64,000 nt of DNA from Catenaria anguillulae PL171 (taxonomy: Eukaryota > Blastocladiomycota > Blastocladiomycetes > Blastocladiales > Catenariaceae), in contig MCFL01000013.1 in NCBI GenBank assembly GCA_002102555.1, forward strand, positions 248,001-312,000, read 5' to 3'. Both the position numbers and the translations under genes were made by a program. Shown here one piece after another: positions 1 through 64,000 of this stretch (positions are counted from its first letter, which is position 1; the number at the start of each line of letters is the position of its first letter). The notes below the pieces were generated by a model. That model did not search any database. It was not told where the DNA came from and was given only the letters and a program-made list of their open reading frames with translations.

Positions 1-255
1 GCTTGCGGAACAAGAGCACCGAGGTGACAACACCGACGGATGCGGCGGCACCGACCTTGATCACGAGGTTCGAGATACACCGGTCCCACTACACATGCAA
101 TGCAGCGTTCGTGTTCCGTAAGGATTCGAATTGGTTGGTGAGTGGATGGGATGGTGAGGTGCAGGCGCCAGCGGACGGCCAATTTGGCGCGAAAGAAACC
201 GGACCTTGCGGGCGAGAATCTCTTCGGGGGCAATGGTTGCGTTGCTGTCAGTCAT
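1..255 (-). CDS. MIC10: MICOS complex subunit Mic10, 5' part only (3' end outside window)
   Basis: Small inner-membrane protein that oligomerises to bend crista junction membranes in mitochondria. Two exons are visible. Exon 1 is 205-255 (MTDSNATIAPEEILARK) and exon 2 runs from 88 to the window edge. The intron 89-204 starts with the unusual donor GTCCGG and ends in TAG. Exon 2 encodes WDRCISNLVIKVG followed by a Gly/Ala-rich hydrophobic segment and LLFRK. This matches the conserved start of Mic10: the WDRC motif, then the first transmembrane helix with its glycine motif, then basic residues. The second helix and C-terminus lie off the window. The ATG was chosen because it is the only in-frame start giving the short hydrophilic head typical of the family. 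The splice joins the exons in frame. Confidence 0.8.
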
Positions 256-942
256 GATGAACGTTTAATTGCAATGTTCTTGTTGTCATAGGCGTTGATG
301 ATTTCAATTTCCAAGTCGTACACCTGAGTTTACCGAAAGTCGGATCGTCAGCGATCCTTGTGCACGTGACCGCCTCAAGCAGGACAAAGCGGAGGACAGC
401 TGCGACTCTGTATCGAGCACTCTCGAGCGACTGTCTGGCAGGGCCAACAGTTGATTCACTCGCTTGCTCTCAGTTCTCCATCGTCCCAAGCAGGCAACTC
501 TGGTGCACAAAAGCAATCCGACACGCGTGCTCAACCAACAGTTCCCACCCCGCTCAAGTTGAACCAAGCTCCGTTGGTTTGTTTACACTGCTCTCCAAGG
601 TACTTTTGCGGGCATGAAGAAACCTTGCAAAAAAAGTTTCCTCAATAGGTAGGACGCGATCGCATTGAAAAGGTTGCTGGGGTTGGTTGTGGCACACAGC
701 GTGGTCGATTTGATTGATGTACATAACTGCGTCGCTCCCCACCCATCCCCCCAACCCTCATCGATCGACCCTCATGGCCGTTCCCAGTTCAGTCAAGTCG
801 AAAAAGTACGAATGTATACTTCTCTCCACTCCCTTTATGATTCATCCTGCCTTGCTTGAGCCTCCTCTGGCCAAATCCCTCGCTCAATCAACATTCGCGT
901 CATCTGTCATCCAGCAGACTAACTCCGCTCTGGACGCGCAGA
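256..942. other. intergenic region between divergent MIC10 and the first chitin deacetylase gene
   Basis: No convincing coding sequence is seen. The short open frames here lack family resemblance and splice support. The region should contain both promoters, since the two genes are transcribed away from each other. A TATA-like GTATACTT lies near 812, about 130 bases before the proposed ATG at 943. Confidence 0.4.
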
Positions 943-3019
943 ATGTCCCGTTTCCATTCTTCGAGGACCAAGATCCTGGCCCTCGTATGTGTTTTGCCGC
1001 TTCTGGTCGCGCTCAAGACTGGCAGCCCGCCAATGAGCTCGTTCGCCGTGCACCAGAGACACGTTGCGTCCTCGCCAATTCGTGGTCCGACACATGTAGC
1101 TCTACAAAGCTCTGGTCCGTGCTCCTTTACGCCCTTTTCCTGACGTGGTTCACAATGGGCAGCTTTGACGGAACGAATCGCGTCTTGTATACATTCAGCC
1201 CCAATGGTTTCTGCTGCAGTCAATGGGGATACTGTGGTGTGACAACGGCTCACTGCGGGGCTGGATGTCAGTCGCAGTGTAACATGGTCCCAGTCGCAGG
1301 ACTCCCAATCTGTGGAGCGGCCCCGACATCGTCGACTACTTCGACATCGACTTCCACCTCAACGACAACGACTTCAACGAGCACGAGCACGACCACAAGC
1401 ACGTCGACCGCGACTTCTACTAGCCTTCCTTCGGGTCGCTGCGTCTTGCCAAACACTTGGTCCGACACTTGCTCGGCTTCCAAGCTCTGGTATGCACACA
1501 TTTACTTACGAGCCCATCGTCAACGCGTCCATTGACACGATACACACATCGTGACTTGTACAGCCCGAACGGTCTCTGCTGCTCTCAATGGGGATATTGT
1601 GGCGTGACATCCGCCCACTGTGGTACCGGCTGCCAATCCCAATGTAACTTGGCGGCTGTCCCGGGGTTGCCTGTGTGCGGCTCAAGCACAACGGTTCCCA
1701 CGACAACTTCAACCACCACTTCAACCACAACAACAAGTACGAGCACGAGCACCAGTACTTCGACATCCACCAGCACGTCCACCTCGACCAGTACCTCGAC
1801 GGCAACCTCCACAGCGACGACGCCAGGTGATAGCAGGTGCATTTTGACGTCATCGAGCAGTGGTGGATGCAGTGCAGACCGACTCTGCCCAAGTGGTTCG
1901 TTGTTTATCGTCACAGGATTCCAGCGCTCGCTTGTCCGACGCTCACACAATACTGGCCACGGTAGGCATGTGCTGCTCGCAATACGGCTGGTGCGGAACT
2001 ACGACCGAGTATTGCTCGACTGGATGCCAGAGCCAGTGCAACCGTGTGCCAGTGCTCGGTCTCTCTCTGTGCGGAGGGGGAACAACCACGTCTGGCGGCA
2101 CTTCCACGTCGACGGCAACAACGACGGCACCCGTGCCGAATCCGGCGATTCCAACGCCCGTGGCAAATGCGAGGAACTGGGTCCCATCGACTGCGTTGAC
2201 CAACGGAAACTTTATCAGGGACGAATTCGGCTCCTACAGGTCATGCGGCTGGGCTGGGATGTTAGCTCCGACATATGACGACGGGCCGAATCCAACGCTG
2301 ACTCGTCCGTTTCTCTTTTATTTTTCCTTTTTTTCGCGCGTTTTTTTGCCCAAAACTCGTACTAATGCGGACTGGTCGCTTTTCAGCCATCATCCTCAAC
2401 GCCTTGCTCGGCTCAAACGTCAAGACCACCTTCTTCTGGCTCGGCAGCTTGATTCAGAGCTACCAATCCATTGCCCAGCGTGCCATCAACGAAGGCCATC
2501 ACATCGCGTCCCACTCATGGTCGCATCCGGATCTGACGGGTTTGGACCCAACTACGCTGGCCAATGAGGTCATTTGGACTGAGCAGCAGATTCAGAACAT
2601 TGTCGGCATGCGCCCACGCTATTTCCGCCGCCATACGGAAGTATCACGCGCGGTGTTTACAATTATTGTACATACCTGCGCGTCCTTGGAGTTCGCATCA
2701 CTCGCACGCGTCCATTGAAACACTCACTGACGAAATCGACTGCGCTTGTCAATTTGTAGTGGCTGGCCGTGGTTACAGGGTGATTTTATGGAATTTAGAC
2801 ACCGACGACTGGCGCTTTGAGACCAGCGAGCAGGGCATCATCGAGCATTACCGTCAAACAGCCATCAACCCTGGCACCTCGTCGTACATTTCGCTCCAGC
2901 ACGATATTCAACAGAAATCGGCCAACATTGCGACCCAGGTGTATGCGCGCATTCGTGCGTCTGGATTCGCGCCCGTGCCAATGTACATTTGCTTGAATGA
3001 GTATGCCTACCAGGCATAG
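943..3019 (+). CDS. Secreted triple-CBM18 chitin deacetylase (NodB family), reading frame disrupted
   Basis: Polysaccharide deacetylase that would remove acetyl groups from chitin in the wall or outside the cell. Proposed exons after the N-terminal part: to 1114, 1199-1489, 1564-1895, 1966-2304, 2387-2667 and 2760-3019. Three CBM18 chitin-binding modules are each split by an intron at the same place (KLC / PNG) and are joined by long Thr/Ser linkers. A NodB domain follows with TYDDG, HSWSH and DTDDW motifs and LQHDI. Two frame breaks are seen. The signal peptide ([17 protein letters not shown] 943) is one frame away from the first CBM18; this could be a one-base loss, or a 41-base intron at 985-1025. 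Near 2628, one C is missing in the RPPYG motif, so the uncorrected frame stops early. The rest of the NodB domain is preserved, so this is either a recent pseudogene or a consensus error. The paralogues at 4091 and 6313 carry a different N-terminal domain. Confidence 0.75.
1321..1430 (+). repeat. Thr/Ser-coding low-complexity linker between CBM18 modules 1 and 2
   Basis: Hexamer-like repetition of ACN/TCN codons (SSTTSTSTS-type protein sequence), probably an O-mannosylated spacer. It is a direct sequence observation and lies inside the first chitin deacetylase gene. Confidence 0.8.
1684..1835 (+). repeat. Thr/Ser-coding low-complexity linker between CBM18 modules 2 and 3
   Basis: Longer and more regular than the first linker. 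The protein is mostly alternating Ser-Thr. Such tracts expand and contract by slippage and are likely to vary in length between strains. Confidence 0.8.
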
Positions 3020-4090
3020 ACAGCAGGTACAAGATCGTCCTGCCTCGGATGGAGTGGAGAGCGCGATGAGAGTGTTGCAGAGATGCTTTGTAGATTTGAG
3101 TTGCCTTGCATTTCGGGTTGCAAACTTGGCTTGCTGTTGCTATTTGTCACTACAGAGTATATGTTTCTGTCCTTGTCTGTCCTCATCTCCAACATTTCCA
3201 ATGACCCCCGCCCTCCCCAGGCCACACTGCCCTCGAGTCACTCAAGCTTGCAAGTGCAGAATGCGCGCCAAACAGGCAGGCCGAAGCTAAACGACGCAGC
3301 GAGCGCGTGGGGGTCAGCGGCGCGAAATGCAGAGCGGTAAAGGCCCAAGTCTGTGAGTCGTAACCAAGCAATTTTGGCTACTGTGTCTCACCCAGGCCTC
3401 AGGCCTAGGGACAGCCATCTAAACATCCGTGCGTCAGGGAAGGCAGGCCTGATGTATTTCTCCTTGCTGTCAGCATGGATGCTGTCCGGGTATACATATA
3501 TGCAACTAAAGTTTGACACATCACGTTGTCTCACCAGTTTGAAAAGCTTGATCAATCAACAATTCAGTGTTCCAACTTGGGCCGGTGCGAATAACGGAAG
3601 CAATGACATGAGCATGTGCGCACTGTGCGCAGCAACAGGCCAATCAAAAACGTGTCCACACGCGAGCCCGGGCAATGGGCTGGAAAGTCTCCGTTTCCGG
3701 TCCGTTTCAGATCGACAAGATGACTCAAGCCATGCCACTGGACTGATTTTAGGTGAGGAACGTGAACCTGCAACGTTCAAGCACCTCAGCACTGAAACCA
3801 GCCCGAGCCTGGCCAGATCCAGTCAATGGTGCACCACCCGCTTGATGCTCCTCATCTGTCATGCTTGAAAGGAGGCCCCAAGGTATAAAGCCGAGCACCA
3901 CCCCCATTGCCATGCCATATGGAATGCAGAGCTCGACAAGCTGAGCATTCCGCTGTGATCCATCTAGACCCTTTCCCTCGGACGCACCTCCAGGCGCCTT
4001 GCCCACATACCCAACGGCCGACCAAAGACCAACGCACGCCAGCACATTTAGACCAGCTCCAACGTAAACCCATTCCCTGTCCAATCCATC
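3020..4090. other. intergenic region upstream of the second chitin deacetylase
   Basis: About 1.07 kb without a supported gene. Open frames of 60-170 codons on both strands show no domains or credible splice partners. It contains the presumed 3' UTR of the first gene and the promoter of the second, including a TATA-like element near 3884. Confidence 0.4.
3884..3890 (+). promoter_or_regulatory. TATA-like element
   Basis: TATAAAG about 200 bases upstream of the ATG at 4091. It is a consensus match only, and the transcription start is unknown. Confidence 0.3.
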
Positions 4091-5717
4091 ATGAAGATCG
4101 CCCCTCTTTTCCTCGTGTGCCTCTTGCCCTTGTTGGTGGCGGCCCAACTCGTGGACGACTTCACTGCCCCATTCGCTGTCGAGGGCGTCAACAACCTCGG
4201 ATTTTGGCGTGGTGGTGAGGGTGTTTCTGGCGTTGCCGGAGGTGTTGCCATTGTATGTTTGACGTCGTTCCCATGTCGTACTCCCGTCCGGCCCGGGCAG
4301 TGTGCCTGACCAACCTCGCTCTGTTTTATGTGCAGACCGACTACTGGGCCGAAGTCATCACTGGCACGACCACTTGCAATGATCTGACGGGCAAGTCGAT
4401 CAAGTTTGCCTACACTTCGGCCACTGCCGGCCAGCGCACGCTCGAGCTTCACCTCAAGGCGTCGACGTGCCAGGGCGCTCGTGCTTCCATTGCCACCACC
4501 CAAGTCAACGTCAACGCTGGCTCGGGCGAACTCACCGTTCCCGTGACTGCCTTTGCCGGTGCCAACGTCCGCCTCGGCTTTGCCATCACCTTCAAGGGTC
4601 CCATCACCATTCGCAGGGTTGAAATTGTCGGCGGCTCGACTCCGCCCCCACCTTCCGACCCTCGCTGCGTGCTTCCGAGTGCTGATGTTGGTGGTTGCTC
4701 GGCTGATCGCCTTTGCCCCAACGGTACGAAGCCCAGTATCCCCGCTTATGATGACCCTATTTCTGTTTGGCTCACTCCACTGCAAATTTTTCCCATTAGG
4801 CTTGTGCTGCTCCGAGTATGGCTGGTGCGGCAACACTGACGCTTACTGCAACAGCAAGTGCCAATCGCAATGTGATTTGCGTCCCGTCCCTGGCCTCCGT
4901 ACCTGTGGCTCGACCCCCGACCCCAACCCGCAACCGAACCCGTCCATCCCTGATCCCGCAGCCAACGCTGTTGACTGGGTCCCGTCTGGCCGCCTCACCA
5001 ATGGTCGATTCGAGCGTGGCGACTTTGGTTCCTTCACCTCCTGCGGCTGGAATGGCATGATTGCGATGTATGGAACCCGTTTTTGTTGTATATTCCTTTT
5101 CTCACCGACTGACTTTTTGACTCTTGATGGATGTGTGTAGCACATACGACGATGGACCGGTTCCCAGCGTGACTACCACCATCCTCAACGCTCTGCGCGA
5201 CGCCAACGTCAAGACGACCTTCTTCTGGCTCGGCAGTCTCATTCGCGACAACAAGGCGCTCGCCCGTCGTGGTGCCGCTGAGGGCCACCACTTGGCCTCG
5301 CACTCGTGGTCGCACCCGGATCTCACCACCTTGTCTGCTGCCGACCTCAACAACGAGATTGTGTGGACCGAGAACGAGATCCGTGACGTGGTCGGTTTGC
5401 GCCCGCGTTTCTTCCGTCCGCCGTACGGAAACCTCAACCAGGCCGTGTACAACCGTCTTGTGGACGCTGGCTACCGCGTCATCATCTGGAATTTCGATAC
5501 GAACGATTGGCAAGGGTCTGTCACTGCTGCCGGTATTCTCGAGCAATACCGCACTCAGGCCATCAACCCAGGATCCAAGTCGTACATTTCGCTGCAGCAC
5601 GACATCCAGCCCAAGTCGGCCGAGATCGCCTCCAGGGTGTACCAGCAAGTCAGGACCAACGGATTCAAGCCCATCCCCATGTACATTTGCCTCAACGAGT
5701 ATGCGTACCAACGTTAA
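4091..5717 (+). CDS. Secreted chitin deacetylase: beta-sandwich-like domain + CBM18 + NodB
   Basis: Exons 4091-4252, 4336-4723, 4800-5067 and 5141-5717 give 464 residues. A signal peptide ([14 protein letters not shown]) is followed by a domain of about 135 residues beginning [13 protein letters not shown] and GFWRGGEG. That domain looks like a galactose-binding or CBM-type beta-sandwich, which is inference. A CBM18 at about 163-209 has the full cysteine set ([20 protein letters not shown]). The NodB catalytic domain starts near 273 with TYDDG, then HSWSHPD, RPPYG, DTNDW and LQHDI. All five classical motifs are present, so the enzyme should be active on chitin or chitooligosaccharides, with a metal bound by Asp-His-His. 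The middle member of a tandem trio on one strand, it is closest to the gene at 6313. Confidence 0.88.
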
Positions 5718-6312
5718 GGCGAGTGTCGACAACCGTTGCGCGTCTCGTCGCGTCCTCGATTCCCCCTGCCCGCACCCATTTTAGATGTAGAAGTTTTCTC
5801 CTCTCCTCGTTACACCTCATCGCCCATCTCATTCATCATCCCATCGTCTCATGTGTCAATCTCAGCACCATTTTCACCCATCTTATGTCAAAATACATTC
5901 GATTTACCAACAGATTTATTTCTTGTCCTGATTGATGCTGAAGGGAGAGCATGAGAAAGCAACTCGCAGAGTCCGGACATTTCACAGGCTCAAATGCGAG
6001 TTCAATGTCTCACCTCTCTGGAGGGCTCGCGGTTCCTTGTTGGAAACGATCCACACAAGACACAGGATCCACAGCTAGCATTGTTTGCACGGATTCGTGG
6101 GTGAGCCTGTTTGGTTTGCTTGGTATTTGAGTTTGCATACCTGTACCACCGCACAGCGCAGCAGGAATTGCTGGAAAGTGCACAGTCTCAGCTCACCACC
6201 GTTTGGGTGGATCCAGCGAGAGTAGAAAACAGGTCGACATCCCTGTTGGCTTGAAATCATGCTGGTCGCCCAACATATATACCAATGACCTGATCACGAC
6301 CAGGAATTCATC
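5718..6312. other. intergenic region between chitin deacetylases 2 and 3
   Basis: About 600 bases. No gene supported. AT-richer 3' UTR-like sequence lies at 5850-5930, and a TATA-like run lies near 6275 close to the next ATG. Confidence 0.4.
6275..6281 (+). promoter_or_regulatory. TATA-like element
   Basis: ATATATA run about 35 bases before the ATG at 6313. It is either a TATA box with a very short leader or fortuitous; consensus match only. Confidence 0.25.
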
Positions 6313-8139
6313 ATGCTCTTCATCGCATTAATGCTAATAGCCTCTGCTGTCCCGTTGCTCGTTACGGGCCAGCTCGTCGACGATTTCTCCGCCCCGTTCG
6401 CCGTCGAAGGTCAAAACAACCTTGGCTTTTGGCGTGGTGGGGAGTCTGTTGAAGCTGCCCCGGGTGGTGTTTCGATTGTACGTCAATTTCGTGCTGCGAT
6501 TATTACATTGTGCACTTTTTCGACATGGGCGCCCATCTGTCATGCCATCTTTCATTTATTGCGTGCTGTGTGACAGACGACTGAGGCCGGGTGGTGGGCC
6601 GAGGTGCTTACGAGCACCACTACTTGCATTGATCTGTCAGCCAAGTCCATCAAAGTTGCATACACTGCTCCTGCCGCAGGCCTGCGTACGATTGAACTTC
6701 ACCTCAAGTCGGAAAATTGTCAAGGTGCCCGCGCTTCCATTGTCAGGGCTCGCGTCAATGTTCAAGCCGGCGTCGGCGAGGTGATTGTTCCCATGACTGC
6801 TTTTTCTGGTGCCAACGTTCGGCTTGGGTTTGCACTCGCTTTCAAGGGCCCCATTACCATTCGCCGCATTGAGCTTGTCGGCGGATCCACGGGTGATAAA
6901 TGTGTTCTTCCTAGTGCTGATGTGGGTGGTTGCAGCGCCAACAAGGTTTGCCCGAATGGTACGTGACCACATGTCCATGTCCATGCCATCGTTGCACTTG
7001 ATTCTCACTTGGTCCCCGTCATTTTCTCATCTTGGCGATATAGGTCTCTGCTGTTCCGAGTACGGCTGGTGTGGAAACACGGATACATACTGCAACAGCA
7101 AGTGCCAATCGCAGTGTGATTTGCGTCCGATTTCCGGCCTTCGCACTTGTGATTCCACGCCTGACCCAGATCCACCCTCTCCCGCGATTCCCGATCCTGT
7201 GTCAAATCCTTTGGACTGGGTGCCTTCGGATCAACTGAAGAACGGCAAGTTTGAAACAGACGAGTTTGGATCGATTCTCGACTGCGGTTGGTCCGGCATG
7301 CTTGCTTTAACTGTGCGTTGTTCCCATCAATGGTTCATTGTTGCTCGCTTACGACTGAATGATACCTGGTGTTGCATGTATTCGTGCAGTATGACGACGG
7401 TCCTTCGCCTGCATTCACTCGTACGTTTCCCGCAACCATTTTGAATCATTATCGTGTTGCACTTGGCGCTCACTACTAAGCTTTGCCAACGAGTTACCAG
7501 CTCCCATTCTTGATGCCCTGCGCGATGCCAACGTCAAGGCGACCTTCTTTTGGCTCGGTTCTCTCGTTCTCAAGTATGGCGACGTTGCCTCTCGTGCTCG
7601 GAACGAGGGCCATCACATTGCTTCGCACTCGTGGTCGCATCCAGACTTGACCAAGCTGTCAGAAGCCGACCTCGCCAACGAAGTCATCTGGTCCGAACGT
7701 GAGATTCGCAACCTGGTCGGCCTCAAGCCGCGCTTCTTCCGCCCACCGTACATTAGCATCAACCAGCGCGTGTACAATTATTGTGCGTCTCGCATGTGTG
7801 ATACTGTTCGTGCCGCGATACTTTCACTCACTCTTCTTCTCCAACAACACAGTGACCAATCGCGGATACCGTGTCATCCTGTGGTCTTTGGACTCGAAGG
7901 ACTGGGAAGACCCGACGTCCCCACAGGATATCATCAACTATTACCGAGATGGCGCCGTGTCTCCCTCGACGCGCTCATACATTGCCATTCAGCACGACAT
8001 CAATCCGAAATCGGGCAACACAGAAAACGCGGCCGCTGTGATCCGTCAAGTTCGCGCAAACGGATTCAAGCCTGTGCCCATGTACCTTTGCCTCAATGAG
8101 TATGCGTACCAAGGAAGAATTGGATTCGGTCGCTCGTAA
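6313..8139 (+). CDS. Secreted chitin deacetylase: beta-sandwich-like domain + CBM18 + NodB
   Basis: Exons 6313-6477, 6577-6958, 7044-7312, 7390-7420, 7501-7782 and 7853-8139 give 471 residues. The architecture equals that of the gene at 4091: signal peptide (VPLLVTGQ), a [14 protein letters not shown] / GFWRGGES domain, CBM18 ([20 protein letters not shown]), and NodB with TYDDG, HSWSHPD, RPPY, DSKDW and IQHDI. Two introns inside the NodB part, at 7421 and 7783, are absent from the gene at 4091 but occur at equivalent positions in the gene at 943. The intron pattern therefore links genes 1 and 3, while the N-terminal domain links genes 2 and 3. All catalytic motifs are intact. A 31-base micro-exon (7390-7420) carries the first catalytic motif. 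Confidence 0.88.
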
Positions 8140-9486
8140 GTTAACGGGATTTGGTTTCGTTGAGGTAGAGGGATTGGTGAGAGTGTACAGTCTCGGCCAA
8201 GAGGCCTTTTAGAAGGAAGCTTTGGGGCTTTAGAGGTACTGAGGAACCTCGTGCGTGCATGTGTTCGTTTGCTCAATCCTGAGGAATGTGTGTACAGAGT
8301 CATTTGATCGATAAACATTGCCCATTGATGGGGGGGCGACATCATCGGTGAGACAGGACACCTTGCCGTCGTTGCTATCGAAGGCATATAGAGCGTGTCG
8401 TGCCTGGTCGATCGGAATGACTCGCTATGAGCTGTCCACCGGTCATCATGATCGTATAGTCGTTGCCTGGATCCGACACGGAGCCGCAGCTGCCGAGTTC
8501 TCTTTGTGTTGGAGCTGACCCATTGCGCACATGACTCAGGTCTAGGGTCAGCTTTGCAACGGTCGGATCCGAATAGCCGGGCGTATGGAAACCATTGAAA
8601 TTGATGCTTGGAAGGACGCAGGGACGCAGCTCGGAACTGTGCCGAGCAGTCGTGTTCTGATCGGGAGTTCGTGAGACAAAACATACATCACACGGAAACA
8701 CAACGTCGCGACGGCGCCACACCCGCACCCATCAACTTGCCACAAGTTGTTCACCGCCACCGCCCGGGCCCATGACGGGCCGGCGCCACGCCACTCTTAT
8801 CTCTATACAGGCTATCCTGTCCAGCATCGAAGCCCATGCCAGAATGCGTCCCGCCCGGTGATCCATTCGCTTACTGACCTGGAGGGAATCGCTGCCGCGA
8901 CCCTGACACTAATGGCCCCGACCGGCCGGCAAACGGCAAGTCGATGGTGTGTTTGCACGAGTCGGGAGCGACTGGCCCGTGCATGGCATGCATGCGCAAA
9001 CGAGAACAATGACGACATACATGTGAAAAAAGTGGAGTATCACAAAAACAGACCCCCCACGCCCAATCTTTCTCACATCCATTCCCATTTTGTCTCGCGT
9101 TCAGCCGACGCCTTGTCCAAAAGTGCAAAGGTTTCCTGGGTCCATCGCAGCCGCCGTTCACATCGCGGTCTGCCGAGCAGGGAATAGCAAGGACAGAAAA
9201 AAGGTATTTGAGTAGCGGGCATCCCGCCAACAACAACCTTAACCCGATTCCGTGTAGGTCTTGAACTGCCCATCTCGCTGGCACACTCATCCTTCATCAC
9301 CATCCTTTAGGTATTCTCGTTCACCGCCCTCGGTAGGGAACGCCACACTTGATTCAACTTCTCACGGTATAGTTCTTTCATGCTCGCACTCATTGTTGCG
9401 TCTTGGCGATTGCCCTTTTCCTGTCTCACATTGGCCCTTCCTCCCGCGTACACCAAAGAAGTGTCACTATAGCCCTCTTTCCAGCA
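8140..9486. other. intergenic region, 1.35 kb
   Basis: Largest gap in the left half. I see no supported gene. It is moderately GC-rich with several CGG/CCG tracts, and open frames on both strands lack domains. It holds the 3' end of the deacetylase gene and the promoter and leader of the R3H gene. CT-rich stretches near 9290-9320 would suit a fungal leader. Confidence 0.4.
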
Positions 9487-11723
9487 ATGATCGGGCCAAC
9501 AACAAGCACAAGTCAGGAACATCCACCAGCTACTGTTCGCGAGCTTGGATCCTCCTCTTCGCCAGCGTCAGCTCGACGCAATCGCAAGACGGCCAACCTT
9601 TTTATCAATACCTCCAACAGCGACGCCTATCCTCGGTACCAGCCGGCCTACAACCAGCACTACTTTATCCGCCCAGGTCCACGTGGTCACTCGTCGTTGC
9701 CTTCGACCTCATTCAACGACGGCCATGTCTCGCGTCCGAGCCGACAACGCCAACTTCGTGCTTCTTCGACTATCGAGATTCCAGCCTGGCACGGCCCGCA
9801 ACCCACCTTGGATGGCTTCCTGATTGCGGCCTTGTACAATGACGCGGACCGCCAACTGGTCATGGCGCTGCAGACAGACATTGAAGGGTTTCTTGCAAAT
9901 GACGAGTACGCAATCTTCTCCATGAATAATCAGATCCATCATGACGTCCTCACATATTGTTTCCTCAGAATGACCCGCCTCGACTTTCCGCCAATGAACT
10001 CGTACCAACGACTTTTAATTCACCGGGTCGCGCAATACTTTGGCCTGGACCATGTCGTCCTTTCCAGCATGGACGACGGTCGTACCCGGTCCTCATCGGC
10101 GTCATCAAACATGACCGCCCCATCGACAATGCTACCAATGCCACAAGTCGCAAGCCCGACAACGACCGCAATGTCGATGGCAAGCAGTCAAGTCTCAAAC
10201 CAAAAGTCTGGCAGTCGGCCCATTTGCCTCTTCAAGAGTGATCGCGCTCTGCAGTACGTCCCCGTTCGTGTGTGCGTCGAGACTCGAAGAACTCAAATTG
10301 TTTGTCTCACTTGATCACCACAGCCCCGGTATTCGCCTCGAGCTCTTGGTTCCCAACTCGGAATTCACCGATGGACCCTGCATGGTCAACCGCCGGTACT
10401 CCGACCAAGACAATCAGCTGCCATTGACCGAGCCTTTGGCTCGCCCCCGGTTCCCATCCACTGATGAACATGGACGGATGCAACAGTTACCATTCCTGGT
10501 CCCGCCCCACGTCGATTTCCCACCCGAATTGTTGACTCAAGGCTGTCCGCCTATGCCCATGTCGTCCCCTCCGCCATACTCCTTTCCAATCGACCACGCT
10601 CCAAATGTTGGCGGGTGCCCTCAAATGTGCGTTCCCATGTCGCCCAACGGACCAGGCATGCCCTCGCCGCCGCCTGGACTGCCGTCGGCTTACCATCCAG
10701 GCAGCCCGATACCCGTGCTTCTCTCTTGGAACCCCATGATGGGCCAGTGGATGCCTGTCGGTCCCTTCCAGCCCCACCATCACCCTGGTTCGGTGCAGTA
10801 CCCGCCGTTCATGGTTCCACCTCATCCTGGTTTCGGCCTCATGTCGCCCATGTCTCCAAATATGCCCTTGCCTGGCAACAATTTCATTCATCCGTGCTTG
10901 CCTCCGCCGGTTATTGAGACTTGCAGCGTGACCGGAACCGATTCGCCAACGCCCATGCAACAATCGCTACCGCTCTCGCAAGATTCAAACACGCCTCCCG
11001 CAACTCCCGACCTGCGCCCGGAGACCAAGACAGCCCAGGAGGCACACCAAGCCGGCGAGACGTATCCTTCACCACCCATTACACCCAACATCAAGAACGT
11101 TGCCCGCCGAGATCAAGCTGTGTCGACCACGGCCACGCAAGCCGAGGAACCAGCCGAGACTGTGGTGCATACTGAGACTTGTACGCAAGCGTCGCACACA
11201 CACAACTGGGTGCGCAAGTTTTTCCCCGTGCCGCGCTATCAAGGAGCTGATACCCATGTCGCCAATTGTACGTGTTCAATCCTTCTCGAGCGCTGTACTT
11301 GACCTACCTTTCTTATTTACTCGTATGATCATTGTTTTGAATGCAACAGCTCCTCCCCGTCCAATCCACATCCTCCACATCATTCCTCCCGAAGGCTTCC
11401 CGTCCACAGACCTCCCACACCTGTTAGCGCTCGCATCAGCGCGCCTCTCTAATTGCACGCCAATCACATTCAAGTTCCGCGGACCAAGCGGCCAACTCTG
11501 CACGCAGTTTTTGCTCCGGTTTGCCGATCCAGTCGCCGCCCTGGGCGCCCTGTCGATAACCGCCGCATGGACCGACATGCATGTGGTGCAGTGGGGCGCC
11601 AAAGTTGCGCCTGCCAAGGAGGGCGTGTTGCCACTGGCGCCCAAAGGAGCAAGAAAGCCGTCAATGTCTGCCGTGGTTACGGCGAGTGCGACCGAGGCGC
11701 AAGTGGCTGATGGTCTGGAATGA
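9487..11723 (+). CDS. R3H-domain RNA-binding protein
   Basis: Exons 9487-10253, 10324-11267 and 11350-11723 give 694 residues. Residues about 110-190 form an R3H single-strand nucleic-acid-binding domain: DRQLVMALQTDIEGFL, then YQRLLIHRVAQYFGL with the core Arg-x3-His. The arrangement resembles the R3HDM/encore family, which pairs R3H with a SUZ motif and long disordered tails. Here the middle is a Pro/Met/Gly-rich, PPP-containing disordered region, and the last exon encodes a compact alpha/beta-looking segment that may be RRM-like. The start is the first in-frame ATG after upstream stops. The protein is likely cytoplasmic and mRNA-binding; the target is unknown. Confidence 0.75.
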
Positions 11724-12093
11724 GAGATGAACTTCAGTGTTTGTTTTGTTATGTTTTTCTGTTTTCTCGACGGTTTATTGGGCGTGTTGCTGTTGTTTTC
11801 TCTTATCCCTACTCGCAAATGCTCGAGGATTGAGCTGGCTCTCTCTGTCAAGTCGGTACCGCTGTGTTGACCTGTCGTATTCCCCATTTCTCTTAATCAT
11901 CCTGTACTTTATACACATACAACTCATATGGCCATTTTCATTGTGGAACACGATCGCATGCGTCATTCGACAACGGCACATTGGGGTGGGAATCTATACA
12001 CATGATCCAGCCAAAAACATTCACAAATCGGAAAAAGAAACCAGGACAAGATGGGACAAAACATTTGGCTACCATCTGGCAACACAAACCTGT
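11724..12093. other. convergent intergenic region (shared 3' ends)
   Basis: About 370 T/A-rich bases between the R3H gene and the VPS9 gene, which converge. Only 3' UTR and polyadenylation signals are expected. No gene is supported. Confidence 0.4.
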
Positions 12094-14327
12094 TTACAAC
12101 AACAAATTCTCGGCCGTCACCTTTGGCTTGTCCGCCTGCTCGGCCTCTTGCTGCTGCTGCTTGATCCTCGCCGCCTCCTCCTCATCGGCCTTGCGCGCCG
12201 ACGCCTCCAACGAAAACGCCTCGGTCTCGCCGCCGCCCAAATCAATCAAATCCTTTGCACCCGGCGCGGGGCTCTTTGGCGACTCGCTGCCAACGCCGGC
12301 CTTTGCTCCACCGGCCAACAAGTCGTCCACAGGCACCTTTTCCCACTGCAAGCGCTCCTCCTCGAGCGAAATGGACATGGCCATGGCCAGCTGCAGCTCA
12401 TAGTCGGACATGAGCAGGCGCTCTTCAGCAGACAAGTGCGACAAGTCAACGGCTTGCATTTCGGTGGCAAGCGCCGCAACGCCTGCATCGTGAGCGTGGG
12501 CGTGCGCCGGGGTGGTAGGTGTGGGCGGAACCGACGAGTCGGGCGACACGAGTGCCTGCGTGGCTTGTGCAAACCACCGCGAAACCACTTCGATTGGTTT
12601 CTTGACGTTGGCTGCGAGCTGCTCGAGCTGCTGTGCAGAAATCAAGTCGGTGGCGCCAGGTGAGGGAACACCATTTGCGGCCGTGCCTCCCGCGGCATTT
12701 GCCGTGGTGGTGGCGGCGGCACCGTCAATGGCAGCCAATGCACGCTCTGCACGCCGCTGCGCCTCGCCCTCCTCGATCTCGCGCATGCGCTCCTCGATTT
12801 TGGCGTCAAACTCATCCTTTGCAATCTCCAAGCTCGTGTGATCGAGGCCTTCGATAAACGACACGGCGCCCATGAGATTGGTCAGGTAGTATCCGGCCTC
12901 GGACTGGAGCTTGGCCGGATTGCGGAACCGCTGGATGTATTGCATGTTGGAGTGCAAGTGCGGCGGGTTGGCTTGCAGCACCGTGTAGATCAAGAGCGGC
13001 AGGAACGTGTCGGCGGTTTCGGGCGCGTTGGATTGCTTGAGCAGGCCAAAGATGAGCTTGCAAGCGTTGAGCGTGCAGATGAGCTTGTCGCGAGGCGCCT
13101 TGTAGTCGTTCATTTTGAGGAGTTCTTGTCCAGTGCGCAAAAAGCGTGCGTGAGTTGACTATAGTGAGCGTTGAACAGAGATTCGTATATACCTTTCTGG
13201 GCCACACGCAAAAAGGGACCAGCCAGCTCGGGGTCAATGTGAATATCGAGGTGCTTGAGCTCGATCCACTGCAAAATGGAAATCTTCTTGTACAAGACCT
13301 CGTCCTTGACGCCGTCGTCGGACGTGGACGGTGAAAACGTGCTGGTGGCCATACGCAAGGCAATTTTGTCAGTTGACCATCAGCTCATGGCACAATCCCA
13401 TGTTGCGTGCACAGCAGAAGAGTGACGACATACTACTGATGCAGCTTGTTCATCAACAACTTCTCCATGCCCTCCCTTGCATTCTCCATCTCGTCGTCGC
13501 TCGCGCCCGCAAACATTTCATTCTTGCTTAGTTGGACGCCCATGAAATCCAAAAAGTCCCGTACAATCTTGACTTGCTCATTGACGGTCCACTTGCGCTT
13601 GGTAAACTCGCGCAAAAACGACCGAAAGTACTTTGTCAGGGGCAAGGCGCGGCGATCGCGCATCTGGTCGAGAAACTTTGCAAAGTCAAACGTTTGCGGG
13701 ACAACAGTTGCGGCGGCGGGTGCCCCCGCCGTGGGCGATGTCCCTGCCATGGCGCGCTCCATGGCGCCATTGGCCGACGTGGGCGACATGGGCGTTGCGG
13801 GCACAGACGACGTCGATGTCGAAGCGGATGCGGTTTGGCCCGCGCGCACGGCTTCCGTTTTGATAAAGCTGATGAGGTCCGTCAGCTTTGTGCGAACCAC
13901 GTCGCGCGCCTCCGAGATGGTGCCTGAAAATGATGCCGAGTTGCGACGTTCGTCCGCCGTCAAAGTCGACGGGTGATGGTAGTCCGCCCCCGGATACCCC
14001 GAGGCCGAGCCTGCAGACGTCGGCGAGCGCGGCGGCTGTTGGGCGGCGAGTTGCGCGGCAAGCATCCGGGCCTCTTGGTCAAACTCGGCCTGCAGGAGGC
14101 TGCGTGAGTAAAAGCCGAGGTGTGTGAGTGAGTCAGTCCGTCCCAGAACGAAAAGATTATGGCGAAATGATGGCGGACCGAGCAATGACTTCGTCATCAA
14201 CAGTGGCGGCGGCAGCTGCATTCGGATCAGTCGCGGTGGCGGTGACGGCGGCAGCGGCCGACGACGACGTGTCGATGGGCGTGAGCTCGCGGGCGGCTGG
14301 CTGGTCGTTTGCGGAGGTGGTGCTCAT
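12094..14327 (-). CDS. VPS9: VPS9-domain guanine nucleotide exchange factor for Rab5-type GTPases
   Basis: Exons 14327-14179, 14099-13437, 13341-13193 and 13124-12094 give 663 residues. The N-terminal half contains FLDQMRDRRALPLTKYFRSF, the helical bundle preceding VPS9 in Rabex-5/Vps9. It is followed by the VPS9 catalytic core: ISILQWIELKHLDI, KAPRDKLICTLNACKLIFGL, LLIYTVLQANPPHLHSN and EAGYYLTNLMGAVSFI. This includes the Asp and Tyr positions used for nucleotide exchange. The C-terminal YELQLAMAMSISLEEE looks like a ubiquitin-interacting motif, consistent with a role in sorting ubiquitinated cargo at early endosomes. The last intron ends in AAG rather than CAG/TAG. That junction was chosen because it restores the family sequence AQKELLKMNDYKAPRDK. 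Confidence 0.88.
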
Positions 14328-14572
14328 GGTTGCTCGTGAGTTGCTGTCAGTGTGCATTCGTAATCCGTCATTGCATTGTCTCTCATTTCAATTCAAAACA
14401 AATGCCAAGAGCCAAGCATTACAGAGTCACAAAACGCCACCATCCCATCTGTCCCTTGTCACTTGTCACACACACCCATCAGTATCAGTGTGCCAACGAG
14501 TCCAACAGTGAGCAGATTATTGGTGGAGATCAAAGTAAGGGGGTATACACGATAGGCACTGAGGTGGGCATA

Positions 14573-16237
14573 TCACGACTCGTCCTCTTCCGACATCATT
14601 GCCTGGTCACTGTCATCCGAGTCATCATCATCTCCGTCACTGTTGCTCTCCTCTTTCTCATCGTCTTCACCCGACCCTTCCGGACTGACGTGATCCTCAT
14701 AACTCTCTCCCACCTCGCTCTCCGCATCGACATACACATGCTCCACCTTGACCTTCAATCCACTCAATGCCTCCAGAACCGCACGCCGTTCTTGGCGCTT
14801 GTCCACCGACGACCCCCTTGCGATTCCCCTCCTCCTCGCCATCCACACGGCATGCTTGCTTGCATCCGCCATGGCGGGCGCCACCAAGTGCATGACGGCC
14901 AGCTTGTACACGAGTACGTCCAGTGGATCCCGTGCATGGCTGGCCAAGTGCAGCGCAAACCACCACTCTTTGCGTGCTTGAAAAAGTGTGGCGATGCGTG
15001 ATTTTGCATTGGCGGTGGAAAGGAGGTGGACGAGCTGGCGCCAGAGCGTGGGCGAGTGGACTGGGTAGTCGAACTGGTCGAGCAGAGAAGGGAGTGATGC
15101 GGAGGCAGAGGGTGACGTGGACGATGATGTCGGAACGGATGAGGACAACCAGGTCGAGGCCAATGTAGGATCGTCAATAGCCAGAACTGCGACTGATTGC
15201 TCCTGCTCGGTCTGCTTCTGCAAGGTCGACGACATTGACGACTTTCTTTTGCCATTTCGAACTTGCACCCTGCGAGTCACCCCATACACGCCCGCCAATG
15301 CCCACACATGATCTCTCCGCCGATTCAACTCGGCCGCATCCAATGACCCGGGATCCGCGACGACGTGGGCCAGCGCATCGAGCACGCGGTGAATGACGAT
15401 TGGGATTTGCCGTTGCATGCCGCTGAGCGTCAGGTACCGCAAATGGTACTCTAAGTAGGTTGGAGTGGAGGGATGGACGGCAAGCAAACGGTCAAACGCT
15501 GAGCGTGCGGACGTCAGGTACGGCCCTGCGGCCGCCGACAGGACCGGTGGCTTGGCCCTTGACCTTGAGCTTGTTCTGGAACGCTCCGTGTCGTCGTCGC
15601 CCTCGTCTTCCTCCTCATCGTCCTCCTCATCGTCTTTGGGTGACGCATGGGTTGGCATGTGCTTTTCAATCAAGGCAACACACACCATGCCCAGCACACC
15701 AACCACATGCAAATCGTCGGCATATGGGAACTGCGAAGCAAGCGGATCCAAGTGCGTGTACGCCTGGGCCTCCTGGCCGGCGCAAACAAGTGTCAGGGCG
15801 AGCTCCACGGCGAGTTGCGGGCGGTAAACGGCAGTGGCATCGTCGTCCATGGCAAGCAGCGCCATGAGCAGGCGCACAACAGACATGGGCGTGACCCCTG
15901 CTGCTGCCGTTGCCGTTGCCGTTGCCGATGCACCTGGTGCCGGATCGAGGACAAGCAGGCCGCGCAGAATGGCCATGCCGGCATGCCAGACGGTAAGAAA
16001 GGGCGGCGGGGAGTGTGCGCGCAGGAGCAGCGAGAGCAGGTGCAGGGCCGAGTGGAAGTCGTGGGCCAGGATGTGGGCGTGCAGAGCATCGAGGGCGGCC
16101 AGCGAGTAGGCCTCGTGCAGGGCAAAGTAGCGGAAGCGGGCGAGGAACGAGTGGTCGTGCGTGAGCGGGTGGTGGCGGTGGGCGAGCGGTGGCGACCGCG
16201 GCCGGACGGTACGTGGCAGCAGACGTTTGCGGGGCAT
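14573..16237 (-). CDS. Helical-repeat protein, possibly Rrn11/TAF1A-like Pol I initiation factor
   Basis: Single exon, 554 residues. The first half is Ala/Leu/His-rich and alpha-helical, in TPR-like pairs (LHAHILAHDFHSALHLLSLL ... VWHAGMAILRGLL). The spacing recalls Rrn11/TAF1A, a subunit of the RNA polymerase I core factor. Two acidic stretches follow: an Asp/Glu-rich loop near residue 205 and a strongly acidic Ser/Asp C-terminus (DGDDDDSDDSDQ), as in nucleolar proteins. I do not recognise it firmly; a generic TPR protein is the alternative. It faces the next gene across a 280-base bidirectional promoter. Confidence 0.5.
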   Translation of the reverse strand: MPRKRLLPRTVRPRSPPLAHRHHPLTHDHSFLARFRYFALHEAYSLAALDALHAHILAHDFHSALHLLSLLLRAHSPPPFLTVWHAGMAILRGLLVLDPAPGASATATATAAAGVTPMSVVRLLMALLAMDDDATAVYRPQLAVELALTLVCAGQEAQAYTHLDPLASQFPYADDLHVVGVLGMVCVALIEKHMPTHASPKDDEEDDEEEDEGDDDTERSRTSSRSRAKPPVLSAAAGPYLTSARSAFDRLLAVHPSTPTYLEYHLRYLTLSGMQRQIPIVIHRVLDALAHVVADPGSLDAAELNRRRDHVWALAGVYGVTRRVQVRNGKRKSSMSSTLQKQTEQEQSVAVLAIDDPTLASTWLSSSVPTSSSTSPSASASLPSLLDQFDYPVHSPTLWRQLVHLLSTANAKSRIATLFQARKEWWFALHLASHARDPLDVLVYKLAVMHLVAPAMADASKHAVWMARRRGIARGSSVDKRQERRAVLEALSGLKVKVEHVYVDAESEVGESYEDHVSPEGSGEDDEKEESNSDGDDDDSDDSDQAMMSEEDES

Positions 16238-16517
16238 CGTTCTTGGGATACATACACTTGGTTCATTTCGTCCTCATGGATATGTACAGTCAAGAGACAC
16301 ACTGAAGTACGGATTTGTGCCCTTCGAGGGAGGAGCGTGATCAACTAGAGGCGATCACATTTTGATCACCATCGCATTTAGGCTCGGCCAACTGAACTCG
16401 AACGCGAGAAAGCATCGTGAACGACTCGAACTGGTCCAGCCGCGGCAACATTAATCTCGATCTGAGCCGAGCGATACTGTGCGCGATTGCCGCCATTCAT
16501 TCCACCAAGCCAATGCA

Positions 16518-19357
16518 ATGAATCTGCCGCCGTCCACGTCCACTACTTCCTCGCGACCGCGGCCACGTCCGGCGCCTCACCACGTTGACCCTGACCGTGA
16601 CCTTGACCGCAACCGCGACCTCCACACCAACCCGCTCAGCGAGGCCGATCACGCCCTTCAAGCGCCGCCATTGCCACCGCCGCCGACCTTTTCGCAAGCG
16701 CAAATGACGTCCAACCTCTTTCACCTCATGGACACGTTCGGCCCCAACGACGACGATTTCTTCTCCACCGACCCGGACCACCTCTCCTCGTCCGACAATG
16801 ACGCGCTGGACGGTGGTGACCAACCAGGCACGCGCGGCCCAGACGTCGTGTCTGCTGCCTACCACGCTGGATCGTCGCCCGTCGATGCCTTCGACTCCAA
16901 CGCCCCGCACGTCAATCTCGAAGACAACCAGTACTTGCACCACCAGCTCGAACTGTCACGTGCCGAGCGCGAACTCAGAGAGCTTGAACAGGCCGCCTTT
17001 ACAAACCTGCCAAACTTTTTACCTGGCGTGTTTCCTGGGCGTGTGGGCGCCGAACAAGTGTCGCCCGAACGCCTCAAGCGGTATGGCGTGTCGGCCGCAC
17101 CAAATGACGCGTCGGCAAACGACACGGACGATGCCGGACGTGCCAATATCCATACCGTCTACGCGAGGTGGGCCGCAGCCGCAGGGATCGATGCCGACGA
17201 TGAAATGGGACACGAGGGTGGCACGAGCGAAGATCAAACGTCGCCCACACCCGCCGTGCGTTCTCGGCAGCAGCAACAGCAGGCCGTCGACGCGGCAGGC
17301 ACGCATTACCACCACCGGCATACAGCATCGACCTCGTCCTTGTTTTCAACGCCCAACCAATCAACCAATTCACGCAACGCTGATCATTCCTTGTCGCCAC
17401 CTCGCCGTCCGCCGCCGCCGCTTGTGGCCTCCCGCCCACTCGCGCATTCGCCCACCAACTCGGGCAACGTGAGCGACCGCGAAGAGGAGGACGGCGAGTC
17501 GTCGCCATCTTCGTCGTCCACAGTCAGAAGCACTGCGTCGGGCCGCGTATTGCTTTCGCCTGCAGCACGCGCCCCTTCGCCTCCACGCACGGAACCAGCG
17601 CCAATGAAAAAGGCTGCGACCGCCACCACAGCGAGCAAGCAAGTCACGCGCTTGGATTCTGCCATGATGGACCAAGATTCGTCTGGCCCAATTACAAGTC
17701 GGTCCGCCATGGAATCGGCAGCGGACGAGCAGGCAGAGGTTGGGTTTGGTCCGCAAGTTCAGCACCATTACTTGTCTAGCATGGTTCCAACGTCCAGGGA
17801 CATGAGCCCCATGCCGAGCTTGCCACCCAATGCCTCAGGTGCGGTCGGAGCTGTGAGTGAGGCAGGTAGGGTCATGGCACTCGGGACCATCAGCCAGCAG
17901 AACGGGTACGCCTGTCGTTTTTTCTCAGTTTTCCGTCCTCTGACTTGCATGTTTCTCACTTGAACGTGAGCAGAGCCGATGCTTCGCTTTCGGCGTTTGC
18001 GCACTACCTCGCCCACCACCCGCACCTGCACCCGCTGCCTGTCCAAACGCCTCACGCGGCTCAAGCAACATCCTCTCTGTTGTTATCATCAAACCATGCG
18101 CCCCAAGAACCCATTTCTGCCAACACGGGATTCCACCTCAGCCCCATGGTCCTTCCGTCCGCGGCCCCGTTCATCCGGCGTCCGGACCCCGCGCTGCCCG
18201 CACCAGTGACAAAGCCCACATCCCCAATGGTACACCGCCAACCAACCGCTGTACGGACCCGCGCCCCTGCGCTGCCTGCCAGGTCGCCACCCACACGGTC
18301 ACAAAGGCAAACGTCCAGTACCGCACGCATGCGCATGCGCGCGAGTCCGGAGCGTATTGAACCTGCGACTGCGCCGAGCAGCATCACCTACCCGTCATCC
18401 GTCACATCCCACTCGTCGTCGTCCCTGAACTCGCCCACGCCTGCTTTGCTTCCTGAGGATTCGTCTTTGACTTTGACGACTTCAATTGCCCACGCCGTCC
18501 TGGGCACGTTGGCGCGCTTGCTGCCGCTCAACGATTGGTTTGCATCGGGTCCCATGGATTTGTACACGCTGTACGCACGCCTGGCTTCTCCTGCCTCTGC
18601 CAGACCTACGGCTGCCGGCTTCATTGACCGGCTCCTCCCCCCTCCAGCCGCCGTCCTGGCCCTCCTCGTCTACCTGTCGGCCACCTGGATGTGCCTCGCT
18701 TACCCACCGTCTCGGCTCCCCACCACGCCGCTCGCGCTGGCGCTCCGTGGGCCACGCGTGTTTCAGGCACTTGTACTCGCAAGAATCGTGCGTGTACTCA
18801 ACACGATGGTTGTTCGCCCGCTCGTGTATGTGCTCGCGTTTGCGGCCAAGGTGGCGTGTGTGGGCAGTGTGGGTGCCGTGCGTGCAACACGCGGGGCGAC
18901 CGGCAACCGCAGCAAACAACATGAGGAGGATAAGTCGGCCGTGGGCGTGTTGGTTGGCTTGTGTGACTCTGTGCCGGGGCGGCACAAGCGGAGCGCCAAA
19001 GGGGCGCGCATGGCAAGCAAAGCCGAGCGTGTGCGCAAGGAGGTCACGGTAGTGGAGGCGTTGGCGGCAGTGTACCGTGCACGCCATGCGTGGGTCTCAG
19101 CTCTGGTCGTGGCTGATGCAGGCCAGAAGCAGCAAATGGAGGTGCCTACGCTCCTTGTTCTTGTGGCGGAAGTCTTGGTTGTGTATTTGGTTGCAGCTGC
19201 TGGGTGGCTGGACCGCGATGGTCCGAAAAAGGAAGGCGAGATCGGGAGTAGCCAAGAGGCGGCAGATGGGGAGTTGGGGACAGGAGTATGGGTTGTAGAT
19301 GTCAGTGCGCTGGCGGATCGCGTCGCTGGTCATGGCCCGGCACAGTTGGAGGCCTAG
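16518..19357 (+). CDS. Large disordered protein with C-terminal membrane segments, unknown function
   Basis: Exons 16518-17905 and 17974-19357 give 923 residues. The first about 640 residues are low complexity, rich in Pro, Ser, Ala, Thr and Asp, with a possible helical patch (LHHQLELSRAERELRELEQA). The C-terminal third has hydrophobic segments: LLPPPAAVLALLVYLSATWMC, VRPLVYVLAFAAKVACVGSVG and TLLVLVAEVLVVYLVAAAGW. They suggest two or three membrane helices near the end, so the long N-terminus is probably cytosolic. I recognise no family. The start ATG follows an in-frame region without earlier ATG and gives a continuous frame. Confidence 0.65.
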
Positions 19358-20048
19358 AGGACCATGGAAAGGGTGTTCGGGTGCATCGTATCCAGGAAAC
19401 GTTCCAGGCGTCAAGCACTGGAGCGACAGTAAGTTCAGTTTTGATAAATGCATCCAGGTTGTTGTTTTTTCGTGTCAGCCAACCTGTCCGCATCGTCCGC
19501 ACTAAGCCGAACGCGTCACTCTGATTCTCTTCGCTTGCGATTCAAGTTCATTTTTGTGAGACGTCATGCACGAGAGCGCCATGGCGCAGTGGAAGCGCGC
19601 CAGGCTGATGATGATTGTATTGAAGTCATGATATAAGAGCCAACGTTTAGGAACAAATAACACAACAAGCCAGGACCCACAGCCTTGCGTCCAACGCCAA
19701 TACGGTGGTGCAGTTCGAGCCAGAAATGGTATGCTGACCAGACACGCGGAAGGCAGAGTTGTTGGACATTGCGCGGGAAGGCACCAGCTCAATACACCTG
19801 AGCACGCTTGGCCTTGGATACACGCGGCCGCGCGGCTAGAGCGCATCGTCAATGCAAACGATCACGCGAATGGAGGAGACACGCCGGACAACAGCAACCG
19901 CGAGGCTGCGTCGTCGGCGGCGAGCCGCGTTTGGTCGTGACGAAGCACGCCGGGCTCATAACCTGGAGGTCCTCTGATCGAAACGGAGTGGCGCTAGCAT
20001 ATTCTTTTGACAAAACAGCGACGCCGGATTTTGTCGGACGGATAACGA
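19358..20048. other. intergenic region
   Basis: About 690 bases between tandem genes on the plus strand. No gene supported; small open frames overlap on both strands without domains. It probably holds the 3' UTR of the membrane protein gene and the promoter of GPI10. Confidence 0.4.
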
Positions 20049-22120
20049 ATGTCTCAGGGAGTCGTTTTGTCTCCGCCAAATGCACTCAACGCAATGACCA
20101 GCACCAGACCGAATGACCTCCGCCAGCGAGTCGGACCGGCCGCTCGCTCCCGCACCCAGTTTGCTGACCTGATCAGCACCACCGCCGCGCTCTCTGCAAA
20201 GGCCAACGACGATGCCGCTGAGCAAGTTGAACCACAGCTTTCGACTGGGGCAGCGCCGCGATCGATTCGTACACTGGCCCTGCTTGTTGTGTTTCGAGTG
20301 TGGAATTCCGTTGCAAGCCGGACTTTTTTTGTCCCAGACGAGCAATGGCAGTCACTCGAAATCGCACATGTGCTGACATTTGGGTATGCTCAAGTACATC
20401 CATGCTCCCTGAGGCAGCAACCAGCGGGAGCAGTGGCTGACCAATACCAATGCCGACAGATACGGCGCAATCACTTGGGAATGGTTGCCGTTTGTCCAGC
20501 TTCGAGGCTTTCTGCACCCCCTGTATTTCGCGGCAGGCTACAGGCTCCTACACTGGCTTGGATTGGACAAGACGGATCTCATTGTACGCCCGCCTGTCCG
20601 CCGCCTTCTACATAGCTTTACTGCGAACTGACCGCAAATAGGACTGGCCCATGTCCTGTCCTACATAGATCGCTCTGCCGCGCATCCAACAAGCCCTCTT
20701 TGCCGCCGCCTGCGACTACTACACCTGGCGCCTCGCTTACATTGTGCTCCCAACATCCCGCGCAGCCCGCTGGACCCTTTTCGCCTCATGCTTGTCCTGG
20801 TTCAACTATTTTTCGCTCACGCGCACGCTTTCCAATTCCATGGAAGCCACCCTGTTCACGGCGTCGCTTTACTATTGGCACGCACGGCCCGCGCAATATG
20901 TCAAGGCGATTGCACTCATGGGCATGACGGTGTTACTCCGGCCAACTATTGTTCCGCTGCTCGCGCTGCACTTGATCTTGGCGCCGCCCACAACACCATC
21001 CGAGCGGCGGTGGGTGGCTGTGGTGCTGACCACGTTGGCGGTCGTGTTTGTGGGAGTGTCGGTGGCAATTGACGGGTGGGGTTACGCAAAGCTTGCGGGG
21101 CACATGGATCCTTTGACGGCATCGGCGACGGCCGCAACAGCATACCCGCTCGTGGCGCTCAACTTTGTCCGATTCAACCTGGTCCATTCCATCTCGACAT
21201 TTTACGGCACGCATCCGTGGCATTGGTACTTGACCAACGGCTGGCCGACCATGTTGGGGCCATATACACTGTTGGTGCTTCCAACGCTGCTCTTGACGGT
21301 GTCATCCACTCTGCGCTCGCCGCTCAACTGGTTCTCGGCCGCGTCCGTCCGCCGCGCTTGGTACCTCCACCTCATCCTGGGCGCCACCCTCGTCTACTCG
21401 CTTCTGGCGCACAAAGAGTTCCGTTTCCTGCACTGCGTGTTTCCGCTTTCGCTGCTTGCCGTCGGCCAAGTCATGTCACAACTAACGCTTCCAACATCGT
21501 CGCCTACTCGCCCATTCACGTGGCGGTGGTGGCAACACGCGCAAACGCCTCGCCGCGCACTCGTCCTTATTGTGGTGCTCGTGTCGGTGCTCATGGCCAC
21601 CTACTTTACGCGCGTGCACCAGCGGGGCGTGTTGGACGTGATGCATGTGCTGCGGCGCAAGATCTCCGCCGCTGAGCGCAATGATAGATTGGGCGCCACC
21701 GCCGGCGTGTATCAAATGATGCCGTGTCACTCAACACCCATGTTTAGCTACCTGCACTCTGGCCGCGACGTGCGCGTTGGATGGTTAACGTGCGAACCAC
21801 CACTCGGTGTGCCTGCCGAGTTGCGCGCCGGGTATCAAGACGAAACGGGCATGTTTTACGCAAACGTGACGGGGGCGCTTACGACGTGGGACTGGAAGCA
21901 ACGGTGGGCTGCGGCGTGGCCGCGGCTCGTGGGCATGACACGAGTCCCTGATGGGACGCCCGCAAAGTGGATCTTGATGTTTGACGGCCTGTGGCAGGCG
22001 TATCGCGGGGTGGGCGTGTTGGCAGAGTATGACGAGTGTGCGCGTGTGTTTAATTCACATGCTCATGATGACAGTAAGCGGAGGGGGGATGTGCTTGTGC
22101 TATGCCGACGAGCAGAGTAG
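20049..22120 (+). CDS. GPI10: GPI mannosyltransferase 3 (GPI10/PIG-B, GT22)
   Basis: Adds the third mannose to the GPI anchor precursor in the ER lumen. Exons 20049-20383, 20460-20583 and 20669-22120 give 636 residues. The first luminal loop has RTFFVPDEQWQSLE and, after splicing, FGYGAITWEW, the catalytic DE and WEW signatures of the dolichol-phosphate-mannose-dependent GT22 family. Several membrane helices follow. Near residue 410 comes HKEFRFLH, the conserved HKE-R-F motif of GT22. The C-terminal MPCHSTPMFSYLHS is typical of PIG-B rather than ALG9/ALG12. The first intron was placed to give GYGAITWEW; the next AG downstream would not. A second ATG at 20094 could be the real start. Confidence 0.88.
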
Positions 22121-22379
22121 TTCGCCCGATCTCAAGTCCACAATCAAGTCATGATCCAACATAAACATTCAATTGCCCCATGGCTCGGGGCACTATTCAT
22201 TGATTGGTTGATGATGTGATTCGGGATACACAACTTTGCGCATCATGGGAGGTGAGCGCGGAGGGTGGGGAAATGACAAGGCGAAACGATAAAGCAAAGA
22301 GCACATAAACGAACTCGAAAAGGAAAAAGTGCAAATGGATGATGACAAGACACACAGGAATGGTACAGACATCAACAAC

Positions 22380-24115
22380 TTAGAGGCGCGACTTGTTGGC
22401 CGAGGTGATGGCGTCGTAGCACAGGGTGGTCAAGAAGTCGGGGAACTCGCGCCCTTGCACCATGGCGTGCAAGTACTTCTTGGCCAACGAGATCTTGGAC
22501 TTGTTGAACTTGTCCTCACCCAGCTGCGACGCCAACTTGCCAACCTCATCGTCCAACAAGGCATTGACGTACGCGGGCGTGACTTGTTTGCCCTCCTTTG
22601 TCGTGACGCCATGGCGCACCCACTGCCACAATTGCGACCGGGAGATTTCGGCCGTGGCGGCATCCTCCATGAGGTTGTGAATCGGCACACACCCGGCGCC
22701 GCGCAACCACGCCTCCGTGTACATGAGGGCAATGTTGATGTTGATACGAATCGCCGCCTCGTCCACGGCACCCTTGCACGTTGGGTCAATCAAGTTGTCG
22801 GCCGTGACAACCACATCCTCGCGGCGCACGTGCATCTGATGCGGGCCAGGCATGTGCTCGTCAAACACCTCGCGGGCAATCAGCACCAAGTCGGGATGCG
22901 CCACCCACGTGCCGTCGTGGCCCGCGCGCACCTCGCGCAACTTGTCGCTGCGCACCTTGGCCATGGCCGTGGCATTGGCCTGGGCATTGTTCTTGATGGG
23001 GATCTGCGCCGCCATGCCGCCCATGGCGTGCACGCCGCGCTTGTGGCACGTTTGAATGAGCAACCGCACGTACGCGTCCATGAAAGGCGTCGTCATGGTC
23101 ACATCGGCACGTCCTGGAAGCACAAACTGTGGGTGCGCGCGCAGCTTCTTGATGTACGAAAAGATGTAGTCCCAGCGGCCGCAGTTGAGGCCCGACGAGT
23201 GGTCGCGCAGCTCGTAAATGATCTCGTCCATTTCAAAGGCCGCCAAGATGGTTTCAATCAGCACTGTGCCGCGAATGGTGCCTCGGGGCATGCCAATCCA
23301 GTCTTGCGAAAAGTTGAACACGTCGTTCCAAAGGCGCGCCTCGAGGTGCGACTCGAGCTTGGGCAAATAAAAGTAAGGTCCTTGTCCGATTTCGACCGAC
23401 TTCCATGCGTTGTGGAAAAAGTAGAGTGCGAAATCAAAGATGGACGCCGAGCACGGTTGGCCGTCAATCAAGACGTGCTTTTCTTCCATGTGCCAGCCGC
23501 GGGGACTACATGAAAACGAAGACAAAAAAAAAAAGTTGGTTGGATTAGTTGCTAGGACCAACGCGACTGCAACAAATGGCATGCGACAGGAGGATAACGT
23601 GTGTACCGAACAAGCAAAGTGGAAACCTTGCCGTCCTCCCTCAACCGGTACTCCTTGCCGTTGGGCGCCTTGAACTCGATTGACCGATGAATGGCGTCAC
23701 GCATGTTGACCTGGCCAAGCACCACATTGTCCCACGTGGGACTGGTCGAATCCTCGAAATCCGCCATGAACGTCTGAGCGCCGGCATTGAGGGCGTTAAT
23801 CACCATCTTGCGATCGACGGGGCCCGTGATCTCGACGCGGCGGTCCACGAGGCCTGGGGCGGGCTTTGCGCCTTGCCAGGCGAGGTTGTCGCGAATGTGC
23901 TTGGTTTCGGGCAAAAAGTCGGGCAGCTTGCCATTGTCGAGCTCTTGCTGGCGCAACTGGCGCTTGAGCAGCAGGGCGACGCGCGTCGGGTTGAATTGGC
24001 GGTGCAATGTGGCCACAAAGTGGAGGGCATCGTGCGACAGGATTTCGTGGGTCCCGGCACCTGCGGGGATGGGGGCGAGGAGCTGGACGCCTGCGGGAAG
24101 CTTGTGGGTCGACAT
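22380..24115 (-). CDS. MLS1: Malate synthase, peroxisomal (glyoxylate cycle)
   Basis: Condenses acetyl-CoA and glyoxylate to malate. Exons 24115-23607 and 23505-22380 give 544 residues, the normal length for isoform A. Conserved blocks include [31 protein letters not shown] (across the intron), [19 protein letters not shown], the catalytic region [34 protein letters not shown], and [12 protein letters not shown]. The C-terminus is SRL, a type 1 peroxisomal targeting signal. Enzymes of this kind support growth on lipids or C2 compounds, and regulation by carbon source is likely in fungi, though no site is identified here. The gene is divergent from the NDUFA11-like gene across about 640 bases. 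Confidence 0.95.
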
Positions 24116-24752
24116 GGTTGGTTGGATTGCGTGCGTGTGTGTGTGCGTATGCGAGTACCGTAAGCGGGTTAGTGCGCGCTAGCAAGGGAGCAGGCAGCGA
24201 GATAGAGAGAGAGAGAGAGGAGGCAAGCAGGGACGACAGGCCCTTAAGTAGATGCGCGTCAAGGTTGAAAGTCAATGGCTGACTTGGTTGGGGAGTGCCT
24301 GAGCGCCCGAGTGTGTGCGGCAACCACTGAGCGGGCGGTAGCGGACACTGCGGGTGGAGCGCGATGGCCGCGAGACAAGGTCCTGACGCGTGAATGTGCG
24401 CGGGCAATGAAGGCTCGCAAAGTGCCATGGTGATATCATGATCAACGCGCGATCAATCGGATCGCCCATTCCAGAACCATTGTCCATTGAACCGATCGGC
24501 TGGACTCGGAACAGGTTGGGGTGGCGGAACGCGACCGATCGGCATGCCGACCATCACATGCACGTGACCAAAGGACGATCCACTTCGACGACCGTTCCGC
24601 GATTGTTCTATTGAGAGCAAAATCCGATCCAAAGAGCTGATGATGGAATATTTACCAAAAGCGATAATGCCCATGAATGTAGCAGCCAAAAACCCGCCGT
24701 GGATCACCAACAACCTTGCGCACCGGCCCACCCGATTGATTGACCGAAAACC
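24116..24752. other. divergent promoter region of malate synthase and NDUFA11-like genes
   Basis: About 640 bases. It contains an AG-repeat (gagaga run near 24205-24220) on the malate synthase leader side. No gene supported. Confidence 0.4.
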
Positions 24753-25550
24753 ATGACCGCCTCTGCCACCGACTCGACCACGTCCTCGGTCCACATGCCG
24801 CCCGCCGCCCGTACCTGCGGCAAGGAGGCCATCAACCTTGCCGGCCTCACGGGCTTCACGGGTCTTGTGCTCGGCGCCGCCCACATTTCCTGGCATCAGG
24901 ACGTTCCCGCTGGATACACGGTCCCCCGGTACCTCGCTGCTCGTGCTGGTCAAGCTGGTCCGTCGTTCATCACTTAGCGGCCATGTCCGTGTGGTTGATC
25001 CAGCAACTGACAACTGACGATGACCACTCGAAATCAATCTTATCAAACGTCCAATTTTCTGTGCTTGTTGGGCTGAAACCATGCAATCTACGGTTTGACA
25101 CTCAACAAAAACAGCCGCTCTCGGAGGCCTCTACGCTGCCGCCTCATGCTCCTACTCGCAAACCTTCCACGCCGATCGCGCTGAAGGCTCTGCCTTTGGT
25201 GGCTTCCTTTCTGGCGCCGCCATTGGTCTCCACTGTACGCTCCCCTCCTTTTTCTCCCTCGGCCCGCATCAAGTCATTCCGCTCCTCCATCCTCGCATTC
25301 ACCGGCTCACTCAATATCTCAATGCATTTTTGCAGACCGTTCTCTGCAAATGGCCGTTGGTCTCGGTGCCGCCGGCGCGCTCGCCGGCTTCTTTTACGAG
25401 TTCAACGACCGGTCGTTCCGCGGGCCCATTGGCAACATGGAACGTGAGGCGCGCAACAAGTGGAGCCAAGACTCGTTTTGGAAGAACCCGTCGCAGAGTC
25501 CCGTTGCGCGTGCGCTGGAGGTGGCCGACAAGGCCCGTGCAGACAACTAA
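24753..25550 (+). CDS. NDUFA11/B14.7-like accessory subunit of mitochondrial complex I (Tim17-fold)
   Basis: Exons 24753-24957, 25115-25234 and 25336-25550 give 179 residues. The protein has four glycine-rich hydrophobic segments: AINLAGLTGFTGLVLGAA, AALGGLYAAASCSYSQ, FGGFLSGAAIGL and GLGAAGALAGFFYEF. This is the Tim17/22/B14.7 pattern. The second and third segments carry SC....Q and GG..G...GL..RS elements like those of bovine B14.7. The hydrophilic tail (WSQDSFWKNP) is longer than in animals. Most likely it is the complex I membrane-arm subunit (NUO-21.3b type). Another Tim17-family protein is the alternative. The first donor, GTCCGT, was chosen among several nearby in-frame GTs. Confidence 0.65.
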
Positions 25551-25748
25551 ATCGCAGTGTCGCGGTGCTTTGCGTGCTCTAGTTTTCTTGCTCGATTTGT
25601 TCCGAGGTTGGTTCTGCTTTGTTTGTTTGCCTGGTATTCCATTACATTTTCATATACTTTGGACCTCACGTACTTTTTTTTTCCGTCAGTTAATGAGTTT
25701 CGATACACTCGTCCTGTGTGGAATTCAAGTATTGCCGGGACATTCAGC

Positions 25749-26489
25749 TCACACTACAGCCTTCGGCTGGACCAATGCAGACTTGACCTCGTCAACGTAG
25801 GCATCCACCTTTGCCTCCAATCCAGCCCACCTCCCAGCAACTCGTTCGCGTGCCTTTTCTTGCCCCTGGCTGGCCTCATGTGCAGCAGACACTTCAAAAT
25901 CCTGGTACAGCTCCTGCACCACTTCTGGTGCAAACACGGCCGTTACGGATCCAAGGGCCGACCGAAGATCGGTCAGCAGCAAGTTGCCGCGCAAGAGTAG
26001 GTCCGGATTTGACGAGATAAGGCGAGCAGCCAGCATGGACGATCTGGCAAGTGTTTGTGATTGCCAAGTCAGCCGAGCCAAGCAAAGATTTGAAATGGTG
26101 AACAGCGTACCGAAGCTTGCCAGTAATCCGACCAGCAACCAGCCCCAGCTGACTTCCGGTCGCATACCCATCGTCAAACCCGGATTGCATGGTCAAGTCC
26201 TTGCCCTCAATGATGCCTTCCCGGTACCCGGCCTAAACGAAAAGTGGCGAAAAGTTGAGCCCCGTCTCCTCGCCTACACAAAGCCACTGGTCAATGGCAA
26301 GGAGAGCAGACGCACATCCTTGTGTGCTTGCTGCATGCGCTGGTACTCGCGGTCGGCCATGGTGCGATGGAACTCGCCATCCGACAGGTCATCGCCCCAC
26401 ACATCGCAGCCGTCCGTGTCGGATGCGGATGAGGATGCGGGCGGGGAGTGGGCGGCGGCAAGTGTGCTGCGGGTTGCGTGTTGATCCAT
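25749..26489 (-). CDS. YAE1: Yae1-domain protein (Fe-S cluster delivery adaptor)
   Basis: Exons 26489-26316, 26232-26111 and 26043-25749 give 196 residues. With Lto1, Yae1 recruits the cytosolic iron-sulfur machinery to the ribosome-recycling ATPase Rli1/ABCE1. The N-terminus has the acidic-aromatic DVWGDD followed by EFHRTMADREYQRM. Splicing then joins HKD to AGYREGIIEGKDLTMQSGFD, the deca-GX3 repeat (GYREG..EG....GFDDGY..G...G..AG...G). The C-terminal helical part is less conserved. Introns are 83 and 67 bases. It is convergent with the NDUFA11-like gene, about 200 bases away. Confidence 0.85.
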
Positions 26490-26735
26490 CGTGTCGGCTG
26501 CTCGTTAAAATTTCATGAATCGTCATTGTGTTTTGATTCTCACTGCCTTCAAAGATTGTCTCACGGTTGACGTGCTCTGAGTCATCATTTGCACCTTGAT
26601 TCCAGCTCCATCCACAGCCCAACAATCAGAGCGGAGAACAGAGAAGAGAAAGTATACATTGATTGCTTCAACGAGCAACAAGCAATAGTGCAACATGCTT
26701 GACGACCGGCCCTTCACAGCAAAGCCCCAGAGTAT

Positions 26736-28202
26736 TCACAACAAGTACACACCGGCGCCCTCTTTCGGCCCCGACGCAAATACCCACTTATCCCTGGCCT
26801 CTTGCCTACCCACTCCCCTCGGCTCATAGTACCCCTTGTACATGCTTTCAATAAACCCCTCGACCTCACTCTGCCCCTCAAGCAAATGCACCGAACACCC
26901 GCCCCACCCGGCGCCCGTCAACCGCGACCCAAGACTACCATTGGCCTCACCCAGGGCAACCAACTCATCCAGCTCGGCACACGAGCACGTGTACAAGTCG
27001 CGGCACGACACGTGTGAGGCGTGCATGAGGCGGCCCATGGCACGGGCAGATGCGCCGCCGCTGGGTGAGTGCAGCAACGACACCGTGTCAAGCACGCGCC
27101 GAGCTTCCGAGACCACGTGAAGTGTACGGTCGAGCAGGCGAAGCGTGGTGAAGCGCACGGGAAAATCCGACGTGTATTCGCGCTCGAGCGCCGAGGCGGA
27201 GGTGTCGAGAAGGGTAGCAAGCGAGGCAAAGGTGGCGTCGTTGGTCAGGTGCTCGCGAGCAAGTGATTCGAGGTGGGAAAGCTGCGATGCGACGTTGGAG
27301 GTGGGTTGGGAAAAGTCGATCAGGTCGGCAAAAATGTTGGCCGACGGGTTGGTGTGCTGTGCAAGCACTCGAGCCGCCAGCCGTGTCTCGACCACACGCA
27401 AATTGTAGTTTGTCGGCGCAGTTGCGTGCTTATCGGCCGTAACGAGCGAGTGGGCAATCACAAACACTGCGCCGGCGGGCAACGGAACGGGCTCGAGCTT
27501 GAGCTCGGGCGTGAAGTGGACCAGACCCGCTGACGAGGGTTGGGCGAGCATGGAGATGGACTGGTCCATGCCACCAGCATTGACGCCCACAAGACGTTCG
27601 GTTTCAATCGCGACTTGTGTGAGCATTTCTTTGGGGATGGCGGCAAGCCGTTTGGGGTCGTTGGAGAGGGCAAGTCCGAGGGTTGCGAGGACTACGGCAA
27701 CGGTCATGGCCGACGACGACGACAGGCCCGAGCCGGCGGGGACCGTGGAATGGATCAGGTAGCACTGGTCCACTGGTTTGCCCACGACTGAGTTTTCATG
27801 GTTTCCATCGCCAATCAAGCTGAGCACCTTATCGTAGGCGCCAATGTACCCGGCCTGAAAGTAATTGGCCCACTCGAGCCTGGTGGCATCAATGTCGGCG
27901 GCCGAAATCGGATGTGCAAACTCGAGCGGCGCAGCCTCGTACCCAAAGGACCGCGCCAGAACCTTGCCAGTGCCGGGGCGTGTCCCCGCGAGGATCACGA
28001 GGTCCTTGTCAATGGCCATAGGGAGCACTGCAAACCCGGCATAGTCAATGTGCTCGCCAATCAGGTTGACGCGGCCGGGCGCGCGAGCGAGGAGCAGGGC
28101 GTGGGCGGACGGGCCAAAGGCGGCGGCAAAGGCCGTGGTCAGGACGTCGAGACGCGCGGCCGGGATGGGGAGAGTGGCGGTGACGACGGAGGGAGGAGAC
28201 AT
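26736..28202 (-). CDS. Galactokinase / N-acetylgalactosamine kinase (GHMP kinase)
   Basis: Single exon, 488 residues from ATG 28202. ATP-dependent phosphorylation of C1 of galactose or GalNAc. Signatures are the substrate-binding APGRVNLIGEHIDYAGFAVL near the N-terminus, the ATP loop PAGSGLSSSSAM, VGVNAGGMDQSISML with the catalytic Asp, and C-terminal SRLTGAGWGGCSVHLL. The SHVSCRDLYTCSCAELDEL stretch is characteristic of the GALK2/yeast Gal1 subgroup, so either galactose or GalNAc could be the substrate. An in-frame ATG further upstream (about 28286) would add an N-terminus without resemblance to the family, so 28202 is preferred. No neighbouring Leloir genes are present. Confidence 0.92.
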   Translation of the reverse strand: MSPPSVVTATLPIPAARLDVLTTAFAAAFGPSAHALLLARAPGRVNLIGEHIDYAGFAVLPMAIDKDLVILAGTRPGTGKVLARSFGYEAAPLEFAHPISAADIDATRLEWANYFQAGYIGAYDKVLSLIGDGNHENSVVGKPVDQCYLIHSTVPAGSGLSSSSAMTVAVVLATLGLALSNDPKRLAAIPKEMLTQVAIETERLVGVNAGGMDQSISMLAQPSSAGLVHFTPELKLEPVPLPAGAVFVIAHSLVTADKHATAPTNYNLRVVETRLAARVLAQHTNPSANIFADLIDFSQPTSNVASQLSHLESLAREHLTNDATFASLATLLDTSASALEREYTSDFPVRFTTLRLLDRTLHVVSEARRVLDTVSLLHSPSGGASARAMGRLMHASHVSCRDLYTCSCAELDELVALGEANGSLGSRLTGAGWGGCSVHLLEGQSEVEGFIESMYKGYYEPRGVGRQEARDKWVFASGPKEGAGVYLL

Positions 28203-29304
28203 GATGTTAGTCACATGGGGTGAATGATGGCGGGAGAGAAAGCGGAATTGTGACGAAACGTGACAAACCTTCTCGTGTCGCGACATGGCACGCTGGCGGT
28301 GGCGTCTGCTGAGTGTCTCCATGCATGCATTTTATTATTTAATATTCTTTACATCCTTTGCGTGCAATGTCTCGCGCTGTGTCTCACGGCCAGAGCCCAA
28401 CTCACCCATGTCCAACATGTCTCACGGTCCGAGAGCCAATTCGTTTCGGTCTCCAAACTCAACTTCGAGGCACTTGCAATCCCACCTTGCATCGGCGATG
28501 CCCTCCCCCGCAGCCCCCCACCCGCAGCATTCCAAGCGACCAATGTATGCATCTTGGCGTGACCCCGGCCCGAGAGTGTAGCGCCTCGGAAGTCAACGGT
28601 AACTGATTTAGCGACATGTGCCATAAGCCGGTAGAGCTGTCGTGCGATGCATCGCATTCGTCCGGTTTGTCACAGGAGAGGCCCTCACTCGACAAAAGAC
28701 GAGCCAACAGTCACTTGCGACCACAATCAAACTGATTCATAAAGCAGCAGGATATACACTTGGCCATGTCAGAACAGTTCGACTCCACGACGCACCCAAG
28801 GAATGCTTAGGGCGGCCGAGGTCCTCGACTCGCAAGGCTGGCGCCAAAGGGCCAACAAATACTTGCCACTTCTCACTCTTGAGAGTCGAACTCATAAAGG
28901 GCATCTTCCATGGTATGTATTGGTGTCTGAATTTGAGAAAATCCAGATGTAGACAGATACTAGATACATGATCCTAAGAGTATCGTCGATGTAGATCACA
29001 GCAAGAGAGGGAGGAGTGGTGGAGATGGTTTCCCCCATTTGTAGTACCCTCAACCAACTACAGACGTCTAGCTCCCATCTCTACTCACTGGGAGTGAGTC
29101 GCGATCAATGTGCATTATTCACGGCACATGGCAACGACCCACGTGTGGGCGACACAGCCGTCGTGGCAAGTGCGATGAGGCAAGGTGGATGCCGTTGCGT
29201 GGCGCGAGTCCGCACCGTTCGCAATGCGACACACGTATTTACGTGTCAGTCCTATATTGGTGACAGTGCTTGCATAAACGGATTTAGAAACATGAAGGAA
29301 ACAT
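28203..29304. other. intergenic region, 1.1 kb
   Basis: No supported gene. It is AT-rich near 28330-28350 (galactokinase promoter side). Two GTTCGACTC-like tRNA B-box matches, near 28770 and 28880, lack a matching A-box and cloverleaf. The right part is the 3' flank of the inverted metacaspase-like copy. Confidence 0.4.
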
Positions 29305-30436
29305 CTACATCATCTCATTGGGGTCCTGCTCAATCCAACCATCCGGCGGCGGGGGGCCCGGCTCGGAGTTCTTGCTCGCCTCAATCAATGCCAGCAATAA
29401 CTCGCCCAAGAAATGCCCAGCGTTTTCCGCTGTACCTGCATGCGCGCTTCCCGCCCTTTCCTGGAGCGAAGACTCGGCTTCGCCCTCGCCTGGAGCGTCT
29501 TGGTGCTCTTGATCAGCCTCATCGTCCGCGGCAGCCTGAGCAGCGGCCAAGTCGTTGGTCGCGTCGTCAGTGTGCGCCGCAAGCGATCCGGAAAAGATGG
29601 GAGTATCGAGGACTGGGGAAGAGGTATTTAAGATACAGTCAGAAACCGACCGCGATGGAAAGGGGTGGGAACGAAATGGAGATGACGTACGCTCGTTGTT
29701 GCTGGCAGAGACGTTGACAGTTTGTGCTTGCTCGTGCGGAATACGTGCATTGATTTCGGCGGCGACTTGGCTCCACGTGTAGTCCGGGTGCTCTTGCAAG
29801 ATAGCCTCAAACTCGGACACAAAGGTCGTGTTGTCGGCCGTCCCATAGACGGTTTCGCCGTCGGCCGACGAAGCGATGCACACAATGTTGGCGTCCAGCG
29901 AGCCCACGTCCAGATCGGCCAAGGTGCCAGCGGATTGTTGGTCGAAAGCAAGTGTCTATGAATGTCCATGTAAGGGGGTGGGTGATCGGGATGAGCATCA
30001 AAACCACTACTGATTACGGAAGAATGGTTGCGTTGGTACATACCATATCCACGCCCGCTGGCAACTGGCCCAGAATCTCGCGGATCTCAGAGTCCAAGAT
30101 CGGGCCATCCGATGCCCACATGACCTCATTCATCCCATCGGCTTCGCACTCGGCGCTGCCCTCGGCAACGGGAACTTGGCCGCCGTATCCGAGTGCGCTA
30201 AACATGAGCTGATCTCCCGGTTCTGCTTGAGCAACCATGTCACGCAATGTTGACAAGATGTCGTCGCGCGTCACGTCCTGGCCATTTTTGTCGGTGAGAT
30301 AGTCGATCTTGCCGTAAATGCCGGTGCTGTCAACGAGGTCGACCATGTTGGCCGATGCGGGGCCAAAGACGGGCGTGTGAGGGACCGACGGGTGGTCAGG
30401 GCAGGTCATGCCGAGAACAAGTGCAGCGTTGGGCAT
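29305..30436 (-). CDS. Metacaspase-like pseudoenzyme, copy A (catalytic His and Cys replaced)
   Basis: Exons 30436-30044, 29955-29691 and 29612-29305 give 321 residues. The order of elements follows the metacaspase p20/p10 fold: AALVLGM strand, IDYLTDKNG..TRDDILSTLRDMV, AEPGDQLMF, YGGQ, ADGMNEVMW, GPILDSEIREIL, LPAGVDMTLAFD, then DANIVCIASSADGET and an EINARI helix. The catalytic His of the SGHGGQ motif is Tyr (residue 84). The Cys of DSCHSG is Gln (residue 138, in FDQQSAG). The protein therefore cannot act as a cysteine peptidase of this family. The linker between p20 and p10 is short. The tail is acidic and Ala/Glu-rich and differs from copy B, while the first two exons and introns are almost identical to it. 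It may be a regulatory partner of an active metacaspase; that is inference. Confidence 0.75.
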
Positions 30437-30447
30437 GGTGGGATGGT
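29512..30447 (-). repeat. Inverted repeat arm A (about 0.94 kb, near-identical to arm B)
   Basis: Reverse complement of 34926-35857 with roughly a dozen substitutions and one small indel in intron 2. Intron 1 (88 bases) is identical in both arms. Similarity begins about 11 bases before the ATG and drops sharply inside the last exon. Confidence 0.85.
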
Positions 30448-31194
30448 TGTGCTTGTGGGTGAAGGGAGGTGAATGGGGTGTTCAATGAGAAATTCCTTCA
30501 CGATGACAGGGGGTGGCATTGCCTTTTTATGCTTGGCTTATTGGTGAGCCTTCGATTCTGTAACGACACTCTGGGAAACTGGATCGATTACATACACGAT
30601 GGGTTGCCGGGCGAATGCTATGGTCATCGTGCTCGGCCCTCAACTCGGCTTGTTCCTTTTCCCACTGCGGGCGGTCGCGCATGATCTGCGGTGCTTGACC
30701 GTTCCAATGATTACATGTGTCTAGACTAATGCATTGGTAGCGAGTTCAACAAGTTTGTTTTACCGTGCGGTGTGTGGTTGCGGTGGAGATTCCCATCACC
30801 GCCGTTTGGGCGGTAAGTGTACAAGTACTCTGGATCCCATTGGAGGTTCTCTTGCAAGCAAGCCAGCCATGATGAAGAGAGGCCTGGGCTGTCATCCTGA
30901 AATCATTTGCCGTCGTTCGACCCGACGCTATGTAATTGTTCTTGTGCGGATCACCACCAATGTATAGCTATAGATAAACACATGAATGTTTCTTCCTTCG
31001 ACATCTGTGACTGCATGCCTCCCTCAGCTCGCCCATACTCTCGGCAACAAGCCAGCCTTCATCCCTAACTTCTTCCAAGCTTCTTCAATATCCCCGACCG
31101 CACCGTTCTTTCGCTCGTCACCTGCCTTCACTCAGGCTCTCAACTCGAAGAGCCACCCAATTCCCTCCACGGCCCCGGAGCGGGCCGGGCCGCC
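30448..31194. other. promoter side of pseudo-metacaspase copy A and flank of the transposon remnant
   Basis: About 750 bases, no gene supported. The sequence diverges completely from the corresponding upstream region of copy B, so the duplicated block does not include a shared promoter. Confidence 0.4.
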
Positions 31195-33051
31195 GTGAAT
31201 GATCATGCCAGGCCGATGATATGGTGCGCAGCTTGCAACCGGTCCTTCAACAAGGGTCGTGGAACAGACATCAAGCTACGCCGACTCAAACCAACACTCG
31301 CTCATTCGTCGAAACTCGCCGTCGGACCAAGCTGCGGCAAGCAACATCCACGAACCCGATCGTCAGCTTCCTCGACCATCAACCCTTACAACGCCGCAAA
31401 TCAACCGCACATCACTCCCATTGACGGCGCCGCGGCCTTCGACGCCGCCACTTCGCTCAACTCTGGTGATGACCAGCAACAACGCAACCATGCCCCCTTG
31501 CGCCTCCGACACGCCCGGCTACTTCTCTTCACTCCCAAGCAATGATATCCCCGCCTTCGCCGATTGACCTTTCCGCAACCGTCGCCTCCCAAGCGTCCCA
31601 ACCGGGCCTGGACGTCATGGTTCCGATACGCTGTCGGATCACATTGATACCGACGGCGAATCAAGTGACCAGGAGCCAGAGTTTGACGACCACAACGACA
31701 CCATCGACGATCACACGCGCAATTCCATTTTCTGATCTCCCATGGAGTGGACGCTGGTTTTACGCCCTGTACGTTCGTGCCCCTTCTTCTGTTGGTTACA
31801 AAGCCTCTCTTTGCGTTGCCTGATTTGTTTCCTGAGTGGACGCTGCTCCACAGACCAAGGCAAAGGCCGACTCCGACAGCCCTTATTGCCCGTTTTCAAA
31901 GCGCCTTGACGCCATTCTTCATGTGATCTGCAGTACCGATCCAACGCTTACCCGCTGCCACGTTCAAGCATTCTTGTGGGCTCTCCGGGAAGCAGGTGTC
32001 AAGGACGTTCCTTCGTACGTTTGCTCGCTGCGCGATCTGGTCCCAATGCCCGTCATCAAGTCTGCCAAATGCATCAGTGGCCGCGCCGGCCTTTTTTCCT
32101 TTCGCCCAGTCTCGGAAACTGTCAAGCTCTTTGCCGTGGATCCGTCTGTCTATCCTCACCTCGCCACGTTGCCAAGGAGGGTTGGTGGAGCAGTCCACGA
32201 TTTCACGGATACACCCCGCGCCCGCAAGTTGTTTGAATCATTTCGGGTCGCCAACATCAGTCATGGTGGGCACCTGTTTTTCGTGGCCGATTTTGTTGAG
32301 TGGCGTGATCCAGCTACAGGCGCGACTCGGCTCGCGCGCGCTCCAAGCGCGCCAGCTTGGACGTCTTGGGGCAGGACAAGGGTGAAGTCTATGTCACATT
32401 GCGCGAGTGCAAGTGGGTGAATGTCAAGTTGGTCGTTTTGGCGAGCGAGCCAGTGGGCGTGCTTCCAGACAACGCTCGAGGTATGTCTTATGTGACCTGT
32501 GTGCCTCATGGGTTTGCAAACCAAGCGTGCTGACATTGTCCTTGCTTCTTCATGGTCGATTGACTTGTATCTATTGCAGCAGCCAGATGGCTCATGCGTC
32601 AAGCCGACTACAGATGAGGCCAAGTGGATTGAAACCCGACGCCGACTCCGCGCGCTTGCTCGAGATCATGGTGCTGCGCGTATTGCTCCGATTCTCATTG
32701 GTCTCTGGGCGGATGAGGCTTCAGGCACTCTTTCCAAGCGCTCCGCTCATTTCGAAACTTGGCAATTCCACGTCGCAAATCTCCCGGCACATCTGAACCA
32801 GCACCCAACAATCATACAATTTATTGCCGCCGCCAAGAACGTGGAATGCCTTGATATTGCCAATGCCGCGGTGCATGACATTCAGTCCGAGCTCAAAAAG
32901 GGTCTTGTTTGTGTTCCTCCGAATGGCGAAACGGCGATCATGGTCGGTACCGCATCTTACTTCATGGGGGATGGACCCAAGCACTCGCAACCACGCCGGC
33001 ATCCGCTCCATCTTTTTCTGCCGCATGTGCGAGCATGAGCGCACCTTGTGA
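31195..33051 (+). pseudogene. Decayed transposon-like multicopy fungal protein gene
   Basis: Fragments in several frames line up, in order, with a protein family I remember as highly multicopy in Agaricomycetes and transposon-like. A possible Cys/His element (WCAACNRSF) comes first, then an acidic Ser/Asp region. SPYCPFSKRLDAILHVI ... LTRCHVQAFLWALREAGVKD follows, then IAPILIGLWADEASGTLSKR ... FETWQFHVANLP, and finally GIRSIFFCRMCEHE. Intron-like gaps are seen (31770-31854 and near 32481-32580, the latter GTATGT...TTGCAG). The frame breaks near 32345 and near 32980, and the reading stops at 33051, well short of the family's usual length. No terminal inverted repeats or target duplications are evident. 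It sits exactly between the inverted metacaspase-like arms. The family assignment is from memory and needs a profile search. Confidence 0.45.
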
Positions 33052-33465
33052 CAGTTGGCGTCTCCCAATCGTTCCACGCCCTTCTTTGCTCTTCTTTGAT
33101 TCCTTCCTGCATTGACCTCAAGCCTTCTCCGTCACCCACCAATCATGTCGCTCCCACTCCATTGCTGTTTCCACACATTTTCCCTTTTGTCAACACCAAG
33201 TCTACTCGCCTCCTTCCTTGATTCATCTCCTCGCCATTGCCGCCTCCTTCATTTCTCATTGTCCAATTACAAGCTATTTTGCCACTACCAAGAGTGACTT
33301 CATTTCCGCTTCCCAACCTTCAAACCACATTTCTTGCATTACTCGCCAATCAGTTCCTTTTCAATATTGTGTCTTTGTCATCAAGTCACCTCGCTCGTTC
33401 CACTCGCCTGCTTCTTTGATGCCTTTGCCTCGCTTTACTTGCTCTTCTCATTGACATCAATTTAG

Positions 33466-33693
33466 CTGCCCCGCTTGGAACGCTTGGCCGCGAGCCCGCG
33501 GTACAGGCTTCATCATTGCCGTCTGCTCCACCTTCCTCAGGATTGAGCACGCCATCCAATGCGTCACGCGTGCAGTCTTTGCCGGCCTCCGAGTTGGGCA
33601 CTAGGACATCCACGCAAGGGCGACAAGCACGACGAGTCCGAGGACGACTTCCAATTGGACAACGAAGACTGGTCCAAGTATCTGAGTGGTTAA
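33466..33693 (+). pseudogene. Possible 3' exon fragment with acidic C-terminus
   Basis: After a good acceptor (AATTTAG) the sequence reads as a Ser/Pro-rich peptide. After a one-base frame change near 33618 it ends DKHDESEDDFQLDNEDW...KYLSG before a stop. It could be the tail of the transposon-like gene or of another dead gene. No upstream exon was identified, and the shift again looks like one missing base. Confidence 0.2.
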
Positions 33694-34814
33694 TTTTGAA
33701 ATCTCGCCGCTGCGTTGTCGTTCTGTGTTGCCACTCATGTTTTTTTTTTCTGACACTTGTGGGTGTGTGTAAGGAACGAGGCATGCCCATTGGCGTGCCC
33801 GTGTTCTTGTTTTTCCACTGATGGACTTGTCGGTGTTGTTGCTCCCATGCACTCATCTCACTTTTTCTCCATGCACTCTCCTTCCAGTACTTACCATGTA
33901 CCCAATGTGACACCGGGTATGGCCGTGTATACATAGACTCAAGATCGTCATCTGTGTTGAATTATCTTGACTTGTCTTGTCTTGTCGTTGCATTCCAATT
34001 TCTTACCCTCATACCTATTCTGACTCGCCACACAATTTTGAAATATTCGTCAAGGTTATGTATTCACCCAATGCCCAGCTCCCACCTGCTCTGCCGTCCT
34101 GACGGAACTAAATTGCTCTCACATCGGTTTGAGTCCCTGCCTTATTGGATTTGGCTATGTAGCGGATTCCGGGATGCCGGTAGGCAAACGTCATGACCTA
34201 GAGAACTCCATGTTCGGCGTGGCAATTTGCTCTCTAGAGCTTCACGTATACTGATTCAGAGTAAGGTGTGACAAGACGCTGATAACTGGGGATCGGTGTG
34301 CCTCGCTCAAGCCCTCGATCTGGCGGGATGCAACATGCGGGTGTTACAACATGTCTCAGCGCCATGGTGCTGTGGCACCAGTGAGCTGAGCTGAAATCGG
34401 GTTGAGACTACATATGGTTGGTCGTGCATGATTGCACAAAGAAATGTCTCACGCGCCTGTGGCACATGGTCCAGTTGATGCGCACGGTGGTTTCGGCAAC
34501 ATTGCTGGAGTGTAAATTTCGAATACCCGCGGCAGACGTGCGCACAGCATTTTTCCATGGTGTTCGGGCACAGGGACGGGTCCTCTATCGGTGCGGTATA
34601 CAAAATCGCGGTTTGCAGCCAGAAGTGCGGTCCACATCCCGGGCCGCCAATGTGTATATACTATGGGAACTTGGGCACAGCGGCGAGAACGGTGCACGCT
34701 CGACTTCACATTCGAATTCCAGCATCGTGGCGTATCTTCCTGTGGGTTTGGGCGACAGTGTGAATACTTTGCCGCTGTCGTCTGAATCCGTCGAAGCCAA
34801 TCCGAGGCGCTGGC

Positions 34815-34822
34815 CGATAAAT
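34815..34822 (+). promoter_or_regulatory. TATA-like element
   Basis: ATAAATAG about 120 bases before the ATG of pseudo-metacaspase copy B. It is a consensus match only; copy A lacks the same upstream sequence. Confidence 0.25.
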
Positions 34823-34925
34823 AGGGGCGTCGGACTCTTGCGCCATACACGGTTAGATCCTCATTAGTCTTCACAGCCAACTGAAATCAATCCCCACTTT
34901 CCTCTACCCACTTTTCCCAAGTACC

Positions 34926-35857
34926 ACCATCCCACCATGCCCAACGCTGCACTTGTTCTCGGCATGACCTGCCCTGACCACCCGTCGGTCCCTCACACGC
35001 CCGTGTTTGGCCCCGCATCGGCCAACATGGTCGACCTCGTTGACAGCACCGGCATTTACGGCAAGATCGACTACCTCACCGACAAGAATGGCCAGGACGT
35101 GACGCGCGACGACATCTTGTCAGCATTGCGCGACATGGTTGCTCAGGCAGAACCAGGAGATCAGCTCATGTTTAGCGCACTCGGATACGGCGGCCAAGTT
35201 CCCGTTGCCGAGGGCAGCGCCGAGTGCGAAGCCGATGGGATGAATGAGGTCATGTGGGCGTCGGATGGCCCGATCTTGGACTCTGAGATTCGCGAGATTC
35301 TGGGCGAGTTGCCAGCGGGCGTGGATATGGTATGTACCAACGCAACCATTCTTCCGTAATCAGTAGTGGTTTTGATGCTCATCCCGATCACCCACCCCCT
35401 TACATGGACATTCATAGACACTTGCTTTCGACCAACAATCCGCTGGCACCTTGGCCGATCTGGACGTGGGCTCGCTGGACGCCAACATTGTGTGCATCGC
35501 TTCGTCGGCCGACGGCGAAACCGCCTATGGGACGGCCGACAACACGACCTTTGTGTCCGAGTTTGAGGCTGTCTTGCAAGAGCACCCAGACTACACGTGG
35601 AGCCAAGTCGCCGCTGAAATCAATGCACGTATTCCGCACGATCAAGCACAAACCGTCAACGTCTCTGCCAGCAACAACGAGCGTACGTCATCTCCATTTC
35701 GTTCCCACCCCTTTCCATCGCGGTCGGTTTCTGACTTTTTCTTACCTCTTCCCCAGTCCTCGATACTCCCATCTTTTCTGGATCGCTTGCGGCGCACACC
35801 AACGACGCGACCAACGACTTGGCCGCTGCTCAGGCTGCCGCAGACGATGAGGCTGAT
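34926..35857 (+). repeat. Inverted repeat arm B (about 0.93 kb, near-identical to arm A)
   Basis: Inverted partner of 29512-30447. The arms are separated by about 4.5 kb. Such an arrangement can invert, form a hairpin, or undergo gene conversion. Confidence 0.85.
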
Positions 35858-36076
35858 GATGCTGATCATGGCCACGAATACACCGAAGAGGAACCGCCGT
35901 TGGAAGCCAAGGGTGGGTCGAGTTTTGGTAGCGCACAAGCGAATGCCGAGAATGCTGGCGCTTGGCTGGGCGAACTGCTGGTTGCCCTCAAGGACGAACT
36001 CGCCGAGGTCGAGTCCAAGCCCATGGAGCCTCTGCCTGAAGAGTTGCAAGGGTTCGACAACGGTATCATGATGTAG
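34937..36076 (+). CDS. Metacaspase-like pseudoenzyme, copy B (catalytic His and Cys replaced)
   Basis: Exons 34937-35329, 35418-35682 and 35757-36076 give 325 residues. The caspase-fold order and substitutions are the same as in copy A: Tyr84 in place of the catalytic His (ALGYGGQ) and Gln138 in place of the catalytic Cys (FDQQSAG). The supporting Asp before it and the acidic DGMNEV loop remain. The first about 250 residues are almost identical to copy A. The C-terminal about 75 residues differ (EYTEEEPPLEAKGG here) but share an ENAG..LGELL.AL motif, so the tails are homologous and diverged. Coding capacity and splice sites are fully intact, and most differences are synonymous or conservative. 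This argues for a functioning protein rather than a dead copy. Confidence 0.75.
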
Positions 36077-36189
36077 ACGTTTGTACCATCTTTGTGTTTT
36101 TCTTTTTCGGGTATAAACGTCATTCTGTTACCAAATGGCGTGCACGGCTTCCCGTCCCTCATTCGTGTATCTCACTGCCACCCGACGCA

Positions 36190-38466
36190 ATGAAAACAGC
36201 TTCATGCACACATCAGACACCGGCAATTGTGCCCGCTCAAAAGGAGGTAACTGTAACGGATCCATTGCGCCCGCCACGACCGAGAAGCTCGTTCACCACA
36301 CTTCACGCGTGCTTTCTGGTGAGCGGCGGTGCAGTGGTTGTTGAAATCGCACGCTGGGCGTTTTTGACGGCCGTAAACAGAACCCTTTCGGAATCTATCT
36401 TGAATTATTTGACTGGATGTGAGGCTATTATGATCACCTACCTGGCACTCCGCCGAATCGTCTCCGGGTCTGTCGTTTTGGAGGGGTTGGCGTTGGCGCC
36501 TGTTGCTGCATTGCACCGAGAGTCCCGCAGCTCAAATGCATCCACATTATCGTCTGCAATTAACGGTCGGCTGGCAGCGTGGGCGCGTCGAGCTCTTGCC
36601 CCGTCCGTCCCGTCGCGAAAGTACTTTGTTCCGATGGTGTGGATGATTATGGCCGTGCTGGTGATTGAGATGTTAGTCGTCCTCGTTGCTGCACCTGGAG
36701 TGCATGCGCAAAACCAATCGATATTGCTTCCAGGCAATCCATGGCATGTCTTTTTCCGGACGACAGGTCGGTGCATGTTTTCTTCCCACCCATCACGAGG
36801 GATCGCAAATGGCATGAATGACTCACACCACCATCTTTGGTCATAAAGATGTCATTGTATCTTGCGCTCAATCGCTCGTTTTTCCGACCATTGTCAAGCT
36901 ATACATTCGCAAGACCGAGCCTGCAAATCCCAACGGCAAGATATCGTTTTCGTATCTATGCTTGGTGGGCGGATTTGCCTCTTGGGGCGTTTCGCACATT
37001 GGGATTCCAAGCGCCCTTTTGATTTGTGGCATATTCATGCTGTGCGGCATTCTGCACATGGTTGTTGGGATTATTTGGTCACTTGTCAAGCGACGCCCGT
37101 TTTTCGAGTGGTGCGCACATTTTGACGTGTTCCACATTGGCTTTTGTGGTGCGTTTCTCTACAGTTACATGACGAACGTCTGAGCAGATTTCAGGTGATG
37201 ATGAAAACGACGTGTGTCCTTTTCATGTGTGAATAGCCCTGTTTTCGCTTTCGACCTTAACTCCGGTCGCCACAGAGTTGGGAAAGGTCATTGTCAGCTC
37301 ACTTGGAGTCTCCAACGTCACTGCCCAGCTGATTGGGACAACCTCGATCCGGGTGCTGCTGGGAACAGTGGTGGTATTGACAGAGCTCCTGTCCAAACAC
37401 TTTTTGGGACCGGATGGATTCTTTCTGTCATTTGGACTTCGGGTATTTGTTCATTGAGCTCCTCTTCTCAACAGCGTGGATTAACTGTGTGCTCCCACTG
37501 TCCCTTATCATGGCAGTACTTTAGCGAGATCATCATCATGCTGCTCTCTGTCAACAGCATCTCAACTCTGCCCGACCTCGCTGCGTTTGCCGTGTTCAAC
37601 GTCATAATTGTCTTTGCCCGCGACTCGGGTATTGTGGGTGACTTGGTCTATCTGTTATCAAAACAGCTGGATGCATTTGCCTGGTTTGTCGAATCATCGA
37701 GTGCAAGCCTGGCAATCCAGAGCAGTGTCCCGCTCACTCACGAAACACGCACCAATCCCCAGCAAGCGCCATTGTCGCCGTTTACTCGTTCAGACTCGTC
37801 CGCGTCCAATGCGCCAATGCTCAAGAAGCACTCAAGTCCAGCATCAACAAAGGTGCGAAAAAAAACGATGCTTGTCACCAGTGTCATCACGGCTCACTCT
37901 TTTCCCGAATCGTCTCATCATGTCCCCAATAGTCTGCTCTGCTCAGCGCCATTCCAGAACCTGCCCTTTCCACTCCGCCACCGACCTGTGCCGCAGTTCC
38001 CACGCCAACGCGCCCGGTACTCGCACCTTCCATGCAACTGAATCCGTGGCACATTCACGTGCAGTTCCAAGTTGAGCGCTTTCAACACAATGTTGTCGCA
38101 CGCATCTTGACGATTGTGGTATTCACCATCCGCCTGCTCGTTCGCATTTTCATTGCAGCTATAGACCCGACATTTGTCGGGCTGGATTCGGTGATGATGC
38201 GCATGCAAATGGTTTTGGGAATCGCATTGTCAACGGCTGCGGGACAAATGCTTGCGACGTGGTTTGTTTGGCGCAAGCTCCAAACAATAGAGCGTGCCGG
38301 AGGCAAGCAAGTCATGTTCAGCGAAAAGGGAACAAGGTCAGGAGGGAAGCAGCGTCGTCGTCCAAGCTGGTGGAAGCTTGTGACAAGGACAGACTTGTGG
38401 GTCGTTGAGCATTTGCTGTTGAATGTCACAGGCATGGCGCTCGTTGTTCTTTCGAGCGATGTATGA
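36190..38466 (+). CDS. Multi-pass membrane protein of unknown function
   Basis: Exons 36190-36766, 36849-37148, 37237-37442, 37517-37852 and 37933-38466 give 650 residues. At least eight hydrophobic segments are visible, e.g. FLVSGGAVVVEIARWAFL, VPMVWMIMAVLVIEMLVVL, LLICGIFMLCGILHMVVGI, IRVLLGTVVVLTELL, ILTIVVFTIRLLVRIFIAA and MVLGIALSTAAGQMLATWFV. A Ser/Pro-rich soluble loop (about residues 415-500) separates the main helical block from the C-terminal helices. No family is recognised. The first intron ends in AAG. The intron at 37443-37516 is open in another frame, but only splicing keeps a single frame. It begins about 110 bases after the stop of pseudo-metacaspase copy B. Confidence 0.65.
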
Positions 38467-39394
38467 GGAATCCCTATCGATCTGTATCACTTGCGATTGC
38501 TTTACTGAGCTGCGGCGAATGCAATGAGCATCATCCGTCCCTCACACAACCAGCGCGCCTGGGTGATCCCTGTCATGCTGCGAAAGGACGTTGAGTCTTG
38601 GTCAATAATGGATCCAAACTTATGAAGACAGAGTGACCATTCAGAATTCACACAAAGGCCTCGCAAGAAAAAAAAATACGTACGACTACTAGTAGTCCAG
38701 TGCTTGGCCAAGCTTGTTGTCGAAAGGAATGGGAATCACCCGCCGTTTTGGCGACGGCAACGAGCGAAATGCGGACAGGGTGATGGTTGAAGGTGACCAA
38801 AAGGTTGACCGGGATCCAGGGCTGAATGCGGGAATGGGGAGAGAAATATAGCACATAACGCTGATGAGAAAGCGGATTGGGCAAGCTATGATGTGAATGC
38901 CTCCATAGTGATCAGAGTGGAGGAGGCTGATCGACGAGTGATTGAGTGGCACCGCACTGACGACGCCTCACTCAAGTCGTAATGGTGTGTTCCTGCCAAG
39001 GTGTTTTTGGCTGCGGTCAGTGGGCGGAAAACAGCACCGCTGCCGTGTGAGCCTTGGCCCACTCGCCGCTCGTATCGCTCTCCAGTCAGCGCACCGTTCC
39101 GCCAGCCATCGCCATAGCCATAGACTCCTTCGCTATCAAATGCCCATGTGTTTCCAGCCGTAGAGTAACTCGCATTCTACTCCTGGCACTCTCTCAAGAC
39201 ATCATCTTTACCCTGCGCACCGTTTCCTGGACAGGCTCCAAGTCTTTGTGCTGCCCGTGTGTGTCTGCCGCTCTTCATCGCTCGCCGAGTCCAAACCATT
39301 TGTCCAACGGCGCCACTCGTTTTCACTCGCTCGGTTAGACTGCCCTCAGCATCCCACTTTGCTCGCACGCCCGCCCCGACCTTGACCATCAATC
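38467..39394. other. intergenic region upstream of chitin synthase
   Basis: About 930 bases. Minus-strand open frames at 38502-38952 have no recognisable domain, and I could not join them convincingly. It is expected to hold the chitin synthase promoter; the CT-rich 39230-39390 segment suits a leader. Confidence 0.4.
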
Positions 39395-42157
39395 ATGGCG
39401 TACCAACAGCCCCGCCCCACGGGCCAGCAGCCGCCCCAGCAATACTACTCTCAGGGTCCCGGCCCCGCCCCGCAGTACGCTCAGCAAACGAGCTACCAGC
39501 AAACCACAACGGCCACGTATGCCGCTTCGACCACCTCGTCCTCGCAGCACCACCAGCAACAGGGCTACTATGGCCAGGCCGTTGAAATGAACAACTACTC
39601 GCCAGCCGCCATGCCCACGCCCGGCCCCGCAGTTGGCTTCTACGACCAGGGCTATGCGCCGCAGGCCATGCCTGGTCAACCCCGCCCGACCCGTGTCAAG
39701 ACCATCAAGCGTGCCGTTGCTGTCCGTGACGGCAAGCTGGTAGTGGATTTGGAAGTGTCGCCTGAGCTCATTGACCCGACCAAGGTCAAGTATACGCAAG
39801 GCGAAGAGTTTACCAAGTATGTAGCATTGCCATCTACTGCATCCTGGTTCCCCCACCCAACACTCAGAGCTCACACTTTGTTGCTTGAATCACAGGCTTC
39901 GCTACACGGCCGCCACTTGCGACCCCAACGACTTTGCCCGCGAAGGATACCAGCTTCGCCAATCGCTGTATGGCCGCAAAACCGAACTCTTCATCGTCGT
40001 CACCATGTACAACGAAGACTCGATTTTGTTTACGCGCACCATGCAAGCCATCAACAAGAACATTCAGCACATGTGCAACAAGAAATCGGGCCCGTTTGCC
40101 GGCGAGGATGGCTGGCAAAAGATTGTGGTGTGCATTGTGTCTGACGGTCGCCAAAAGGTCAACAAGGACGTCCTCACGGTGCTCTCGTCCATGGGTGTGT
40201 ACCAAGAGGGCGTGTGTGTTCCCAAATTCATGAACCGCGACACGGGTGCACACATTTTCGAGTTTACGACCCAGATTGCCGTCACGGACAAGATGGACGT
40301 CAAGACGCACCGTGACGGTGGCGTTGTCCCCGTTCAAGTTCTGTTTTGTCTCAAGGAAAAGAACCAAAAGAAGATCAACTCGCATCGTTGGTTCTTCAAC
40401 GCCTTTGGCCCCGTGCTGCAGCCAACGTGTGTGTGCTTGTGGATGTCGGTACAAAGCCCGCGCGCGAGTCCATTTACCGTTTGTGGAGGTGCTTTGACAC
40501 CAACCCTCAAGTCGGTGGCGCGTGCGGTGAGATTGCCGTTGAGTACGATTCCGTGTTCCACTTGATCAAGCCCATCATTGCCGCTCAAAACTTTGAGTAC
40601 AAAATGTCCAACATTCTCGACAAGCCCTCGAGTCGTGGGCCGGCTACATTTCCGTGTTGCCCGGTGCCTTCTCGGCGTACCGCTACAAGGCGCTGCTCGG
40701 ACGCCCGCTCGCCCAGTACTTCAAGGGTGAAAAGCTGCACGATTCCGGTGACGTGTTCCAAGCCAACATGTACCTCGCCGAGGATCGCATCTTGTGTTTC
40801 GAGCTTGTCGCCAAGAAGAATGAGGGCTGGGTGTTGCAGTACGAAAAGGATTCACAAGCCATTACCGATGTGCCCGACAACTTCCCCGAGTTTATCTCGC
40901 AGCGTCGTCGTTGGCTCAACGGCTCCACGTTCGCCATGCTTTACGCCCTCGGCAACGTTGGACAAATCTACACGTCGGGCCAGTCCTTCTTGCGCATGAT
41001 TGTCTTCACGCTCGAGTTCTTGTACATGGCCATCAACTTTGTCTTCAACTACTTTTCCTCGCCAACTTTTACCTTGCCTTCCACTTCCTCGTGGACGATT
41101 TCAACCAACTCATCCGCGACCCTGCCAAGCGCGCCCAATGGGCCTTGTTGCCGCAAACCGTCGACTGGGGCTTGCCTCGCTCGGAATTGTTCCGCACGCT
41201 CGTTGGCTCCTGTGCTTTCCGTTTTCCGTTCCGTGTACATCTTGTCCATCACGACCACGTTCATTGCCGCGCTTGGTAACCGCCCGCAAGCCGCAAAGTA
41301 CATTTACTTGTTTGCCATTTGGCTGTTTGCCGCCATCACGGCCCTCATGTTCTACATGATTGTGCTGTCGCTTGCTCGTGATTGGGACTCGCTCAAGCAA
41401 GGAGCCGAGAATGCGACGCGTGGCGATTTCAGCTCGGCCGACTCGAACCGGTTCATTTTGACTTCGGTTGCCCTCGGTGCCACCTACGGCATGTACTTCT
41501 TGGCCTCGTTCCTGTTCCGCGAGCCCTGGCACATGTTCACGTGCTTTGCGCAATACCTCTTCTTGCTCCCGACCTACGTCAACCTGCTCCAAATTTACGC
41601 CTACTCCAACATCTCGGATGTGACCTGGGGTACCAAGGGTGACAATGGCCCAGTTGTTGGCAAGGGTGTGCAAGTCAAGAAGGGCGAGGACGGCCAAGAG
41701 GTGGCCGATTTGGAGTTGCCGTCGCAAAATCCGGCCGATGTCAGTCACGCGTACCAGCAACGTGTGCAACAGCTGCAACAACTCAAGAAGGTCTTGGCCG
41801 CCGGCGAGCAAAAGGAAAAGAGCACGCTTACCAGCGAAGATATGTTCAAGCAGTACGTAGCCTCAATCAAGTTATATTCCGCCATTCTGTCGAGTCCTAA
41901 CCGCTTTTTTTATTATTGCGTTCAGGTTCCGTACCATTTGGCTGCTCATTTGGATCGTGTTCAACGGCTCGCTCGTTGCCATCCTCATCGCTCCGTCATC
42001 GATTGGTATCGAAGATGGTCGCGGTTTGCGCATGACGTACCTCACTGGCCTCTTCCTTGCCGTGGCTGCCCTTTCGGCTGTCCGCTTTGTTGGCTCGTGT
42101 GGTTACCTGATCTCGCGTGGTCTGTGCTCGCCTTTCAAGTCGAGGGGCAACGCCTAA
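39395..42157 (+). CDS. CHS: Chitin synthase (division 1), reading frame interrupted by about five one-base losses
   Basis: Membrane glycosyltransferase that polymerises UDP-GlcNAc into chitin. Coding blocks are 39395-39816, 39896-41852 and 41926-42157. A Gln/Tyr/Pro-rich N-terminus leads into the catalytic region: [71 protein letters not shown] and finally [10 protein letters not shown] with the QRRRW signature. C-terminal membrane helices follow. The frame slips near 40423 (CAGCC-AAC), 40627 (AAGCCC-TCGAG), 41058 (TTTTCC-TCGCC), about 41207 and about 41218. Each slip is explained by one base missing from a C or T run. Correcting for five bases gives 871 residues, the expected size. All conserved residues persist, so assembly error is more likely than decay. 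Confidence 0.85.
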
Positions 42158-42761
42158 ACCCAAGGTGGCTCATGAGATCTTCAGTCGTTAACTTGTGTGT
42201 CGTCCTTTTTTTTGTACTTGTTATTCTTGTGCCTCCGCCATTTGGCCATGGCCATATTCAGCGTTTCTTTGTCGATCCACCAAAGTCGACCATCGTTCTT
42301 GTACTCCAATCACTTTTCCTCTGTTCTAAGTCACATTTCTTTTTACCTCTCCGAATACACCAATCAATACAGCCTTTCCCTATGCGCCGCCCAGTCTTCC
42401 AACGAATGATTTCCTGTATGTAGATTCCGGTGACCGACATTCGCAACACGGATTCAGCTGCAGGTGCGTAACGCAGTCCATGAAACATGAAGCAGGCACC
42501 GACTCGCATGCATCATGGCAACCTGATTTACTGGTCAAGGGCGGCATACAATATGACTGTCGTCGCAAACAATCATCTTGAGTGCGGACATGGATCTGGA
42601 TGACGACACGATGGCTGCATACCGGCTTGTCGATAGAGTGACGTGGTGCGGATGCCGAACACCTCCGATCCGGCGAGTTGAGACATCGTCATTGCTGTGC
42701 GTACGGTATAGTCAGTCAGTTTCTCTCTCTCTTTGGCAACATATGAAACAATAACCATGAC
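42158..42761. other. intergenic region between chitin synthase and RMND1
   Basis: About 600 bases. T-rich presumed 3' UTR of chitin synthase up to about 42420, then the presumed RMND1 promoter with a CT repeat at 42722-42733. No gene supported. Confidence 0.4.
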
Positions 42762-44494
42762 ATGCAAATGAATGCGCTCAAGTCCATCATGTCATTCACC
42801 TCCCTCCGTTCTCTGGCTGTCCCTTCTGCATCGGCAGCACTCCGGCGGTCCTTGACGATTAGGCCATCGTCATCGCTCGCCCGCAATCCGCCAAGTGCCA
42901 TCCCACTTGCTCGCCATTCCCTTATTGGCTCGCCGCTCTCAGCATCAGTCCCGCTGGGCCACCGATGGATCCACGCTGGCTCCTTGCAGCTCGCCTCGTC
43001 CTCATCCTCAAAGCGTGACGAACATGCACCTCCCTCAGCTGCCGCTAGTGCCACGACCGCAGCCGGTGTCGTCATGGGCCCGCCCGTCACCAAAAAGAAA
43101 AAGGCCAGCGTGCGCCGTGCGGGCTCGGGCGCCGCCTCGCACATCACCATGGATGACGAGCACGTCCCGAGCTTGGACTCGATCGCATCCGTATGAATTT
43201 TGTCCGCAAACTCTGCACACAAAACTCTATTCACTCACGTAAATTACTCAAACAAACACACAAACACACAGAACACACAAATCGTGGCCTTTTCCACGGC
43301 CCAAGAATACTCGCTCCCGTCGCTCCTGTCGGTCCTTGACCGCGCTCCCGGGTACACGCTGCTGCCCACACTTGCCGCCGACGTGCTGCACATTCGCGAT
43401 GACGTGGCACACGACGTGCATGCGTCAGGCGAGCTGTTTGTGTTTGCGGACGGCTCATTTGTTGCCTGGGGCACCAATGCGCAGGAAATCGGCAGCAGGT
43501 TTCTCGCAGGCGTGCTGAAAAAGGCCCCGGGTAGGGCGCCCAGTGGTGAAAAGATGCCGCCGATTGAGGTGATGCCGAGCGCGGCGGTCGAGATGGAGGA
43601 AATGGAGTACATTGAAGATGCAAACGAGTGCGTGCTCTCAATCATTTGCCGACGCTTGGGCGTACATGCGGTTCATGGCAGGCTGACAATGGCCCATCAA
43701 TTAGGACTACGGGTCTGACGGGCGACCTCATCATCATTGGCTCGCACCCACCTCCGCAACTCTCAAAACTCGCCTTTTCGCACGGCCTGTCACGCTCGGC
43801 GAAAATTGCCGTGCTTGAATCCCTCCTGGACCGCTACCTCAACTCGACACGGCACATCCCACACGTGTTGGCCCAAGGCCACGCGCTCGCCATGTCACGC
43901 ACACAAATCCTGCAAAAGATTGGCGAACTCCTCTCGGTGCGTGCGCTGCTCAACCTCTCCGGATCACCACACGGGTCAGGCGAGAGTTTGTTGGATACGC
44001 CCGAGTTTTACTGGAGCAAGCCCCAACTCGAAGAGTATTACACCAAGGTGACTCGGTGGTTGGATGTCAAGCCGCGCATCTCCCTGTTGAATCAAAAGCT
44101 GGATTATGCGGGCGAGTTTGCCAATGTGCTCCGCGGGCATTTGAGCGAGCAGCATTCGTTGAAGTTGGAGTGGTTCATCATCATTCTCGTACGCCCCCCC
44201 TTTTTCATTCCTTTCCTTCATTATGCTGGGGTTTGGTGACTGACACTCTTGGGTGCACGTATCAAACAGATTGCAATTGAAGTCGTGTTTGGATTGGTCG
44301 AATGGGCCGAAAAGCTCGGCTATGTGCATCTCACGGGCCATGCGCATGTGGCCGAGCGCATCGACAAGACGCTGTGCGACTGCCAGCACGGCCATCATGG
44401 TCAGGACGAGTTTGGGTCGGCGGCCGCAAGCGCACCCATGGCGTCGGACGAGGCATTGCAAGCCTCGGGTGTGGTGGCCGTCAGAAGAGCATAG
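42762..44494 (+). CDS. RMND1: RMND1/Rmd1-family mitochondrial protein (DUF155)
   Basis: Exons 42762-43190, 43272-43627, 43705-44188 and 44270-44494 give 497 residues. The first about 75 residues are Arg/Ser/Ala-rich without acidic residues, a likely mitochondrial presequence. The DUF155 domain has FSTAQEYSLPSLL, GELFVFADGSFVAWGT, SRSAKIAVLE, IGELLSVRALLNLSG, LLDTPEFYWSKPQLEEYY and RISLLNQKLDYAGEFANVLR. A C-terminal hydrophobic segment follows (LEWFIIILIAIEVVFGL). Family members anchor mitochondrial ribosomes to the inner membrane (RMND1) or act in meiotic division (Rmd1/Sad1-interacting). The presequence points to the mitochondrial type here. Confidence 0.88.
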
Positions 44495-44644
44495 CCTCTC
44501 TTATCACTTGATCAAGAATAGTACTCGTAGTCATGGTATATGCATAGGCATTTTCCGTCCATCTACAACGAAAACAAGGCGTCCCACTGTTCCCGAGCCA
44601 CCCATTTCGTCAGTCAATGATCATTGCAAAAATCCAAAGCATTT

Positions 44645-45995
44645 CTACGCGAACAGTATTAACCAACGTACCAACTCGTCTGTCCCCTGACCGCCTTCCC
44701 ACACGGCAAACCCGCACGCTTGCCGGGCGTGACACAAGCGCAATCGGGCACGCAAGCTGCGCCGACTTGGATACCATACCTTTGTTGCGCCCTCGTCCAA
44801 CGTCAGGACACGCTCGTGTGCGTGTGCGTCCCACGACACGTGCGCAGTGCTTGCACGAGATAGGGACACGAGGTCACGGCCCAGAATCGGGTCAAATGAC
44901 ATTGGCGTGTGTGTGGTAGGCGAATACGTGGCGCGCATACCGAAAAAGTGGACGCCGATGAGGATGGTTGGCGAGCACGTGGATGACGTGGGTGGACATA
45001 AGCTGTCAACCAAGCTGGTTAATGAGTTGGGACCCAAATGGCTTGGTGGATCAATGCCATATGTACCGATTCAGGTTAAAATCGACCCAGTCCAGCGGGG
45101 CATTTGGCCCGACCTTGCCACGGTGTGACGAATAGTCATATGTCATGAGGCTCACGCCAACCAGAGATGCGGGTCCAAGCGAGGCGGCAACCGCTGGGTC
45201 GAGTCCCTTGGGGAGCTGCGGCGCGAGGGGATCGCCGGGCAGCGGCGCGGGCGGTGCCACGAGAATAAACGTGAGGTTGTGCTTGGCAAATGCCGAGGTG
45301 ATGCGGTGCAGAAGCGGACCGAGGTAGTCGAGTAGAGCTGTGACTTCAAGGACGACTGAAGAAAATCGTGGGCGGTTGTTTAGTTGACGTGATAACTCTG
45401 GAAGTTATCGCTCGAGACACACAACACACATCCGTCGTATCCGAATGCTTGACATGCCGCTACGAGCACTTGAACGAATTGCTGACCCGTGTGCCCTTGC
45501 TGGCCTTGGACAAGGGCAATGTAGTCAGGTTGAGTCCAGGCATCGGCATCAAGTGTGACGCGGGGAACCACCTTGGGTCGGTGGGCGGTCGGATCCGACG
45601 TTGACAAATTGCCAGAATCGGCCGAGATGGCTGCCAGCCAGGTCAAGTTGCGGTCGGTTTGCGTAGTGACCTCGAACGACCCAGCCGCCGGTCTGTGCTA
45701 ACTCGCAACGCGGCAACGTGAGATCAGCAGCGCCACAAAACGTTGACTGATGGCGGAATCGTGAATGGGACGGAACGGACAGTGGGCGAATGGCGTGCCA
45801 AGTCGGGGAGACATGTGTCAAGTTGGCGGCATGGGTAAGCGTGCGAACGTAGCCTTCGGCGTTCCACGGTGTCACGTAGACGAGAATTGGCACACGGGCA
45901 CGCGAGACGGCCGAAGAGACGACGGCGGCGGTGGATGCGAGACATACGAGCAACACGGCGGCGGCTAGCCGATGGTGCAAATGCATTGGGTGCAT
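44645..45995 (-). CDS. CHID1-type secreted/lysosomal glycoside hydrolase family 18 protein
   Basis: Exons 45995-45781, 45692-45430, 45355-45067 and 45014-44645 give 378 residues, close to the 393 of human CHID1 (stabilin-1 interacting chitinase-like protein). A signal peptide (AAAVLLVCLASTAAVVSSA) is followed by VYVTPWNAEGY and HVSPTWHAI. Later come VPRV, FVQVLVAACQAFGYDGFVLEV, VGVSLMTYDYSSH with VGPNAPLDWV, ILIGVHFFGM, HVSWD and FAVWEGGQG. All are equivalents of CHID1 blocks in order. The YDGFVLEV junction, formed by splicing, lacks the DxxDxDxE chitinase motif, as in CHID1. It may therefore bind rather than cleave chitin. The last intron is short (52, or 64 bases with the next AG). Confidence 0.8.
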
Positions 45996-46031
45996 AGTGT
46001 ATTGAGCAAGCAAGCAGAGGGAATTTGGACA

Positions 46032-46835
46032 TTACAATTTTGGAGAAGGCCGAGGAGTCGATTCCACAGCAGATCCGCGGTCCAATAACAAGCTCAACGG
46101 CGGCACCGCGTCCCGCTCGAAATCAAAATAGAACATGAGTGCATCGACATACTCATCCCGATTGCCATCACCGTCACCAAGAGCCAGCCTGCCCACCCGG
46201 GGAATGCGCCCAATGACTTTGAATCCACACCGTGTCCACAACTTGACGGATGCCTGATTGGACACAAACACCAAGTTGAACATGGATGCGCGGTACCCAA
46301 TGGCCGGGGCAAGTCGAACAAAGGCCAACGCCATAGCCACGCCGACATTGCGCGCGCGGTGCGAGGGCGAGACAATGAACCCGCCGTTGCACACGTGGGA
46401 GCATCTCCCGGGAAAGTTTGGTTTGATGTAAAAAGTGCCGGCGACGTGTGTTTTCACGAGGTGGGCAGGCCACGAGGCAGGATCCGACTCGTCACCAGGT
46501 GCAGAGAGCGAAAGGGGTGGGTTAACGTTGCGGAGGGCGACAAAGGCATCGGCCGAGAGAAAGTAGGCTTTGAAGGCGTTGGCGTCGAGCGTGTGCTCCT
46601 GAGGGTAGGTGTTGCCTTGCGTGATCTCGTGGTTGAGCAGGGCATGGAGATGGGCAAAGAGGGGCGAGGAGGCGGGCAAGGCCTGCGGGACGGGGACAAT
46701 GGCGATGTTGGCGGATTGGAAAGCGGGCGCGGCATTGATGGTGGCGAGGACGTGTTGGACAGCTGCATCATGTTGTGCAGCGGCAGGGCTGCCACTGCCA
46801 GTGGGCCGCTGGATGGCGCCGTATGCGGATGACAT
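46032..46835 (-). CDS. GNAT acetyltransferase resembling yeast Mpr1
   Basis: Single exon, 267 residues from ATG 46835. A second in-frame ATG at 46880 would add 15 residues. The block YIKPNFPGRCSHVCNGGFIV, then RARNVGVAMAL (acetyl-CoA loop, Q/R-x-x-G-x-A pattern), FNLVFVSNQASVKLWTRCGF and IGRIPRVGRL is close to Mpr1. In S. cerevisiae Sigma strains Mpr1 acetylates proline analogues and protects against oxidative stress. The N-terminus (LFAHLHALLNHEITQGNTYP) also matches the family's substrate-side helix. It is probably cytosolic or mitochondrial; the true substrate is unknown. Confidence 0.82.
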   Translation of the reverse strand: MSSAYGAIQRPTGSGSPAAAQHDAAVQHVLATINAAPAFQSANIAIVPVPQALPASSPLFAHLHALLNHEITQGNTYPQEHTLDANAFKAYFLSADAFVALRNVNPPLSLSAPGDESDPASWPAHLVKTHVAGTFYIKPNFPGRCSHVCNGGFIVSPSHRARNVGVAMALAFVRLAPAIGYRASMFNLVFVSNQASVKLWTRCGFKVIGRIPRVGRLALGDGDGNRDEYVDALMFYFDFERDAVPPLSLLLDRGSAVESTPRPSPKL

Positions 46836-47328
46836 GTTGAAATTGATGTTCAGATATTCATATCGACGGTGCCTGTGCATAAAAGAAAACGAAATGGAAT
46901 TTCATGTAGATGAGAGGGACAAGTATGAATGATGATCTGTGCGTGATCACTTGAAGTTGGTCAATGGTGATCACTCCGTGGAAGGCGCACCACTCGACAG
47001 GGTCGCCGATCGTACTATGTACCTAGGTATCGTTGGTGTGGTGTGAGGAAATGAAGAATCGCATGCTCACATGGACAGGAGAGGTAAACAAGTATGGAAA
47101 TACATGTGCGGCCTGCCTACACATGTGAGAGGACCGCGTGCATTCGCCGATTCCCACTCCGAATCTGATCCGCCGTCTGGTCTGCCTGCCCCCCCCCCCC
47201 CCAACAAGATCAAGATCGCTGCCGGCGCTTCAAGACCCATTGCCATTGTGACCCGCCGCGCTGCGGATTGCTGTGCCGTACCGTATCGTATCGACACACG
47301 CCGCTGTCTCTCTCTCTCTCCTACTAGC
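46836..47328. other. divergent promoter region of Mpr1-like and EST1-like genes
   Basis: About 490 bases with a C14 homopolymer at 47189-47202 and a (TC)n tract at 47307-47320, just before the EST1-like ATG. An ATG at 47071 is in frame with the downstream gene, but the peptide it adds looks like translated leader. Confidence 0.4.
47189..47202 (+). repeat. C14 homopolymer
   Basis: Fourteen consecutive C residues in the leader or promoter of the EST1-like gene. It is potentially length-variable and a likely site of sequencing error. Confidence 0.9.
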
Positions 47329-50300
47329 ATGGCAGAGCCGTCGTCGTCCGAGTCGCCCCTCCATCTGCCGCCGCCTCTGCCGTCGTCCATGGCACGCACC
47401 CCAGTCCCAGTCGCGCCCGCTCTTCCGCTCCCGACCGCCCCACTTGTCCAGCTGTATCGAGGACCCGGTCAAGCTTCCTCGCCGGCGGGCCCATCTCCAT
47501 CTGGACCCGCCTCCACTCTGCCCATCAGTGCAACGCAAGCACCCTTGCCTTTGCCGCCCCCTCGAAACCAAACTCAACCTCATCCTTCACCCATCCGCCA
47601 TCACCGGCCTGCCCAACAACACAACCAACTCCAGCATCCGCGCTCATCGCCCAACCGAGTCAATCCCGCTGCCAATGGCAATGCGCCACCCCGAACCAGC
47701 AACAATAAGCCGTCCCGTCAGGGCTCTGGCCAGGGCCAAGGTCACGGCCACGGCCCCGGCAGCAGCTCTGGAAGTGCTCGCAACATGAACCGGAGCGGTA
47801 GCAGCAACCGCTCAACCCCCAACCGATCCCGTTCCAGAGGATCGAGCCACGAGGCCACCAACCGTGCGCTTTCTTCCACGCGCACACCTGCTATCCATTC
47901 CACTTCACCCCAGCAGCACTCGCAAATCCATCCCCGTGAATCCGTCCTGTCCGAGCACCGCCGCGCCGTCAACCGCGGTGACTTATTTTCACCTCGGGTT
48001 GCATTGTTACGTCAAGAGTATGTGTCTGACTAACGTCAGGGTGATCCTCTGGAGCGTCCACTCACTCACTCACACGCAACACACCAATTCCATTTCAATC
48101 ATTTCTGTGTTTAGAATCATCATGCACCACGTCACTTCCATCCTTTCCAACCCGCACCACGGCCTCGCCTCGGACCTCGAACACTTGTGGCGCCACGCAA
48201 TGTACTGCGTCGTTGATGCCTATCGCAAGCAGACGCGCGTGGCCGCCAAGGCCGGTTCTCGTAACGGACCTACCCACCCGCGGCCGACGCCACACGAACC
48301 ACACCTGTTTGACTCGTTTGTCTCGCAATCCATGGGCGTCCTGCATCACTTGATCTCGCAACTCACGGCCCGCTACGCACTCCCACCGGCCATCTTTGAC
48401 TTGCACCACGTCCACTCGCCGCTCGCGTCCCCGGCGCTCCTCTCCTCCACGGCCCACCGCCCGCCGAGTTCCGACCCGACCGGCACGTCAACTGCAGCCG
48501 CGCTGCTCGTCTTCCGCTCGCTCATCTACCTGGGCGACCTTGCACGGTATCGCGATCAATCGACATTTGCCTCGCTCTCACCTCCAACCCCGACCCTTGC
48601 TCAATCGGTTCATTACTACCAGCGCGCACACACCATAGTGCCCGACAATGGCAACCCGAACAACCAGTTGGCCATTGTGGCGCTCTCTTCGGGCAAGCAC
48701 GTGGCCGCCCTCGACATGTACCTGCGCGCATTGCTCGCACGTGTTGCGTTTCCAACGGCACGCGGCAACTTGGCGTTAGCGGCCTTGGCCATTGGCAAAC
48801 ATGCGCAGGGCTCGGCCGACTCCCTGCACGAGCATGCGAGTGTTGTCGCAGTGAAACCCGTGGCATTGATGCTGCTGGGTCGCGTGCGCGATGTGGATCT
48901 CGACACGGGCCATGTGAGCGCCTGGGCACGGCGCGCGGTGCAGGACCAAGACGCTTCGACCTTGACCACGCTTGTCTTGGGCCTGCGGGGTGTGCATGCG
49001 ATTGGCATTGTGGCGCGCGACGAGGCCAAGGTGGCGCCACAAGAGGCGGCCGCCAATAAGGACGCGGCAGTGCAGGTCGCGAGCGTGTACTTGAATGCGC
49101 TGGTGACGGCCATGGCCGAGGCTGGCAAGCAGGCGGTTGGTTCGATTGGAGATGGCGACCACGAACAAATTGTTGATCGCGTGTTGCCCGCGCTGCGCAT
49201 GGCGCTTATTTGGGACATGTCTGCGAGGGACCAACCCGATGACATCAAGTGGCCAGCAGCTCTAGTTGACCTCATGCACGCCATTGAGGGTTCTTCGCTC
49301 GTCGCGTCCATGCTGGGCATCGAGTCGCCTACCGGCCCATCATCCTCGGCGGTCGCTGACATGCTCGCCGTTATTCCGCCCGTGGCTCTCCCAGAAGACC
49401 TCGACGAGCTCGTTGGACTTGTCCCGTTTGCGGCACATTTGGCTGCTGTGTTGCCCGAGCTTGACGAGTCGCCACCGCTTGGGAACATGGGGTTCCGGTC
49501 GCTCGATGCCATTGTGGCGTTGCAGGCAAAGGTGGCCGCGGCAAAGGGGTTGCAGGCGGATGTGGTGAGGGCGGGAAGGATGATGGCCGTCTGGCAGGCG
49601 ATTTCGGCAAAGGTGCGCCAAGCAGACCTTGAGGCGTCACCATTGGCTGGTGAAACCAAGGGGTCGCGAAACAGTTCACCCACACGGCCACCGATGCCGG
49701 TTCAAGCCCCGCCAACGCCATCTCCAACGACGGCCATGCGAAAAGCATCTGTTGCATCGACCGCATCGTCCATGTCGTCAATGTCACCTTATCAAGCAAC
49801 CGCCGCCAAAAATGGGCAGCAGCTCCTCCAAGCTCCGACTCCGCAACAACAGACTGCACAGCAACGACGTGGATCAGGTACGTCCAACCGCCGCAACGAG
49901 CGCGGCGGCGGTCGCGGGGGCCGAGGCGGGGCAGCGCAACGTGGCATTTCCAACAATACGTCTCCCCGGCACCCACCCGTGCGACTCGGGTCACCCGGCA
50001 TTTATTATGGATCGCCACTGGATCCTCCGCATGCTTACGCTGGCATGGTCACGCAGCCGCACTCAGCACCGGTTCACCACACGTCCCGAGGCGACTTTCT
50101 CGATGAGGACGACGAGTTTGACCCAACACCCAGGCAAGACCGATTGCCGTCCGCCATGCCTGCGCTCGTTGCCGTGGCAACGGCCGCGTCGTCCAAATCC
50201 CCGGATACGCGCACGGGCCAGCATCAAAGTACAAGGTCGCCTGCGCGTGACCAGCGGCAACACGAGTGGGACTCTTTGGACGACGAGTTTGACCCGACCC

Positions 50301-51211
50301 TCCCTGCCATATCGGCCTCGTTACGTGCGCTTGCCCTTGATGCCGAAGACGAGCGAGCTGCGGGCGCATCCCAGTCGCCCGGGCGCAACACTGACGACGT
50401 GAGCGCCTATTTTTCGACATCACTCAACGGATCGGGTTCGTTCGGCACAGGTCCGTGGGGGCCGACATCACCCGCGGCTGCCGTAGGCGCATGGCCAATG
50501 TCGCCGCCCGGTAACAGTGCCTATGGAGTGCATTCGCCCCACCAGTACGAGACGTTTGTGGATGCCGGAATACCGCCACGGTCCGCGGGAACGGTAGCAG
50601 CAACATCGCCTTATCCAAGCACATCGGCCAATCCATGGGCAAGCACGCTGCAGTACCAGCAACACCCGCAGTCCTTGACGTCACCAACCACATCTGCCCC
50701 GCCCACGGCCGCATCCATTCTTTCGCTTAACGCCGCCGCGACGGCTTCCGACACGCCATATTTCGACGTGTCGTCACCTCTCCCCACGCCATTTGCGGAC
50801 ACCAAGCCAAGCGTCTCAACCACATCGTCATCCCGTCGGCCGTCGCTGCTTCCGCCTCCTGGCCCATACGCCGACCAGCTATGGGCCGCGCCAACGTCGC
50901 CGCCCGTGCCAACAAACCACGCAACGTATGTGCCGCCGCCTGGGTTCGCCGCATTTGCGGGCTTGCCACTGCCCCCGTCGCGGCCCTCGCCAATGGGCAC
51001 ATGGGCACCCAGTCCCTCGGCATTTCAATTGGGCGGCACGCAGTTGGAGGGCAATCCGTACTTGACGGCCACGGGTGCAGCCGTGTACGGTGCATCAGGC
51101 CTCGGTGGGATGCACGAGCAGCAGCAGCAACAGCAACAGCATGTCGGGTATTCGCAACTAGTGCACATGATTCAAATGGGTAATGGTGCCGGGGCCAGCA
51201 AATCGGGTTAG
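47329..51211 (+). CDS. EST1/SMG5-7-like protein (nonsense-mediated decay or telomerase-associated)
   Basis: Exons 47329-48017 and 48115-51211 give 1261 residues. The N-terminal about 200 residues are Pro/Ser/Gln-rich and disordered. Then come the 14-3-3-like segment (SLEHLWRHAMYCVVDAYR-like region) and the EST1 helical domain: FRSLIYLGDLARYRDQ, SVHYYQRAHTIVPDNGNPNNQ, LAIVALSSGKHVAALDMYLR and ALLARVAFPTARGNL. This pattern of a tyrosine-rich TPR with GNPNNQLA is the hallmark of SMG5/6/7 and Est1/Ebs1. No C-terminal PIN domain is visible; the tail is disordered and Pro/Ser-rich with Gln runs. The overall layout is thus closest to SMG7/Ebs1. ATG 47329 was chosen because it follows a CT-rich leader. 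Confidence 0.8.
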
Positions 51212-51608
51212 CTCTGTGTAAGTGTATCTTGTCTCTCGTCAAGCGGCAGGTACATGGTTGGCACATTCGGTCATCCAGGCGGGCGACTTCTTCATTCAAC
51301 CTCGTCCGGATCATTTTTTCATTCAGAGTCATGACTCATGTGCCTCTCTGTCCAACCCGCCAACACATGTGCGAGCAAGCGAGTCACCGAGTGGAGGCCC
51401 AACGATGGCGGTTTTCAGTCTTTCTTGTGCAACCCATTCTCTTGTCCAGAGTCGATTGATTGACAGGGAACAACATGTGGAATCGAAATATCATTGTGTG
51501 GACAATGTGGAATATTATTTACAAATTGACATTGACTGGCTCGATCTGCGGCTTTGCCTTGCCTCCACCTCTGGCGGCGCCCCTCGCCACGAGACGTTTT
51601 CTGTTCAG
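51212..51608. other. convergent intergenic region
   Basis: About 400 bases between the 3' ends of the EST1-like and IF1-like genes. No gene supported. Confidence 0.4.
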
Positions 51609-51870
51609 TTAGCGGCCGCCGTTGCCTTGAGTTTGTGACTGTTGCTGCTGCTGTTGTTGCTGTGCAAGCTTGGCGAGCTTTTCCGCATTCTGTTTCCACG
51701 CCCGCAACAGACCGTCAGCGTCGCCGCGGCAAAATCAGTGACGAGGTCGGGGAGAGACGGACCTGGCGGCGGAAGTAATCGTCTTCCAGGGCTTGGCCGC
51801 GTCGGGCAAAGGCAGAGTTGTGGTCGGCGCCGACCGCGCCGCTAGTTGCCGAGGATGATGAAGAGTTCAT
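51609..51870 (-). CDS. Small IF1-like F1-ATPase inhibitor candidate
   Basis: Two exons, 51870-51763 and 51689-51609, give 62 residues. The sequence after a Ser-rich start is FARRGQALEDDYFRRQ joined by splicing to NAEKLAKLAQ, then a run of Gln. This charged helix with ARR..ALED.YFRRQ.AEKL resembles the inhibitory region of mitochondrial ATPase inhibitor IF1 (F.RRE.A.ED.Y.R..E.E.L). The 73-base intron uses GTCCGT. No clear mitochondrial presequence is seen, unlike typical IF1 precursors, which lowers confidence. A short coiled-coil protein of other function is the alternative. Confidence 0.5.
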
Positions 51871-52653
51871 TGTGTCTTGATGCTACTGCAGGAAGATGTG
51901 ATTGAGTGACTTGAGTAGTGAAAGAGGTTGCGTTGGCTTTATATGACTGCTCGTGCCAAGACGTCGGCGGCACCTCGATGACGTGGCCAACTGACTCGCG
52001 GCACTCTTCCGTATGTCACCGAGCTATGTAACTTACGTGCTCGCGACCGCGACCGAAGACTGGCGGGTACTTCGAGCCAAGTTACGAGCACAGTATGAAC
52101 ATTTGTCATTATGGACTTTTGAATAAGCATACACCCACACCTCTCGGACATGGGGATTCCTGCACCAAACCGAACACGATCGCGGCAAGGTAAGTACTGT
52201 AACCGTGATGTGATGGTGCGGACAAACGTTTGGACGGATCGAACAGAATCACGTCAGACTCCAGAAGGAGTTTACGAGCTGCTCAATCATCGCATGAATG
52301 ACATGACCCATCCCCTTGTCAGTCTGTGCAATTGCTAGTCCAGGTCTAATCAGCCATACAGCCATCGACCGGCTTTCATTTCAAGTTCAACGGACCACTT
52401 CAACACTCTCCACTCGCTGAGTCCCCTCACTGGCCTCACTGGCCCCCTTTCTGGTCGTTGGGATTGAGGCCGCACTCAAGATAGATAGATTGCCAGATCA
52501 AGACAAAGTATAGAAGATATTCAAACAGGCCACCTACCCCAACTCAGGAGCGGGATCAATGAGTGAGCACGGCTGGTGCTTTCCGAATCGACCGCGACTT
52601 TCACCGACTCTTCATTTTCCATCCAACTTTGCGGTCATCGATTTTCAATAGCC
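51871..52653. other. divergent promoter region of IF1-like and phosphodiesterase genes
   Basis: About 780 bases, no gene supported. It has AT-richer segments around 52100-52130 and 52480-52530. Confidence 0.4.
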
Positions 52654-55600
52654 ATGCCCAACGCACAGCCAAATCAGCGGGATCCGCGATACTACACGCC
52701 AGAATACGTCAAGGAGCTTCGAAAAGAACGCGATTTATACGCGCGAACACTTCTCAATTCTGTCGGTGGCCCAAACGCGCCAGCATCCACGGTTGGTGGG
52801 AATGGGGCAAGCGTGCCAATCGGCAGCACTGCTGGTCCCAACGGCAACGGATCGTTTCCAACGCCCGCATTGTCCTCGACCGGCCACCATGGCTCGACGA
52901 CCCTCGCAGGCACACCCATTGTGACAACCGATTCGGCAAGTGGGTCCATTAGGGCACCTCCACGACACGATTCCATCTCACGGACGGCCGTGCACAACAT
53001 CTACGGCTCGGGCTCGCGTGCCAACCTGGCCACCTCGCAAGGTGCACTGCCCATCTCCATTTCATCGAGCCACATGTCTTCACACGACCCACACATTGGC
53101 AGCGGTGCCGGCGGCGGGCCACGAACACCCGCCGGCTTGCACGGGACAGTTCGCGGGAGCGGACCCACAGGCGGCGGAGGATCCGGAAGCCGACCCGGGT
53201 CGTCTCACTCGCTCAACTTGTCTCGTCAGCTCCAACATCCCGGTGGAGGCAATACAGCGGGAGCATCACGAAGGCGTGCGTCTGTCATTTCATTCAACTC
53301 GACCATTGCCCGACAGCCACAGGGTGGTGCCTTTGTTCCTGGTGGGTCAACAGGGCAGTTTGGTCGGGCCGGGGTAGTTGTTGGCTCCAACGGACGTGTT
53401 GGGGCAGGGGCAGGGATGCGACCAATTCCACTGTCGGGTGGTGACGACCTCAAGGGAAAACATGGCATGGTTATTGCACTGGCAAGCAGCTCATCGTACG
53501 TCCGTCCGTCTCTCGTCTGTTTCGCGGCGTGACTCGGACGGGAATCGAAACTGACGTTTTGGGCGATTTGCGTGTACAGAATTCACAAGATGCCGCAATC
53601 GGCTTCTGTATCCAAGGTGGGAACTGTAGAAGAAGCGTCATTCAGGCCAATTGTCGGCAATGTGATTTTCCAAATGAGTTTCCACTACCTGTGGTATGGC
53701 ATTTTGCTGTTCCTCGGCTATCTCGTCAACTGGATCCGGGAAACGCGGCCCGTCGCCATTACAATGTGTACGTACCCGCAAACGTTTCTGTCTCATGCAT
53801 CTTGCGATCGCATATCGAGTCAAATTGACTTTGCACCATCGTAGACCTATGCACATCGTTTGTCGTGACCCAACTCTCGCGCATCGTCTATGCCCGCAAC
53901 GAGCTGTCGCTGTTCCCGCTGTACATGTCGTTCCTCCCATTTCTCATCTTTTGCCTACTGGCTCGCGAATCCCACACGTATTTTTCGGTGCTCTGGTTCA
54001 TCTGCATCATGGTCATCAACATGCAATGCGGCGCGAGCTCACTGACCCGGCACATTGTGCTCTCGTGGTTTTGCATGATTGCTACCTACGTGCTTGCGTT
54101 TGCTCTCATGTACGACTGCTCGCCCCTCAATGTGTACAACTTTCGGAATGGCCTCAGCTTGCGCGAGCTCCACTTTGTGGCCATTCGAAGTGCCGAGGTC
54201 GGCACATTCATCTTGGCTATGGCGCTGCTGCTGTTGGGCCTGTTCATGTTGCAGCGCTTTATCAAGCGATACGCCTACTTCTTGGTGGACCGTCAACGCC
54301 GCATGGCCAGATTGCAGGCCGCCAATGCAGAGCTGCGTGACCGGCTCAAGTCACTCAAGGTCGAGGTCAATTTGGATCTCGACTCGCCCATCACCAAGGT
54401 GATTCAGATCATCAAGTCGATCCAGGTCAAGGAAAACATGGACGGCGAGGTGATTGAGTCGTTGGATTATGTGATTGGCATCCTGTCGTCAAACAAGCTT
54501 TTCCAGGTCGACTTGGGGGCATTCAAGGACAATATTGACAAGGAGGTCAAGTCGTGGCTCGACAATATGTTGCAGGCCAAGGAGACAAATGCATCGCCCG
54601 AACTCAACAATGGAAACCCGATTGCGTTTGTCACACCCGACGAGCACGAAGAGGATGAAATGAATGGTGTTGCTGGGGTTGGATCAAACGGCGACTCGGC
54701 GGCCAGCGCAGGCAGTGCGGACAGTGTCCCGGCCGACGGCGGCGGGAACGCGCTTGTTCCGGTCCTTGCGACGCCAAGCGACCCGGCCGAAGCACAACCA
54801 GTTCCCGGCTTGCCCGAAATTGTCTACAACCCGGTGCTGGCCAACGACACATTGATCCAACAGGCGCTTGCATCGGCTGAATCGTGGGATTTCAACTGCT
54901 TTGAGCTCGCTCAAGTCACCAACGGCCGCCCGCTATTTTTCTTGGCTCAGCACATTTTCGTCATGAACGACTTTTACGCAACATTCAACCTGGACCACGC
55001 TAAGGTCGAGCGCTTCTTTACCCGCCTCGAAGCCAGCTACCGCCTCAATCCGTATCACAACTCGATCCATGGCACCGATGTCATGCACGGCGCACACTAT
55101 TTCCTCACTACGCTTGGCATGAGCGACTTGATCTCGATCGAAGAGCGGCTCGCATGCATTCTCGCGGCTGCTTGCCACGACGTGGACCACCCCGGTGTGA
55201 CCAATGCCTTTCTTGTGGAAACGCGCAGCGACCTGGCTGTCCGGTACAATGACCAATCGGTACTCGAAAACCATCATGCCGCAAAAGCCTTTGAGCTGCT
55301 CCTTGGCAACAATGAGACAAACTTCTTGGCTTGCCTCCCGAAAAAGACGCTCCAGCACTTACGCCAGTGCATGATCAAGATGGTGCTCGCGACTGACATG
55401 GCCATGCACTATGAGCTGCATACAAAGTTCAAGAACAAGGTATCTGGCGCGGGCATCAATGTCAAGGACGTCAAGGACCGGCAACTGCTCATGGAAATTT
55501 CCATCAAGTGCGCCGACGTGAGCAACCCGACCCGCCCGCCGCACTTGTCGCAAAAGTGGACCGAGCTCGTCATGAACGAGTTTTACCAGCAAGGAGACAT

Positions 55601-56120
55601 TGAACGGTCGCTCAACATTCCCATTTCGCGCTTCATGGATAGGTTCAGCCCAGGCATTGGCAAATGCCAGCTCGGGTTTATCGAGTTTGTGGTGCTGCCA
55701 CTGTATGAGACATGGGATATGTACATGAACGAGGACGACATCTTCCCTGGACTGCATTACTTGGCCATCAACCGCGAATTTTGGAAGACGTGGCAAGATC
55801 CGCCAGGGTCGGGCGTGCCCGTCTTGTCTGACGTGGCCACACCCGACTACTTGAGGGACGTATTGGGCCGGCCGACTGTTGTGACGCCGTTTGCGTCCGT
55901 ATTTGGTGGCTTGGCGACTGTGTGTAATACCGCGTTGCCCGGTCCATGCAAGAAGCATTTGGAGGCGGCTGGGGACCATGGGAAGGGCGGCACGCACACG
56001 AGCGGTGGTGAGAATACGGTGGGCAAGCCTGTGTCGAGGGCAGGGTCACCTAGCGCAGCTAGAAAGCAGGTGGATGCTGGCGGGGTTGCGGCAAGGAAGC
56101 CGTCGGGTCAGGGCCAGTAG
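52654..56120 (+). CDS. Membrane-bound class I cyclic nucleotide phosphodiesterase with six-TM N-terminal domain
   Basis: Exons 52654-53495, 53580-53767 and 53845-56120 give 1101 residues. Residues 1-280 are Gly/Ser-rich and disordered. About six hydrophobic helices follow between 310 and 490: FHYLWYGILLFLGYLVNWI, the FVVTQL segment, LYMSFLPFLIFCLLA, YFSVLWFICIMVINM, FCMIATYVLAFALMY and GTFILAMALLLLGLFML. Then comes a coiled coil (RRMARLQAANAELRDRLKSL) and a linker helix (SPITKVIQIIKSIQ). The catalytic domain is complete: NPYHNSIHGTDVMHGAHYF, CILAAACHDVDHPGVTNAFL (HD metal site), SIKCADVSNP and the C-terminal F..FV..LPLYE...M. It hydrolyses cAMP and/or cGMP at a membrane. Specificity is not readable from sequence alone. 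The membrane domain lacks the retinal Lys of a rhodopsin. Confidence 0.88.
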
Positions 56121-56378
56121 TCAAGTGCGTGGAAGAAGTCGGCGCCCAGTTTACTTGTAAATATGTGTGGTTTTGCTCATTGTTTGTCTGTACCCTCTGC
56201 GTTATTCTTTTTCGGTCATGGCCCAGATTCTCGTTAGCTGGCATGCTGTTCCTGTTTTTTCTGCATGTTGGAGGTTATCTTGCTGCAAGTACAATCACCC
56301 GCGTTGACCTTGAAGCTGTTTTGCATGAAAAGCGACCGCAAATGACACGGAAAAGCCACCCCCGGGGCCATGCGCACA

Positions 56379-57256
56379 TTATTCTTGCTCCTCCTCGACG
56401 TGGCCCTGCTCGACCGGTTCCTCATCCCCCTCGGTCACGACCCGAGCAGACATGATCTTGACGTCGACCCTTGGCCGATCCGAAGCATCTGTTTCCACAC
56501 GGCTCAATCGCTGGACTACAGACATGCCCGCAGACACGCGCCCGAAAATGGTATGCTTGCCGTCGAGCCACTTGGTCGGTGCCAGCGTGATGAAGAATTG
56601 GCTGCCGTTCTATGTCCAATGCGTGACAATGAAAACTTGAGCGTACACGGAATGGAATCAGGGGGGATTCGAAGAGCTATGAAAAAAGTGAAAACATACA
56701 CTGTTCGGTCCACTATTGGCCATTGAGCAGATACCAGCGCCAACGTGCTTGAGATCCTTGTGGATTTCGTCTTCAAACTTGCCGCCGTAGATGGAGGCGC
56801 CTCCACGGCCAGTGCCTGTTGGGTCGCCGCCTTGAATCACGAAATTCTGTACGGCAGCGTAACGCAATCGGATGCGTCAGTGAGCGTCATTAGTCAAAGG
56901 CAGCGGGACGGTGCAGGATGCGTGCGTACGGGAATGATGCGATGGAATTTTACCCCGTCATAGTATTTCTGGCGGATTCAAGCGGGACAATCGCGATGTG
57001 AGTGACTGAGAAAAATAATAGTGGTTGGACATGTGGTAATGGGCTTACCCTCTGCGCTAGCTCGTAAAAGTTTCGACATGTTCTTGGTGCGTGGTCCCAG
57101 TACAGCTCGACGGTAATCGGACCCTGTTGGAAGAGACATGGCGCGAGGGAGTGACGAACAAAGTGTTTATGGGTGGTTGTTCACTGATGGACACAAAGCG
57201 TGACAAGAGATTGGACCCACCATTGAGGTCTCAAGAACAACATTGCCTTGGTTCAT
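56379..57256 (-). CDS. PPIL1: PPIL1-type cyclophilin (peptidyl-prolyl cis-trans isomerase), spliceosomal
   Basis: Five exons: 57256-57221, 57123-57049, 56968-56930, 56846-56700 and 56609-56379 give 175 residues. Two exons are only 36 and 39 bases. The product reads [74 protein letters not shown] and IFGRV. The catalytic Arg (FHRII), the QFFIT and the Trp-Leu-Asp-Gly loop are all present. This is the compact single-domain cyclophilin of activated spliceosomes (human PPIL1, S. pombe Cyp1). It has an extra acidic C-terminus ([17 protein letters not shown]) of about 15 residues beyond the usual end. Confidence 0.9.
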
Positions 57257-57632
57257 TGCGAAGGGTGGCGAGGGGTGCGGCTCTTTTCTTCGAGTTGCAT
57301 TGGCGGGAGTACACATGTACTTAATCGATATCATCAAGATCAAGAGTCTTGTCTCACGATGAAATGGATCTTCGAGAATGATCGCCGATCAATCGCTGAT
57401 TGCCGATTGGCGATTGCTTTGCTGATTGCGCGCATTTGTCTCACGTCCACTTTGACCACGATTGCAGCACAGCGGCCGCGGATACATTGACCCTGTCATT
57501 ATCTGTGTTTCCATGTCGATGCAGCCGCCAAAACTCTGAGCATTTCATTGGCCGAACGCTCAGCACCGCTTGTCCTCACCTCTTCGCCCTTCACCCACCC
57601 GACCCTGCCCGACACTCGCAAGCTTCACCAAC
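57257..57632. other. divergent promoter region of PPIL1 and DUF7918-like genes
   Basis: About 375 bases. Repeated GCGATTG/CGATTGC motifs at 57385-57430 may be binding sites or chance. No gene supported. Confidence 0.4.
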
Positions 57633-58648
57633 ATGCCTTCGGACGGCGACTTTGAGGTCAAGGTCGAAATCAACGGCGTGCCCGCCGAGGAGTACAATGT
57701 CACCACCGTCACCACCGACGACGAAATCCGCCAAACGCGCTGCAACATTGCATCCATTGCCGGCGCCCGTTTCATTACCAAATCGCGCTACATCCACGGC
57801 GGCATCGACTTTACAACCAACTTTGTTCCGCTGCTCAAGGTCGATGGAACGTCCATCATCCAAGGCGGGGGCCGCTTGACAGACCGCGACTACTTGCTCG
57901 ACTATGCGATCGATGGCAACCAGCGCCGCCCACTCGAGTTTGCGCCCATGAAGGCAATCGCCGATCCCAGCGAGTTGCGCGGTCTCGAGGAGGAAAAGGC
58001 CATGGTGGATAACCAGCAAGCTGGACAGGTCGGGTCCATCACAGTGGAGATTTGGACTGCGTCGTTTACGCAGCGGGCGCAGCCCTATGTTCCGCATCGG
58101 GCAGATTACCTCAAGCAAAAGGTCTTGGGCGAGGGCCAAAAGAAGGCCGTGTTTGTGACACATTCGACTGGATTTGGCCAGTCCATTGGCCAGTACAACC
58201 CACCGGCAACCATCACCCATCGCCACCAAAAGGTTGCTGAATTCATCTTCTATTACGCCTCCCGTGGTTCGTTTTTCACCCGTCTCGCATTGATTCTGTC
58301 TGGTGTTACCAGGTGGTCTCATTCGCTTGCCTTGTCGCAGAATCGCTCGAAATGGCAGGCAAAATCCCCAAATCCCTCACATCTACCAAAAAGCGTCATG
58401 CCGAGTCGGACGACGACGACGACCACGAGCCGGTCAAGAAGGAGAGTGACGTCAAGCTTGCCAAAGTCAAGGCCGAGAAGCGCAGGCGTTTGGCAGAAAG
58501 TAACGCCGCGGCCTCGTCTGCATCTGGGCCAAAAAAGGTTGTGAGCTTGGACGATTCGGACGACGAGCGGCCACGGCCAGCACGGCCAGCATCTACCCAG
58601 CCGCAGGAGAAGATCGTCATCAGTTTGCTGGATTCTGACGAGGACTGA
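57633..58648 (+). CDS. DUF7918-like fungal protein
   Basis: Exons 57633-58266 and 58341-58648 give 313 residues. A beta-rich N-terminal domain (FEVKVEINGVPAEEYNV ... LKVDGTSIIQGGGRL ... LEFAPMK ... GSITVEIWTASF) is followed by GEGQKKAVFVTHSTGFGQ and VAEFIFYYASRESLEMAGKI. This order matches the DUF7918 family common in fungi, whose function is unknown. The C-terminus is basic then acidic (KAEKRRRL ... SLDDSDDERPR ... SLLDSDED), suggesting a nuclear location; the repeated SLLDSDED-like patches resemble SUMO-interacting motifs (inference). The start ATG follows a CT-rich leader. Confidence 0.65.
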
Positions 58649-58883
58649 GGAGGGAGCGTGAGGGTAGACACTGGAATAGGACGTGAAAGTCACGTCAGGG
58701 ACCAATGACTGGGGGGCTTGGTACCAGCGGTCAAGGTCGAGTGTATTGCTTTTGCCTGTTTTGTCTTGTGTGTGTACTCTCCAGTTTCAGTCCGGTATTT
58801 ATCAGACGTGCAGATTTCATATCGCGCAATTCTTGACATATGATGTTTTTATGCATTGAGCAACGACAAGGACAAAAAATTTG

Positions 58884-60448
58884 TCACCAAGCAACCAAAT
58901 CCGCTTCGCCAAACGTACTGGAAAACTCGGTTTCCCCGACCGTATGTCCATCCTGCTGCCCCACCGATTCTGCAAACCATTCTGGCGCCCGCTCCCTCAT
59001 AAACTTGCCAATGTGCCGCCCGACCTGTTCAAACTCGAGAAGGAACCCGTCATGCCCGTCCGGACTGTCAATGACCTGCAACTCGGCATCCTCCAAGCAC
59101 TCTGCCAACGCCCTCTGCTCGCCAATCGCAAACAAGCCATCCGACTCGACGCCAAGCACAAGCGCTGGTTGCTTGACCGCCGCGCGCACGGCTCTCCAAT
59201 GGCGCTCGCCATCGTCCTCATCCTCATCATCCTCGCCGACCCACCGCCCGCGCGCAACGTCGTGCGTGTCCATCTTACGCGTCAACGCAATGTAACAGTT
59301 TGCGTCAAATCGCGCGACAAACTTGTCGCCCTGATACCGCAAATACGACTGGGCGGAAAACACGCCCGCCGTCAGCTTGTGCGTGGGCTCAGCGCCCGTG
59401 AGCGTTTCATTTGGCGCCTGGCCAAAGTGGGCAGCGCCGTCGTTGTGTGCGAGTTTGAGCGAGGCGTTGGCGACGTGGGCGCCTGCCTCGGCTTTGACGC
59501 GCGCGGCAGACTGCGGTTTCGAGACCATGATTTTACGGCCAAAGCGTGCCTCGAACGAGTGGTGCGACCGGTATGTCAACATGGCTTGCATGCGCGCAGA
59601 GGCGAGGCCCGCGTTGGGTCGTGCAGACGCCGAGTAGTGGCCGTTTTCTAGCAGGCAGGTATCGCAGCAAACACAGTGAGCGGGCGTTGACATCATGCGC
59701 AAGTCGCAAGGAGCGGATGGCATAATAAAAACGTACGATAGTTGGGATCTGCAAAGATACACTGCCGCTGCGCCTCGCCCCACGAAATGCCCCAAGCGCC
59801 CAATCTCGACACACTGGCAATCGGCACGACAAACCGAACATACTCGGGCCCAAGCTCGGCCGCCATCTCGAGCGCATGCATCCCGCCCATACTCCCGCCA
59901 ATTGCAAACTGAATCCGCTTGATTCCCAAATGGTCGTACACATGCTTGAACAACCTCACATCATCCCGCACGGACGCCACGGGGAAATCGGGCCCCCATT
60001 GCTTGCCCGTCTCTGGATTGATGGTGAGCGGCGACGCAGACCCGTACGGCGACCCAAGCACGTTGCAGCACACAATAAAGAAGCGCCTCGTGTCAAAGGA
60101 GTGACCGGGACCGAGCAGTGGCGCCCACCAGTCGCTCACGTCGGCCGACCCCGACACGGCATGAAAGATAGCGATCACGTTGGATTTGGATGCGTCGAGC
60201 GTGCCAAACGTCTTGTAGGCAACGGGAACTGGTGCGGGAAGTGTTGCGCCGCATTCGAGAGGGAAGGCGGATGGGTGCAGGTAGATTTGCTGCGAGCGGA
60301 CCAGGGATGGGTACGGGTTGAGCGCGTTTGGGTCCTGCATGGTGCTGATTGAAGTGCTTGGCACGGGCGAGTCGGGCGGGGTCGGGCCAGCTGGGTCGTT
60401 GTGGGTGGCCGACTGGGGTGGAGTCGGGCAAGTATCCGAGGAGGTCAT
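58884..60448 (-). CDS. MET2: Homoserine O-acetyltransferase (methionine biosynthesis)
   Basis: Exons 60448-59737 and 59647-58884 give 491 residues. Transfers acetyl from acetyl-CoA to homoserine. The alpha/beta-hydrolase fold is clear: VPVAYKTFGTLDASKSN, HAVSGSADVSDWW, FFIVCCNVLGSPYGSASPL, and the nucleophile elbow AIGGSMGGMHALEMA with catalytic Ser. After the intron come ASARPNAGLASARMQAMLTY, SAQSYLRYQGDKFVARFDAN, CYIALTRKMDTHDVARGR (catalytic Asp region), and near the end SPDGHDGFLLE with the catalytic His. An insertion of about 20 acidic residues (GEDDEDEDDGE) precedes the last strand. All triad residues are present. Confidence 0.93.
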
Positions 60449-60863
60449 GGTGGTGGTAGAATTTGCATGTGACGATCTGCTCGCGCGTCTGGTTCAACAC
60501 TAAAGCGGCACGAGTGACCTTTTGTAATGTGACGGTATACACATCCCGGCTCGCTCTTCTCCCTCTTTCCATGCTGACTGTCCAATGTCTGCGTAACCGT
60601 CGGGCCAATCCCGAATTCAAGCGGGCCATTCACCACAGTGGCGTCCAGAGGGAGCTGGCATCGTGTGCGGACACATGAAAAATTGACGCGTGTCGCGCAA
60701 TTCGGTCGGCGAATCACGTCATTTAGTCGCGAGGTATGCAGGCTTGACGAGAATGACTCACGCATATGAGGTGACCCTGGCTCACGCAGGGTCGAAGTCC
60801 ATATTCAAGTTATTGTTACATTGCGGACGTGTGAGATGATGAATAGGGAAAGAGGAAACCACG
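60449..60863. other. intergenic region between MET2 and UVSSA (tandem, minus strand)
   Basis: About 415 bases: MET2 promoter and UVSSA 3' UTR. No gene supported. A palindrome-like CACGTGTG-type E-box was not found. Confidence 0.35.
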
Positions 60864-62526
60864 TCAAGGAGAGCCAAATAGCTCTCGCTCCAAATCCGAG
60901 GAATCATCAGACCCAGAGTGATCCCCGCTGGCCGACAACTGACTTGCTGATACTGAGTGGACAAGTGATTCGTTCAAATCGGGAATGGGAACATCCTCAA
61001 AATCAAGGTCATCCTCCTCCTCATCCTCCGCTTCAATCTGCTCGTCGCCCGCTCTGGCCTCAAACATGGACCCAGCCACGCCGCCCTCCTCCTCCCTCAC
61101 GTCAGCCAACACCGAACATCCCAGCGCCTCAGCCCTTTGCACTAATCCATGCACTTGCTCCTTGCACGCCACGACCCGCCCAATCGCGCTCCTGACTAGT
61201 GCGTCACTTGAGAAATGCACGAGAGTCGCCTCCAGCGCAGTTAAACACGAATCCAATTTGGGAAGCACATGGATTACAGCACGGCGATACGCTCGGTCCA
61301 CCTCAGCCAGCAATGCCGGCGCAACTTGTCCTTCGCCGCACGGGTCGGCAGCGGATGCGGACCTTAAGCCATGCAAGTTGATTTCGAGTCGGTATGTGGT
61401 CGATCCGAGTCCAAATGCAGCAGACATTTCGGCGTATGTCTGGGGGACTGGCGACGACGACCGAGCAGCTGAGGCTATCGGCCGGCCATCGTTCATGTCT
61501 GCCGCAAGCATTTCGTCCACAGTTGGAGCAGCAATGTTGAGCATGGCCGTGAATTGCGCGAGAAAGTCGGATAGGGATGGATCGAGGTTGTCTGCTTGGT
61601 CAAGGGCTGATTGGCGGGCCGCTGCGCGAGATTCAACAGTCGCTTGTTGGGCGGCTCGTTCGGCGGCGAGCTGCGCGCGGAAAGGCGAAAAGTCGATGGA
61701 GTATGTTGACTGGAGGCGGTCGAGGAAGGTGGCGAGCTAACAATGAACGAGACAAGAAACCATGAAATGACTGTCTTGAGGATGATGGGAGGCAGCACGG
61801 CATCAAAAGTACATACGAGTGGCTCGGATGCGCCAAACTTTTGATTCCATCCAAACACAATCTTTATAGTCGTCTCCCGTAAGGTATCTGCGACAGATTT
61901 CGGCGGCGGCAACACGACATGTGCAGCAACTCGATTGACATTACAACCCTTTGGGCCAATCGTCGCAATCGCTAATTCATTCAACAGAGGGAAGGTGAGT
62001 GATCGTGCGAGCTCGGAGCGAATAAAGAGATAGTCAATGAGCAGCAATGCGGCGAGACGAGGGCGAGACGAGGCTGTGCGGCGGAGGCCAAGGGTCCCAA
62101 AGAGGGTCGAGTGAGCCTCAGAGAGGTCGGCATCGGATGTGCGGCAGCGTTGCTTGAGTGTCTAGATGAGTTCATCCAAGTCGTGGCAGGATGAGTTGGC
62201 GAGTTTCTACATGGCGCCATCGCTCAGGAAACAACAACCTTCATGTCCTCTTGGCTGAGCTCGGCCAGGGTCGCAGCTCCAGAATCAAGCAGGCGGCGGA
62301 CGCATTTGGCCATTGGCCCTATTCCCTGGTCGTTCTTGGCTGGGCTTTGCGCTGCAGCGCCATATTCGGGGGGCCTTCTCCGCCGATTACCTCGGCCACG
62401 TCCTGCATGCGAGACACCGCGGCCGCGGTTGGCGGACGGCCCAGCTACGGATAGTGCATCATTTGAAGGATTTACATTGAGTTGCTTTGCGCCGCGTGTG
62501 CGGCGGCGGGCGATTGGATCGGACAT
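60864..62526 (-). CDS. UVSSA: UVSSA-like transcription-coupled repair scaffold, without zinc-finger C-terminus
   Basis: Exons 62526-62239, 62161-61817 and 61736-60864 give 501 residues. UVSSA recruits TFIIH and USP7 to stalled RNA polymerase II. The N-terminal VHS/ENTH-like region reads TLKQRCRTSDADLSEAHSTL, LAALLLIDYLFIRSELARSL and SVADTLRETTIKIVFGWNQK with FG. It is the counterpart of the KELKKLCR...RSH...A...WNEKFG series. A charged coiled coil (AQLAAERAAQQATVESRAAA) and helices comparable to CLTEVESCF follow. The C-terminus is acidic (EAEDEEEDDLDFEDVPIPDL), like the TFIIH-binding acidic patch, and the protein stops there. The DUF2043 zinc-binding region is missing. An ATG at 62595 is an alternative start. 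Confidence 0.7.
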
Positions 62527-63729
62527 GATTGTTGCGATCGTCTTGTAATCAATGTGCCCCTCAGTAAACACGTTCATATCGTCAAATGACCACAATCAGG
62601 CCACCATAAAGGTGAGAACGGCCATGGCACCACATTTGGCGCGAGAAAATCGCAGATGACGGGCCGCGCAGCGTTCCCACGCCGGTTGCAGCGCAGGTGG
62701 CAATGGTGAGGTCTTGACTCTCCAGCTCGGCCTCATGCCTTGCGGTACGAGTGCCCGGGTCAATCACTGTTGACGGACCACTACACTCCCTCCATGGCAC
62801 ACTGCCACACGGCCATGACGAAAAGCAGTATGTAGCACCTCAGCTCGCCGACCATGGCCTTGGCCTTGGCCAAAAGGGCGGTGAACCCTTCCATTGTCAG
62901 CTGACTTGCATTTCTGGACACCGCATGATCATGTTCCAAACCGAGAAGACAAATCTGGAACCTCTTGCAAGCTCTGAAGCTCTTTGCTTGCCTCCTTATA
63001 CACATCTAAAACATTAATAATTTTGCAGAAAGCTTCCACAATTTGAAACCCAAGTGCCATTGTGTGGCGCTCATGTGAGCGGTTCAAAGTGAAACGCTGC
63101 CTGCAGAGGCAAACAGGATGCCGACCCACAACGCAATACTTGTGGCTGAAAAACGTCACTTGATGAGTTTCGGAGAGCGCCACTCGCACCCAGGTCCGAC
63201 ATGCACACACTGATCAACAGCAAGCACCCGGTCATGCGAACTCGGAGGCACGCAGGCAAATGGATACCGAATGGCCTTCCATTCGGGTGCACCACACTTG
63301 GCATCCTCAAAAGGCCATGGCCACGCATGATGGCCAGCTCATCAACCAATCGCACCGCCGTCCTCGTCACATGAGTGCGCCAGGTCAGCGCGCCAGTTCG
63401 CCAGGCCGCCAGCGACGCCATGCCACTTCGCCACTCACCCTTGTCCCGCGCGTTGATTGCAGCTCTGTTGCGAAGCACCTGCTTGACGGACACATGAGTG
63501 TGTGTGTCATGTCAGTGTCACAAGGAAAGCACTCATGCGATTCAGATGACAGCTCAAGTTGCCCGCTCATAAGGATTGCACCACCCCACTTCATTCCTAC
63601 CTGACTGGCTCTTTACAGTTTTCTCTGTCACGAGCTTCACGGGCCCCTTTCCTCCTCCAACATTTTAGATTCCCGCCGTCTCTCGCTTCCATCCCCCCAT
63701 TCAGCCCTCCACCAATCACTGCATCCATC
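62527..63729. other. region between UVSSA and the right-edge gene
   Basis: About 1.2 kb between divergent genes. Apart from a doubtful minus-strand coding stretch at 62781-63060 (listed separately), I see no supported gene. The part at 63580-63729 is CT-rich leader-like sequence before the plus-strand gene. Confidence 0.35.
62781..63060 (-). CDS. Doubtful small helical protein
   Basis: An ATG at 63060 opens an amphipathic helical peptide (LGFQIVEAFCKIINVLDVYK, then EASKELQSLQ) that stops in frame. A second open stretch (LTMEGFTALLAKAKAMVGEL) continues in a different frame. Joining them needs either a 37-base intron (GTCTTC...TCCAG) or a one-base correction. The four-helix look recalls HeLo/MLKL-type N-terminal domains, but this is weak. 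It may be a fragment of a dead gene. Confidence 0.2.
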
Positions 63730-64000
63730 ATGACCGAAAAGGACCTCAAGGACGTCAAGGCGTCGACCGAGGGCGAGGTCGAGCAGCAAAAGTCTTTCGT
63801 CATTGTGCGTGCCCATTCCCCGTTTCGCCCGCCAGCCATGACGAGAGCTAACTCGCGACATCCACCCTCTGAATACTCAGGACGAGGAGTTCGAGGCTAT
63901 GATTTCAGGTACTCCTACATTTGCCCAATCCATTGATCCGCCATGTCTCGCATCCACTCACCCACGCGTTTTGCTGACGACGTTGCTCAGAAATCGTGCC
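63730..64000 (+). CDS. 5' end of an unidentified gene (3' part outside window)
   Basis: Exons 63730-63804, 63881-63908 (28-base micro-exon) and from 63991 onward. The start is MTEKDLKDVKASTEGEVEQQ, followed after splicing by KSFVIDEEFEAMISEIVP. All three junctions keep frame with good GT-AG signals. The charged start ending in an EIVP motif could be the cytosolic head of an OPT-type oligopeptide transporter, but the visible 38 residues are too few to say. Confidence 0.5.

Follow-up and report, generated by a model that had tools for sequence, protein, structure and literature searches.

Putative pseudo-metacaspase genes in an inverted repeat of Catenaria anguillulae and their dyad-lost paralogues

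In the zoosporic fungus Catenaria anguillulae, a facultative nematode parasite placed in the Blastocladiomycota in a published table (PMC6690862), two neighbouring genes encode metacaspase-like proteins in which both catalytic residues are replaced. This raises the question of whether the genes are decaying copies or are retained for a role that does not depend on cutting. They are located in a stretch of 64,000 nucleotides of contig MCFL01000013.1 (the window), to which all positions refer unless another contig is named.

Gene models, fold and active site

Gene A (29305..30436, minus strand; exons 30436-30044, 29955-29691 and 29612-29305) codes for a putative pseudo-metacaspase of 321 amino acids and gene B (34937..36076, plus strand; exons 34937-35329, 35418-35682 and 35757-36076) for one of 325 amino acids. 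In the splice model, both genes consist of three exons with GT-AG introns and contain no internal stops. The product of gene B is the NCBI predicted protein BCR44DRAFT_1459855 (100% identity over all 325 residues), and that of gene A corresponds to a partial NCBI record with the exception of the last residue. With their open frames, GT-AG introns and NCBI predicted proteins, the two intact genes described by an earlier sequence-only reading are real, and all of the metacaspase motifs quoted there were found in the translations. A galactokinase-like gene is located beside gene A (26736-28322, minus strand; GalKase_gal_bdg and GHMP kinase domains).

The Pfam domain Peptidase_C14 (PF00656) was identified in A with 25.3 bits and in B with 29.4 bits (cut-off 21.4). 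Among 15 scanned members of the paralogue family described below, 12 matched this domain at an E-value of 0.01 or better and three did not; the NCBIfam search gave no match. Using B as query, phmmer matched yeast Mca1 (4f6o) with an E-value of 6e-9. A profile of ten family members matched the same protein with an E-value of 1.7e-34, with a strong p20 and a weak second stretch over p10 (i-Evalue 0.045). The p20 match begins at the first residues, followed by a short linker and p10, so that A and B lack an N-terminal prodomain and retain the p20-p10 order. The predicted model of B, for which five aligned sequences were used as input (mean pLDDT 62), has a caspase alpha/beta fold; a poor single-sequence model (pLDDT 44) was set aside. 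As modelled, B aligns to metacaspases up to residue 227-230, and the p10-like stretch would lie inside the aligned part. The best Foldseek match was GSU0716 of Geobacter (PDB 3bij; E-value 8e-14). The metacaspase fold claimed earlier is borne out by the predicted model and its structural matches, and the outcome named there as a refutation, a prediction lacking the caspase fold, did not occur. Pseudo-orthocaspases are defined as a p20 domain without p10, and A and B fall outside this definition of the bacterial proteins, as they contain the weakly matching p10-like stretch.

The His/Cys dyad of active type I metacaspases is absent from A and B. In gene B, codon 84 (TAC, Tyr; 35186..35188, plus strand) aligns to the catalytic His and codon 138 (CAA, Gln; 35436..35438, plus strand) to the catalytic Cys. 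The corresponding codons of gene A, also assigned by alignment, are found at 30185..30187 (Tyr84) and 29935..29937 (Gln138) on the minus strand. The replacement of both catalytic residues by Tyr84 and Gln138 is thus as the sequence-only reading had stated. Tyr and Gln were found at these positions in all four copies read, namely the two genes themselves and one apparent allele each on contigs C451 and C210. By analogy with MCA4 of Trypanosoma brucei (TbMCA4), the combination of a metacaspase fold and a substituted dyad would make A and B pseudo-metacaspases.

In TbMCA2, the S1 pocket for Arg/Lys is formed by C92, D95, S156 and D211 (PMC4357240). By alignment, the equivalents in A and B are F24, A27, L82 and D136; three of the four are changed, so that the Arg/Lys pocket of an active type I metacaspase is not found. 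The Ca2+ ligands of CgMCA-I are G196, D198, D214, T242 and D245 (PMC9622860). At these positions A and B carry G101, N103, D115, T142 and D145, with one side-chain ligand changed. Sequence and predicted model together show the fold homology and the loss of the dyad; they also show that most S1 pocket residues and one Ca2+ ligand are altered in A and B.

Inverted repeat and probable gene conversion

The domain-coding parts of the two genes form the arms of an inverted repeat. Arm 1 (29629..30455, 827 nt) is 98% identical to arm 2 (34918..35744) and covers the coding region of the domain together with intron 1 and some of intron 2; it is likely a gene-conversion tract. A second block of 115 nt (29512..29626), 97% identical to its partner at 35743..35857, extends the tract into exon 3. 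The spacing between the longer arms is 4462 nt. The spacer between A and B contains two open frames (31836-33038, plus strand) without a Pfam match at an E-value of 0.1; besides itself, its matches in this genome are restricted to C451 (95%) and five short fragments.

In 100-nt intervals, A and B are 95-100% alike over a region that starts about 20 nt ahead of the ATG, runs through the introns and extends to about codon 250. Farther on, the identity drops to about 55% for the tail and to 38-50% for the flanks, the level of a forced alignment. The diverged C-terminal tails beyond the homogenised tract are encoded at 29305..29511 (gene A, minus strand) and 35858..36076 (gene B, plus strand; model confidence below 50). 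For codons 1-250, the dS between A and B was 0.085; for codons 253-321, a stretch of uncertain alignment, it was saturated. Most simply, this would be explained by an old duplication followed by recent gene conversion that homogenised the domain half. The earlier description as a pair was right in that both genes are real, and it missed the inverted repeat and the membership in a large family.

Further copies were found on other contigs, one with a B-like tail on C451 and one with an A-like tail on C210. Over 209 codons, the C451 copy differs from A by 9 synonymous and 4 nonsynonymous changes and from B by 11 and 5, respectively; this near-equal distance is consistent with continuing exchange. 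The C210 copy differs from A by 3 mismatches and 13 gap openings over 1835 nt. The frame breaks in the copies on C451, C210 and C222 are probably sequencing indels.

A further inverted pair of family members, carrying Leu/Ala at the dyad positions, was observed on the apparently allelic contigs C457 (10201-10824, plus strand, and 33866-34489, minus strand) and C1 (514837-515457, plus strand, and 538268-538888, minus strand). Its genes are near-identical and about 23 kb apart.

The paralogue family, origins of dyad loss and selection

Using protein B as query, at least 32 loci of small prodomain-less paralogues were found in the same genome, including the weak member C399:107k (E-value 9.4e-4; Val at the His column). 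Two divergent members as queries gave no further locus in this genome. With the Pfam model, at least four more loci similar to yeast-type metacaspases were found (C429, two on C403, and C63), in which the Cys motif was read in all four and the His motif in all except C63. After merging apparently allelic contigs, which were paired by similarity (dS about 0.03-0.16), the small family probably comprises about 19 genes. For the comparisons and the tree, 17 members were used; apparent alleles were counted once, and C399_107k as well as one of the two near-identical copies in the C457/C1 pair were omitted.

His and Cys are both kept in six of the 17 members (C35_223k, C64, C435a, C435b, C290 and C57), so that paralogues with an intact dyad, for which the sequence-only reading had suggested a search, exist in the same genome. 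The remaining 11 have lost the dyad and carry nine different residue pairs: Tyr/Gln (A and B), His/Ala (C236), Arg/Glu (C1_1278k), Ser/Asp (C146_342k), Asn/Ser (C146_240k), Tyr/Asp (C35_48k), Leu/Ala (C457), His/Ser (C430 and C272) and Thr/Ala (C334). A and B are therefore not a lone pair and belong to a family in which dyad loss is common.

Across the six His/Cys members, yeast Mca1 and GSU0716, 21 columns are invariant. Among the 11 dyad-lost members, Cys138 is retained in none, S140 in 2, His84 in 3, T142 and S159 in 4 each, G85 in 6, G141 in 7 and V183 in 8, while the other thirteen columns are kept in 9 to 11 members. A5, G9, D75, G101, G111 and D136 are kept in all 11. By definition, members of this group lack one or both dyad residues; the loss of Cys in all of them and the drift of its neighbours, with structural glycines and aspartates kept, do not follow from this definition. 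As judged from the alignment, the erosion is focused on the catalytic site, although S159 is located in p10.

The S1 pocket and the calcium site were also compared within the family. D136, the Asp211 equivalent, is kept in 17 of 17 members. At the D95 column, Asp is present in 4 of 6 members with His/Cys, compared to 4 of 11 that have lost the dyad (Fisher p 0.33). The dyad-lost C35_48k, C457 and C334 keep the equivalents of D95, S156 and D211 and not that of C92. C64 and C35_223k, the His/Cys relatives of A and B, likewise miss the C92, D95 and S156 letters, which suggests that the change of the pocket preceded the loss of the dyad in this clade. D198 of CgMCA-I, with which D173 of TbMCA2 has been equated (PMC9622860), corresponds to family column 103 in the yeast alignment. 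Asp is found there in 5 of 6 His/Cys members compared to 1 of 11 others (Fisher p 0.0054 as raw counts). A coupling of dyad loss with the loss of this ligand was not significant once relatedness was counted, since there are only two independent pairs on well-supported branches.

Trees were built with and without the functional columns, and their deep branches are weakly supported. A, B and C1_1278k form a five-member clade with the His/Cys members C64 and C35_223k (support 99/98 and 97/98), and C334 groups with the His/Cys members C435a/b (96/95 and 85/93). A single clade of all 11 dyad-lost members was rejected (p-AU 0.00057), and the best tree requires at least five state changes. If loss is irreversible and both clades are correct, at least three losses took place. 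The tree topology thus indicates more than one origin of dyad loss.

Six pairs of apparent alleles of dyad-lost genes (with B/C451 included and A/C451 left out) showed 47 synonymous and 14 nonsynonymous differences (pN/pS 0.094), compared to a pN/pS of 0.16 for five His/Cys pairs; alleles were paired by similarity here, the frame seems to be broken in the C451 and C222 copies, and such counts can be blurred by gene conversion. Between A and B, 11 synonymous and 5 nonsynonymous differences were found in codons 1-226 (dN/dS about 0.13). On these counts, constraint is not visibly weaker in the dyad-lost genes than in the His/Cys genes, and proteins without the dyad seem to be kept by selection. 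The mostly synonymous differences between copies, from the apparent alleles and from A and B, agree with the earlier proposal that the genes are kept under selection. The mostly synonymous change, the multiple origins of loss and the homogenised domain half are again read from sequence and model.

Possible roles and comparison with known systems

Could A and B be decaying pseudogenes, or an artefact of assembling the inverted repeat? Of all readings this is the least probable. Duplicates are often lost, and frame breaks are seen in the presumed alleles of C451 and C210, but the reading frames of A and B themselves are open, their differences are mostly synonymous and the gap pattern of C210 looks like sequencing error. 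Against an artefact, both genes recur on other contigs with their own type of tail. A different catalysis by new dyad residues, such as the His/Ser pair of C430 and C272 or the displaced Cys of C430, also appears very improbable: the nine residue pairs in 11 members and the Cys one position ahead of the catalytic column in C430 and C457 could be taken in its favour, but there is no common new dyad, the neighbours G85, S140 and T142 drift, and Tyr and Gln would provide no obvious nucleophile. The sequence-only reading had named regulators or decoys in cell death or proteostasis as possibilities. A substrate decoy or competitive inhibitor would use an acidic S1 pocket to hold and shield the Arg/Lys substrates of active metacaspases. 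The conserved Asp211 equivalent would fit this, as would the pockets of C35_48k, C457 and C334, and cyanobacterial pseudo-orthocaspases keep both pocket Asp residues (PMC6426788). With F24, A27 and L82 at the positions of C92, D95 and S156, the proposal is not supported for A and B, and the D95 column does not track the dyad across the family; a decoy is therefore ranked low for these two and is quite unlikely overall. It would be more plausible for C35_48k, C457 and C334, which keep more of the pocket.

The C-termini were read in nine dyad-lost members (A, B, C236, C1_1278k, C146_342k, C146_240k, C35_48k, C457 and C430) and in five His/Cys members (C35_223k, C435a, C435b, C290 and C57; C435a/b are candidate splices). 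They differ between paralogues, and many are acidic by eye. In C290, which was listed with C378, a Lys/Arg-rich linker is followed by a long poly-Glu tail. Four of the nine dyad-lost proteins end in CC (C236, C35_48k and C457) or CDC (C1_1278k), compared to none of the five His/Cys proteins. CC and CXC ends resemble Rab prenylation ends. A membrane-anchored recognition or signalling family with lipidated C-termini and diversifying tails, sensing self or stress, would be in line with these ends and with the myristoylated and palmitoylated pseudopeptidase TbMCA4 at the plasma membrane (PMC10896300). This is nevertheless unlikely: A and B both end in MM, C236, C35_48k and C457 are maybe close relatives whose CC ends may count once, and the domain is constrained and not diversifying.

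What can be said most safely from the sequences is that A and B have been retained and are not expected to act as proteases. Beyond this, we consider it probable that they are dedicated pseudo-metacaspases of a repeatedly disarmed Catenaria family, most likely acting as a non-catalytic scaffold or adaptor. In this family of small prodomain-less paralogues, the dyad would have been dropped repeatedly while the fold was retained. The p20-p10 caspase fold of A and B would not cut peptide bonds by a cysteine mechanism and would be independent of Ca2+. It may instead serve as a docking surface for a conserved partner, which could be one of the His/Cys paralogues or a binding target of such a paralogue, and the paralogue-specific tail could set the location or partner of action. 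More speculatively, and with rather low probability, a metacaspase may have given rise to a large family of mostly non-proteolytic caspase-fold adaptors or recognition proteins under purifying selection, in which Cys is always and His mostly lost. This is conceivable since the paralogue tails differ much, a few of them ending in potential lipid anchors, and domain sequence was probably exchanged by gene conversion within one pair or more.

Protein-database searches (about 8000 candidates each) returned five proteins, all from Catenaria, and are uninformative for other species; the paralogues in the query alignments were mostly not returned, being unannotated or missed. In bacterial genomes and viral contigs, searched with family-specific patterns not aimed at ordinary bacterial metacaspases, no relative was confirmed; a phage collection gave one weak match (E-value 6e-6, 39% of the query). 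A non-exhaustive search of the open-access literature found no report of a Catenaria metacaspase or caspase family. The papers found there on pseudo-metacaspases or on metacaspase pseudoenzymes and fungi deal with bacterial pseudo-orthocaspases; among the matches listed, Blastocladiomycota and metacaspases appear together in one review on cell biology and one on mycoviruses. The words "chytrid" and "blastoclad" do not occur in the main text, as available, of three reviews that touch on fungal metacaspases (PMC13304501, PMC9820594, PMC12914765). According to a survey of prokaryotic caspase homologues from 2019, the pseudo-proteases in this group seem to be confined to the orthocaspases of prokaryotes, and TbMC4 is given as a parallel case (PMC6426788). 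Pseudo-metacaspases as such are already known; the eukaryotic family with repeated dyad loss is new within the literature covered. With 11 of 17 paralogues disarmed, it represents a natural mutagenesis series for metacaspase roles without cutting. The thermoprotection by CrMCA-II is independent of catalysis and linked to the plasma membrane (PMC10896300), and a non-proteolytic role has been reported for AtMC2 (PMC9622860); surfaces kept without catalysis are therefore directly testable.

The closest parallel is TbMCA4 (TbMCA-Id), a type I pseudo-metacaspase of the YS type that is reported to be functional despite its lack of catalytic activity (PMC6657590, PMC10896300). Like A and B, it is a eukaryotic metacaspase with His replaced by Tyr and with Cys replaced. 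It differs in its dyad (YS compared to YQ), in being N-myristoylated and palmitoylated and in not coming from a fungus. In T. brucei, it is one of two genes named as dyad-substituted, whereas in Catenaria most of a large family is affected. Bacterial pseudo-orthocaspases occur as YS, YN, YA, FS, QC and HA types, commonly with His replaced by Tyr; they are scattered among true forms and common in cyanobacteria and alphaproteobacteria, while bacterial pseudo-metacaspases made up 4 of 1,121 in a survey (PMC6426788). The His to Tyr exchange of A and B and the occurrence of several dyad types among kept forms are similar, but both S1 Asp residues are highly conserved in pseudo-orthocaspases (PMC6426788) and A and B have lost one of the two. 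Compared to yeast-type type I metacaspases (Mca1/Yca1, CgMCA-I), A and B have no prodomain, a short p20-p10 linker and no His/Cys; the D198 ligand of CgMCA-I is Asn103 and the S1 pocket is changed. GSU0716 (PDB 3bij) also has no long prodomain, but unlike A and B it keeps His/Cys and the four S1 residues.
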